Shown piece after piece: positions 1 to 64,000 of a stretch of 64,000 nucleotides of DNA. Under the pieces are notes generated by a model that saw nothing but the letters and a program-made list of their open reading frames with translations, did not search any database and had not been told where the DNA came from. The DNA comes from Astropecten irregularis (lineage: Eukaryota > Echinodermata > Asteroidea > Paxillosida > Astropectinidae), in assembly GCA_963971285.1 (NCBI GenBank), contig OZ020253.1, positions 15,760,528-15,824,527 on the forward strand, written 5' to 3'. Position 1 is the stretch's first letter. Every line of letters starts with the position of its first letter. Made by a program: the position numbers and the translations under genes.

Positions 1-549
1 TAACAATAAGTTTTACTGAACCTCATAAATATTCATGACCTATAGTCGAATCCCAATTGGTCAATTCACCATCACGTGCCAGTGGATATTTTTGCTGATC
101 ACCAGCGAGTAGGCCGGGGAACTGTTACACATGTAACATCTCTCTGCGCATGTAACATCTCACTGGGCATCCTAGGTAAAGTTTGCAGCGCATGTGCATG
201 AGCCTCGACCTACATGAAGTTAATGGCGGCTCACGAACACGAACATTTTGCTGCATTTACTGATACTGATCTCTACGAAATTGTGAATATTTATGAGGTA
301 TAGTAAAATAAATATGACATGGTTTATTTCGGGTGAACAGTCGATTCTAGCTTTCCTTTTTCTGTTACAACTATTTGAAGGTACCGTAGGATTTTTCTAG
401 GATTCAGGGCTTCAGATCCCGGACACCATGTTGGACATGAGGTCGCTTGCCCAAATATCCAGGCTGTCTGAATTAGTGACGGATAATCAGTGCAAACTCA
501 TTTCGTTGATGTTTTTATTTTGGTCTGGTTTTTGATTTTATGTTGACAG
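1..549. other. USP24 intron sequence (upstream exon not certain)
   Basis: No convincing coding exon is visible here. It should be the intron preceding the first recognised USP24 exon at 550. One stretch after a possible acceptor near 400 reads open for about 40 codons, but it lacks a good donor and I cannot match it to USP24. Confidence 0.5.
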
Positions 550-3500
550 TACCTTCCTCCCGTCGATGGTCGATCGCCCAGCAAGTACGTGGGCCTCAAG
601 AACGGAGGAGCTACGTGCTACATGAACTCTGTCATCCAGCAGTTGTATATGACCCCAGGAATCCGAGAGGTATTGTGAAGTAAATGTCCCCCGCCCTCTC
701 TGCCCATACCACTGCACCAAATCAACCTGTGGTTTATTTCACCAAACTCATCGTAACTTACTGTCAATCCTAGGACTTTATGACGCGCTGCAGTCCTGCG
801 CAAGATAGGCTCCCTGCCCTGCGATTGGTTATCCTTCGTAACTTGTGTTATCATTGACCGATCGTAGGGCTTCATAAAAAAGACCCTAGATGGTGCGTGC
901 TGTACCGAAATTTGCCAAACATGAAAGAATGGAAGAATGAACTTCACTTGGTTGTTTTAGGATGTTTGACAAAAGCCGTATCCTCTTTGAGTGATCCACC
1001 ATGTACTGTTCTCAGGTTGCAGCATTGCTGTGAGTATCAATGAAATGATCCTTGGGATATAGTGGTATGTGAGTGGTTTCATGGCTTCTGACTGCCAAAT
1101 GAACAAAGATAATGGACTATTAGGGACACCTAATCACTGTTGGTGATTCACTGACAAACGTTCCAGGGTCTCCTGAAGGACAGCAATCTGGAGGAGGATG
1201 AGGACAGCGTCTTCTACCAGATGCAGACGGTCTTCGGCCACCTGATGGAGAGCCGGCTACAGTACTACGAGCCCGAGAGGTTCTGGCGGGTCTTCAAGCT
1301 CTGGGGTCAGCCAGTCAACATCCGGGAGCAGCAGGATGCCTTTGAGTTCTTCACCAATCTCACTGACCAGCTGGACGAGTACCTCAAGGTCAGTCTATCT
1401 GTTTTTTTCTTCATCTGTCATCACTTTGACCTTCTCTCAGTCTTTTGTGCCCACTACTAGTTTGGGAGGAATTTTGAAGGACATTTTGGAGGTAATTTTG
1501 AAGGTAATTTTGAAGGTATTTTGAAAGGAAATTTTGGAGGTAATTTTGGAGGTAATTTTGGAGGTAATTAGTGAAGGTAATTTTGGAGGTAATTTTGAAG
1601 GTATTTTGGAAGGAAATTTTGGAGGTAATTTTGGAGGTAATTAGTGAAGGTAATTTTGGAGGTAACTAGTGAAGGTAATTTTGGAGGTATTTTTGAAGGT
1701 CATTTTGGAGGTCATTTTGGAGGTATTTTTGGAGGTCATTTTGGAGGTCATTTTTGGAGGTATTTTTTGAAGGTCATTTTGGAGGTCATTTTGAAGGTAA
1801 TTTTGAAGGTAATTTTGAAGGTAACTTTGGAGGTCATTTTGAAGGTATTTTTGAAGGACATTTTGAAGGTAATTTTGAAGGTAATTTTGAAGGTAATTTT
1901 GAATGTAATTTTGGAGGTCATTTTGTTGGTATTTTTTAAGGACATTTTGGAGGTAATTGTGGGGGTAATTTTGGAAGTAAGTTTCCGTTTTTGAATACAC
2001 CTTGTCATTATCGTCTCTCTTTAATTTTTCTTGTCACCAAGCAGAAGAACAAGCAGAAGGAAGTCTTCAAGTCCAAGTTTCAGGGCGTCTTCTCAGACCA
2101 AAAGATCTGCGAGGATTGTCCGCACAGGTAAGGAGCTTATTTGTGTCCCTCAGGTGTTAAAGATACTATCATACTTTGGTTTTTGTCAAAGAAATGCAGA
2201 TTCATGGGCAAAAATATCAAGGAAGACACATTAACAGTCATCTGTGAAAATTTCAGTCCCATACGGTACCCACTTTTTGAGAAAACAGTGTGAAAAACAG
2301 CCACAGTATTTCTTAAGTATTTTCTCTTTTATTTTTGATCTTTTTGGGGGGGACAATAAAAGTTTATAATTGAACCCCACCTTCCAGACAATACAATACA
2401 TTTCATTAGGGGTTGTTGTGGCTGACAGCCTGGGGCCAATTTCATAGAGCTGCTTAAGCACCAACATTTGCTTAAGCACCTAAAAAACCTCGGTAAATAA
2501 AATCAGTATGGCGGCCAAAACTCCTTGTGGATGTTATGCTCAGCAAACAATGGCTGAATACAAGTCAAATGCATTAAACATCACTTGAAAATTTGGTGGT
2601 AAGCCTGTTTGATCAAGGAAGAATTTTCATGCTTTATCAATTTTGTTTGTGCTTAAGGAGCTCTATGAAAATGGCCCCTGATTCTTTGACTGAGGCTTTT
2701 AATGCTGAAGCAAGCTCCATTAAGAAATTACCACCCAGAGGTCAAGTTCTCAAACTTTTCAGAGAAAAGAAATTTGTAGCACGTCCATTGTCGGGTTGGC
2801 GTTACTTTAAGACCGGTGTTTTTTGTCTCTCGCTCCAGGTTTGAGAGAGAGGAGGAATTCTTTGCACTGAATCTGACCGTAAAGAGTCACAATCTGGAGT
2901 CGTCGTTGGACCAGTTTGTCCGGGGGGAGCTCCTGGACGGGGACAATGCCTACTTCTGCGAGAAGTGCAATGAGAAGGTGAGTAGGCGCTTTTTTTCTTT
3001 GAGTAGTGATGTGAGAGATGAAGACCTAATATCCTGTGATTGTCAGTGTTGTACATATTGGCTCTGCCTTGCTTTAAGACAATGTTAATAGTATGGTTGT
3101 GGAGATTGTAGGCTTTACCTGGGGCCAATTTCATGGAACTGTTAAACACAAAAATTTGCTTAGCACAAAATGTCTTTCTCATTAAAAAAATACCACCAAA
3201 TTCCATTTGATAATCATGGTCATCGAACAACAGCCAAAGAACAATCACAAGTGATACACAACACATGGAAATTTGGCTTTTAATCCTGTTTTTATTATTA
3301 AGACAGAAATTTCATGGTTAGCAAATATTTTTGTGCTAAGCAGGGCCCCTGTACACAATCTACATCCCTCTGGTTCTCTGACCTCTGTGGAATTCTCTGC
3401 CTTCTTTCATCACAGAGGAACACCATCAAGAGAATGTGCATTAAGACACTACCTCCCGTATTGGTCATACAACTCAAAAGGTTTGACTATGACTGGGAAG

Positions 3501-6500
3501 CTGGCAGGGCCCTGAAATTTGACGACTACTTCAAGGTGAGACCATCCTAAGGCCAGTTTAGTTCATTTCCAACAAATATTCCATAACGTGGGGTTTTCTA
3601 TATACTCTGATTGATACGTAGACCATTGTTGGGTAATCTATTTCACCATAGGTCATTTGAATAGACTGATCCGACGGCACGATATACTGTCCGCCATTAC
3701 TGGAGTGTCCCCGCTTGCCTTTTGTCCAACAACAAATGAATTTACGATCCGCCCCACTTTATGATTGCAGGGTGTATGTCCCATGATTAGGGGATGTACA
3801 CCCTGCAGTATAGAGTGCGGCGGACGTAAATTCTTTTGCTGCCGGACAAAATACGGGCGGGGACACACCAGTAATGACAAGTGTTTCCTACCTCCATGGT
3901 CGGCACCGTCGGATCGGTGTATACTCTGATTGATACATAGACCATTGTTGGGGGTAATCTATTTCACCATGGGTCAGTTGAATAGATTCTGATGTGGTAT
4001 TTTATTTGGGAATTTTGCTTGGCAGCAGTTTCCCTTGAGGTTATTTTCATGATTATATTGATTCAAAAAGCCGTATCCTCTTTGAGTGATCCCCCATGTA
4101 CTGCTTCTTAGGTTGCAGCATTGCTAATGCTGTGCGTATCTTCAATGATCCTTGGGATATGTGTGTGGTCTCGTGGCTTCTGACTGCCAAACGAACAAAG
4201 ATAATTGACTATTCAGAACACCAATTCTAAAAAGAAAACGGGTACCAGACTATTTTGAAACGGTTTTATTGCACCACTACGAAAGAAGGACAGATGCACC
4301 GTGAATAAGGCCTATTCTGGAGGTCCCGCTCCAGTCAATTTTACTTCCTTCCCCTTTTCATTTTCAAGGCTGTAAAGTAATAATAAAAGGCAGAAACTTG
4401 TAATAAAGATAGCTAATATCCTGTTAAACAGTTTCCCTGGGTGTTGGACATGGAGCCATACACAGTCAAAGGCATGGCACGGCAGGAGGAGAGTCAGGGA
4501 CCAGACAATGCTGCGGCCGGGTCACCAGACTGCAGCAGCACCAGCAAGCAGACACTGTCCGAAGATCTGTATCATCTGGTTGGGATCATCGTCCACAGCG
4601 GTCAAGCTAATGCCGGTCACTACTACTCATTCATTAAGGACAGATGGTGGGTTAGCGGGATATTATTGGGCCAATTTCATAGACCTGCTTAAGCACCTAC
4701 ATTTTTAAAAATTATTTGAGGTCCGACAAATTGCCGTCATTTTGTTCGACAAAATGTATTCTTTACTACACACTTTTTGTTGAGTTTACTTTTGTTTCTT
4801 ATGTACAAGGCTATTCTTTTATCTTTAGCCATGGTCAAGCGGTGTTTATATTTTCATTGTAATTCTGACTCTCGATGCCCTGGCTGAGAGGAAATGTACA
4901 TTTTGGGCCTTTTTCATAACCAAAGTTCAACAGAGAGAGGTGCTTTCAGTGGTTGAGAGTGTGCAAAGCTTTGCAAAGCTCATGAAACATTGAGTGCGTG
5001 CACGTTGGTGCTTGGCCGTTGCTATGGTGGGCGTGGCCTACTGGATCGGTATATTGACCAACTTCGTGGTGTTCAACACATTGTGTCACCCGTCACGTCA
5101 CAAATAAATTAATTCATGAATTTCATCGTTGGCTTTTATTCTTGCTGTTTCCAGGGGAACGACCATGACCAATAACACAAAAGGCAAATGGTTCCGCTTC
5201 AACGACACCTTGGTGGACGAGATCGACTTGTCCGAGTCAAACCTGGAAGCAGAGTGTTTCGGCGGCAATTACAAACCAAAGATATTTGAACCCAGCGGCA
5301 GTGAGTTCCATCCATTCTATCATTAAATAATAATCTATTCATTTATTGATTTTTGTAGTGGAAACCTTAGGAACCATATATTTTCATTTTTAGTGAAAAT
5401 CCACCGCAGGGCCAGTTTTGAAGGAATAGCATTTGATTGGTTTAATGTGGCCCTATTTCATGGGTCTGCTTTTGTGGAATTCTTTACTTATGATCCTGAT
5501 TCTTCACTATTTTCTTCTTTGCTATTCCGAAAATCTTGCTTTCAAATTCCATGAAATAGATTTCACGCAAGCAGTGCCCGTAAGCACAAAAATAGGCCGT
5601 AATGGATTCCATGAAATTGGCCCAGATTATCAATCACACTCATTTCTGGAAACCCATCACTACATTGTCCGTTTTTTCCCTCTTATTTTGTCGTTTCCCA
5701 GGCTCTTACTCCTCAGAGTCTCGACTGCGGTACTGGAATGGCTACATGCTGTTCTATGAGAGGTTAGAAGGGGCAGTGACACCCATCGGTCCGGCTGGCA
5801 AGATACCGACCGGTGCTAATCGGGTCACGCTTCTCAAACAAGACAGTGAAGGAGAAATACATGTGTGAGTAGCAAGCAATGATCTCATAATGAACTGGAC
5901 TTGTTTTTTTTTCTGGAGGTTTCACCAAACCGATGGGTAAATGAAAAATTTGCAAAATATAAATACCTGTGTCCAGACTTTCGACTCGGGTAACTTAACC
6001 GTTTATGCGCTGAAGAATTACCGAGCTGACAATACTAGGCTCATGAGGGTACTCAGCTCGCACTGTCCGCACTTGGCTTTTTGTCTCAGGTAAAGTGTCT
6101 CAGGAATTCTTGTAAAGATCCTGCTAGGATCGAAACATGTCAGGTTTACAGCAGTTTATTACTTGTATAGTTTAAAAAACTGTAATTTCTTTTACTTTTG
6201 GAAACCAAAGCTTGGAGCCAGTGAGTTCTCCAGAGCTCTCGCCGCACCATGACGGTGACCGCCTTAGTGAGCTTACAGCCCTAGTGCGGAAGGGTGAACA
6301 CCGTGGAATGTTTGTAGACCGCATGCCTCCCAGCATCCAAAGAGTCATACGTGACAACAATCTGCAATTCCTGCGAAACCGAGCCATCTACAATACTGAT
6401 TACTTCAACTTCGTCCGTAGCCTTGCATCTTGCAATACGGTGAGTGCATCAAACTCTTTGACACTTTTGCTAGCTTCGATTTCAATTTTTTTTCCAATTT

Positions 6501-9500
6501 CCATGACTGATTATTGCACCATAAAATTTGGGTTTTTTTTGGTTTAGTATTTTTTTTTACAAATATGTAAAAAAAACTTTTAGCCTATTTGTAATGTGCA
6601 GGTTTGTGCAAATCACTGCTATTCTAACACTTTATGGCTCATGGCTCATGTCACATTAGAGGTAATACTATGGTGATTTGATGAGTCGTAAATCTTTGTG
6701 AAATCCAGCCGACATTTTGTTCTCATCATTGAAGTTTTGTCTTTCCTCCACTTGTCTTCTTCAGTCTTTCACGCTTAGCAGTCAGTACGACTCTTGTGCC
6801 ATTACGAGTCTTCAGCTTGCCTTCCAGTTTCTCTTCAACAACTACTTCCGAACCAAGAAGAAACTGAGGTCAGTTCCTTGATTGAGGTCGTGGGGTCGGG
6901 CTCTGAGCTCCATGAAAATCACTTTGGCATCGTCTGTGCTAATATTGCAGTGAAATGCTATATAATTAGCAGTGTTGGTGTTAAGGTTTGCCTTATTGTT
7001 CAGGAAGAGAAACTCTAATACTGGTCAGTGGCCCTGCCACTGAAAAGCCTGGGCATGTGTGGGCATTGCCTGGCCTCTTGGGCTTCAATAATCCCTACCC
7101 TTGAACTATCAATGACAAACCGCATTCTAACCCCCATCCTAGTTTCTTTGTTTGTCTTAATATTCTGTGAAACATTTTTATGTTTTTGTCAAGGCACATT
7201 ATAAATACCAAGTGGAACGCCACTGTAAACAAATACCACTATACCGAACAATATACCAAACATTATCCCTGGCTCCCTGTTTTTGTGTATAAACCACGCC
7301 AAGTGCTGAAGCACTGGCAGCTTAAAATCACTATAACGAATGGTCACTGGTAACAGACGAAAAAGAAATGTTTCAATCCTGAACCGTTGTTTTTCTTTGG
7401 TGTGATTTTGTTCAACTTGCAGATGTGATGTTGGCGAATGGTGCGGCTGTATTGAACAACTACTCGCTCATAGCAGAGAGGCATCTACCTGGGCCCTGAA
7501 CTGTATGGTCAGCCCTCAGGGCCAGACCTACATCAAGTAAGTCCTGGACCGGACCCGATTAGGGGCCAATTTCATAAAGCTTCGCAACGCGTCGCAACAA
7601 AGAAGCGAAGAATTTTTGGTAGCAGTAATGGATTCCATGAAATTGGGCCCTGGACAAAATTATCGAGTTTGGTTCTTCTCAGAAACACAACCTCTTCCAA
7701 TAAAGAGTTCTTCACATGATGTATCCGCAAATCTTTCTACTCAATTCTCATCTCCACCAATTATTATGTAAAATCTCAAGTCCTATTTCAAAAACGTTTT
7801 GATCCACAAATTTCATACTATCATACTCTGGTAGCAGAACCCTCTATAGATTTACTTGTACGTGTTACTTACTGGGTATAAAGATGGTGATGGTAAAAAC
7901 ATACCATTACAATTTTTCGGTCTGAAATGCTGTGTTTATGCAGAAAAGTGTAATACCAGTGACCAGTGAACTATTTTGATCTTTGGAATAACAGCGAAAA
8001 GATTTTTGAAATACCATGGGCATTTTTCACTGTTCTCTCAAAAAGTGGCCACCGTATGGGACTGAAATTTTCACAGATGACTGTTACTGTATCTGTCTTG
8101 ATATTTTTGCCCACGAATCTGCATTTCTTTGACAAAAACCAAAGTATGATGTTACCTTTAACATATCTTGGGATTTTTTTGTCGTTTAGGCAATTTCTTC
8201 TGGAGTGTCCCACCCAAGAGGTTCGCATGGCCTTCACACGCATCATGCAGTATATCCTCAGACGGTTCGTCCATTTCAACCTGTCGGGGGCGACTAGTTC
8301 CCCGCCTCTGGACAGCCTTATTGAATACCTGCTATCACTGCTGGACAAAGAGGTGCCAGACCATTGCAAGACCTGCCAGCAGTATTTCTGGCTGCTTAGT
8401 TTCTATTTAGACACGGTAAGAGATTGTATTTTGTGTTTCTTTTCCTTAAATGATAATGAAAATGAACTTGGTCGGGAGATCGTCAGCATCCTTCGCTGTC
8501 TTTGAGAGACCATTTGTGTAACTCGGGGTGGAAATGATATGGTCGGGAGATAGATAATATCCTATATCTTTGGAAGATTTCTGTTTTGGTATGCTACTAT
8601 GATGTATGATTATGATGTTACTCGTTAAAGTAAAGCGTTGTCATTTCTGTTCTCTGCAAATAGGACATTTCCTGCTGCTCACATCTCTTTGCCAAGTCTG
8701 CTGTGCGGAGGGTCATCAGGTTTCTACTGGGACCACACAGTCCTCAGAATGAAGAGGTATGTCTTCACTGGCGGAAGTATGGTAACAGTAAATGTTTCAC
8801 AATTTTCTGAAGTAACAAACTCTACGTAAAGACTTAAAAAGCGTTGACGAAACAAACAAATAATTGGTAATTCACAACACTGTCAAAATACGCTGTCACT
8901 CAACAGTTTATTAGAGTGCTTGGGTCAATTTCACGAGGCCCTGCGATCGATCGTAACTCGAGTTACGAAGGATAACCCATCGTAGGAGGCCTGGTCTCTC
9001 CTGAGGACGACTAGAGCACACTAGACAAAACGTCAAGAATCCACTCTCATTGGTCCTTTTCAGGACCACACATATTCCTACGTGGTGTCTCCGCAAGTCT
9101 TACTCATTCTAGATCAAATGTCCAAAAGCTGAAGGAAAATAATTTGTTTTGTCCATCTTTAGGATGTCCAGACTCGAAGATGGACGTCGCTACAGACCAG
9201 GGAATTTACCTACCTACATACGATGCTGGCCGTCATGGTGCTCTACTGCGATGTCTCCAAGTTCAGGACAGTCGGTGAGTTGGCTCTCTCCGTCAAACAC
9301 TTGAACCATTCAAAATCCATGGAAATTTTTTTTTAGTTTCAATAATTTTCAGATTTTCAAAGGACCTGGGACTGGAGGGCCGAAGGACTGTAAAAAAATT
9401 GATTATTTCCTCAGATCCGCTGATTTCCTCGTTTTTCTCATCACACTCATGTCATTGAAAATAGAAAAAAAAACTGCACAAAGTCTTGTAAAGATTGGAA

Positions 9501-12500
9501 TTTCCTCGTTTTTAGTTAAAGGTACTATCATAATTTGATAGCGTACCGAAACAGAAATGTTCACAGATTTACCTATAACTTACAGGGTATAAAGATGGTG
9601 ATGGTAGAAACATACCGTTTCACATGCCACTACTGTCTTGTACTGCGATTGTTTGCCTTAGGTCAAACCTTACTATAGTGCATGGACTATGTAGGACTGC
9701 TGCTCTGTTACGTTTATTGACATTAACTTTTTGAATCATCTTCCCTCTACTCTGATGATGTCATCAGATCAAGGGGATTACCCAGCTAGGCAGAGGACTC
9801 TCATGGTGCCTACAGACCAGCCCCTTCCTATGCCCAGCGACATGCAAGAGATCCTGTTTGGCACTGAGGGTATCAAGTACATCAGGGAGGTGAGTTTGGG
9901 AGTAGGTGTGGTGAGCCACACCCATGTTGGCTGCACTCCTTTTGTTATTTGCACGGAGGCCACACCCATTGGTGTTCCGCGTTGCCCTTTGACTGAGCTT
10001 TTTGGCAATATTCTTTGAGCCACACCCAGTGTGGGTTCCTCATTGCCCTTTGACTGACCTTTGGTTGTGTGCTTGGAGCCACACCCATGTTGGGTTCCTT
10101 TTTGCCCTTTTACTGACCTTTTCTGGTCATTTGCTTGGAAGCCACACCCATTTTGTTCCCTTTTTGTTCCCTTTTTGTAGCCCTGTAATTTTGATGAGAA
10201 TCATGTTGACACACCTGGATAAAAGTTAGGGGGATATAGCCACGCCCTTTTATGCTCTGCGCTGTGGTGCCACACTCACGGCTCTGTATTTCAATCTTCT
10301 TTTCAGCAGGGCTCTTTGGTCCTGTGCTTTGTGACCACACCTCCTATGTGTCACTGAGTAGTTGTTTCTTTTCAGCCAAGTAGCCATCTCCTTGCAGCTT
10401 TTTTAATATGTATTAATAAACACCCCCATCGTCTCCTGATGGGGACTAGAGCAGGCTAGTCGAAATGTTGAGACCTTACGAGAAGTGCGATCGAAATAGA
10501 AGTGCAAAAGTACCAACGATTCTTACTTGGTGTTTCCACAAACCGATCCAAACATTGTATTGGTACATGTAGCTTTGTCCTGTTTGCCCTGCTGTCTAGC
10601 CATACCACAATGATACAATGACTTAATGCTATCAGACCGTAGAACACTCAGCTGCTTGCTATGTGCTGAGATTTGAAGACAAGTTGTAGCACTGAAGATT
10701 CTTCCTTGACTGACCGTTTCATTCATATTGCCATATCTCTCTCTCTCTCTCTCTGTCGGACAGGTCATTCTGATGTTCCGTGAGGTACCCGCAGTGACCA
10801 CAGCATTACTAGACATGCTGCTGCATTGCTGCTACTGCAACGACACGTTCACACTTTCAGTCATGATGATGATCCACGTAAGAACAAAAATTGAAGCCGG
10901 CCTTTCTGAATTAGCTTCTAAATTATAGATTTCCTGTTCTCCAGTCTGCTTGTTCAGTTATCATGGTTATCTTCTTCAACGTTTGCCTGATATCCTTTCT
11001 CCCGATTGGTCGATTTCAGGGTCAGGTGTCGTCCGCCCCGACCAATGAGCTGAAGCAGATCTTCATCTTACTGCTGGAGCTGTTGATGATGGAAGACCCC
11101 CTACAGAGCCAGCGCTTGAAGCTAGCCGTGGAGGGCAACGATAGCAATGGCCTCCTGGGTGAGTTCTGTTGGGATGGGGACCTGGGCTTCTCAATCAGTC
11201 GGTCAGGAATTCTTCCCAGAACCTTTGTCCCTGAACCTTCAAAATCTTTGCGTGACCTCAAATTCCGCCTAGAACCTTCGAATTCTATGAATGACATAAA
11301 ATTCCTCCTAGAAGCCTGACATTCTGTGATTTGAACCCTTGAAAACTTCCCAGGACTTCTGAAGTTTCCCAACAATTGTTGAATCCTCTCAAGGACCTTG
11401 ACATTTTTTTGACCTTTAAATTCCATCTCAAGTCCTCAAATTCATCCTGAATTCTTCCTAGGGCACTGGATTCTTCCCCGGACCTTTTCAATTTGTTTCT
11501 CCTCTAAAATTGTTTCTCCTTTGATTTCCTTGTGGAACCTTTGCATTCTTCCAAGACCTGCTGAACTTTTTCCAGGACCTCCAAACTTATCCTGCAATTG
11601 AATTTCTTTATCTCTGAATTCTTCCCAGCAACTTATGGTTGCATAATCTTGAAGTCCAATCAGTTTGTTTGTCAACATCCCACTTTATTCCTTTTTCTTG
11701 GTACACAGAGATCATTCGTAACTGCACATCCACGGACAGCCGTCGGTCATACCAGTGTATCAAGTTTCTGGTCCACTTGTCCAACAAGTGTCCCCTGGCC
11801 AAGGAGTACCTGATGACCATATCAGTCCGGTGGCAATGGGCCGTCAACTGGCTCAAGAAAAAGGTATAAACAGTCAAGTTTGATAATGGTTCTTCTTAGA
11901 ACATTGTGCATTATGCTGGAAGTGGGCCTTCTATGTGCCTTGTCTTGATGGCATTCAGATCAGATTTGCAGTTAGAGACAGCTTATCGGAGGATGTCAGA
12001 AGCCCCTATCTGATTCTGTCTTCTTTCCTCTCGCCCCAAGATGTATAAACATTTCCTGATGTCACAGAGAGTATCCTAGGAGCTTTGATTGATCTGATTT
12101 TGTTTCTTTCCTAAACATTCAAAGTCTTTCCAGAATCTCTGTATTCTGTTCAGGAAACTCAAAACTTTTTCGCGGAACCTTTGACTTCAAGTGTCCAGAA
12201 AAATGTGGACAAACTTTGTCCACATTTTGTTCATGTCAATTAGAATTCCATATCGGATGCATGATCTTGTTTCTAAGAGACTGTCTGTCAGATATTTCAG
12301 GAGTCTGTATTTGGTTGTGTTTTTCTCTCTTGTTAGATGAGCGAACACTATTGGACGTCACAGAATGCCTCCAATGAGTCTAGCACCAGCCGGTCCTTCC
12401 AGCGCACCATGAGCGCACAGGACACCCTGGCCGAGGCCACCGCCCTCCTGGACGAGCTCAACACGCGGGATGAGGAGGAAGAGGAGGAGGAGGAATACAT

Positions 12501-12639
12501 CGAGGGCGACTCCAACACCAAGATGGAGATCAACGGGTCCTCGGAAGGCTCAGAGGTCAATGGAAACGAAGACAGCTCGGAGTCGTCCAAGACCCTCGTT
12601 CAGGATGACGTGGGCGACTTGGATGACATTGACACATAG
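550..12639 (+). CDS. USP24: Ubiquitin carboxyl-terminal hydrolase 24 (USP24), 3' part, 19 exons
   Basis: USP24 is a large cysteine protease that removes ubiquitin from substrates. The exons by splice site and phase are 550-669, 1167-1388, 2045-2127, 2839-2977, 3416-3535, 4432-4646, 5155-5300, 5702-5864, 6211-6439, 6765-6868, 7423-7536, 8190-8415, 8664-8756, 9163-9274, 9768-9889, 10764-10877, 11020-11158, 11709-11863 and 12337-12639. They total 2919 nt, that is 972 codons plus TAG, with every junction in phase. The Cys box reads NGGATCYMN, with the catalytic Cys codon at 616-618. The His box reads [10 protein letters not shown], with His at 4618-4620. A zinc ribbon is formed by CEDCPHR and CEKCNEK. 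Phrases such as [22 protein letters not shown] and the C-terminal DLDDID match vertebrate USP24 rather than USP9X. The 5' half of this roughly 2600-residue family lies outside the window. The acidic Glu run near 12470-12500 is in the variable tail. Confidence 0.95.
730..880. repeat. Diverged MITE, family A
   Basis: This ~150-bp inverted-repeat element lies in USP24 intron 1. It shares the order 'ATTTCACCAAACTCATCG ... GGTTATCCTTCGTAAC ... GATCGTAGGGCTTC' with copies at 8931, 15347, 30676 and 49590. The ends are decayed. Confidence 0.6.
969..1131. repeat. SINE-tail fragment, copy 1
   Basis: About 160 bp here is near-identical to 4066-4223, from AAAGCCGTATCCTCTTTGAG to GACTATTAGGGACACC. The last part (GACTGCCAAACGAACAAAGATAA) is also found reversed next to the tRNA-like SINE head at 20645-20715, so it looks like the body of that SINE. 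Confidence 0.6.
1468..1981. repeat. 12-bp minisatellite in USP24 intron 2
   Basis: Some 40 tandem copies of a degenerate 12-mer (GGAGGTAATTTT / GAAGGTCATTTT) fill the intron between 1389 and 2044. Because 12 is a multiple of 3 and the unit lacks stops in several frames, long repetitive open frames appear on both strands; they are not genes. Confidence 0.9.
2156..2345 (+). repeat. Family C MITE fragment
   Basis: The stretch matches the left half of the ~360-bp family C element (ATCATACTTTGGTTTTTGTC, then a GGGCAAAAATATCAAGG block and the CAGTCCCATACGG block). The right half is missing. Confidence 0.7.
2432..2679. mobile_element. Family B MITE (GGGGCCAATTTCATAGAGCT ends)
   Basis: It begins GGGGCCAATTTCATAGAGC and ends in the inverse GCTCTATGAAAATGGCCCC. 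Both ends carry a GCTTAAGCA motif. Related copies are at 3121, 5447, 7562, 44735 and 52150. No coding capacity is seen. Confidence 0.8.
3121..3350. mobile_element. Family B MITE
   Basis: Starts GGGGCCAATTTCATGGAACT and ends GTGCTAAGCAGGGCCCC. The internal block ACAATCACAAGTGATACACA recurs at 39065 and, reversed, at 52165-52195. Confidence 0.75.
3599..3988. mobile_element. ~250-bp MITE between 70-bp direct repeats
   Basis: The inner element 3668-3916 has inverted ends GATCCGACGG / CCGTCGGATC and a largely palindromic body. It is flanked by ~70-bp direct copies (3599-3667 and 3919-3988) starting TATACTCTGATTGATAC, far longer than a normal target-site duplication. It lies in the USP24 intron between the exons ending 3535 and starting 4432. 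Confidence 0.75.
4066..4223. repeat. SINE-tail fragment, copy 2
   Basis: This is the second copy of the 969-1131 sequence, about 85-90% identical by eye, in the same USP24 gene. Confidence 0.6.
5447..5623. mobile_element. Family B-like MITE
   Basis: Ends GGCCCTATTTCATGGG and CCATGAAATTGGCC are inverted. It lies within the USP24 intron 5301-5701. Confidence 0.6.
7562..7651. mobile_element. Short MITE with family B ends
   Basis: The 90-bp element starts GGGGCCAATTTCATAAAGC, contains CAACGCGTCGCAAC and ends CCATGAAATTGGGCCC. The internal ACGCGTCGCA links it to the element at 43899. Confidence 0.65.
7815..8162 (-). mobile_element. Family C MITE (TTAA-type)
   Basis: This is a nearly full copy in reverse orientation, ending GTATGATGTTACCTTTAA, about 28 bp before the USP24 exon at 8190. 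It sits so close to the acceptor that it supplies part of the 3' end of the intron. Confidence 0.75.
8931..8997. repeat. Half copy of family A MITE
   Basis: It reads GGGTCAATTTCACGAGGCCC, then CGATCGATCGTAACTCGAG and GGATAACCCATCGTAGG; the other half is absent. It is followed at 8997-9036 by a degenerate relative of the CTGATGA...GAAAC motif seen at 10431 and 30405. Confidence 0.6.
9527..9640 (-). repeat. Family C MITE fragment
   Basis: Contains GTACTATCATAATTTGATAG and GGTATAAAGATGGTGATGGT, which are the terminal blocks of family C; the rest is missing. Confidence 0.55.
9913..10190. repeat. ~60-bp minisatellite in USP24 intron
   Basis: GCCACACCC recurs at about 9914, 9957, 10019, 10078 and 10141, followed each time by a GTTCC...TTGCCCTTT...CTGACCTTT block. 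There are about five units of 45-62 bp just downstream of the exon ending 9889. Confidence 0.8.
10431..10474 (+). other. Hammerhead-like motif, copy 1
   Basis: The order is GTCTC, CTGATGG, GACTAG, AGCAGG, CTAGTC, GAAAT, GTT, GAGAC. The outer GTCTC/GAGAC and inner GACTAG/CTAGTC pair perfectly. The core has a G in place of the last A of CTGATGA. A cleaner copy is at 30405. Confidence 0.35.
11190..11640. repeat. Degenerate CCT/TTC-rich intron repeat
   Basis: Loose repeats of 'CTTC-CAGAACCTTTGA-TTC' fill the intron between exons ending 11158 and starting 11709. Reading frames on the minus strand here are repetitive and not genes. Confidence 0.6.
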
Positions 12640-15346
12640 TGCCTGCTCGCTTCTCCTTGATGAACTTGAAGACTGAGACTTGAAGCAGAGGCTGTATAAG
12701 AGGTCAGAAATAGAGGTCAGTGGTCTTGAGGCCACATTGTCAAGGTCTGGGAAGCAGATGGAGAGGTCACGAGAGAGTGACGTGATCGATGAAGTCTGGA
12801 CAAGACATCCTAGCATCAGGATGAGGAAGTCAGCATCCGATTTCACGGAATGTTGCGTAACTTACGCAACGTGCAAATGTTGCCTAAGTTTCATGAAACG
12901 AACATAATTTGTGCAACCAAAGGCAGGAAAATGTCACGTAAGTTGCGCAACAAAATGTTGTGTACGCAACATTTGAAGTTGCTGGAGGGTACAGAGTTTC
13001 CTGAAGAATCAATTCAAACATGCTGAATGCATTGGGAAACAATTTGCTCTATCCCTAACCCACCTCTGTGCCACAGTTTACCACACATTCTTTTCCCTGT
13101 GGTAAGTGTGGTATCCTGAATACCACAACGCACCACAGTGTTCTTTTGTGTGGTCATACATGGTTTATGATCCAGTTCCCCTGTGGAGACTGTGGTAATG
13201 TGTGGTGAGCAGCTGTTGTCAGAAGTGCAGTGGGTTTGGGTTAATGCACCTTTTTGAGGTGTCACTGGGTGTGTGTATTAGAAATTTAAGATGCATTTGT
13301 AGCAATAATAGAAAGTACAATTAGAATGATCATTTTAGTGTATAAGTCAAATGACAAATAGGTTGAATGTAGAAATCACACCAGAATTGAAATGAAAAAG
13401 AATTGCCTGCTTTATTTTTCCATAGAAAAATGCACTCTTTAGGGAATTGAGTCACTGAAGATACTCAAAAAAGAACTTTTGTATAATATGTGACAAAACC
13501 AAAGCTACGACTGAGCATCCAAATACATATTGGTATGTAGGATTCCCACCTCGTCATCCCGTTTTTGGTTTTTTTTGCTTTGATTTTACCTGCCTCAAAA
13601 GCAGCCACCGGTCAAATAGAGGTAACCTGGTCTGGCCAAGTGCACTGGGCATGCTGGGAGCTCTGCGTAAACAATACGGGCACAGAATGGTTAAATACCG
13701 TCACACAATACCCCAAATTCTAGACAGACTGTACTCTAATGCAAGCAGCTGTGTTCGGAACTCGCAGATTGCAGTCTGCTCGAAAATGCTGATCTATTTT
13801 TAGTACGCAAATCAAGAGAGTAAATGTACCACTACGAACACATTTTTGGGATGATATAGATTCATTGAACCTCTTGTTCCAGACAGTACCCCCATTTCGT
13901 GTATTTCAATGGAAATAACATTCTCACACCATGAGGCGAAACTTCTTTTTTATAAATGCTTCCCGGCGGGCGGAAGGGGTTAAGGAATCGTATCTTATTC
14001 TACGTCATGCAATGATTCTCACTGCCTTATAATCTTCCTCACGTCAGAAGAAGTTCCGCTCAAGTCAATGCAAATTGAAACTAAAAAGTCCACTTGTGTG
14101 GGAAACGTTTCTTAGCATATATATTTCTAGTTGGTAGACAGAAACATAGAGTATCTATTTTGTACTTTCCATAGTTTGTAGAAACCATTTTCCCTCCCTT
14201 TTTCAAAGCTGATGTTGTTGTAGACTGGTGCTGTTATATTTCACTGTATATTTTCAAAGGTCTGGTTCCAGCCAATAGGCATTCATGTTCTGACATTGGG
14301 ACAGAAGAAATTTGGGAAATTGAATACAAGAAACTGATTATAGCAACTTAAATATCAAAGGGTTCTCATTTTAGTGCCTAAAATTAAAAACTTTCATGAC
14401 AGTTTTGGGATGGCCTAAGGTAATTTTGACTGACATGGTAAGTGAACCCAAGACCTCTGGATTGATGTATAAGTGTTTTACCCTCTATTCTATCCAGCAT
14501 TGCAATGGATGCCTCTCATAACTTTATTTTGTTCACGCTGTTAATCTGCTTTTAAAAGTGGATGCAATTTTTGCCAAATGAATTAGACTGATCTTCCGCC
14601 CTGTTAAGTATTAACAAGAAGTTACACTTAAACTAGGAGTCTTGATACATAAAGTTATTTTTTAAGCTGTACATTTTATGTGATTTACAAAGAAATATTT
14701 AATTTTTTTTTCTTTTTGATGAGAGTGATCAGCATATAATTTTGTGTTTTTTATTTGTAATGAAATTTTTTTTCTTCTTTTTTTTTTCATCTTTTTTTTA
14801 AAAATGTGTTGTGAAGAAAATGGATAAACAGAGTTTTTCCCGAGTAGAATTTATTTTTTAGCATAATTGAGTGCAACGAATATCAGTCATTGTGTAAGCC
14901 TGTATAGATATATTTTGGGATTTTGAGATTTCATACTCCGCAAAAAAAATGATTTACTCTATTTGTCAATTAGGGCTGTACATAGTACTGGGGGAAAAAA
15001 TATTGATAATTTGAAAGCTAGCCAAAAAGGAAACGGGTTGTATTTTTAAAAAACTGACATGAAAATGCCAAGAATTCTTTGTATTAGCTACTACTAAAAA
15101 AAACATAGAAGAAAAGTAAAAAAAACATAAAAAGAACAAAATGTAAATTTATTCAAGTAGATAAGTGGCTTAACATTAGTTCCTGTTATAGCCGGAAAAG
15201 TTTTATCATAGAAAGTTATTAAGGGCCGTCCCCACCAATTCTATAAACTTTTTTTGTTGTTGTTTTTTCAACACTGATTCAAAATAGTTCTATCCAGACT
15301 TTTTTTGTAAAGAAATGTTTTATTTAAACTCGGCTGGATGTAACCT
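12640..15346. other. USP24 3' UTR and downstream DNA
   Basis: There are no coding exons. The first ~200 bp may be 3' UTR. It becomes AT-rich with long T runs (14700-14800). Apart from the family D element at 12842 I see nothing specific. Confidence 0.6.
12842..12985. mobile_element. Family D MITE (GTTGCGTAA repeats)
   Basis: Multiple direct and inverted copies of GTTGCGTAA / TTACGCAAC occur in ~145 bp, with ends GATTTCACGGAATGTTGCG. A sibling is at 22503-22655 in GCDH. Confidence 0.7.
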
Positions 15347-15494
15347 GGGGTTGATTTCATCAAACTCGTCCTTACTTACTATCAATCATAGCACTTATGA
15401 TGCATTGAAGCCCTACGTAGGATAGGACATATACGATGAGTTATCCTTCATAACTCGAGTTGCAATCGATCGAGGGCTTCGTGAAATCGACCCC
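15347..15494. mobile_element. Family A MITE, well preserved
   Basis: It starts GGGGTTGATTTCATCAAACT and ends GGCTTCGTGAAATCGACCCC, giving inverted ends of ~14 bp. The core GGATAACCCATCGTAGG-type motif is present in inverse form. Confidence 0.8.
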
Positions 15495-15588
15495 CATTTT
15501 GTCAAATCAAGTATTGTGTCAGCTTCAGATGTGACCAGTTTTTCTTATTAACCAGGCTGTATAAGCTCCTTCCTGTTTAATATTAAAC

Positions 15589-15975
15589 ACTGGTACCAGC
15601 TAGCTTTAACCAGTTATAACCAGTTGACAGTACCGCATCTAACTTGTTTAATCCAGACTTTGTACCAGCTAGCTTTAACCAGTTATAATCAGTTGACCGT
15701 ACCGCATCTAACTGGTTTAATCCAGATTTTGATAAGCACTGGTACCAGCTAGCTTTAGCCAGTTATAACCAGTTGACAGTACCGCATCTAACTGGTTTAA
15801 TCCAGATTTTGATAAGCACTGGTACCAGCTAGCTTTAGCCAGTTATAACCAGTTGACAGTACCTCTTTTAACTGGTTTAATCCAGATTTTGATAAGCACT
15901 GGTACCAGTTAGCTTTAACCAGTTATAACCAGTTGACAGTACCGCATGTAACTGGTTTAATCCGGTTTTTGAACA
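15589..15975. repeat. ~80-bp minisatellite, five units
   Basis: TGGTACCAGCTAGCTTTA starts units at about 15589, 15660, 15739, 15819 and 15898. Each contains CCAGTTATAACCAGTTGAC and ACTGGTTTAATCCAG; the inner units are almost identical. Confidence 0.9.
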
Positions 15976-18040
15976 ATCTTTGTGTTGACTTCTCCAGAAA
16001 GACTCCTCTTGTTCATGTTTATGCAAACTGTACAGTGTTTCTATTTTTCTCTGTTTCCTTGAATGTAATAATGATACCATCTGCAAAACTTTCTGCAAAG
16101 TTCAGAAGTATATATATTTTGTACATATAAACCCAAACAAAAAGAAAGTTGAGGAATTATTACTCAGCAATGTTATTAATTCAATTTTGAATTGCCAATT
16201 ATTGTTCTTATAATATTAAAGTAAGAGAAGTTATCCGATTATAGGACTGAAACGTTTGAAATTTTTGTATTTATATTAAATTTAAACAAATTTTTTATTC
16301 CATTGCTTTCAACAAAATTATAACCATTTCATTCCCAGGTAGCAGAAACTTCAAAGAATTTGATTTGTTTTCCCCCATTTGTTTGATTTACGGTCTGTTA
16401 GTTGGTCGCTCTGTTGGTTGGTCTCTCCGTCTGTTTATCGGATGAGCCGTCTGTCTGTCGGTGGTGCTGTTTGTTTGGTTTGGTTGTTCGTTTTGAAGAT
16501 TCTTATCTATCATCACACATTGCCTTTTAAAACCTTTACAGGGATGGAGAACTGTAAAAATTGAAGATCAGTCCAAAGATCATTAAAATTTGAAGAGTTC
16601 CAAAGTTGTTTACCATGGAATGTGGAATTGTCAAATTTTGAAGTTCCTTGCGACACATAAGCAGAAAACCAAACCTGTTAATACTGGTTCCATTATGACA
16701 CCAGAATGTTGTGTGTACATATCTGAATACAAACCACCTTGGTCTTTAATTATTGTAAACACTCAGACCTGTGGCATGCAAGCTTGTAGTATGATGCATT
16801 TTACTTTAGTTGTCATGTCTTGTATGGTTTCTTGTTAGAGGGGGAAGTATTTTGCAAATTAATTGAAGAAAATATTTGCCTTAAGACTTATTACTATATG
16901 CAGACCAGTTACACGTATCTCTACAACCTTGTGCAGAACATAATGTGTGACAATTAGTGAACAAACTGTTCATTTTGATTATGCATATGAAATATGTTTT
17001 GTAAGTGGTTTTTTATATTCTTACTTGAAAATACTCTCCTGTACTTGAACTTGTTTGAAGTGGTTCCAACCAGTTTGAACCAATATGTATAAGACTGGTT
17101 GGAACTGGTATGAAGTGGGTTAGTAAATGGTGTCCCATATTCAGAATTTTTGTTATACATGGTTTGAACCATATCAAAATTGTTTGAACTGGTTTGGACT
17201 AGTTTGTTACAAAGAACACGTTTTCACATTGTGGTCGCAACTTTCTCTTCATATTTCTCTTCACCTTTGGTTTTCTCAGGTCGGCTTTACCTACACAAGG
17301 TTATTCTGGTTCACAGGGTGCAGTGTTTAATACCCATTAGAATTTGGCTCAGTCATACCATGGAGCTATACTTGGCTTGTAAAACTGGTTTGATCTGGTT
17401 TAGCCTGGCTTGGGCTTTGTGCATGTTGGCCGGTTTGAACAGCTTGGAACCAGTTTGAACCAGTCCTACGTTTTGTATGTCAAACTGGACTGAACTCAAA
17501 ATTTACTGTGCTAATTAGATCGCCGTTTTAATTGTCAACATTCTTTTTTGAAGGGTGATATTTCGGCCACGTTGACCATAAAGACTGGTTATAGCATGAA
17601 CTTCTTATTCTAACTCTGCCTGGGTACTGGTATATATTCTAAATTCTCCTTCCAACACAATGAACATTAAAATAAAATAGTCCAAGATCAAAGTAAAACT
17701 TCACAATGATAATAATTTCAATTTACCTTTTTATATATAGTAATAAACAAACAAACACGGTTATAACCAGACAGCAATTTACTTTATATTTGAAAGCTGC
17801 ATTGTTTTATTTCTGTTAGCAATATCACTTGAAAATAAACAGATTTCAAAGTTATAAAGAGTTCCATATTTGTGGTATTTTCTGCTCATAATTTTGTCTG
17901 TGATAATCAAATGGTTCATTGTTCATTAATTAGTTCACTGTTATTAATTAACGGTTTTTACTCCCTGTATGAAAAATTCCAATATGCACGGAAGCCCAAA
18001 CCTTGTGAATACACTGTGTAATTGTACACAGTGTGAAAGT
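15976..18040. other. AT-rich intergenic DNA with CTGGTTTGAAC repeats
   Basis: No genes are recognised. Between about 17030 and 17500 there are many degenerate ACTGGTTTGAACCAG units, related in sequence to the 80-bp minisatellite upstream. Confidence 0.55.
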
Positions 18041-18329
18041 ACGGAGCTCTAGAGGTGCCATCCAACTGTGGTCTAGTGCGTCGTACTCAAGATCTTGTGG
18101 TCAATCTATGATTGTGGGTTCGAATCCAGCCATAGGCTAGTGGTCCTTGCGTCCTTACGTAATTCTGTTCTGTAAACGAAGAATTTGATGTGCTCTAGCC
18201 ATGACACGTCCCTCGATAAGTTTTTCAGATTGCGACGCAGTTTAGGACTTGATTTCATCAAAATTACTCTTTGCTTTCCAACCCCCCTGTTTTCTGAAGG
18301 CTAAATCTGCCCTAACTGTTCTGGACTCA

Positions 18330-19045
18330 TCTGTTCCCCCAGTATGGTTGTTCCCCCAATATGGTAGTACCCCCAGTATGGTAGTTCCCACAGTATGGAG
18401 TAATGCACCCTAGTAGTTCCCCCAGTATGGAGTAATGCCCCCGGTAGTTCCCCTAGTAGTTCCCCCAGTATGGAGTAGTGCCCCCCCTAGTAGTTCCCCC
18501 AGTATGAAGCAGTGCCCCCAGGTAGTTCCCCTAGTAGTTCCCCCAGTATGAAGTAGTGCCCCCCCAGAAGTTCCCCTAGTATGAAGTAGTGCCCCCGGTA
18601 GTTCCCCTAGTAGTTCCCCCAGTATGAAGTAGTGCCCCCCCGGTAGTTCCCCTAGTAGTTCCCCCAGTATGGAGTAGTGCCCCCCTAGTAGTTCCCCCAA
18701 TATGAAGTAGTGCCCCCGGTAGTTCCCCCAGTAGTTCCCCAAGTATGGAGTAGTGCCCCAAGGTAGTTCCGCCAGTAGTTCCCCCAGTATGGAGTAGTGC
18801 CCCCCCCCCCGGTAGTTCCCCCAGTAGTTCCCCCAGTATGGAGTAGTGCCCCCAGGTAGTCCCGCCAGTAGTTCCCCCAGTATGGAGTAGTGCTCCCTAG
18901 TAGTTCCCCAGTATGAAGTAGTGCCCCCCGGTAGTTCCCCCGGTGTGGTAGTTCCCCCAGTATGGGAGTAGTTCCCCCAGTATGGGAGTAGTTCCCCCAG
19001 TATGGAGTAGTACCCCCAGTATGGAGTAGTACCTCCAGTATGTTT
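18330..19045. repeat. C-rich minisatellite
   Basis: About 20-25 imperfect copies of a 30-40-bp unit made of TAGTTCCCCCAGTATG and GAGTAGTGCCCCC. One strand is C-rich with runs of five to ten C. It ends ~60 bp before the acceptor of the exon at 19106. Confidence 0.9.
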
Positions 19046-19105
19046 GTCATTGTAATATGGTAGGCCTAATTCTGATCGGCTGTTCTCTTGTTTTCTGTCT
19101 CTTAG

Positions 19106-19236
19106 TGTTGGCAGAGCATCCGGACATGAGGCAGATCATGGCCGACGTAGCCAGGGAAAGACTACAGAAGATCATTGAGAGCAGTGCCGAGGACGGGTAC
19201 CAGACCGCCGATGATGAAAACGATGAGTCCAATTAA
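19106..19236 (+). CDS. Unassigned terminal coding exon (43 residues)
   Basis: A good acceptor (TTTTCTGTCTCTTAG) is followed by 131 nt that read, after a phase-1 join, LAEHPDMRQIMADVARERL and then IIESSAEDGYQTADDENDES and a TAA stop. The segment is GC-richer than its surroundings, charged and likely helical with an acidic tail, which looks like a protein C-terminus. I do not recognise the gene. USP24 already ends at 12639 with its own family C-terminus, and no partner exons are visible upstream. It may be the end of a gene with a long intron or a duplicated exon. Confidence 0.5.
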
Positions 19237-21813
19237 AACCCAGATGAACTTAGTCCAAAATAGTCCAAAAGCTTGGTTGAACGCAAGAATCCAAAACTTG
19301 AGTTAGTATAACATAATATTTGACGACTCCAAACAAAGAACAGACAATTATATTGTTCTTTCCAAAGAAACAAGGCACTGAAATAAGAACACAGTTATAA
19401 ATGAATTCATTCCAATATTATTTCTTTATTGGAGAAAAAAAAACAATCACAATATTTATGTACAATTGACATGCCAAGATCTGATGAATGTTTTAATGTT
19501 TTATGCCCTATAATTGGAGAAAAATCTCGAAAAAAAAATTCTGTTCTGTAAACGAAGAATTTGATGTGCTCTAGCCATGACACGTCCCTCGATAAGTTTT
19601 TCAGATTGCGACGCAGTTTAGGACTGGATTTCATCGAAAAGACACTTTTTGCTTTCCAACCCCCCTGTTTTCTGAAGGCTAAATCTGCCCTAACTGTTCG
19701 CCTGCACAGAGCCAAACAGTTGCTATCCTCTGACAATGGTTTCTTCTCTCAAATTGTTCATGTAATCCCATTAACATCAAACCAATCTGTATTCCACTGG
19801 CAATTGAATAGGTACTTAACCACAAAACCACAAAGCATTACCTTGAAGTTTGTAAGTCTAGCATTCTGTACCAAAAAAGAGAGAAAAAAGAACTTACTAG
19901 AAGTATTTACTTGGAAGCACCTGCTAGTTTTTATGAATACGAGCCAATAAGTCAGATGGCACCTCTAGAGCTCCATACCTGAAGTAATCAGGAACATTAC
20001 AGAAAATCTAATATCTTTATTATTTTTTATTATGTACACAGACCTTTCACTCAGCCCAAATTGTGACAGAATTATATCATAATCCTGGAATATATGGGTT
20101 GTATGGGTTGAACAGCATTAATCTCCTTATTAAAATCAAACACCGTATATGTTTCTGTCTGTAAGTATAGGTACTTCTATTCTTGTTTTAAATTGTACAT
20201 GCATAGCGTGACTGCATATTATATAGCAGTATATCTAATGTTTGCTTGCAACAAAGCTATCCGCACTTCAAGGTAAAATTAACTGCCAAAATTTGAAGTA
20301 TTTTACAGTGAGAGGCCCGGACCTGTCTAACATGAGGCCTAAATTACATAGCTTTTACCATACATGATTAACAAGAAGAAAAAAACACAATATACAGTTC
20401 AAACTGTTAAAATATAATCCTTTATAGAAAGGTCTGTTTTATATACAATACCTTTGCAAAGCAGGAGCAATATTGCTTAGATATTCAAAATTCCACATCA
20501 CTTAGAAGAAAAAAATTAACAAAGATCTATTCCTTACATATTTTGCTTCTATAAATTTCACTGAAAAGTGAACAATGAAAAATGTACTGGAGCGGGATTT
20601 GAACCGGCGACCTCCTGAATACTATACAGGCGCTCTACCAACTGAACCATCCAGCCCTATGTTGGTGGTGTCCCTAATAGTCAATTATCTTTGTTCGTTT
20701 GGTAGTCAGAAGCCATCGGTATTCAGGAGCTCGCCGGTTCCAATCCCGCTCCAGTAAATTTGTCTTTGTTCACTTTTCAATGACTTTAAATTCAGTCAGT
20801 TTCCCTTGTGGTTATTTGATGATATCATAATTATAATTACTAGATACTTGTGCTTCTAACACAATCTTCCTTTCCAGAAAAAAAAAGTAACACTATTTTT
20901 ATTTTTCAGATTTTCCACACTCATTTCATACGAGCCATCGCATTTCAGGTATCGCTGTTATTACGTACAACAAAAAGGAACAACCTTTGCTTATCAGTAT
21001 AACAAAAATAAATATATCTTTCACTGTGGCTGAAAGTGTGATCTTGATCACTTGGAAATATCGTCAGTTCCAAAACTGGTATGATTTGATAATTTGTTAG
21101 ATTCAGTCTTACTTTTGCCCACGTGAGGTTTACGATGCACACAGCTGCAAAACAGGGCTGGAACTAAACGAAGGCCACGGAGGCCATGGCCTTCGTTGCC
21201 CTGGTTCTTGGCCTTGGTGCCCATTCAAATATTTCCATAGACATTATGAATTTTCAATGGAAGTGCCCCTTGCAATGAAAAATTGGCCTTGCCCTCACCA
21301 AACCTTATTTCCAGCCCTGGCAAAAGTCAGCTGACAGTGCAAAAATCAGCTGTGCGCAAAAATCCCCTTATTGCAGCTTTCTGCTTAGTGCAGAAAACTT
21401 CTGAGCATGAGATCAGAAATTGACGAAAACATGCTGGCAGCAGAAAATATGCCGGCCACAGTCTGCTGTCAAGCACACAAATGCAAGTGGCTCTGAAACT
21501 GGCTGAATGCAGAGTTCAGAAAGCTGCCAACACCCTATTCAAAATCTGCTGAACAAAGCAAATCTCTCTGGGCAATAATTGGCAGAAATCCGCTAAGTGT
21601 AGAAATCTGCTAAGTGCAGAAATCTGTTGAGGTAAGCACTAGGCTCCCTGTAGTGTGCAAATATCACAGACTGTAGCTTTGCAAGATTTACTCCATTCGA
21701 TAGATACAAATCCGCTGAGTAGCTGTTTGCAAAACCCTTCGAAGAAAACTCCTGAGCAAAATCGACCAAATTTGACAAGTCAGCAGGTTGATATATTCAA
21801 ACAGTTCAGTCTC
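19237..21813. other. Intergenic DNA between the orphan exon and GCDH
   Basis: AT-rich. It holds the 19538-19699 duplicate and the tRNA-SINE at 20565. No coding exon is recognised. Confidence 0.6.
20565..20765 (-). mobile_element. tRNA-derived SINE
   Basis: Reverse strand shows a B-box-like GGTTCAAATCCCGCTCC and an A-box-like GGTTCAGTTGGTAGAGCG, so the head is tRNA-like. Copies with the same head lie at 26625 and 63918. Its 3' flank carries the GGTAGTCAGAAGCC block of the fragments at 969 and 4066. Confidence 0.75.
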
Positions 21814-24800
21814 TTACTTGGCAGGGACGAAGGCTTGAAGTCCTGTGATGCTACGACCGAGGATAAGAGCATGAATGTCATGTGTGCCTGAAAGAAAACA
21901 GAGAAACAATCATGTGAGTTTCAGTGCTCTGCTTGTTTCTGCAGTTCAAAGAATAGCTCCATGGGAAGTTTTCCCAAAAAGGCAGCTCTAATACACGACT
22001 ATTAAAAAAAGTACAATGGAATGTCGCTATAACAAACATCATACTGAACATTTGGCTGTACCGAACGTCATCCTTGGCTCCCAGATTTTGTGTACAAAAC
22101 ATACCACACTGTTGTTCAAGTTGCTTTAACGAACGACCACTATAATGGATAATTTCTGTGGATCCTGCCGCGTTTCTTACAGCGTCATTCCACTGTAATA
22201 ATATTTGGCAATACAGGGTCCAGAGTAAAAATGAACATGACTGGTAATTGGTGATGTTTTTCAAAAGAAACAGATGACACTCAAAAGTTCAGTAAAGCAT
22301 ATCTCTTTCTCTCTCTCTCTCTCTAGGTCGTCCTCAGACGAGCCATCTATCGTCGCTTCCAGTCATTCCGGTTTGCAAAATGAGTACCTTTATTAAAAGA
22401 GACATTAGTCCTCTTAGGAATGATCAATTTATTTCATTCTTGCTTTTTTTCTTACTAAGCAGGAGAGAGCGCTTGTCAAATATATGCTTTACAGCAGCCG
22501 ATTTCAAGAAACTTCAAATGTTGCATACGCACAATTTTGTTGCGATAACTTACGCAACATTTTCTGACTTGGTTGCACAAGTTATGGCCGTTTCACGAAA
22601 CTTACGCAACATTTGTACGTTGCGTAAGTTACGCAACATTTCGTGAAATTGGCTGCTGAACTTTTGGGTGTCATTTGTTCCTTTTGAAAAACGTCACCAA
22701 TCCCGGTCAAGTTCTTTTAGACTCAAACTGCATTTGGACGTGAGCTATCAAAGACAATTTCCAAATGCGGTGCGTACTTTAGAAGTGCAAACAAGGTTTC
22801 CAAGAAGTATGACAGATTGTGGTCTACTGGAGAAGTTAGTGGTTAAGCAGAGCTGACCATAAACCTCCGATCCTCACCTTCATATGTGTTAACTGCTTCC
22901 AGGTTCATAACATGCCTAATGATATGATACTCATCACTGATGCCATTACCGCCCAGCATGTCTCGGGCATTGCGGGCGATGTCCAGGGCCTTACCGCAGG
23001 AGTTCCTCTTGATCATGGAGATCATCTCAGGAGCCACTCTGTACACGAGGATTAAAAGAGAACAAGAACAAACTAGATTAACCCTTGCTGGATTATCAAC
23101 CTTTGCTATTCTTATCTTACTTTTTTTATCTATTGGAACTTCCCCCAGTTACAATAAATCTTTGATTCATAACTGCAAACCCTCACGAACCTTAAAATCC
23201 TCAACTTCTAATCTTTTACAAGTTCCGGTTGCAAAGGAATCATGGGGGGGGGGACGGGCCTTTGCTTATGCAGGGCCGACCCTGTGGAATTCTCTTCCAC
23301 TTACTTGTTCTCGTCTTTGAGCCGTCCCACCTGGACACACGCCTGCAGGCCCAGGGATATCTCCGTCAGCATGTCGGCCATCTTTTTCTGGATCAGCTGG
23401 TTCTTGGCCAGGGGCGAGCCAAACTGGATCCTGGACATGGCAAAGGACACGATGAATAAAAGGTTAAAAAAAGGAAATAACTCAACATTGGTAGACTATT
23501 GGGATATATTTTGCTCCCGCCATGACCGCCATTTTGTGTCCTTAATGAAATGAAGGTCTTGAGATACATGGCAAAGCTGGAGCCTTTCTTCGGCTTCGAC
23601 ATGTGGCCCAATCCCTTTGTTTTGTTTTGTGGGCCTCAAATAGCGATAGCGAAATTAGCCTAGCCACAAGCCTGGTTTTGTAAAAGCCGTATGATTATCT
23701 AAACCGTCTAGGTTTTCAAAGGATAAGTCTTATGTAAACTTTATGCCCACAGATGCTCATACTTCCTGATACTTTTAAAAACTGATAAAATTGGCGTAAT
23801 AAAGACTGCATCAAAGTTAGTTTTAATACTACGTATGTTTTTTCCTTTTGACTATTTCATGACCTGTATGATAGAACAGAAATTCATTACATATTTTACA
23901 TAGGAATACACACAGAGCCATGAGTTGCACTGGTTTACCTGTCTAACGTATACTGTCTGGCTGCTTCAAGACAAAACTCAGCTGCACCGAGGGCGCCCCA
24001 AGCTATGCCATACCGAGCGCTGTTCAGACATCCAAAAGGTCCCTGCAGAGTACAGACACATTATACACATGTACCGTCAAATATTATGCCTGGATTCATT
24101 TAGTCATTTGGTTTATAACAGTCGACGTTCAGGAGAGTGTGCTCTGTTCGTCTTCAGGAGGGTGACTAAAGACAAACAGAGCACACTGTTCGGAATGTTG
24201 AGTGTTAACCACCGGGTGCTTCTCAGAACCACACACTCATAGAAGAGGTTTTTTTGTACATGGTGCATACGTCCGTGCTTCGTGAAATTGACTCCCGCAC
24301 TCTAACAGGGTAAAAAATGCAAATCAATTTTGGACGAAGTGCCACCACTACATGACGCTCAATTGACTGAATCCAGGAAAACGATTAAAACACAACAACA
24401 AACAAAAAACAAAAACCAAAAAAACGGTCTTCTTGGGGGTCACAGGTTCAAATCCCACTTCAGTCAATTGTTTTTTTTGTTCACTTTTCAACAACAAATA
24501 TTTGATCATACCCCAAGTCCCTGGGCGTTGGGCAGCATGTTGTCCTCTGGAACTTCCACGTCCTCCATCACGATCTGACCGGTGGTGGACGCCCTCAGGG
24601 AGAACTTTCCCTGGATGACGGGGGCAGACAGTCCTTTCATGCCCTTCTCCAGGATGAAGCCCCTGATGCGGCCGCCCTCCGCCTCATTCTTGCCCCACAC
24701 CACAAACACGTCAGCAAGGGGAGAATTGGTTATCCTTAAAGCGGGGAAGACAAATCGACAATGCAGTCACAAAAATATCAAGTAGTAATTCACTGGGATT

Positions 24801-27800
24801 TAAAGGTATTATCATACTTTGGTAGCATACCAAAAGTATCTCCACAGATTTACATTACTTATAGGGTATGAAGATGGTGATGGTAGAAACATACCATTAA
24901 AATATTTCTGCCTGAAATGCTGTATTTATCCAGAAAAGAGTAAAACCAATGACGAAAAACAATTTTGATCTTTTAAAGATAGAAAAATAATGGTGAACAG
25001 GCGTGGACGTTTTTCACTGTTTTCTCAAAAACTGGGCACCGTATGGGACTGAACATTTCACAGATGACAGTTAGTGTTACTGTATCTTCCTTGATATTTT
25101 GGGGTTAGTGTGCTTTAATCCACAAGGTTTATTTTCAGACCCCATAATTTCCCTCAAAAATCAAAGCCCTGCCCTCTTTCCATAAATTTAACCCTGCTAA
25201 TATTGAAGAGGACATCACAACTGGTCAACATATTTAGTTGAGTTGTTTTTATACTGTAGAAGCCATGTCTGAAAATAATCCTATATAAAGCACACTTACC
25301 GCAATTTTTTTGACCATCTGCATTTCATTGACTACAAATATTATTTTTGAGAGGCAGGGAAACTTATTACAAACTGTCTTACCATGACTTGGTTCCATTG
25401 AGAGTGAAGCTCTTGCCGGAGGGATTGTATCGAGCTTTGGTCTCCATGCCGCCCGGATCGCTTCCATGGTTTGGCTCTGTCAAACCAAACGCCCCCACCA
25501 GTTCGCCAGTCGCTGGAGAGATTTAAAGGTTAAACGTAATCAAAACTCATGTGAAGTTAAACACACCCGTATTGTTATAAAACTCAACCTGTCTATCATT
25601 GTTTGTGCTAAAAAAAAAATTGTATATAGAAAAATGCGGCATTTTACAATGTTTTAGACCCATAATTTAGCACCCCATCTTTTCGCGACGAAAAACATTG
25701 CTTATGTCACATGGAGAATGCCACGCAGTATACTGTGGTGCGAGCCTATACTAGCTCTGTAGGTGACGTCACTCGCTATTGTTGCGTGGATCGGCTCCAA
25801 GGGGGACTTTTCTTTGGGCGGGGCATACATGTACTGATTTCGTAACTTTTTGGTCAAAATTAAGCACTTACATAAACATATAAATTTATAAAGTCATTAA
25901 TAATGTATTAAAAGCAATAATATTTAAGCATTTTCACCCCTCAAAGAAATACAGATTCATGGGCAAAAATATCAAGATATACAGTAACAGTCATCTCTGA
26001 AATTTCAGTTCCATACAGTGCCCACTTTTTGAGAAAACAGTGAAAAACAGCCACAGTATTTCTTAAGTCTTTTCTCTTTTATTTTTGATCTTTTAAAAGA
26101 TCCAAAAGATTTTTGGTCGTTGTTTTAATAATTTCTTGATAAATACCTGTACACCATTTTAGGCGGAAACATTTCAACGGTATGTTTCTACCAGCATCAT
26201 CTTCATACCCTGTAAGTTATACGTAAATCTGTGAACATTTCTGTTTTGGTTTCTTACCAAAGTATGATACTACCTTTAAAAGAATACTGAGAGTAACCAA
26301 CCTAAGCCTCAGGACATGAGAACCGGTGAAACTTACCCAATTTGGGAAGGTATTTCTGTCGCTGTGCCTCTGTGCCGTAAGCATGAATGGGATGCATGAC
26401 TAGGGACGACTGAACGCTCATAGCTGACCGGTAGGCGGAGTCTACCCTCTCCACCTCCCTGGCAATCAGCCCATAGGCAACGGACGACACGCCAGCACAC
26501 CCGTAGCCCTTAATGGTGGGGCCCAGGACACCGAGCTGGCCCATTTCATACATGATTTCTCGATGGAACACTGCATTGTTGAATGGGTAGGGGAAAAGAA
26601 AATAAATCTCAATTATTATCATTGAAAGTGAACAAAGACAAATTGACCGGAGCAGGATTCGAGCCCGTGACCTCCTGAATACCGTACAGGCGCTCTACCA
26701 ACTGAGCTATCCAGCTCTATGTTGGTGGTGACCCTAAAAGTCAATAATCAATTATCTTAAGATAATTAGTTTTTTTACTAATTTCTGGAAAAATTCACAA
26801 TTTCAGGCGGAAATATCTTAACGGTATGTTTCTACAAGCACCATCTGCATACCCTAAAAGTTATACGTTAATCTGTGAACATTTCTGTTTGGGTGTGTTT
26901 ATACCAATCCTGTACTGTATCTTAATAATTTGCACAACACTAATTTCTACAGCTAGCAATTGATGCAGACCTTCATTCCTGTTGGCCATGAGGACCCTGG
27001 GCATGAGCTTGTCTTGGCAGTAGGCGTGCATCTGATCCCGAACCATCACTTCTTCCTCCGTCAGGTGGCGTTCCAGATTCAGGCCATCGCGCCAATCAAA
27101 CTTGACCATCTCCGACGGGGACCTCTGCGTGGCTTTCGACGGTTCTGATTAGAATGAATTCAACATTCACAGCAGTTAATTAACAATTACGCAGTGTCTT
27201 GATTTAAAGGTAATATCATACTTTGGTTTTGATCATGATCAAATAAAAACATATTCCTAAAAATATCACCGGAATATTCCATCGGAAAACCCATTTCTTA
27301 CTGCAAATCTGTACCGAGCCGGCTGGCCGTGAGCCACCAGCCGTGAGATACCAGGCTGTCTGTCTCTGCGCGCGGAGTGGGCAATGTTTGTACGTCTTAA
27401 TTTAATGTGATCGTCGGTTTCGGAAGGATTTCACAATTTTTTTTTAGATTTATGAAAAGAGTGTTTCTACTTGGCAGATTGAACAAAATAACTGGAAAAT
27501 TAAGGGGAATTGTATTTCACAAGTTGGCCAAAAAGTTTTTACCCCTGTTTGTTATTCCGTTTTGTCGTAACCCTAAGGTCCCAGTCCCCATGTCAGACCT
27601 AGGGAGGCTAGGGTTACGATCATCGCAACTAAATTTAACCTTGCTAAATAAAAGTAAATAATATTTTTTGAAGTGAACAGGACACCACAAACGTATATTT
27701 TTAAGTAAGTCTCTTTATAAACAGCTGTTTTTATTCCCTTTATAGGTATTGTACCTGGTAGTAAACCATTATTCCCCTAACATTAAAAAACAACTTATTT

Positions 27801-27943
27801 GACCATGGAGTAGCCTATAAGGAACAGAACTTACCGTTTTCGTTCTTGGGTGCTGCAGCTGATGTGCCTTGGAAACGCAGTGATGTCGACCACGAAACAA
27901 GTGGCTGGAAAAGTCTTCGGGACACGATTTTATTGACAGCCAT
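21814..27943 (-). CDS. GCDH: Glutaryl-CoA dehydrogenase, mitochondrial, complete (444 aa)
   Basis: This FAD-dependent acyl-CoA dehydrogenase oxidatively decarboxylates glutaryl-CoA to crotonyl-CoA in lysine and tryptophan breakdown in the mitochondrial matrix. Nine exons in transcript order are 27835-27943, 26971-27144, 26337-26570, 25383-25512, 24512-24734, 23939-24042, 23305-23430, 22878-23038 and 21814-21887; they sum to 1335 nt in one frame. The start [15 protein letters not shown] is an Arg-rich, acid-free leader typical of a matrix-targeting peptide. Family signatures include [74 protein letters not shown] and [20 protein letters not shown]. The Glu of YEG is the known catalytic base of the family and sits at the exon 8/9 junction. 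Length is close to the human 438 residues. Introns carry MITEs and a LINE fragment but the coding sequence is intact. Confidence 0.97.
22503..22655. mobile_element. Family D MITE in the last GCDH intron
   Basis: Shares GTTGCGTAAGTTACGCAAC, TTCACGAAACTTACGCAAC and an ACTTCAAATGTTGC end with 12842-12985, in inverse orientation. Confidence 0.7.
23075..23330 (+). mobile_element. LINE reverse-transcriptase C-terminal fragment
   Basis: An open frame, antisense to GCDH, contains [17 protein letters not shown] and then [13 protein letters not shown]. This is the characteristic C-terminal block of CR1/L2/RTE-like non-LTR reverse transcriptases. It is 5'-truncated and ends exactly over the donor of GCDH exon 7 (boundary 23305). 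Confidence 0.75.
24137..24186. other. Imperfect hairpin in GCDH intron
   Basis: GTGTGCTCTGTT at 24137-24148 is the exact inverse of AACAGAGCACAC at 24175-24186. A further imperfect pairing (CGTCTT/AAGACA) leaves a loop of about 14 nt. Function unknown. Confidence 0.5.
24800..25105 (-). mobile_element. Family C MITE
   Basis: Begins TTTAAAGGTATTATCATACTTTGGTA. It holds GGTATGAAGATGGTGATGG and ends near CTTCCTTGATATTTTGG, missing the distal TTAA end. Confidence 0.7.
25935..26281 (+). mobile_element. Family C MITE
   Basis: Full-length apart from a short 5' loss: AAATACAGATTCATGGGC through the TTTTGATCTTTTAAAAGATC hairpin to AGTATGATACTACCTTTAA. Confidence 0.8.
26625..26750 (-). mobile_element. 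tRNA-derived SINE
   Basis: Same tRNA-like head as 20565: GGATAGCTCAGTTGGTAGAG and GGGCTCGAATCCTGCTCC on the minus strand, followed by CAACATAGAGC. It lies in GCDH intron 2. Confidence 0.75.
26766..26928 (+). repeat. Family C2 MITE fragment
   Basis: Right half of the element seen whole at 41202-41554, ending ACCAATCCTGTACTGTATCTTAA. Confidence 0.6.
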
Positions 27944-28544
27944 CTCTGAAAGATGATCAACTTAACCGACAATTAGTGTTTATTCGTGCGAATTATCCAA
28001 TACAATTGGTGATATCTATCTGAAAATGGTGAAAATCTTCGCGTCTGTTTCACGACGAGTCAGTCCGAATTGATTTTTAGTTGTATAATAACTGAGGTTT
28101 AGTATGGTACCTACACTTCATTATGATAACACGTAAAGATGGTCGTATACCCTGACGTCTAAATTGTTACAATGATTGTCGTGTTCCCTGACGTCATTTG
28201 TATGCTTCACTTGAGATTTTTTTGTCTGACTAAAACAAAACTATTCATTGAGTGATCGAAGAAACATTGACTGTAGTGGGATTCGAACCAGGGTAACAGA
28301 AACGGTCATCACAGAAACTAACAGGTCAACTTGCCTCATACCGACTCGCCCCTTACCAACTCGCCCCGTTGCCAACTCGCCTCCTGACCGACTCGCCCCT
28401 TACCAACGCGCCGTTTCGCCCGACCTTTGCCAGCATTTTTGTCATTTTGACGATGTTTCTGAGTTTGTGTGCCTTTTGAGATTAGTTTTTGTTTGATTTT
28501 ATTATTTTTTTTTGTAGTAGGCCTACGGCCGGTTAATTGATATA

Positions 28545-28805
28545 TCGCGCATTTTTGTGGCCGCCATGACATATGACAATGGGCGATCATTTGCGCTTCA
28601 CTGCGGCCTTGTCGTCGTGGCAGGAGTGACGTTTTGGGCGTCATCATTTTGTGTGCACAGATAATGTGCAAACATCGCACATCACAAACTGTGCAGATTG
28701 TGAATTTGTGAGATATACGATGCAAAAAAGTGTGCCCAGATATTAAATTTATGTGATGTTTGATGTGTGATGTCTCACCATGCGTGCATTCTCCGCCGTC
28801 TTGCG
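28545..28805. repeat. Dispersed repeat, pair with 38808-38990
   Basis: Both copies begin GCATTTTTGTGGCCGCCAT and share ACATATGAC, ATGGGCGA, TTTTGTGTGCACAGAT, CACATCACAAAC and a closing TCTGCCGCC/TTTGCCGCC-TTGC block. The two copies flank the fusion gene on either side. Confidence 0.65.
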
Positions 28806-29091
28806 CCCTGATCTGCATGGGGATTTTATACGATAAGACGTACGGGATCCCCAAAACACTTTGAATATTTTAGCCCTTAAATAACTTCTACCGTCCGCAA
28901 AAATGATACCTTTGACTTTCAGCAAATGTTCCTGGGTCCTTAAAAGCCTAGATTGAAGACACTGGTGCAACATTTTGCAATTTTTCTTTATACGCGCTTC
29001 TTCCAACCTCAACCGATCCATGCATGAATGTGTAGCGCCCTCAGCGAGAGAATTAATTTGATCAACCCATCCAGAAATAGATTGATTTTAT

Positions 29092-29480
29092 TTAAAGGGA
29101 TTGCATACGTTTGGTAATTTGAGCCTACTGTTTGTTTCAAACCAATATAATTGTATATATATACCCTAAAACTAACCTGTGAAAGTTTCAATTCAAAAGG
29201 TGGTAGCGTTTTTGAGATTTTGGCGACAAACTAGAGCGGGTATTTCACGCCAGAGAACAGTTATTCAATAGCTGAGAAGCGTTACGGCCATAACGCTTCT
29301 CAGATTCATAATTTGTGGAGATAAAAAGTGACATATTGTTCCGTAACCGCGGTACTTCGAATTGAACGTTTCTCAGTATGCATTATACTACCCAAACCAG
29401 CTGTACTTCTCACCAAGTAAGTTTTTATTGCCATAAATTTTCAGAGTCATTACCAAACGTATGCATGCAATGCCTTTAAG
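29092..29480. mobile_element. ~390-bp MITE with TTAA-like ends
   Basis: Ends TTAAAGG-GATTGCATACGTTTGGTAAT and the inverse ATTACCAAACGTATGC...CCTTTAA. A perfect-looking hairpin AGAAGCGTTACGGCCATAACGCTTCT lies inside, interrupted here only for length: AGAAGCGTTA / TAACGCTTCT. Confidence 0.75.
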
Positions 29481-29920
29481 AAAAACAACAACATTTACTA
29501 GTTCGTAAAAATATGAAACTCCCCATATACATTTTTTAATACACCAATAACACATTGCCAAACTCTCATCTGTTTTCAATATCCGTTTTACTATAGGTCT
29601 TTAACAAACCCACAGTACGGCACATCGTGAGTTTTCAAGATCCCCTGCAAATGCCCATGTATGTCACTTCACAGACGACTGACAGAACTTCGAACTAACG
29701 CTAACGCTTAGTATCCCCCGCTACTTTAATTTCTAGAACCAACACCCGTTCCAAAACATTCAAAGAAGATCATTGTAATATTGCCTTACCTAACCTGCCA
29801 CTATACAAAAATAACAACAATTATTTTTTATTTGATCACTACAATTTATTTATTTAAATTCAAATTTTTATTACAAGTTAAATTTATGTATTCATTCATA
29901 TAAGAATAGCCATTTTTGTT

Positions 29921-30284
29921 TAAAGGTAATATCATACTTTTGTTTTTATCGAAGAAATACAGATCCATGGGCAAAAATATAAAGGAAGATACAGTAACAG
30001 TCATCTGTGAAAATTTCAGTCCCATACAGTGCCCACTTTTTGAGAAAACAGTGAAAAACAGTATTTCTTAAGTCTTTTCTCTTTTATTTTTTATCTTTTA
30101 AAAGATCAACAAGATTGTCGGTCGTTGTTTTACTAATTTCTGAATAAATACACCATTTCAGGCGGAAAAATTCTAACGGTATGTTTCTACCACCATCATC
30201 TTCATACCCTGTAAGTTATATACGTAAATCTCAGTGTGAACATTTCTGTTTTTGTTTCTTACCAAAGTATGATACTACCTTTAA
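29921..30284 (+). mobile_element. Family C MITE, full length
   Basis: Starts TTAAAGGTAATATCATACTT and ends GTATGATACTACCTTTAA. The ends are inverted repeats bracketed by TTAA, the target preferred by piggyBac-type transposases. Confidence 0.85.
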
Positions 30285-30404
30285 CTATATAAACCTTTAA
30301 AAAACAATAGATTAATTAAATAATACTGACAACAGAGAGACGTCTTAAAGACGAACATAAATGACGTGATTTCTACCAATCTGGCAGCTTGTTTTGTCTT
30401 ACAA

Positions 30405-30448
30405 GTCTCCTGATGATGACTAGAGCAGGCTAGTTGAAACGTTGAGAC
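30405..30448 (+). ncRNA. Hammerhead-ribozyme-like motif
   Basis: The order is GTCTC (30405-30409), CTGATGA (30410-30416), an ACTAG/CTAGT stem around AGCAGG (419-434), GAAAC (436-440), GTT and GAGAC (444-448). CTGATGA and GAAA are the hammerhead core, and GTCTC/GAGAC could form the closing stem. Stem III would be almost absent, as in minimal motifs reported from Penelope-like elements. Activity is not established. Confidence 0.35.
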
Positions 30449-30675
30449 GAATATTACATGGTATAACCGGAAACCGGACCCACATACCAATTGTCACCAC
30501 GCCAAAGCTCCAAATCTTTCTTAAACGTCATAAAAACGTCTTTGTTCCTATCAGTAAAATTATTGTCGAATTGTACTGTTGCAAATTGACATCTCGAAAA
30601 TGATGACGTCAATAACACGTGTCATGCAAATTAAGACGTAAAAATTGATCTAAGTTTGACCTCTCTCTGCTATCA

Positions 30676-30830
30676 GGGGCTGGGCGATTTCACATAAAAA
30701 TCATCGTAGAACTTAAATTACCATCAATCGCAGGACTTTATATAGATGCATCGCTGCCCTACGTAGGGAACACTGGGTTCGTAACTCGATTTACGATCCA
30801 TCATAGTGCTTCCGCCGTGAAATCGATCCC
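30676..30830. mobile_element. Family A MITE
   Basis: Begins GGGGCTGGGCGATTTCACAT and ends CCGTGAAATCGATCCC, with GCCCTACGTAGGG inside. Confidence 0.75.
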
Positions 30831-30839
30831 AGGTGTATA

Positions 30840-31640
30840 CATAAAACAAACTTGTGAAAACCTTGAATAGGAAAATTATAATAAAGGAGAATGAGTGTTT
30901 CATACACATTGTTTCAACACAATTGAATCCGGCCGCAGCAGCTGTTGTTATGCTAATACTAATTTTTTAATGTATATAATACAACCATTTTAGATGTCCT
31001 TGGTTGCTATAATAATAATAATAATAATAATAAAAATAATACCGTAATTTTTATGGCCGAATAGGCACGTTCTCACACACCAAAAAATGCGACTATTTGA
31101 TGGGTCGCACTCCAAATCGCGACCCAAATAGTCGCGCTTTCAGTTGTGTTCCCACAGCCAAAAAAGCGCAACCCAAATCGTACCTGTACGATTTCTATCA
31201 AACTGCCCGTGCACAGTGAAGCGTGAAGTTGGCATACATCCTGTGCTAAACTTGCGGGCCCGCCTTGCATGATGGGATATAAAAAAAGGTATTTTTTGGT
31301 GCACCGTTCACACAGCAAATAATCGCGACTATATTTGCAAAAAAGATGCACTTTAGTGCGATTTGGAGCGCACTTCAGTCCCGATTATTTGTGTTCCCAC
31401 ACAAATAAGCGTGACTATTTAGGTTGGGTTGCAAATCGACCCATAGTCACGCTTTTTTGGTGTGTGAGAACGTGCCTATTCATTTAGGCTGAGTAGATAT
31501 CGATTTACATTATAATGAAAACCATTGTTTGGATGCAATGATGGTCAACGTGGTGAATTATCATAGTACCGCAGTCGGCATAATTATGCTGGAATTAAAC
31601 ATGAACAAAACAAGATTACAAAATAGTATGTACCAAGAAA
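30840..31640. repeat. Left copy of a diverged duplication flanking the fusion gene
   Basis: Blocks AATAGGAAAATT, CAACACAAT, CAGCTGTTGTTA and, after a MITE insertion, TTTGGATGCAATGATG...GCTGGAATTAAACATGAAC occur in the same order at 37980-38345. Both copies have the same orientation. Confidence 0.6.
31059..31481. mobile_element. ~420-bp MITE (GAATAGGCACGTTCTCACAC ends)
   Basis: GAATAGGCACGTTCTCACAC at the left is exactly inverted at the right (GTGTGAGAACGTGCCTATTC). Subterminal GCGACTATTT / AAATAGTCGC repeats occur in several orientations. It interrupts the 30840-31640 duplication. Confidence 0.85.
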
Positions 31641-32664
31641 CAAGGTAACCTATTCACACCAGAGCAGAACTTTATCAGCAGTTCTTCTGGACCCATTATG
31701 TTAAAATTAAACAGTTTATCACTTCAAGATTCAGATATGTGATACAGCCATGTCTTGGCTATCACAATGTAGAATTTAAGCAAATAGTAAAAAGTAAATG
31801 ATAATAATAACAATAATAATAATAATATATAATCAAATAATCATTCACCAAAATACATATCAAGGACATGGGGGTGCAGAAAATAAGGCCACGCCTTTTA
31901 TTCAGTTGCATTGGAAGAAAGCGAATCTTGTTTTTTGTTGCTCCTCAAATTATACCACATTTTTTCAATATCACAATTTGAAGCCACATACTACCTAGCA
32001 TTAATTATACTTCCATTTTATGAAGTCAAACCTTAGATGTAGTGGGTGTTGAGCTAACACCTGAATAAGAGTGTTTTCAGAACGTTGCTCCTTGATTTCA
32101 AGTAGCTTATCCTTGACTATCCATAGTCTCCTTCCTGTTTTAAATATTTCACTGACGTTTTATATTGTTTCACGCTATTCTTCGTTTTCAGCCCTAATAA
32201 CCAGTACGGACCCGCCTTTGCACTCAATTCCAGCTTATTCAAGAGACAAAGTTAACCAAAATGAACGTTTATAAATGAACATAGTAAAACATGTATAAAC
32301 GAAAAGGTAACATTATGTAAATAAACAAATAGAACACATACAGTTTGTCACATAATAGAAGGATAACTAAATATTCCTCTAATTTTGTTTATAGAACACC
32401 AAAACATTCAAAGGAGATTATTATAATATTATGCTATACCGTTAACCAATGCCTTACCTAACCTGCCACTTATAACATTCATATAACATTCATTGAATCT
32501 AACATAATTATATAACATTCATTGAATCTAACATAATGCTAACGGACAACAATTACATGGTGTCATCATACTTTTAACTAATGCTAAGAAATCCCATTTC
32601 CATTTTAAAATTATTTGTCTATGACTACTTGATTTGTTTCAAAGTATATTTAAGCCCCTCAAGT

Positions 32665-35600
32665 TTAAATGATTTCATTACATAATACACAGAATGAATT
32701 AAAAAGATGCTTACAAATGGTTCCAGGTTTTAGTTTTTCATCTATCTTTTCCATGCCAGTAATCTGGACAAATAAGACTTTCTTGTTGATATTCTCCATA
32801 TTTTCATGGAATTTTGGACCAGAGGTACTGGTCGTGCACTCATGGAGGTCAGTATTACCAAAGTACAAGTACTTATCGGAGAATGGTTGGGCCAAAGTTT
32901 GCTCAGTGTTACTATTTTGGACAACTAGCCAACTCATCCACACGTCTAGGAGGTATTGGGTGACATTCAATCCTTTTGTTTTTGAGTATGAGTTAATGTC
33001 TTTCAAAGCAGCTATTAGAAAAGGGTGCCCCTTTTCAAATTTCATGAAAGATGCACCTTCATTGTTTCTTTCGTCATCACCAGAGATTAAAACATTGCGC
33101 AATGATTGGTCTATTGGTCGCACGAAGATGACATTATGATCTACGTATACCCCACCCGATTTTAACAATATTTCCAACTTCATCCGATCTAAATCATTCC
33201 AAGGTAGGCCTACACCGGATTCTGATACAATGCCCTTCGGCAGGTTAAGACTTTGTACTTTAATGGTATAACCGACCTCTGTCAGTACATTCAAGCGACT
33301 CTGATTAACGTAGTTACTGTGAATGATTAGTTTAGCAAGAGGATGGTGGTGAAATATTGATTCAATGCTTCGCCGTGTTGGACGGTTCAGACCTCTTTGT
33401 ATTATCATATGGAATAATAACCTATTGTTTGAGTTTGTGGGATGGACTGGGAATGGTAATAGGCCAAATTTACGCGCACTGTCGTAGAGATTTTGATTCT
33501 GTCTAATCACATTCCAGTTAGTAGCCCTGGATCGCATGAACAGATCCAAGCCCGGGTTTGGTGGAGGGTTAACCCAGTCGAAGTCACGCAGCCATTTGGC
33601 AATATATTCTCGAGATGCGTTTAAGGCATTGATGGTATGGAAGAGGGGAGTGAGTCCCGTGACACGAGGGGAACTGACTTTGGTGGTGCCTCCGCCCCCT
33701 GGAAGGCTGGGAGAGTTAATGAATATCACAGGAGTACCAAGGGCAACGCAGGGCAGCGCAGTGTGAATGCGCTGCGTTACAACCACGTGAGCTTTGGAGT
33801 ACATTTCAAGTTTCCTATAAGCAGCTTGAAAACGTGGGATCAATTTGAATCTTTCCAGTTTGCTCTCCATGTCTTGAATACTACTGATTGCGCGTTTTGA
33901 AATTTCCTTTGGCAGTAAATGCTTAAATTTTTGCGATACGTCAACTAAATGGATTTTCCCCGTACGTTCTTGACCAACATTGGGATTTTTTATGAGGAGC
34001 GTCAAGCAGCTCGAAAAGAAAGCATCGATGTTGTGTTTGGTAAGGAACTCTAAAGTGCTGGCATCTCGACAGCCAATTGGTGCCCTGCTTCGCAGGTAAT
34101 CGGCATGTTTCATAAACTTATTACGAGCATTGTTATTGATGTGCATTGATAAGGTTATGGGGTGTATATTTTTGGGCGGAGGCCATGTAAAACCATATCT
34201 AGCCCACCATGCATTGAAAAAGGTTACAATCATGTCATCCCCCCTGGAACTTTCAAGGTCCTCTCTTTCAACTAAGTGGTCCACAAAGGGTAGGAATTGT
34301 ACCCCGGGAAAAGATTGCATCTCATCTCCAAGATTAGCAACGCCACATTCACGGACGTTCTTATCAAACGAGAATGTTCCGAAATGCCACATTGGTGCTT
34401 TAAACATTGGTATAAGCTGCCCGTATAAACTCCATGTCAAACCCTCTGGACAATATTGGTTTGATGACTTAATGCACATAGCATTGTATATCTCATGTAA
34501 TATTTCTCGAAAATGAAATTGCACTGGCCACGGAGCCTTTGCTTGGACCATGCGCTCTGCGTATTTATTGGCAAATACTCGGGTGAGATTACCTATGAAA
34601 GCGTGACGAGACGGGAACTGGGCCATGCCCAGAATTCCACAAGTGTTATTTGATGTGGCGTTCGGCCCGATGCTAACCCACGCCCTATCATGTGAAGGTG
34701 CAATAAAACCATCCAGTTTGACCAAGGGATCGAAATAAATACCACCTTGTTTCCATAAGATTGCCAGTCTTACTGCCTCGTGAAGATGGTCTTCAAAGTG
34801 TTTACCGCTCAGTATTTTATTAATAGCTTGCCGAGCTAGCCAGTGTTCTAATTGAGTATCTTTAAACAGATCACCGAGAAAAAGAAATTTGGCTGCGATA
34901 TTTGATTTGTCTAACCTCTTAACTGCTGACATACATTGCGATGTACCGCAGTATACCACGATGTTTGATCCTGGGTTTCCCTTCTGCAGACCGGCAATAT
35001 TGTCCAGGACTTGGTTCTCTATTGCTCTATCATACACCCAAGCTGTAGTAAACATGGTAGTGTGTTGGTTGTGGCCATAGAGTAGGCCTATCTGGTACGA
35101 ATGAAGTGAATGAATACTTGGAGACCAGCCAGTTATGCTTATGCAAGCTGTAAGGAGAAACATGAAAACGCCGAAGAACTTCCATTTCAGGCTTCTGACC
35201 AGTCCAGAATTGGAATTCCTCCCGCGTTGGAACTTAACAAGGCCCACCAAGAACGCAAGCAAGCCGAGTAACAACCTAGCGGATAGTGGCGTTGAGAAGA
35301 ATATCATGTTAGACGTGATGACGAAAACTCGTTTGAAGAGATTCAGTAAGGCATGCACAACCGGGCTGTAAGATAGCAGTACAGTTATGGACGCTGTATT
35401 ATAGATGAAGTGAAACACTGATGATATCAGGCTGCATTCTGGCTGGACAGATGGCAAAGTCTCAGTGATAATAAGTTTGATAGCGACAAACGGAATCATT
35501 ATCAGAACACTGAAGGCCGACACGACAGCGAATTTTTGTAGAGACTGACCTTTCCACGTTTCGCCCACTTTCTTCAAGTAGATGTTGCGGCATGGAAAAG

Positions 35601-36135
35601 CGATGTTGGCTACAACTGCAGCGCCTAAACCCCAGACATTATATGATGCATCACCAGAGATGAACATACATGCTCCTACGACCATGACAGAGACCGAGAC
35701 CAGTGTCGAGCACCCAAATACGTCGCCTTTCCTGTACAGCACAAACGTGAGTGCCATCGTGAAGACCGGCTCGCAGGATTTAATAACTTGAGTCACACTT
35801 GAACTGACTGCAGCAAAAGAGGCGTTGGTAGCCAAGTTCCCGACTGCATTGCCAATTGATGCCATCATTATGTACTTGTAGCAGGTGGTATCAAGCTGAG
35901 GAAATGTGCGATCGCCTTGGACGGCAGCGATCCAGACTGAAGCGGCCACCGCCCCCACGAGATGCTGCAACATGGTCAGGTCCAGCCATCTCAGGTCTCG
36001 AAAGGCCGGTGTCCAGTCGGTCATCTTATCCACTTTAACCGTGTAAGAATCCAGCATAACATTCTTGGACGCTATGGTGGCAATAACATTGGCAATCCAC
36101 CATACTGCAACTGCGACAGCTACCCAGATATCCAT
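32665..36135 (-). CDS. Intronless fusion: TPT/PEP-type carrier + GT-like + pyruvyltransferase + GT-like (1156 aa)
   Basis: One uninterrupted frame from ATG (36135) to TAA. Residues ~1-305 are a triose-phosphate-translocator family carrier (DMT superfamily) of about ten membrane helices. It has GNLATNASFAAV, the KSCEP form of the family KAxEP motif (~119-123) and a LKR-type pair in NLFKRV (~268-269), the positions that bind phosphate in the solved algal translocator. Basic residues 304-319 and a helix at ~320-336 follow, as in a type II anchor. Residues ~440-480 contain an AVRLAILWKQGGIYFD block of the DXD-sugar glycosyltransferase fold. Residues ~632-850 are a polysaccharide pyruvyltransferase domain with RSRAPIGCRDASTLEFL and VVVTQRIHTALPCVALGTPV. 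Residues ~940-1110 are a second sugar-transferase-like block with LEILLKSGGVYVDHN. N-glycosylation sequons at 492, 496, 516, 839, 944 and 1057 fit a Golgi-lumen location. Domain assignment is confident; substrates are inferred. Confidence 0.85.
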   Translation of the reverse strand: MDIWVAVAVAVWWIANVIATIASKNVMLDSYTVKVDKMTDWTPAFRDLRWLDLTMLQHLVGAVAASVWIAAVQGDRTFPQLDTTCYKYIMMASIGNAVGNLATNASFAAVSSSVTQVIKSCEPVFTMALTFVLYRKGDVFGCSTLVSVSVMVVGACMFISGDASYNVWGLGAAVVANIAFPCRNIYLKKVGETWKGQSLQKFAVVSAFSVLIMIPFVAIKLIITETLPSVQPECSLISSVFHFIYNTASITVLLSYSPVVHALLNLFKRVFVITSNMIFFSTPLSARLLLGLLAFLVGLVKFQRGRNSNSGLVRSLKWKFFGVFMFLLTACISITGWSPSIHSLHSYQIGLLYGHNQHTTMFTTAWVYDRAIENQVLDNIAGLQKGNPGSNIVVYCGTSQCMSAVKRLDKSNIAAKFLFLGDLFKDTQLEHWLARQAINKILSGKHFEDHLHEAVRLAILWKQGGIYFDPLVKLDGFIAPSHDRAWVSIGPNATSNNTCGILGMAQFPSRHAFIGNLTRVFANKYAERMVQAKAPWPVQFHFREILHEIYNAMCIKSSNQYCPEGLTWSLYGQLIPMFKAPMWHFGTFSFDKNVRECGVANLGDEMQSFPGVQFLPFVDHLVEREDLESSRGDDMIVTFFNAWWARYGFTWPPPKNIHPITLSMHINNNARNKFMKHADYLRSRAPIGCRDASTLEFLTKHNIDAFFSSCLTLLIKNPNVGQERTGKIHLVDVSQKFKHLLPKEISKRAISSIQDMESKLERFKLIPRFQAAYRKLEMYSKAHVVVTQRIHTALPCVALGTPVIFINSPSLPGGGGTTKVSSPRVTGLTPLFHTINALNASREYIAKWLRDFDWVNPPPNPGLDLFMRSRATNWNVIRQNQNLYDSARKFGLLPFPVHPTNSNNRLLFHMIIQRGLNRPTRRSIESIFHHHPLAKLIIHSNYVNQSRLNVLTEVGYTIKVQSLNLPKGIVSESGVGLPWNDLDRMKLEILLKSGGVYVDHNVIFVRPIDQSLRNVLISGDDERNNEGASFMKFEKGHPFLIAALKDINSYSKTKGLNVTQYLLDVWMSWLVVQNSNTEQTLAQPFSDKYLYFGNTDLHECTTSTSGPKFHENMENINKKVLFVQITGMEKIDEKLKPGTICKHLFNSFCVLCNEII

Positions 36136-36740
36136 GTTGTTTCGTTACAGCTACACCTGCCAGGTAACGAAAGATTGGTCAAATTGACCAATTTACATTG
36201 TCAATAACGGACCTTAGTATATATTTGGAGCTGCTGGGTGGAAAATACCTGTTACCGAAATCTCAAGAGAATTTTTGGACTTCTCTATATTCAGACAACT
36301 GCGTAGCCTCGCATGATACCAGCTAAACTGAGTCGAATAGAGTCACCGCGAGCAGATGATTCGACATAACGTTCAAGCCTCCGTGATGTGAACGACTGGC
36401 CGACTGAATTCAGAACATTCCGACGCACGGGACAATGGTATACATTAGGCGGCCTCTGTCAGTAGAGGGCGGCAGACTTATTCAGGATAAAATCTGGCGG
36501 GAAGAAACAAAAAACCGTAGTGCAGACGATCCGAAATGAAGCAGGTCAACTCGTGCGCCGACTAACTCGTACTGAAGTTACTGCTAACTAGGCATGTAGT
36601 CTGTAAACGTTTACGGTTTACTGATGATTATCCACGGTCTGCCGATATCATAATTTAATCATTTTTATTCATAGTCCGTGTAATCGTCACGGTTGCCTTT
36701 TCCTTGCGCACTGAGACGCGTCTTTTATGTTCCGATAATG

Positions 36741-37061
36741 AGGCCGAAAAAAAAATTGTTGTGTTGCCCTCAAGTGGAAAAATTGAAATTTTGGGTCGTT
36801 CGGTCGGTCGATTTTATTTTATATTTTGCCAACTTTCAAACATTCAAGAATAAATACAGGATGTATAGGGCTTATAAATCAACAGTCTTGGGTCGTTTTG
36901 AGGAGACACGATTTTTTACTGCTAAATCTGACATTTTCTGTCAAAAATGGTGAGTTTGTATGCTTGAGGACTCAGAGAAAAAAGAAAAATAAATCCCGAC
37001 TCAAAGTTTTGGCATTTTACGGTCGGTCGCTGAGGGCAACACAACAATTTGTTTTAGGCCT
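36741..37061. mobile_element. ~320-bp MITE (AGGCC...TTGTTGTGTTGCCCTCA ends)
   Basis: The left TTGTTGTGTTGCCCTCA is inverted at the right as TGAGGGCAACACAACAA, both within AGGCC/GGCCT ends. GGTCGGTCG motifs are subterminal. Confidence 0.85.
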
Positions 37062-37340
37062 GATTGATAAAGGTCACAAATCAGCACTCACATCTTGGTC
37101 TGATCAAACATTGTACATGAAATAATAAAAAGCTATGAACATTTTGAGCTCAATCGGACATCTGAGTCTCGAAAAAAACCGACTAAATTTTTCTTATAAA
37201 TCATAAAGAATGGTTTTGATCTTACCCCGAGATCAAAACTGATTTCGGTCTTACTTCTGATATTGTGAAACCATCTAACATAATGCTGCCCGTAGGCCCG
37301 TATTTTTGTGAAGTTTGAAATCGGTGACGTCATTGTATAT

Positions 37341-37711
37341 TTAAACGTAGTATATACTTTGGCTTTTATCAAGGAAATACAGATTCATGGGCAAAAATAC
37401 CAAGACAGATGCAGTAACAGTGATCTGTGAAAATTTCAGTCCCATACGTTACCCACTGTTTTAAGAATTAGTGAATAACAGCCACAGTATTTCTTAAGTC
37501 TTTTCTCTTTTATTTTTGATCTTTTAAAAGATCAAAAAGATTTCCGGTCGTTGTTTTACTAATTTCTGGATAAATACACCATTTCAGGCGAAAAAAAAAA
37601 TTAACGGTATATTTCTACCATCACCACCATCTTCATACCCTGTAAATTATACGTACTCTGTGAACATTTCTGTTTTGGTTTCTTACCAAAGTATGATACT
37701 ATACCTTTAAA
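37341..37711 (+). mobile_element. Family C MITE
   Basis: Full-length diverged copy starting TTAAACGTAGTATATACTTT and ending GTATGATACTATACCTTTAA. Confidence 0.8.
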
Positions 37712-37979
37712 GGTGACACATAATAAACAGTATTATTATGTACTGATATGTACTATTGGTCGGTGTACGGAATACATCTGTCACCATGATCAGTATTTGA
37801 TTAATGATCAGTCACACAATTTAGCGTATTAATGACATTGTATGAGCAACGATTGATCACACCCGCAACAGTTCCACACGATCTCGAACACCTAGTGGTT
37901 GTTCCCACAATCACTGTTCTAATCGATTACATTTCAATTCATGCTATCATTTGTGGAATTGTCTAGGCTAAATAAAATA

Positions 37980-38345
37980 TCGATTGTTTGAATTCAAACA
38001 AGTTTTGAAACCATTAAATAGGAAAATTGAATAGGACATTGAATAGGACAATGTCCCATTATAGATTTTAGAAAAGTTCAACACAATATTGTATCGCCCC
38101 AGCTGTTAGGTATAGGCCCTACCATAGCCAATTCATCACATGGCAATTTATTGTTTCATCTAGACACCTTAAAATCGATTCACTAAAAAAAAAAAAAAAA
38201 ATTGGACAAGGTTATATTTTATAAACGTGTGTCCATTATTTGGATGCAATGATGTCCAACGTGGCAAATTTACATTACCAGTTTGAGTTATTCAGTCGAC
38301 ATAGTGCTGGAATTAAACATGAACAAAGCAAAATTGACCAGAAAG
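37980..38345. repeat. Right copy of the duplication flanking the fusion gene
   Basis: Collinear with 30840-31640 without the 31059 MITE; ends GCTGGAATTAAACATGAAC. It includes a run of 18 A near 38187. Confidence 0.6.
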
Positions 38346-38455
38346 GACCAGAAAAACACGGAAACTTATTTTACGGAATAGTTACAAGCGGTTCGATCTA
38401 TTCCCAAACTACACGGCATATGAAGTCACCCTGGGTGACGTATACATGAGCGGAT

Positions 38456-38605
38456 GGGGGACGATTTCACAGTTTGCAAAAGCAAAAGCCCAAATCAATC
38501 GCAAAACATAAAATTGCTCTGCAAAGTAGCGATCGATTTCCCATTATTTTAGCGATGGATTTGGGATTTTGCGATGATCGCAAAGCGTTAGTAAAATCGG
38601 CCCCA
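38456..38605. mobile_element. ~150-bp MITE with GGGG-CGATTTCA ends
   Basis: Ends GGGGGACGATTTCAC and TAAAATCGGCCCC. Internal GCGATCGATTT / GCGATGATCGC repeats occur. It belongs to the same terminal-motif superfamily as families A and B. Confidence 0.7.
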
Positions 38606-38807
38606 GGAGGCTAACTGGAATGTACTTTTCCCCATCACACCCTCCAAAAATAGGAATGCAAATACTTTAGTATCCAAACAGAATCAAATACAAACTTTGT
38701 GGTATGTAGCCTATCCTTCACTGTGCTTGGTCCTCTTCTAGTTGTGGAATATTTCACAACAGTTTTGGTTTCAAATCGTTGATTCGTTAAGCCCCGATGC
38801 GCCATCA

Positions 38808-38990
38808 GGCATTTTTGTGGCCGCCATTACATATGACATAATGGGCGAATCACAACCACTCACTCATTTTGTGTGCACAGATTTTTTGTGATGTGTACAC
38901 ATCACACATCACAAACATGCCCCGATATTTGTGAATTTGTGATGTGCGGTGTCCCTCCTGCGCCACCATTCTTTGCCGCCTTGCACATGA
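38808..38990. repeat. Dispersed repeat, pair with 28545-28805
   Basis: See 28545; this copy starts GGCATTTTTGTGGCCGCC and is shorter. It is followed at 39060-39118 by the internal block of family B (GAACAATCACAAGTGATACA). Confidence 0.65.
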
Positions 38991-39149
38991 TAATGCATAG
39001 TTACTAATTACTTTCATGCTACGCTGTGAATGATGTAATGCGCGCCCAAAGTGTCATGTGGCAAAGAACAATCACAAGTGATACACAACACATGGAAATT
39101 TGATTGTTAATCCTAACAATGTGACATGTGACATGAATGTGTCACTGTT

Positions 39150-42100
39150 TTAGATACCCCATACCTCCTCCTTGTCATTTTGCTTGTGACGCTTTAAGTT
39201 GCTGCGACCGCCAGTCTTTGAGATCAGTTGAATCTCACTGATCACTATGTCATGAGTGACTGCCTTACACATGTCATACAATGTCAATGCTGCGATTGAG
39301 ACTGCAGTCAGTGCCTCCATTTCTACCCCCGTTGCACCGACCGTCCGGGTCTGTGCAGTCACATAGACACTTTGACTCTCTTCCTCCATGGCCAAGGTCA
39401 CCTCCACTTTGGCTAGTGAGATGTTGTGGCACAGAGGTATCAGGTTGCTGGTCTGCTTGGCCGCCATCAGCCCGGCAAGCTGTGCCACGGTGAGAATGTC
39501 CCCCTTGGCTATTTTGTTTTGCAGGACGAGCCCGAAGGCATTCTGGCCCAGGAACACCTTGCCTGAGGCCACGGCAACTCGATTTGTGATAGCTCTTCCA
39601 CCTACGTCCACCATGTGAGCTCTGCCCGACTCTGCCACGTGGGTCAGACACTGCTGGGATGACTCAGTGCCTGAAGTCGAGCCCAGAGTTACTGGCTGAT
39701 CGGTTGATGAGGCATCGGCGGTGGATTCACTGGTCCCGCCATCATGCGGAGAGAGATCGGAAGTTGAAGGGTCAGAGTTTGGATGGATGTCCCCTGAAGA
39801 CATACACCGGAGGCACTCAATTTGAAACGGGCTTCCCTGATTGGACATCGACTGAGTGATCCACGCTGGGCTTTTTTGATTAAACATGCCTGATTGCTTG
39901 ATTGGTTGATAGTACCCTCTACCAGAAAGATAATGATTAGCAACGGCATCAGTCATATATGACGGAGGTAGATCCTTTCTAATCTCACACTGTTCATTAC
40001 CTAAAGAAAAAACAAATTAAGATCCCTGCTGCTATAGTACATTTGAACTCGTACTGTAGTGTGGCGCAAATTATAAGCTGGACAAGTTAACTGACATATA
40101 TGAGATATACAATTATGTGCAATTGACTGATCTCCAGGAGTTCTGGATTTTAACAGAAATGTGGTCAGATTGGGTAAGGACTGATGTTTCCATCATAACT
40201 TTAGGGAGTCAGATTGGCGTAGCGGTTCTTTCCTCGCCCTTGTGGACCGGGTTCGAGTCCGGCTTGGTGCACAAGTGGATTAGGTTTTCAGTCCCTACCT
40301 GATTCTATGGGTTTTACCCGGAATATTACTCTGGGGTTTTCCTCCCACCTCTAAGCTAAAACTGTATCTTCTTCTCATCATCTTTCCATAAAAAGTTTCA
40401 TCAGGCTTTCGAGCTACGGTGCTTAGGGCACTTTTGAGGAATCCTTGTTGTCATTTCCAGAAATGATTAATTAATAATAGCTGTTTACAAGCTAAATTTA
40501 ATGTTAGGAACAGATCCTGCTAGGATTTCCGCCCGAGCATTTCAGGTCATTATTTTGGTTGAGGTCAGCATTGGCCAATATGAAGCAGTACTTGTTCATT
40601 AACAATGATGAAACGTTTTCAGCATTTACACCTGTGCTCTTTACTCATAATCTAAATGTTTATGGAGCCCATGTAAAAGTCACCAGTGATGACAGAACCA
40701 AAGAAACTCACCCACCAATCAGAATCATAGGTCTGTTTTTCATCTTGGCAATGTTCATCATTCCTGCAGTGGCCGAAGGCAAGAACAAAAGCCAAACATT
40801 AGATTAGGCCTACCGCATGATCAGATGAAAGACTTGAACGGTGCTATGGTACTGCTTAAAGGTATTTGTCAAAGAAGTACAGATTCGTGGGCAATAAATA
40901 CCAATGAGGATACAGTAAGAGTCATCTGTGAAAATTTCAGTCCCATACGTTGCCCACTTTTTGAGAAAACAGTGAAAAACGGCCACAGTATTTCTTAAGT
41001 GTTTTCTCTTTTATTTTTGATCTTTTAAAAGATCAAAACGATTTTCGGTCGTTGTTTTACTAATTTCTGGATAAATACACCATTTCAGGCGGACAAATGT
41101 TAACGGTAGGTTTCTACCAGCATCATCTTCATACCCTGAAAATTATATGTAAATCTGTGAACATTTCTGTTTTGGTATCTTACCAAAGTATGATGCAACC
41201 TTTAAAGGCATAGTACAGGATTGGTTAAGATGACAGAACAGATGCAGATTGTTCATAATTTGATTTGTCATGGAATAACAAATCTGTGAAATTTTCAGCT
41301 CATATCATCATCGGAAACTGTAGAAAACAATCAAAAACGCTCACGGTATTGAATCTATTCACAAGAGTTTTGATCTTACCCCGAGATCGAAACTGTTTTT
41401 GGTCGTTGTTTTACTAATGTCTGGATTAATACAGCATTTCAGACGAAACAATTAAACGGTATGTTTCTACCAGCACCACCTTCATATCCTGAAAGTTATA
41501 CGTAAATCTGTGAACATTTCTGTTTGGGTATGTTATCAACCCTGTACTGTACGTTTAACAGAGAACCTTGTGAATAATTATCCTCTTTGCAGGAAATAAA
41601 AGTGGTTATGGTAGATAGAACCGATGTTAAAACTTCAGAATCTCTTTAAATCACCACTTCTCTTTCCAGTATAGATATTCACAGAGCTATTCAGAAAGGT
41701 TATTCACACACCTATCCATGGAAAATTACATAAGTATCGGAACTCTGGGAATAGATCATTCTAGGATTTAAACATCTGGCCCTCCGACCGTACGAGCATC
41801 TCAGGTCAATGATTTTGGTTGATAAGCACTGAGCAATTTGAAGTACATGAAGTACAAAGAAACAAAATGTTACACCAAAGATTTTGGTAAAATTATTTTC
41901 CTGATCCATTGTTGGGTATTTATATGTCATCAGTCATACCTGCATGCTGTTTCTTCTTCCTGCCCACGGCAGCTCCAATAACCTCCAGTAGTTCATTGTC
42001 ACTGGCTCCTTCTCTCATTGCATCACGCAGTGACACTTCGGCATTTCCAAACAGGCACACCTGAGGGATTAAAGAGCCAAATGTTTAGTCAGAAATTTAA

Positions 42101-45100
42101 CGAGCATCTTGGCCCCAAGCCCAGTGTCGATAAACTGTTCAGCAGCAGCAGAGAAATATTTTGTGGCCAACCTTAATTGAATAAACCACAATCAGGAATG
42201 ACGGGTTTCTTTCTGGTAAAAACAGGACTTGAAATGGTATCTTAACCACATTAAGATATTTAGGTAATTGCCTCTACCCCGATATGGTGTGGAAAAACCA
42301 GTCCCTCGAACCAAATTATGACTCCAGACTGACGGTGTGGGTATAGTGCAAATAGGACCGAGAATGGGTACCTACTTCAAAGCAATGCAATGAAATTTAC
42401 CCCATTGGTCTGGAGTAAACCAGTCCCCCAAGCAGAAACAGGAAATGGTTACTGTACAGTGCAGATAGGACTGAGATGGGTACCTTGTCCATGGCAAAGG
42501 TAGCAAGTACCTCCAACCAAATGATCTGGAGAAATTAGCCTCTCAAAAAGAAACCAAGATCGAGACAGGACTGATGGTCTCTGTACGGTACACATCGGTT
42601 TGGAATGGGTACCTATAGTCCACACCAAAGCACACCTTTGTGACACACTGGTCATGGTATGTTCCCACCATGTTTGCCCAAAAGAGCTCAGTCAATCAGT
42701 GTCACTGCATGCAGCGATTTTGGAGCATGAGACCTGAAAGAGAAGACTATCCATTTTGTGGCCGATGCCATGACGTACCTTGAGATTCCCATCAGCAGTG
42801 AGTCTCAATCTGTTACAGGATCCGCAAAATGGCTTTGTCATAGATGCAATTATACCAACTGTCCCTCGGAAACCAGGTACCTTGTAAGTCTGATCATGAT
42901 GCACACAGGAGGAAAACATACGATTAGGCTAATGTTTATGCTCAACTGGGGCCTTTCTCAAAGCTCGGCTTCGGCTCAGGCTCTGACTTCGTCTCTGTAA
43001 TCCATATGTGGAAATATTGTGTTGTGGTTCTTCATTGAAGCTGAAGCTCCGTTTTCGTTTCCAAACCAGAGAATCTACCTCCAAACCGCAGCCAACTTGC
43101 CTCAGCCAGGAGAGACAACAAGAGTGATCTTCTCCACGAAGTGAAATAATGGAGATTTGGTAAAATTTGTGAAGTGTTTGAACTTGTCTGAAGTGTTTGG
43201 GACGATCAGGGAGCAGTCTGATATTGAAATCCCTACTTACCACGGCAGTTGCATTGGGTTCGGTGTCCTCCAGGGGCCCCAAACCCGGCCATCTTGCTTG
43301 GATTGTCTCCAAAATCTTGTCCAAGCTAAACATCTTCTTGTTGTTCCATTTGTTGTCATCAAAAGGCATGTATTCAATGAAGCGCATTTCAATTGGCTGA
43401 AATAGAAACAAATTGAGATCCCCAATATTTAATCCACAATACCTCAGTGAGTATCAAAAACTGAAACTTTTTTTCGGTTTGAAAGCTTTTAAAATATTCA
43501 AAAATTTCATACAACACTGTATACACAAAAGCAACATTTCCTTAATTTATTTTCCACTGGAATGCCGCCGTATATTCAAGAAAATCGTTAGATGATGGAT
43601 CATTCCATCAAGATAGTCAGTGCACAATTTGTGACAATGTCCCTGTTACATCAGTGAACTCACACAGTTATCTGTAAATATGAGCAAATTATCTTTTCTT
43701 CAAATGAGAATGAAGTAAATCTGTTTCTTGAGCAGTGACATAAACACAAATTTCGAAGTCATATTAAAGGAGATGGTGAAAGTTACGGTGATGTAACCGG
43801 GACAGTGTCAAAAATCCTGCCCCAAATTTGTTGAAGGATCCTTATCAGACTACATGTAGTTTATTTGATGGGATGCATGTCTCTGGGCTCAGTCAGTCCA
43901 GGGGCCGATTTCACAAAGCTCAGCGACGCGTCGCATCTCGATTTGCGACGCGTCCTAGCTGCGACGCGTCGCATCTATGCGGTGAATCCATACAGAAAGG
44001 ATGCGTCTTAATGCTAAGTCGTAAGTTTTATGAAATCGGCTCCTGTAGTCCAGTTTAAAACTCCAAAATCCGTAAACAAAGCTTCAGGCAGAGGTTGATA
44101 TTCTTTTACCTTGTGTCTCGTGAGCTCGACGAAGTCACAGATCTCGTCCTCATTGAGACCTCTCATGACCACACAATTCACTTTCACTGGGTCGTAACCA
44201 AGCTCAATCGCTTTCTCTAGTCCCTTCCACACTTGGTGGAAACCTGGGGAGTCAGTTGCCAAACAATTTTTTTTTAAAGAAATAACAGTTAACAATTCAG
44301 TGAAAATACACTCCTTTACATGGTATGTTGATCTACTTTTCTAGACACTGCATCCCCAATTCTATTTTTGGCCTTCAAGATGCACGCTCTACGTTATGCG
44401 CATAAAAGGCATGCACTCCATGTTTGTTTGAAGCGTACCAACCTCTTCTGCGGGTGACGAACTCAAACTTGGCTGGCACCAGGGTGTCTAGGCTGAGGTT
44501 TAGCAAATTCAGCCCACTCTCCCTCAGCTTGGGCAGCCTCCTGTGCAATGCCACGCCGTTTGTGGTCATTGCTATGGTCTTCAGGCCGTCCAGTCTACCT
44601 AGTTGCTCTATGGAAAACAGGAAAGGCTCTTGGTAAGTTGTGTATGGATGCTGGCTAGATATACATGTATAACTGACGGACTATTAACAAAAGGTTCATG
44701 TGAAAACTCCACCAAAAAGTTGAAACTGTACCCATGGCCCAATTTCACAGACCTTGTATGAACAAAAGCATCTTCCTTTGCCAAAAACTGTTAACAGGCC
44801 AAAATTATATGCAGTTTTTATGCTAAGCAAATAACATCTGTCATTGCTCACTACACACAATAAAATCCACCTAGAATTGTTACCGGTGGCCCTTTTTTGA
44901 ATGGCGGGACTAATTATGATAAGCAATTATTTGCAACTTAGTATTTCCAATGTCTACATTGGAGACCACGTGTCTACTCAGTACAATCGACCATGTGCAT
45001 GGATTAAACAAGAGGAGATGCTTTAACGGTCATACTCACCGACTATCTCTACGATATCTTTCCTGACCATCGGCTCCCCACCGGTCAGCCGGACTTTGTC

Positions 45101-48100
45101 CACGCCCTCTTGGACGAAGAGCCGGGTGATGCGGAGAATCTCCTCAGTCGTCAGAAGGTTCTTCTGGGGAGTCAGTGCTACTCCGTCCTCTGGCATGCAG
45201 TACTGGCCTGTTGGTGACAACTTCGATGTATCTGAATACATTTTTACTACAACCTCTAATTATAAAAGCAATAAAATGCTGCAAACGGCTCATCAACCAG
45301 ACATTTCATCGCAAATAACTATGATCCACCCAAGGCGTGGAACGACCATATTGATGCTGGACCACCTCTCATTCGATCTGCCTGTCCCCCACCCAGCCCG
45401 TCGCTGCCACCCGGTGCTGACCTACCGCGTAAGCAGTGGGTGCGACTTAACCTTCGCTCCGGCACTGCTCGCGTCGGTGAGACCCTCCAACGTTGGGGCG
45501 TGCGAGAAGCAGCCTCATGGCCATGTGGCAACCCGACCCAGACCGTGGAGCACGTGGTGACTGACTGCGTCTTGCTCAAGTCGCCCGGGGACCTCACTGT
45601 TCTTTGCTGTCCGAACGCCGAAACGAGATCCTGGCTCAGCGAACTGCCCATTGAACTTTGATTTCTGATGATTTGACTTTTGATATAGTCGCTGTTTGAC
45701 AAACGCTTATAACCAAACATAATGACCTGAAATACTGTATAATGATCAGAGTTAGGACTTGGGAGGCTTTGAAGTTTCGATCTAAGCAGGATCTTTCTCT
45801 TTTTGTAGCCTTAGTTTGAAAAAGATCATGCAAGGATTGAAACATTAGGCATCCAAACCTATAATTGTTGGTATACTTCTTCAGCAATTTGCTATTTTAA
45901 ATCTCAGGTCTAATTAAGGCTTTTCTTTTCCAAGCTACTGTATCTCATGGTTAATTAATTTTATTTATTTATTCATCCCTCCCTTCATTCATTCATTCAT
46001 TCAAGAGGACATCTATTCAACAATGTTGTCAATATTTAAACAGTGAGAAAACACAGCGAACATTTGTTACAGATAACTGTAAATATCATTAATATATCAT
46101 TTATCATTATGTACATAACATCGATAATGAATATTGGCAACATTTAGGTATCAGGATAAGCAACAAGGACAGACAACGAGGAAGCAATGAAAACAAACAC
46201 ACACGCAGACACGAAGACAATTAGGAACAAACAAAACATACATGTAACATACAGTTGACAAGTGTGAGACAAGCACAAAATACTTAGTTAAGTGAGCACC
46301 TGAAAAACAAACAAACAATTACGTATACTTCTCTAGAAAATGAACTTTGAGTTTCTTAGCAAAAATCGATAACGATGGTAGTGATTCCATTGAATCATCT
46401 ATGGAATTCCAATACTGTATACCTTGATGTGTATTGTAATCATGGATGGTTGATGTCAATGTAAAACAAGATTTAAGACAAGGAGGGGGTTAATCATGCC
46501 TTAATTTATACATAAACTTCGCTAGATTTAGACGGTATACATGGTCCCAGAAAAAACGAAACCGAGATTTGTCAGTGTTTAATCCTATTTTTATTTCACT
46601 TTTGAATAATAAATGACACATATCCGGAAAGCTTATTTCCTCAGTTTCCATGTTGGTACCATTCATATGATACATACTTCACGTTTGAGTGAGTGAGTAA
46701 AGACAATGTGAAGCAAGGCTATCAAAAGTTATTTGCACAACGATGTTTTTTTTTAAGAATCAATCATATTTCTAAAAACTACATTCCCTGGCCTTTCAAA
46801 TGATGCCTCAGTCAAGACAAAATGAGCATGGGATGACAGGGATATCTGCCTTTAAATATGGATTGAAAATTCATGTTTTTCAAATCCTTCGTTTATACCT
46901 GACCGATGTTTTGCAAATTACATTTTGGACGAGGGATGGGTTTTATCAGCCACCATTTTGTGCTAGCATCTGGCCAGAGGATTGAATTTAACAGTTACAT
47001 CCCACCCACCAACTGACTCTGTTCGAGTGGCCACTCACATCTCAGACTGCATCTCTCAGTCAGGGATATCCTCAGGTAGTTATGCTGCCTCATATCCATG
47101 TGGCCACCCGACCCAGACAGTGGAGCACTTGGTGACTGACTGCGTCTTGCTCAAGTCGCCCGGGGACCTGACAGCTCTTTGCTGTCCGAACACCGAAACG
47201 AGATTGAACTTTGATTTCTGATGATTTGACTTTTGATATCGTTGCTGTTTGCCAATCGCTTATAACCAAACATAATGACCTGAAATACTGTATAATGATC
47301 AGAGTTAGGACTTGGGAGGCTATGAAGTTTCGATCTAAGCAGGATCTTTCTCTTTTTGTAGCCTTAGTTTGAAAAAGATCATGCAAGGATTGAAACATTA
47401 GGCATCCAAACCTATAATTGTTGGTATACTTCTTCAGCCATTTGCTATTTTAAATCTCAGGTCTAATTAAGGCTTTTCTTTTCCAAGCTACTGTATCTCA
47501 TGGTTAATTAATTTTATTTATTTATTCATCCCTCCCTTCATTCATTCATTAATTCAAGAGGACATCTATTCAACAATGTTGTCAATATTTAAACTGCGAG
47601 AAAACACAACGTACATTTGTTACAGATAACTGTAAATATCATTAATATATCATTTATCATTATGTACATAACATCGATAATGAATATTGGCAACATTTAG
47701 GTATCAGGATAAGCAACAAGGACAGACGAGGACGAAGCAATGAAAACAAACACACACGCAGACAAGGAACAAACAAAACATACATGTAACATACAGTTGA
47801 CAAGTGTGAGACAAGCACAAAATACTTAGTTAAGTGAGCACCTGAAAAACAAACAAACAATTACGTATACTTCTCTAGAAAAATAATGAACTTTGAGTTT
47901 CTTAGCAAAAATCGATAACGATGGTAGTGATTTCATTGAATCATCTATGGAATTCCAATACTGTATACCTTGATGTGTATTATATTCATGGATGGTTGAT
48001 GTCAAGGTAAAACAAGATTTAAGACAAGGAGGGGGTAAATCATGCCTTAATTTATACATAAACTTCGCTAGATTTAGACGGTATACATGGTCCCAGAAAA

Positions 48101-49946
48101 AACGAAACCGAGATTTGTCAGTGTTTAATCCTATTTTAATTTCACTTTTGAATAATAAATGACACATATCCGGAAAGCTTATTTCCTCAGTTTCCATGTT
48201 GGTACCATTCATATGATACATACTTCACGCGTGAGTGAGTGAGTAAAGACAATATGAAGCAAGGCTATCAAAAGTAATTTGCACAACGATGTTTGTTTTA
48301 AAGAATCAATCATAATTCTAAAAACTACATTTCCTGGCCTTTCAAATGATGCCTCAGTCAAGACAAAATGAGCAAGGGATGACAGGGATATCTGCCTTTA
48401 AAATGGATTGAAATTTTTTTTCAAATCCTTTGTTTATATCTGACCGATTTTGTTTTGCAAATTCCTTTTTTGGAGGAAGGATGGGTTTAATCAGCCACCA
48501 TTTGTGCTAGCATCTGGCCAGAGGATTGGATTTAACAGTTACATCCCACCCACCAACTGACTCTGTTCGAGTGGCCACTCACATCTCAAACTGCATCTCT
48601 CAGTCAGGGATATCCTGAGGTAGTTATGCTGCCTGTTGAACGAGTCAGTAAGGAAAGCTGAGAATGGCAGCAGACTGTCCTCCTTGAATTTTCTGGGCTT
48701 GTTTTCGTCAGGGGACACCTGGTGAAATTGGACCAAAGGTAAAAATGTTGTCAAATCAACCTTAAACCTTAAAACCTTAAAGGGTCTCTGCAATAGAAAT
48801 AGTATGGCTTGGACATGTGCCAAAAATCAACTGTTTTATGGGGCCTGTGATTTTACCCACTTTCTCACACTGTTTCAGGGTTAGAACAGGTTTTTTTTTA
48901 TTGTATTCTAATTAAAATTTTTATATTCATGAGCAAAACTGTGATGTCATCTGATGACGTCATCATGACGTCATTAGAGCTTATAAAGCTGATTAAATAA
49001 GTCGGAACAGCTCCGTGTTCGTCCACGAACACTTAAATGTCTAGTTCATTATACATTTGCTATTGGTTCCCCACATGAGTACGCATGAAAATCTCCCATT
49101 TTGCAAAGCCATTCCAATGAAAACCAAATGCTGGCTTGAAACCAAAATAAGACTTACCATTCATTATCTGTCAGTTTATTCTCTGTATGAAGGCAATAAA
49201 ACAACCTGACTGAAAAAAGCACTGCAGGAACCCTTTAAACAAAATTTCAGGCAAATTCCTTCAAGAAGGCTAAAATACAAAATGAAAGTTTGAGTAGCTT
49301 CAGTACTATTTCAGTACACTCTCACTATAAACACTTTTCTTGAAATGGGCTTATCATCTTGATTGCTATTCTGATAATTTCCGAGTTATGGCCTCATGCG
49401 ATGCATCACACGTATCACAGGAATACAAAATATCTTTAAAGGGGAATCCGATAAAACAATGAGATTGTCTAATCCCAGAGTATTCCATCGTTTCCCTGAT
49501 GTGGGTTCAAATGCAACTGTGTGACATGGCCCAGAGTCTATACACGTCTAACATTTTTACAATTCATGTGCACAATTTTAAAGGGATCAGGGGTCGATTT
49601 CACGAAGCCCTACGATCGATTTAAACTCTAGTTACGAAGGATAACCCATCGTAGGGAGCTTATATACTACGTATAGGAATGCAATGTATCATGAGTCCTA
49701 CGAGCGATAGTAAGTTACGAGGAGTTTGGTGAAATCGACCCCAGAAACAATTTATTCAAACTGTGATGAATGCTTTTAAACTGTAAGTAGTTTTGTTTTG
49801 TGAAACTTAACCGATCTGGAAGAGAAATAGACGACTCGTCCCCGCCTTCTCCACCCGTTGTTCTCGAATTTGAAACTGTAACGAAAAAAACTCCTAGGTA
49901 GTCGTTGAAGATGAAGTATACCAGAGCTACCAATAGTGGACATCAT
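39150..49946 (-). CDS. MOCS1: MOCS1: molybdenum cofactor biosynthesis protein 1 (MOCS1A-MOCS1B), complete
   Basis: MOCS1A (MoaA, radical SAM) and MOCS1B (MoaC) convert GTP to cyclic pyranopterin monophosphate in mitochondria. Exons in transcript order are 49812-49946, 48583-48718, 45040-45207, 44443-44607, 44110-44243, 43241-43396, 42779-42889, 41940-42060, 40716-40763 and 39150-40000. The sum is 2025 nt, that is 674 aa in a single frame. The leader is Met-Met with many Arg/Ser, fitting mitochondrial import. The SAM cluster Cys are in CSLRCQYC, split across exons 2 and 3. The second cluster is in [17 protein letters not shown] followed by VCLFGN. The MoaC half shows [39 protein letters not shown] and [10 protein letters not shown]. 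If the exon 9 donor is ignored, the protein ends MILIGG-stop at residue 393 (MOCS1A alone). The first exon is inferred from phase and leader character. Confidence 0.95.
40203..40390 (+). mobile_element. tRNA-derived SINE, second type
   Basis: An A-box-like TGGCGTAGCGG and a B-box GGGTTCGAGTCCGG are followed by a tail with TTTTCAGTCCCTACCTGATT and GGGGTTTTCCTCCCACC. It lies in the intron between MOCS1 exons 9 and 10. Confidence 0.7.
40707..40716 (-). promoter_or_regulatory. Overlapping 5' splice site and GG-stop of MOCS1A
   Basis: On the transcript strand the bases read ATT G|GT GGG TGA G. The donor GTGGGTGAG starts after the first G. Retained, the same bases encode Gly-Gly-stop (TGA 40708-40710), the double-glycine end needed by MOCS1A. 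Spliced, G joins GT from 40000 to give Gly and open frame into MOCS1B. Confidence 0.85.
40856..41206 (+). mobile_element. Family C MITE
   Basis: Begins CTTAAAGGTATTTGTC (with an internal deletion near the left end) and ends GTATGATGCAACCTTTAAAGG. Confidence 0.8.
41202..41554 (+). mobile_element. Family C2 MITE abutting family C copy
   Basis: TTAAAGGCATAGTACAGGATTGG at the left is inverted at the right as CCTGTACTGTACGTTTAA. It shares one TTTAAAGG boundary with the element before it, and internal blocks (GTTGTTTTACTAAT) show C and C2 are related. Confidence 0.75.
43899..44046. mobile_element. ~145-bp MITE rich in ACGCGTCGC
   Basis: Ends CAGGGGCCGATTTCACAAAG and TTTTATGAAATCGGCTCCTG. The body has four GCGACGCGTC / GACGCGTCGC blocks. 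It lies in the intron between exons ending 44110 and starting 43396 on the minus strand. Confidence 0.8.
44735..44900. mobile_element. Family B MITE, one end decayed
   Basis: ATGGCCCAATTTCACAGACCTTG at the left, with ATGCTAAGCAAATAACATCTG inside; the right end is unclear. Confidence 0.5.
45327..45661 (+). mobile_element. LINE reverse-transcriptase C-terminus, 5'-truncated
   Basis: A continuous frame runs from [12 protein letters not shown] through [17 protein letters not shown] and [13 protein letters not shown] to WLSELPIEL and stop. The C-x-x-H-x-V-x-x-C-type ending is typical of non-LTR retroelement proteins. Upstream parts of the element are absent. Confidence 0.75.
46490..46675 (-). mobile_element. 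Second LINE fragment, unit 1 copy (broken)
   Basis: Reads [20 protein letters not shown] and then stops. It is the same reading frame as 47826-48221 but truncated by changes. Confidence 0.65.
47039..47090 (-). pseudogene. Partial copy of MOCS1 exon 2 with intact donor
   Basis: It encodes [15 protein letters not shown] followed by T|GTGAGTGG, identical in protein to the last 50 bp of the real exon at 48583-48632. The 5' 86 bp of the exon and its acceptor are missing, so it should not be spliced in as a normal exon. Confidence 0.85.
47092..47219 (+). mobile_element. LINE C-terminal fragment, unit 2 copy
   Basis: Reads [20 protein letters not shown] and then ends early after a ~20-bp deletion that removes the WLSEL segment seen in unit 1. 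Confidence 0.7.
47826..48221 (-). mobile_element. Second LINE reverse-transcriptase C-terminal fragment
   Basis: Contains [40 protein letters not shown] and [16 protein letters not shown], the usual C-terminal pattern of CR1/Jockey-like reverse transcriptases (FMYK, YNTR, WNSL, SLxxFKKxLK). Confidence 0.75.
48955..48973. promoter_or_regulatory. Twin CRE palindromes
   Basis: Two perfect TGACGTCA sites at 48955-48962 and 48966-48973, 11 bp start to start, in MOCS1 intron 1. These match the CREB/ATF consensus; function is not shown. Confidence 0.4.
49590..49742. mobile_element. Family A MITE, best copy
   Basis: GGGGTCGATTTCACGAAGCC at the left and GGTGAAATCGACCCC at the right. It includes GTTACGAAGGATAACCCATC. 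It lies in MOCS1 intron 1, 70 bp from exon 1. Confidence 0.85.
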
Positions 49947-50100
49947 GGTTGCAATATTGTTCAATACAGACAGTTGCAAACAAATGCTTCTTCCAGTAAC
50001 GACTGCCAGCCACTGTAACCAGAGCTATTTGTAATTGTATTCTGAACAACGATGGATGGGGCAGTATTATAGCTGAGGCTGGCAGTAGCCAGTCTTGGTT

Positions 50101-50201
50101 TCAAGACCTTCGTTGTTGCTTTCCCGCGGCCCATAGGGCGCCCCCGCGCGGCGAATATGGGACAATTCTGTCAGACTTTTGGACCGTAACGACGGTCTTG
50201 G
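50101..50201 (+). mobile_element. 101-bp GC-rich MITE, copy 1
   Basis: Own terminal repeats CAAGACCTTCGTTG and AACGACGGTCTTGG; the body has GGCGCCCCCGCGCGGCG. It is almost identical, in inverse, to 51421-51521. Confidence 0.8.
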
Positions 50202-50774
50202 ATATTAAAGCGATGTTTAACTTTTTCTTTACTTTCCTCGAATCACCCTTGGATTGGATTTCCAAGAGAGCCAATCAGTTAGCGAGTTTCAGCTCACATC
50301 ATGAATTATTCATGTCAGACAAACATTGTTGACCGTAGGCGTATATATTTACGCACGGTTCGCTGGCCTGGGGTCTATGTCACGCTGCATGTCACGCAGT
50401 ATATTTTGTAAACTTTTCGGGGAAAGATTTTGAGGACTGAACCGTATTTACAACGCAATCGAGCTGGCGTTTAACTTGGCAGTTCATATTTTCTATGCCG
50501 TCTAGCTCGATGACGAGCTAGCGACCGTCAGTCGCGCAACTGTCGGCATGATGGCCTGAACACTGTTATGCGTTATTTGTTGAAAGCAGTTAGTTTCTTG
50601 CAAAAACTACATTTCACTTAGATCTAAATCCCAGGAAAAAATACCAATAGTCCAAGAGGTTTCAATGATCACAAATTTATAACCCCAGGTGGTATAGAAA
50701 TGGCCGGTTTATTTTGTGCAACATCTGCCGCCCAGAAGTGAAACAAGCACAAAACATGTGGTTTAAATGATTTT

Positions 50775-51170
50775 TGTATCGTTGAAATGATTACGTCATG
50801 TTCTATTATTGGATTTGTTTCATTTTCTCTATTTAATTTCATATTCGCAAAATGATTTCGTTAAGTTGTTGAACTGGTTTCGTATTTTTGAAATTATTAC
50901 GTCATATGTATTTTTTTTAAATGCTTATTTTTCTCGAGTTAATTTCGTATTTGCAAAATCAGTTCTTATCGTTGAAATGATTAGAACTAGAATTAGATTA
51001 GATGTTGTATCATTGAAATGTTTCTAGTTTTTTATTTAATTTCATATTCGCAAAATGATTTCGTATTGTTGAAATGATTTTGTATCGTTGAAATGATTAC
51101 GTCATGTTAATTTTTTTTAAATGATCTCATTTTCTGGATTTAATTTCGTTTTCGCAAAAGCATCCCAAAA
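50775..51170. repeat. Diverged tandem repeats (GTTGAAATGATTACGTCATG)
   Basis: Three to four units of ~100-130 bp combine CGTTGAAATGATTACGTCAT with TTTAATTTCATATTCGCAAA and ATGATTTCGT. It is AT-rich and sits between the two inverted 101-bp elements. Confidence 0.75.
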
Positions 51171-51420
51171 GCTGCATTTCATGTCCTCCAACATCATCAT
51201 AATGTTGTCGCCTATATGGCATTGCCTTCAAGGGAATGAATTGACCAAGACGGCCACGTACATGCACACATTGGCTTTGTTGAACAGTATACATAGTATA
51301 TGTACAGCTCAGATTGTCTCGTTAATTCCTGTAGCTGGCATTTTGCATAATCAATCAGCATACGTCATACGCGCTGTGCGTTATTACCATAATCTGGCCC
51401 CGCCATTGAATACAAAAAAT

Positions 51421-51521
51421 CCAAGACCTTCGTTACGGTCCAAAAGTCTGACAGAATTGTCCCATATCCGCCGCGCGGGGGCGCCCTATGGGCCGCGGGA
51501 AAGCAACAACGAAGGTCTTGG
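51421..51521 (-). mobile_element. 101-bp GC-rich MITE, copy 2
   Basis: CCAAGACCTTCGTTACGG at the left and CAACAACGAAGGTCTTGG at the right. Only two or three mismatches to the inverse of copy 1. Confidence 0.8.
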
Positions 51522-52149
51522 AACCTAGTCTAGGCACTAGCTGGTACAAGGGCCAAAGATAATTGGCCAAGGCAAAGTATTTCCACTTGTTATCATCATA
51601 GAAATTTCTTTAAAAAAAATGTACCTATCAAAACAGAAGTAACCAGTCTCAACGTGTGTGGTAATGAATCATTCACGTGATGATTGATGAAATCAATTGA
51701 TCAAAGTATGACCACTAATTGCATTGTGCGGAAACTTTTTGATAAGCCAATATGTATTACAAACATGTTTGCTTCAAGTTTGGGAAGATTTTCAAAAACT
51801 TTGCTCAGATAATACACGGTATGCATGTTTAAATGTGATTTAGTACAAAAAAAGAAGCAAACTAGAGGTTGCGTCTGTTGAAAACAGAAAGCAAGGATTT
51901 TCCGGGTTATGATATTAAAAAAAATACGGTCATAACTTCATACACACAAAGGTATTTGATTAAGATCATATGTTTTATACTTTAGAGGTGGGCACCTTTA
52001 ATCTTACGTCACGTGACGTATTCTTGTTTGTGGTCACAAAGAAAGACCTTGCCTAACATTGACAACTTTTTTTTCGAAAGAATCATTATCGTAGCTCTTA
52101 CAACTTTTAAATGACGAGCTACTTCCTGTTTGACCGGAAGTAGAGGTCA

Positions 52150-52320
52150 CAGAGGTCAAGCAATTTCCGTATGTTGTGTATCACTTGCAATTGTTCTTTG
52201 GCTGTTGTTCGCTGACCATGAATATCAAACGGAATTTTCAATGGTGTTGTGTTTTATTGGTCAAGATATTTTTGTGCTAAGCAATTTTGTTGGGCTAAGC
52301 ATCTCTATGAAATTGGCCCC
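52150..52320. mobile_element. Family B MITE
   Basis: Ends AGCATCTCTATGAAATTGGCCCC; it contains GTTGTGTATCACTTGCAATT, the inverse of the internal block at 3236. The left end is decayed. Confidence 0.6.
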
Positions 52321-52370
52321 TGGTGAGCTGGCCAACACCAACTGGGACGATGTACGTCCGGTGTATCGAT

Positions 52371-52480
52371 CGTGAACAACATTGGTACACCAGACGCATC
52401 AAGGAGGCCATCCACATCCGCCGTCGAGAGAACAACATCAACCGGGACAGCGGCAACATTGACATCTCCGATGTCCCAAT
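52371..52480 (+). mobile_element. Penelope/GIY-YIG-like element C-terminal scrap
   Basis: The frame REQHWYTRRIKEAIHIRRR followed by NNINRDSG resembles the end of GIY-YIG endonuclease domains of Penelope-like elements (KEAI.I and LNRD.G). About 36 codons only; no start and no further homology. Confidence 0.5.
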
Positions 52481-52952
52481 TTTACCCATAATATTTTAAT
52501 ATCTAATTTAAAAGGGATCCATTATCAAAAATATATTAATTTCACTTGTCAACATATGATATTAATAGGCAAACTTGTTCGTTTACTATTTCAAACATGG
52601 CAAAAACTTTCCCCTTTTAGAATTGCAGGTTGAGTTCTTAAACACCGTTTGGTAACTCAGTGTTACTAGACTTAAATGCTGTGTAGTGGAATATTAAAGA
52701 GAACAATTTCAAGGTGTTTTCCACGATGACGAAAAGACTGCAATTTGTCTTCATTCCCCGGGTGTTCGCGAGTTCCAGATATACAAGTAGTAGCCTATGT
52801 ACAGCACTATACCATTACTATAGTCTTGCACTGATGATTATCTTCATCTTTATTGTCAGTCTATTTATAGCCGCGACACACCAAGACTTGAACTCAGACT
52901 TGACGTATTATGTTCAAGCCCCATGGCGGGGAATAATGCATATGATTGTTAT

Positions 52953-53491
52953 GGTGTACTATAAAGGACACCTATCTGTTATCGTCGTGCGTGTGGGGAG
53001 CTCCGTCGTGTTTGTGAGCAGAGCGTTGTGCGTGTGAGTAAAACCGTCGTGCCTGTGAGCAGCTCCGTCGTGTTTGTGAGCCGAGCGTCGTGCGTGTGGG
53101 GAGCTCCGTCGTGCGTGTGAGCAGAGCCTCGTGCGTGTGAGTAAAACCGTCGTGCGTGTGAGCAGCTCCGTCGTGTTTGTGAGCAGAGCGTCGTGCCTGT
53201 GAGTAAAACCGTCGTGTTTGTGAGCAGCTCCGTCGTGTTTGTGAGTAAAACCGTCGTGCCTGTGAGTGAAATAATTTACTCACAGGCACGACGGTTTTAC
53301 TCACAGGCACGACGGTTTTACTCACACACACGACGCTCTGCTCACACGCACGACGGACCTGCTCACACGCACGACGGTTTTACTCACACGCACGACGCTC
53401 TGCTCACAAACACGACGCTCTGCTCACACGCACGACGGAGCTCCCCACACGCACGACGATAACAGATAGGTGTCCTTTATAGTACACCATA
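52953..53491. repeat. 0.54-kb palindrome built of CGTCGTG minisatellite
   Basis: Outer arms ATGGTGTACTATAAAGGACA (52951) and the inverse at 53472-53491 enclose two minisatellite arms. The left is tandem GAGCAGAGCGTCGTGCGTGT units and the right is their inverse. The turn is near 53268-53278 (GTGAGTGAAATAATTTACTCAC). The arms are not equal in length (about 320 and 215 bp). Confidence 0.9.
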
Positions 53492-53748
53492 GATTGTTAT
53501 GAGTTGAAGGTAATTGTACAGGGTCGCAGTATTTTGCAAAAAAAAGAAGAAATTGTTCAATGCATTGAAAAGGTCACTGCGTAGGCCCCCTATTCATAAA
53601 GATACCATTATGTGTAGCTCACCAGGAGGGTGATTCTCACAGTGCATCAACATTTACAACAATATCGTGTGCGTATTTGAACCTGTGTTCTTCTATCTGG
53701 ATTTAACAGCATTTTGGCAATTAAGTCACTACATCCAGCTGAACTATT

Positions 53749-56700
53749 ATGGCTTCATTTATATCACATCGTGGCCATCATACTGCGTTATTTCTTCTAA
53801 TTCTCACGTTACTCAATGAAGGTAATGGAAGCTTAAATCAAAATGGAGTCCTACCCGGAAGTAATACAATTATTTCATCGAGTAATACAATTATTGCTAC
53901 ATTAAATTCGCTGCATGGTCTGACCATGGTGTCAATTCGTGATCAAGTGTTCGTATAGGCCTATAAAGTAAGGTGAAAAAGTACGATCTGATTTATTCTG
54001 AGCATGAATTAGCTTTATCTGTTTATACAGCATTCTAAACACTGTTTTACCAAGATGCGTAACGCACAGTGTTCATAAATCAAAACCTTTTATTATTCAT
54101 GTGATTTTGTTTTTCACGTTATAATGTGCATTATTATAGGCCCCCTACCTGTGTCACTCCTTCAACTCATGTCCAACTGACATGCGTGAACGTTTTGGTT
54201 GTATGAGGTGAGCTCCAACTACTCAACCTCACCATCAATCTAAACGTTTCTCAGTGCTGCTTATACTTCCATCAGCGGCTTGTCTGACCATCATAAGGCA
54301 CCCATGATTTGATATCAATTCTGCGCTTTCAATACACGACAGGTGTGTCCCTAGATATACGAAACAAACCAGCCATTACCAGTTCATCACCTCCTCAGGT
54401 TCAATACGCTCCAAGCAACTCAGTCGATGGGAACTTTGGGACCATTTCACACAGTGGTAAGCCGGTTTGATTCCCCGTTTGAAGACCGAGGATGATTAAC
54501 ATTTATAGCTTTATAGGTTAGCTTTATAATACATCTGAAAAGTCATCTGATGATTCCAACGGCATACAGCAGCAACCAGTGGGCGACGGGGAAACCCTAG
54601 AAATCTAAGGTTGCAATGTTCACGGACCAAACCAAAATAACACCCTTATCTATGCTGTGCTTGTGTTATACAATTAAACTAGAATTGTGTATGTCATTAA
54701 TGTGACCAAAATGCCGAGTGCTCAGGTTTGTTTTATATTATTATAATTGTAGTGAAACTAGTGATACATGAGCATAACAACGAATAAAACACAGCGGTCC
54801 AAGATTTGAATAGATAAATCCCAATCAAATACATCATTGCAAATAACAGCCCTACAATCGTTGACACTTCATTACTTCATTTTCATTTTCTAACTTAATC
54901 TAAGGTGCAATTTCTTATTTGATCAGGGTATATGGAAGCGGAGAACAGACGGAACCCATGGTGGAGAGTGGACCTTGAGGCCATCTACTGCTTGAGACGA
55001 ATTACTATCATTAACAGACAGGAACTTCCACAACTGGGTAAGATCACCTACGAGGTCTCTTAATACCTCTAATTACTATGTTTAATTTATAAAAGTAATA
55101 CTAACATAATACTAATTATAATAACAACAATCATGCAAAGCCTCAAATCTTTCTTCAATGTGATAATAACATAGACCTACATTCCTAGAGTAGCAGAGTC
55201 TTTACATCATCTCAATTACAATGACTAATATCCACTGATAACGTTGTTTTCCCAGAGGGTTAAAACCAGAAATAAGTGTAACCTCTAAATTTTACAGAAT
55301 TTGTCCAAAAATAGATAAAACTCAGTTTGAAACTCATGCAATGCCGCAGCACATCAATGTTTAATTATGTCCACAATGTCTCTCCAAATGCTGCAGATTT
55401 GTCCAATGAAAATAATGTCTCCAATTTAGAGTGTTAGTAGGGAGTAGCAAGTGGGGCGTGGCATTTACAAATAAAGCAAGGCTCTACTGCAGGAATAAAG
55501 AAAGAAAATACCTTAATTGAGTATGCAATAGATACAATTTATGTATAGCGTACATTAAGGCAAAGGGTCTTTCAAACAAACATTGAAAAACAGATGGGAA
55601 GCATAAAATGGTCAATTCAAAATTATTTAAACTTGATAAGCGACATGATCAATTCTACAAATTCCAAATTTGTCCACAAGTTTATACTCAAAAGGCAATG
55701 AAAATTTACACTATGGAAAAATGACGCTGAACTTACTTTTTCTGAGCTTTCAAGGGGATGTCAATTATTGGCAACAAACTTAATTACAGACACAATGGGA
55801 GACTTTTGAGAACCGGTGTTCAAGTCAAAAGCGCACGCGCACGCAATTGTGAGCATGCGCGAGTTGTTTTGCGCCTGCGCCGTTGTACGTGTGCGTGCGC
55901 GTGCGTTGTTGACTTGAAGACCGGTTCTCAAAATTAAGTCTCCCATTATGTAAATGTACTGTACATGTAATCTACATGTCTAGTGTCTGCACATACAATC
56001 TTGTTCATGTATATTTACAATATTAAGCAATGACAAGATGTGCCGCTCCTAAATATTCAAATTGAAGAGCCCCCGTGGGACCAAAAATATAGCGCCCTCG
56101 TGGGGGACGAGAAATTAAAATAATACCCGGTGTCACATTCTGTCCGTAACAAAGATCCTCCTCCTCTCCCCATTATGCCGAGCTCCAAACTACCTAGTGC
56201 AATTGCAAACATCAAACATTCATTCCCGTGGCAATTAAGCCTTGGGAACCCACACTCAAAATTTTTAACATTACTCACCTTAAGTTATTGTATTATGTTG
56301 TCTCCGCAGCTAACCGGTTAGCAGGTGGCATAGTACGCGCTGGATTGAACTCAGATCACTCACGCAATCCAATGGTAGGATCTCCAATCACATTGGATCA
56401 AGTCAGCAGTTTTAATAATGTTATTGATTTCATACTTGACTCGATCGTCACCGCTCGTTACGTGAGTGTGGAATTACCTGGTGATGATAGATTTCTTTCC
56501 CCGGCTGAGGTCATTGTGGAGGAAGCCATAGACGAAGAAGCTACGGCATCAACAGGTGGGTTTCCAAATATTCGTCATTGACCTTTGAGTAGTGTGTACC
56601 TCTAAACATTACAATTACACACTTTGCATTTCAATTCATCCATCACCTTGTTCATCTGTATATTAATTTAGGCTTCAACCTGGCCGGAAGTGCAGCGGTA

Positions 56701-59700
56701 CAAAGTTCAACGTTGGGTTCACAGTGGGCTGCATCGAACGCCGTGAACAGAGCTTTCCAGTACGACGAGCCACACTGCAGCCAAACAAGTAAGCAACTTA
56801 CCAAGACTATAGCGAAGAAACAAATTTAGTTCTTCGACGTAAATATACGTAAATCACTCGATCTCGTTGACACGAGTAAAAACAATTAACAAAATTAGGT
56901 AAAATATCATATTTAAACATTTTTCTGCATTTTTTTTCTCGATCTAGTTCAGTCAGCATAAACTGTAATTTGGCATTAAATTAACCCTGGCTGGCACTAC
57001 AAACCAGATGTTTCACAAGTACAAACAATTCGTACATTTTCTACTAAAAAAAGCCGCAAGAATGACGCGGAAAGAGGTAAGTTCCAGCCGCAAGTGGTGA
57101 CTGTGAATCATGGAAAAAACAGCAAGATTGTAATGGTATGTGGCAAATGCCAGGGGCTTTTACGCTGATTTCCACGCTGCGCATAATTATTTCAAATGAA
57201 TTTACATTTTTAAGTGAATTGTAATTTTCACGAATTTCCGCTTACCAAATTAATGGCGTTTTTTTTTTAAATCGTTAACCTTTTCTGTTAGGTGCGGAAA
57301 ACAACCCGTGGTGGAGGCTCGACCTCATGTCTAATCAGTGTGTGAGAAAAATCACAATCAAGACCAGAGATGCATTAAATAGTAAGGCTACTCCGTATGG
57401 CATAATCTGATATAATTTAAAGCAACTGAACAAACTTTTAACGCAAGAAATTAACGCAAGGGTATGAGCAGTATATACTCCCCACTGCGCTAGCGTATTG
57501 ATATCACTTATTGATAAATGGCGGGCTGGCATTTCTAACACGTGTGTGGCTGGAGGTGAAGAATGGATGTCTGACATTGATGTCTGATTAATGTGTGGGA
57601 CAATCACTCCACAAGAGCAAAACCAAAGAATTCAAATCATTTCACTTTTAAATGTATAGTTTTCACTTGTTACACAATTTAAATAATTAAATATTCATCA
57701 TTCATGATAGTGGGCACAATTGAATCCTGCCTCGTTCGCAGAAAACCCCGTTTGCATAAACTCAAAATCAAGAAAGGCCCACTTCCAACACTTCGCATAT
57801 CTGTTTTCAGTAAACGATAGGTACCGATTCAGGGGTGCTGTTGTACGAGCCGGTAATAGCACTACGGTTACCAATAACAGGATGTGTGGGAGTCCAGTTA
57901 CCAGATATCAAGCTGTAGCCAATAACTGGATGGAGTTTGCCTGTAACTCGCCTGATGGAGTGATTGCTCGCTATGTCAGCGTCGATATCCCAGGAACAAA
58001 CAAGCAGCTTGCACTGTGTGAGGTACTCGTCACGTCTTGTGATCAACCTGAAGGTAAAATAAAAGCTTAGTTGATACAACTTTCCATTTTCCATCATCAG
58101 TCCTTTGTCTATAGTTCAGAGAAATAATTTCAAAATGTTTCTCTCTATTAATTGTCACCAGTGGATTATACGGTTGTCACCAATCCCGCACTCATCGGTC
58201 AGACTGGAGACGATGATGCAGTCATTGCTGTATACAGAGGCCCTACTGAAATATCAGCTGATGATGTCGCATTCGGTCGTCAGTTGTTGACTGGAGGGTC
58301 AAATTCTGGACTTCCTTCAGGATCGTCAGAGACACTCGACCAAATGTGTGAATCCAGACAACTTCAAATGCCAGCCGCAGGTGGAATAGATAGAACAGGT
58401 GTCTTCTACTTTCAGGCAATAACATATGAGAAGACCATCAGGATTCAGACTGTCATTTTACCTAGGGAAGGTGAGATTCTGATTGTTTAAGGTTGTCATT
58501 GAATAGAAATGGCAAATATTCTCGGGTATCTGTACTAGATGTGATCTGAACTCTGAACAGACACGTGGTGTTGATTCGTCCACAAGATATCTTCGATTAT
58601 TCCTAACCCTTCTGGCAATGAGCTGTTCATTTAAATGAGTCTTGCCCTTGGATATTACCACCATCTCTGCCTAAACCAACATAACCCATATCATAATACA
58701 TGAACCGTGAGAGAAAGTGCATGGGTTTGAGCAAAACCACTATGAAATCTATAATGAAATTTCCAGAATACTCAGGGACCAATCTGTTACTACATTTGGT
58801 TTCTGTTAGTGTTATCGTCAAGTATCAAAGGCACAATTTTCTCATGATTTTACCATCAGCCCTATAATCAGTTGGTAAGCACTTTATTACTTATTTCCCT
58901 TAACTATACTGCCCTATTCATTTACTTTACTGCTAAAGCGGTCAATGCCATACGACCTTCCCAGCGGACTCAAGTAGCAAGTATCGGAGACTCTGTGACT
59001 TTGGTAATGCAAGATGCGAACTCTTCACCGTCAACCAACTACATATGGAGGCATAACGGAGGGAATATCATTACAACTGGGAACAACCCGCTCAGCTTGA
59101 CCATCGATAGCGTTACTTCATCAGATGAAGGAATATACACCTGTTTCGTTTCCAACAATGAGAACCAACAACATATTGGCATCACACGGCTCATTGTGAA
59201 AGGTGAGGTTCAATGTACACATTACCAACTCATGACTTCATGTAAAAAAACTTTTGGAATACTCTACTCTACTCTACTTCTAACAACTCTCTCGACTATT
59301 CATTTGTGTGCCTCACTTTTGTTCGTTAGTTTTTACTCTTGCTTGTTTTGTACTGTTGTCTGAGTATAAATATAAACTGTTGCTTGGTATACTCTAACTA
59401 GAATGCACTGAAAACATGTGGGGACCCCCATCGTGTGTTAGAACATGTCGTCGATGCTACAATGGAGGAATCTGTGATGACAAGACTGGGAAGTGTATCT
59501 GCGCTCCAGGATTCAGTGGAAAACACTGTGGTCGAGGTGAATATGATAAGTTTTTCGTTTCCACATACAAGTGCACGAAGGGTGAACCCCTCATTTGCAA
59601 AATCGTCTAAACAGATACTGCCATCACACTAAACACCATTTATACTTCGTTAAAATGCTCGAAAAAAAATGCTCTCTGTGACCTTTCCACAAAGTGAGTA

Positions 59701-62700
59701 ATGTAAACATGTTTTGTATAATAATGTTTACAGTCCACGGCCGAAACATTTTTGGTCAAAACGGCAGTCAACGTTGCTCTGCTGACTCTGATGATCCACA
59801 CTCCACCGCTTGCCAGGGTCGATTATTCTGCCTTCCTGATCCGTATGGCTGCTCCTGTGCAGCAGGGTATATGGGACTGGACTGCATGCAAGGTAAATGT
59901 TTGTAATGAACGGATATTATAAGCCTTCCGAAGAAGTGCAAACGGTACTTTGCAAAACAAGGGAAAACAATTTGAAATGGGTCTGTCTTAATTAGTGCAC
60001 CTATAACAGAAGAGCATTTCGTCAACAGCACAATCAGTTTACCTGGAATAGTGTACGTGAAGTTCATATGGCATAATTAAATGGTGGTTACATCCCTAGT
60101 GCTCATTAGCTGGTCGATGTAGACACTACAGGACTCTTAAACTGTCACTTGACAGTTGACCTGAGTATAATCTCAGATGATAACCTTGGATCGAGATAAT
60201 GTACCTAATTATTAAACCTAATAGATTTGATAGCTATTGAGACGTAGATAGTTTGATATCGATGTTTCGATGTATTTTGACAGAATGTAGTGAAGGGACG
60301 TATGGAGCTGACTGTAAGCAGACATGTCATTGTGCAGCAGGTGGCACCTGTAGTAAAGATACTGGTAAATGTAGTGATGGCACATGCGAATCGCCATACT
60401 TTGGGATCAATTGCCAATGCTCACGTAAGTGTAGCTAAATTGAATGGTTCCTTGCTCTGTTCTTGTAATCAGAGTCACATTAATTTAAAGTCGTAAATGA
60501 AATGACGGTGGATCTTATTCACTGGTATCCAGCTTCACAGAGCTCAGCCATTTATTCAAATGAAATATGACATCAGTTAACAGGTCTTAAATGATCCACA
60601 AAATAATTTGGAACGACTGTCCGAGGAATCAAAACAAATTTACAATAATTCCCAAATTCATGATGTCTACAAGCCCATGCAAGATTTTACTCCATGTACT
60701 TATAAACATTTCTTTTTCAAAATGGCATTTCACCTTTTGGTCAATCATTGAAAACAAAGTGTAGGAAATCCCTTTTACAAATTGCCATGCAATTTTTTTC
60801 TCGCACTACAACGTACATTTCCATTTATTCTTAGGCTGATTATGTTCACCCGATAAACCATTTGAATAATATTGATTGTAACACAACAGTCATCATTATG
60901 TTCAAAGCGATCTTCATAAAGCGAGTAACACCCCGGCTTGTTTTTTTTTTAGGACACGAAGCTTCCCCGGATGAGGAATCTATCACCCACGAGAGCGTGA
61001 CTTTCACCTGGAAAAGACCCACGTGCTCACTCCACAGTGGTACCGTGACTCGATACATGTACCAACTCACAAACGTCGATTCTGGTACAGTGTTTGAATT
61101 ATCCAATACTGTACAGCATTCTGTAAGCATCCAAGGCTTGGTCCCGTACACAGAATATAACTTTCAAGTTAGGGTTACCACCAGCAGCGGAGACGGCCCT
61201 TATGAAGGTGTTATTGTAAGGACGGCAGAAACTGGTAAGTCAATGTGTTTCTCTTTTCTTTTCTTAAAATTCATCAAAGCGATGAAAAAAAAAATTGATT
61301 CCATGTCTTTCTTCCCAAGTGTACTGCCTTGTGTTCGTGTACTATACATTTTGTTCTCTTTTCGCTTTTTTGTATACATGATCGATGTCCTCTTCTTGCC
61401 AAACGGTGTAACAATGTACCAACAATACACAGTTCCAAATCGGTGAACATTAATGTATAATGGATGTAAGATTTGCCATAAATAACTAATTCAGTCTAAA
61501 TTACATGTATGGCAAGTGGTACGACTGGGTTTTGTTCAGCCACCTTAAAAGGTGTGTCAAATTTGGGAAAGTGCTTTCCGATTATTGCTTAATGCACAAT
61601 TAATTACTACATAAATTAAAATATTTATGTAAGTGCATAATTTTGACTCCAAAGATAAAACAAATCCCACTCGGAACCGATCCACGCGACATTGCGTGTC
61701 ATGTACCTCATACACGCTGGCTCGCGCACATCGCATGTAAGACTCTGCTTTTGGATTTGAACAAAAACGCGGGATCGGCAAGTTTGCGACTTGCATACTG
61801 CGTGGCTTTCTGCCAGCTTTTAAGCGCAAACATTGATACACAGGTTGAGTTTTATAATAATACAGATGTATGTAACTTCATATGATTTTTGATTTCAGGT
61901 AACCTTTAAGGGCTGAGCGATCTGGAGCTGAGTGTCAGCATTATATGCGGCTGTTGTAATTGTTCCGAACAGATAATGATTAAAGTTACTAATGCCCACG
62001 TGCTCCGGTATAATGTTTATCCCTATAGCGCCAACCAAACCACTACATTTCGCCATTCTGAGCGTGGACGACACCTCTATTACTGTTGTGTGGTCAGCGC
62101 CTGAGCCTCCCAATGGAAACATCACCAATTATGACATCGCATACTGGAAAACTGCAGACATGGGATCCCCAACCATACGTGACATAGGCGTGATGACCCC
62201 ACTCATGTATCATCTAATGGGGTTGGAGTCATTTGTTACATATCACATTCAGGTATACAGTGTTACCTATCACATTTAGGGGTACAGTGTTACCTATGGC
62301 ATTCAGGTATACAGTGTTACCTATCACATCCAGGTATACAGTGTTACCTATGACATTTAGGTATACAGTATTACCTATCACATTTAGGTGTACAGTGTTA
62401 CCTATGGCATTCAGGTATACAGTGTTACCTATGACATTCAGGTGTACAGTGTTACCTATCACATCCAGGTATACAGTGTTACCTATAACATTTAGGTATA
62501 CAGTATTACCTATCACATTTAGGTGTACAGTGTTACCTATGGCATTCAGGTATACAGTGTTACCTATGACATTCAGGTGTACAGTGTTACCTATGACATT
62601 CAGGTGTACAGTGTTATTTATCACATTCAGGTATACAGTGTACCTATGGAATTATGGTATACAACGTTATCTATCACATTCAGGTACACAGTGTTCCATG

Positions 62701-63696
62701 TCACACTCAGGTATACAGTGTACCTATGGAATTATGGTATACAGCGTTATCTATCACATTCAGGTATACAGTGTACCTATCACATTCAGGTATACAGTGT
62801 ACCTATGGAATTATGGTATACAGCGTTATCTATCACATTCAGGTACACAGTGTTCCATGTCACACTCAGGTATACAGTGTACCTATGGAATTATGGTATA
62901 CAGCGTTATCTATCACATTCAGGTACACAGTGTTCCATGTCACACTCAGGTTTACAGTGTACCTATGGAATTATGGTATACAGCGTTATCTATCACATTC
63001 AGGTACACAGTGTTCCATGTCACATTCAGGTATACAGTGTACCTATGGAATTATGGTATACAGCGTTATCTATCACATTCAGGTACACAGTGTTCCATGT
63101 CACATTCAGGTATACAGTGTACCTATAACATATATAGGTATACAGTGTTATCTATCACATTCAGGTATACAGTGTTACCTATCACATTCAGATATACAGT
63201 GTTACCTATCACATTCAGGTATACAGTGTTGCCTATACAGTATATATCACATTCAGGTATACATTATTATCTATACAGTATATCACATTCAGGTTTACAG
63301 ACGTTTACCTATCACATTCAGGTTTACAGACGTTTACCTATCACATTCAGGTTTACAGTGGCAAAATGGAGCATCATTATATGTTACTAAGTTTTGGCCT
63401 TTGGAACACTTCACTTATATTCAGTCAACCATAACATTACGCCCAATTTTAGAAACACTAATTCATCTATAAAACAGTGTCATAAACAAGTAAATCAGAA
63501 GATATAATATCGTTTCTTACATGGTATTACCACAAACCTACCTTATCTAGTACTTTCACTATGTATAACTCTATTAAGTCTTATTTAACCAAAGCAGATA
63601 ACATTACTTTTCTGCTGATATGACAGGTTCGGGCTAAAACATCTGCAGGTGTTGGTCCATGGAGTACCTTGGAAACGACATTCACTCAAATCGGGG
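53749..63696 (+). CDS. Tie-family receptor with two N-terminal F-type lectin domains (5' part, kinase not in window)
   Basis: Exons: 53749-53821, 54355-54456, 54927-55037, 56310-56555, 56672-56788, 57292-57381, 57811-58053, 58162-58470, 58939-59202, 59402-59536, 59734-59892, 60284-60424, 60953-61234, 62029-62252, 63627-63696; 2566 nt in one frame, 855 aa so far. A hydrophobic signal peptide (HTALFLLILTLL) is followed by two F-type lectin domains (NPWWRVDL...VRAG...ARYVSVELPG; NPWWRLDL...VRAG...ARYVSVDIPG). Next is a 103-residue exon with VFYFQAITYEKTIRIQTV, which resembles Tie Ig1. An Ig domain ends TRLIVKG and is followed by three EGF modules, the second with FCLPDPYGCSCA, a hallmark of Tie1/Tie2. 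Two FN3 domains follow. All introns are phase 1 except the phase-0 one inside the second FN3. The transmembrane and kinase exons, if present, are beyond 64000, so receptor kinase identity is inferred. Confidence 0.85.
55791..55950. mobile_element. 160-bp MITE with GC-rich alternating core
   Basis: ACAATGGGAGACTTTTGAGA and the inverse TCTCAAAATTAAGTCTCCCA bound GCGCACGCGCACGCAA and its inverse, which include purine-pyrimidine runs. It lies in the third intron of the Tie-like gene. Confidence 0.8.
62253..63360. repeat. 27-bp minisatellite carrying an exon end and splice donor
   Basis: About 40 units related to TATCACATTCAG-GTATACAGTGTTACC, starting directly at the donor of the FN3 exon ending 62252. 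The exon end itself (TATCACATTCAG|GTATACAG) is the first unit. Higher-order units of ~75-150 bp occur from 62640 on, with TACCTATGGAATTATGG. The 27-bp length keeps frames open, but no independent gene is implied. Confidence 0.9.
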
Positions 63697-63917
63697 GTAG
63701 GTTTAACTTTGACTTTGACCAAGGGTATTACTATCGTCTCTTCAGACTAAGGCAGACTTCTTTATCTCAGTCGCCGAGGTTAATTGAAAGATTTGAGGAG
63801 ATTTATAATTTGAATGCTATTTTGTTGAGACATTAACAAAAACCTTTACCTCAAATGTCAGCACGTTATAAAGTGCCGCAATGCCCTGTACGCATCTACA
63901 AACAATATTCATACATT

Positions 63918-64000
63918 GAAAAGTGAACAAAGAAAAACTGACTGCAGCGGGATTCGAACCGGCGATCTCCTGAATACCGTACAGGCGCTCTACCAACTGA
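63918..64000 (-). mobile_element. tRNA-derived SINE, cut by window edge
   Basis: Same head as 20565 and 26625: minus-strand TCAGTTGGTAGAGCGCCTG and CCGGTTCGAATCCCGCTGC. Confidence 0.75.

Follow-up and report, generated by a model that had tools for sequence, protein, structure and literature searches.

A sea star gene family that joins a triose-phosphate-transporter-type carrier to a putative glycan pyruvyltransferase

Introduction

In Schizosaccharomyces pombe, the Golgi pyruvyltransferase Pvg1 is fed by the phosphoenolpyruvate (PEP) transporters Pet1 and Pet2 (extracts of PMC6801904 and PMC4872226). Extracts of these two papers, of PMC10435577 and of a review on the glycans of non-vertebrates (PMC6994554) name pyruvyltransferases only of bacteria or fission yeast. 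The review extracts also mention sea hare glycolipids and sponge glyconectins that carry pyruvate, together with the yeast gene pvg1, and name no pyruvylated echinoderm glycan.

Our literature searches found no description of a fusion between a polysaccharide pyruvyltransferase and a triose-phosphate transporter (TPT), and nothing on a pyruvyltransferase in sea stars or Branchiostoma or on its horizontal transfer into metazoans; for carrier-enzyme fusions in general, nothing relevant was found among titles and the opening parts of abstracts. We know of no animal pyruvyltransferase of this kind, nor of any protein that combines a carrier with a pyruvyltransferase (PvT) domain, although the single modules are known. 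In the literature searched the combination does not appear, and an unnamed gene model in animal databases may already contain it.

Results

A single open reading frame contains carrier and pyruvyltransferase domains

We analyzed a 64,000-nucleotide stretch of the Astropecten irregularis genome (C17:15760528-15824527), referred to below as the window. A sequence-only reading had proposed that one 1156-codon frame joins a carrier to a pyruvyltransferase. This frame is indeed a single ATG-started open reading frame on the minus strand, and the domain search that the reading had called for scores both families within it: PF03151 (TPT) reaches 114.2 bits (cut-off 30) and PF04230 (PS_pyruv_trans) reaches 47.5 bits over residues 672-807 (cut-off 25.3), the latter passing its cut-off in all six genomic copies described below. 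The parts of the locus are as follows:

32665..36135, minus strand: intronless open reading frame of 1156 amino acids with ATG start, in the order TPT - TM - GT32-like - PvT - GT32-like (ORF call and Pfam)
35239..36123, minus strand: TPT-family carrier, residues 5-299 (PF03151, 1e-32; alignment to 5y78)
35179..35229, minus strand: positively charged linker, residues 303-319, predicted cytosolic (4-5 K/R and no D/E in all six copies)
35122..35178, minus strand: extra hydrophobic helix, residues 320-338 (top 19-residue hydropathy 1.65-2.34 in all six copies)
34381..35025, minus strand: first GT32-like module, marginal, residues 371-585, limits set by hand (PF04488 at 437-469; alignment)
33526..34380, minus strand: PvT domain, residues 586-870, limits set by hand (PF04230, 3e-12; 91-row alignment; model and fold match)
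32668..33525, minus strand: second GT32-like module, residues 871-1156, limits set by hand (PF04488 at 922-1011)
36136..36423, minus strand: upstream stretch partly common to the copies, likely 5' UTR or promoter (similarity between copies)

The surroundings contain a MoaC exon on the same strand (39150-40013), a Mob_synth_C match below its cut-off at 42929-43450 on the minus strand (29.2 bits, cut-off 37.4); the opposite, plus strand has Ig and fn3 matches within 58848-61446. As this neighborhood is animal-like, we do not take the contig for a stray bacterial one. Elsewhere in the window, 62218-63472 is repeat-rich and open in several frames on both strands.

The fusion is shared by six selected copies

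A protein search of the whole assembly (475.7 Mb, 168 contigs) found eight places, namely six copies with at least 1103 of the 1156 residues matched and two fragments. One copy lies on C17, three on C12 and two on C1 (contigs of 21, 23 and 39 Mb, respectively). Over residues 1-1090, identity to the window copy is 82-86% for the other five, and dN/dS is 0.40-0.58 in all 15 copy pairs; the carrier part taken separately gives 0.28-0.71, again in every pair. Up to residue 1085 the five other copies are free of stops, although neutral simulation predicts 5.3-6.0 of them per lineage. Gaps between copies comprise whole codons within open frames, including at the junction. A pseudogene or a misjoined frame therefore finds no sign among the six copies, which have lost neither frame nor selection. 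The fusion is no chance event: one selected open reading frame is common to all six.

The junction between carrier and enzyme (residues 303-370) behaves differently. Among the 15 pairs, 12 yield a dN/dS value for it, ranging over 0.79-1.75, and residues 331-360 differ between copies at a mean 0.35 of positions, with several gaps. Because this stretch is unconstrained and free to change, cleavage there is possible. These values, about 1 or more, would also suit a protein cut, or an mRNA split, at the junction to yield a separate carrier and enzyme, but the frame runs unbroken across it in all six copies, in which both the charged linker and the helix persist, and we consider such a separation very improbable.

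Upstream of the ATG, the main block in which the other copies resemble the window copy extends for 77 to 288 bases, to 36423 for L004, to 36365 for L002, L005 and L006, and to 36212 for L003. Downstream it ends between a point inside the open reading frame (L006) and about 570 bases past the stop (L003), and beyond it shorter, repeat-like matches are strewn over the window. A transcript-sized, intronless unit of this kind would fit retroposition. In the L006 copy (C1:23254028-23257330) the tail beyond about residue 1090 is gone, and a piece matching residues 1102-1156 (C1:23262439-23262603) lies about 5 kb downstream of it, as if an insertion had split the gene.

Carrier and likely substrate

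A sequence search of the PDB found one relative of the carrier, the hexose phosphate translocator 5y78 from the plastid of a red alga. We assume the link between its numbering and that of Arabidopsis TPT. By alignment to 5y78, the six residues that the extract of PMC6981301 lists for the pocket of Arabidopsis TPT correspond to Asn100, Lys119, Phe180, Tyr245, Lys268 and Arg269 of the fusion carrier. The Lys and Lys-Arg proposed from sequence as the phosphate site are thereby upheld, since Lys119 and Lys268-Arg269 align with those of the solved translocator, and they are kept in all six copies. The pocket is mixed: it shares family, Lys, Lys-Arg, Tyr245 and Phe180 with the plastid-type phosphate translocators (5y78, Arabidopsis TPT), but His184 of Arabidopsis TPT is replaced by Asn100, whereas its Phe262 is retained as Phe180. 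The fusion differs from these translocators also in being joined to enzymes and in its distance from the model of the NCBI phosphate/PEP translocator subfamily, TIGR00817, which gives the window copy 81.5 bits and the three scanned copies 81.5-85.6 bits, against a cut-off of 317.9.

These features bear on what the carrier might import. According to the extract of PMC6981301, a Phe at this pocket position is thought to exclude PEP in Arabidopsis TPT, so that by analogy Phe180 counts against PEP; the same extract states that a diatom TPT2 with Phe at this position transports PEP when His and Tyr are replaced. Of these two changes the fusion carrier shows one: His is replaced, and Tyr is kept. 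Outside the fusion, the genome contains nine further TPT matches, seven of them above the cut-off, in pieces on C29, C17 and C10 and, below the cut-off, on C1. All six plus-strand pieces that were scored are closer to 5y78 than to the fusion carrier, which is therefore no recent copy of them. Lys and Lys-Arg also appear in TPT exons that stand alone in this genome (L114; L115 and L119) and are therefore not diagnostic of PEP.

An alternative is thus that the fusion is real while the carrier imports some other phosphorylated or nucleotide-linked compound, such as a sugar phosphate, or merely anchors and targets the enzyme, with PEP entering through another carrier. Phe180 with Tyr245, the distance from TIGR00817 and the further TPT genes would suit this account. 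Yet the carrier is under the selection described above, its three charged pocket residues are invariant among the copies, and every PF04230 match in the genome is fused to a carrier by family profile search. A separate PvT search of the genome added a weak place at C9:13749098 (E 0.25) and the fragment L007, neither of which was part of the PF04230 search. We regard another substrate or an anchoring role as less likely, and PEP would be the most likely substrate.

Topology and the enzyme domains

An extra anchor helix had also been predicted, and a hydrophobic helix does lie at residues 320-338. The ten carrier helices claimed with it are implied by the family fold, but hydropathy gave no ten separate peaks. 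In the TPT fold both ends face the cytosol. In every one of the six copies the linker ahead of the extra helix contains four or five K/R and lacks D/E, and past the helix there are 0-3 K/R and 0-1 D/E; the asymmetry of charge is pronounced in the window copy and less so in others. With the TPT ends expected in the cytosol, the charged linker and the single helix support placement of all later parts in the lumen. The six N-glycosylation sequons reported past the helix are present at 492, 496, 516, 839, 944 and 1057, and positions 516, 839 and 1057 are common to all six copies.

In the PvT domain, a 91-row alignment identified N601, G603, D604, R690, R789 and H791. The Asp, Arg and Arg-x-His of Pvg1/CsaB, whose roles towards acceptor and PEP are given in extracts of PMC4872226 and PMC10435577, correspond to D604, R690, R789 and H791 and are kept in all six copies; D604 and R690 were assigned by motif and invariance, R789 and H791 additionally by alignment to 5ax7 (Pvg1). 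With the animal rows excluded from the count of conserved columns, 32 of 34 agree (exceptions 610 and 714). Row L104 falls outside the 91-row set, its chosen frame lacking the match. The predicted model and its fold match show the two-domain fold of Pvg1. Between copies, no other large domain changes as fast as PvT (33526-34428, residues 570-870), where the differences fall mostly at 571-600, 631-690 and 751-780; these fast stretches may reflect acceptor choice.

The two sugar-transferase-like modules noted earlier both match PF04488 (Gly_transf_sug), the second above its cut-off (26.1 bits, cut-off 23) and the first marginally (23.0 bits at the same cut-off). A GG-x-Y-x-D-like core is present in each, but the second D of DXD is missing: the corresponding place reads DPL or NPL in the first module and DHN or DPN in the second across the six copies, with DPL and DHN in the window copy and N in place of the first D in the first module of L002. 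The modules are weakly alike to each other and to the Caps_synth part of a Sphingobium protein discussed below, and PDB profile searches with both gave no match at E up to 1. Modules without DXD would most likely serve to bind the acceptor glycan or to position it; alternatively, they could be altered transferases with a DAT-like motif, as in the bacterial Caps_synth-PvT fusion.

The missing second D in both modules, the loss of the first in L002 and the rapid change of PvT relative to the other large domains would be compatible with a PvT that is cytosolic or has ceased to transfer pyruvyl groups, so that the whole would be a carrier with lectin-like tails. This seems improbable to us, given that the PvT catalytic positions are retained in every copy and that the charged linker and the three shared sequons favor the lumen.

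Proposed mechanism

We consider it fairly probable that the six proteins form a Golgi-type membrane family in which the carrier imports PEP, a lumenal PvT pyruvylates a glycan and the GT32-like modules handle the acceptor. The TPT carrier, both ends most likely cytosolic, would bring in a small phosphorylated molecule, most likely by exchanging PEP for phosphate; the extra helix would lead the chain into the lumen, where PvT would use PEP to place a ketal-linked pyruvate on a glycan sugar. Yeast Pvg1 with Pet1 and Pet2 would be the model for this logic, here within one chain. Of the interpretation first drawn from the sequence, the fusion, the topology logic, the PvT domain with its catalytic residues and the layout, now found in six copies, have held up; Golgi location, PEP import, lumenal pyruvyl transfer, the acceptor and the role of the GT modules we infer.

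If true, an animal would possess a ready-made route to pyruvate-tagged glycans. The family would supply a testable gene for the known pyruvylated sugars of invertebrates, would exemplify a substrate carrier fused to the enzyme that it feeds, and would be a candidate for a polysaccharide enzyme of bacterial type employed in the animal Golgi for anionic glycans.

Relatives and origin of the pyruvyltransferase domain

Pvg1 resembles the PvT domain in fold and catalytic residues, and in yeast it is likewise a Golgi enzyme supplied by PEP carriers. However, Pvg1, Pet1 and Pet2 are separate yeast genes, whereas here one polypeptide contains both functions' domains plus two extra GT32-like modules, and PvT is only 10% identical to Pvg1 (5ax7) in structural alignment, compared to about 33% for bacterial relatives. 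A scan of genome contigs gave 266 relatives from 418 candidates, an earlier contig scan having found none. The best 80 of the 266 are bacterial PS_pyruv_trans proteins from clusters of exopolysaccharide type. Their best segments are 29-36% identical to PvT (at least 31% in 79) and they share its conserved core, but 70 of the 80 open reading frames have only 300-345 amino acids. No carrier domain was found in the eight of them scanned by Pfam.

The Sphingobium plasmid protein WP_285833803 (Caps_synth and PS_pyruv_trans) resembles the fusion in that a GT32-like module directly precedes PvT, but it is without a carrier or second GT module and is 26% identical. Its gene (L022:7230-8909) adjoins dTDP-rhamnose and export genes. 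Three bacterial PvT proteins have long C-terminal extensions (L040:5893-7674, L091:5920-7350 and L099:5914-7293), with weak coiled-coil-type Pfam matches in the first and none in the other two.

Searches of mobile elements gave two PvT relatives and none for either GT module in plasmid records, and no relatives in phage records. Viral PvT relatives were absent with the window sequence alone as query, whereas a wider alignment retrieved 4 of 52 candidates; the carrier and both GT modules had no viral relatives. In a tree, the six copies form one clade (100/100) on a long branch (3.24) among the sampled bacteria, the sample containing no other eukaryote. Horizontal transfer of PvT is suggested by this placement. 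A wider, tentative reading is that echinoderms may make pyruvylated glycans by a self-supplying enzyme composed of a eukaryotic carrier and a bacterial-type PvT, in copies with differing acceptors that the fast PvT stretches perhaps set.

The mitochondrial-type COX1 of the assembly has AAA, AGA and ATA where the conserved protein has Asn, Ser and Ile, and TGA within the frame. This is the code of echinoderms and flatworms, which agrees with an echinoderm host and decides against a lancelet. Two other COX1 sequences were seen in the assembly. One (C131:32162-33484) has no internal stops, is unlike the mitochondrial-type copy and may represent a bacterial contig; the other (C25:9951047-9952018) is partial, contains TGA codons, belongs to a contig no shorter than 9.9 Mb and is probably a nuclear copy of mitochondrial DNA.
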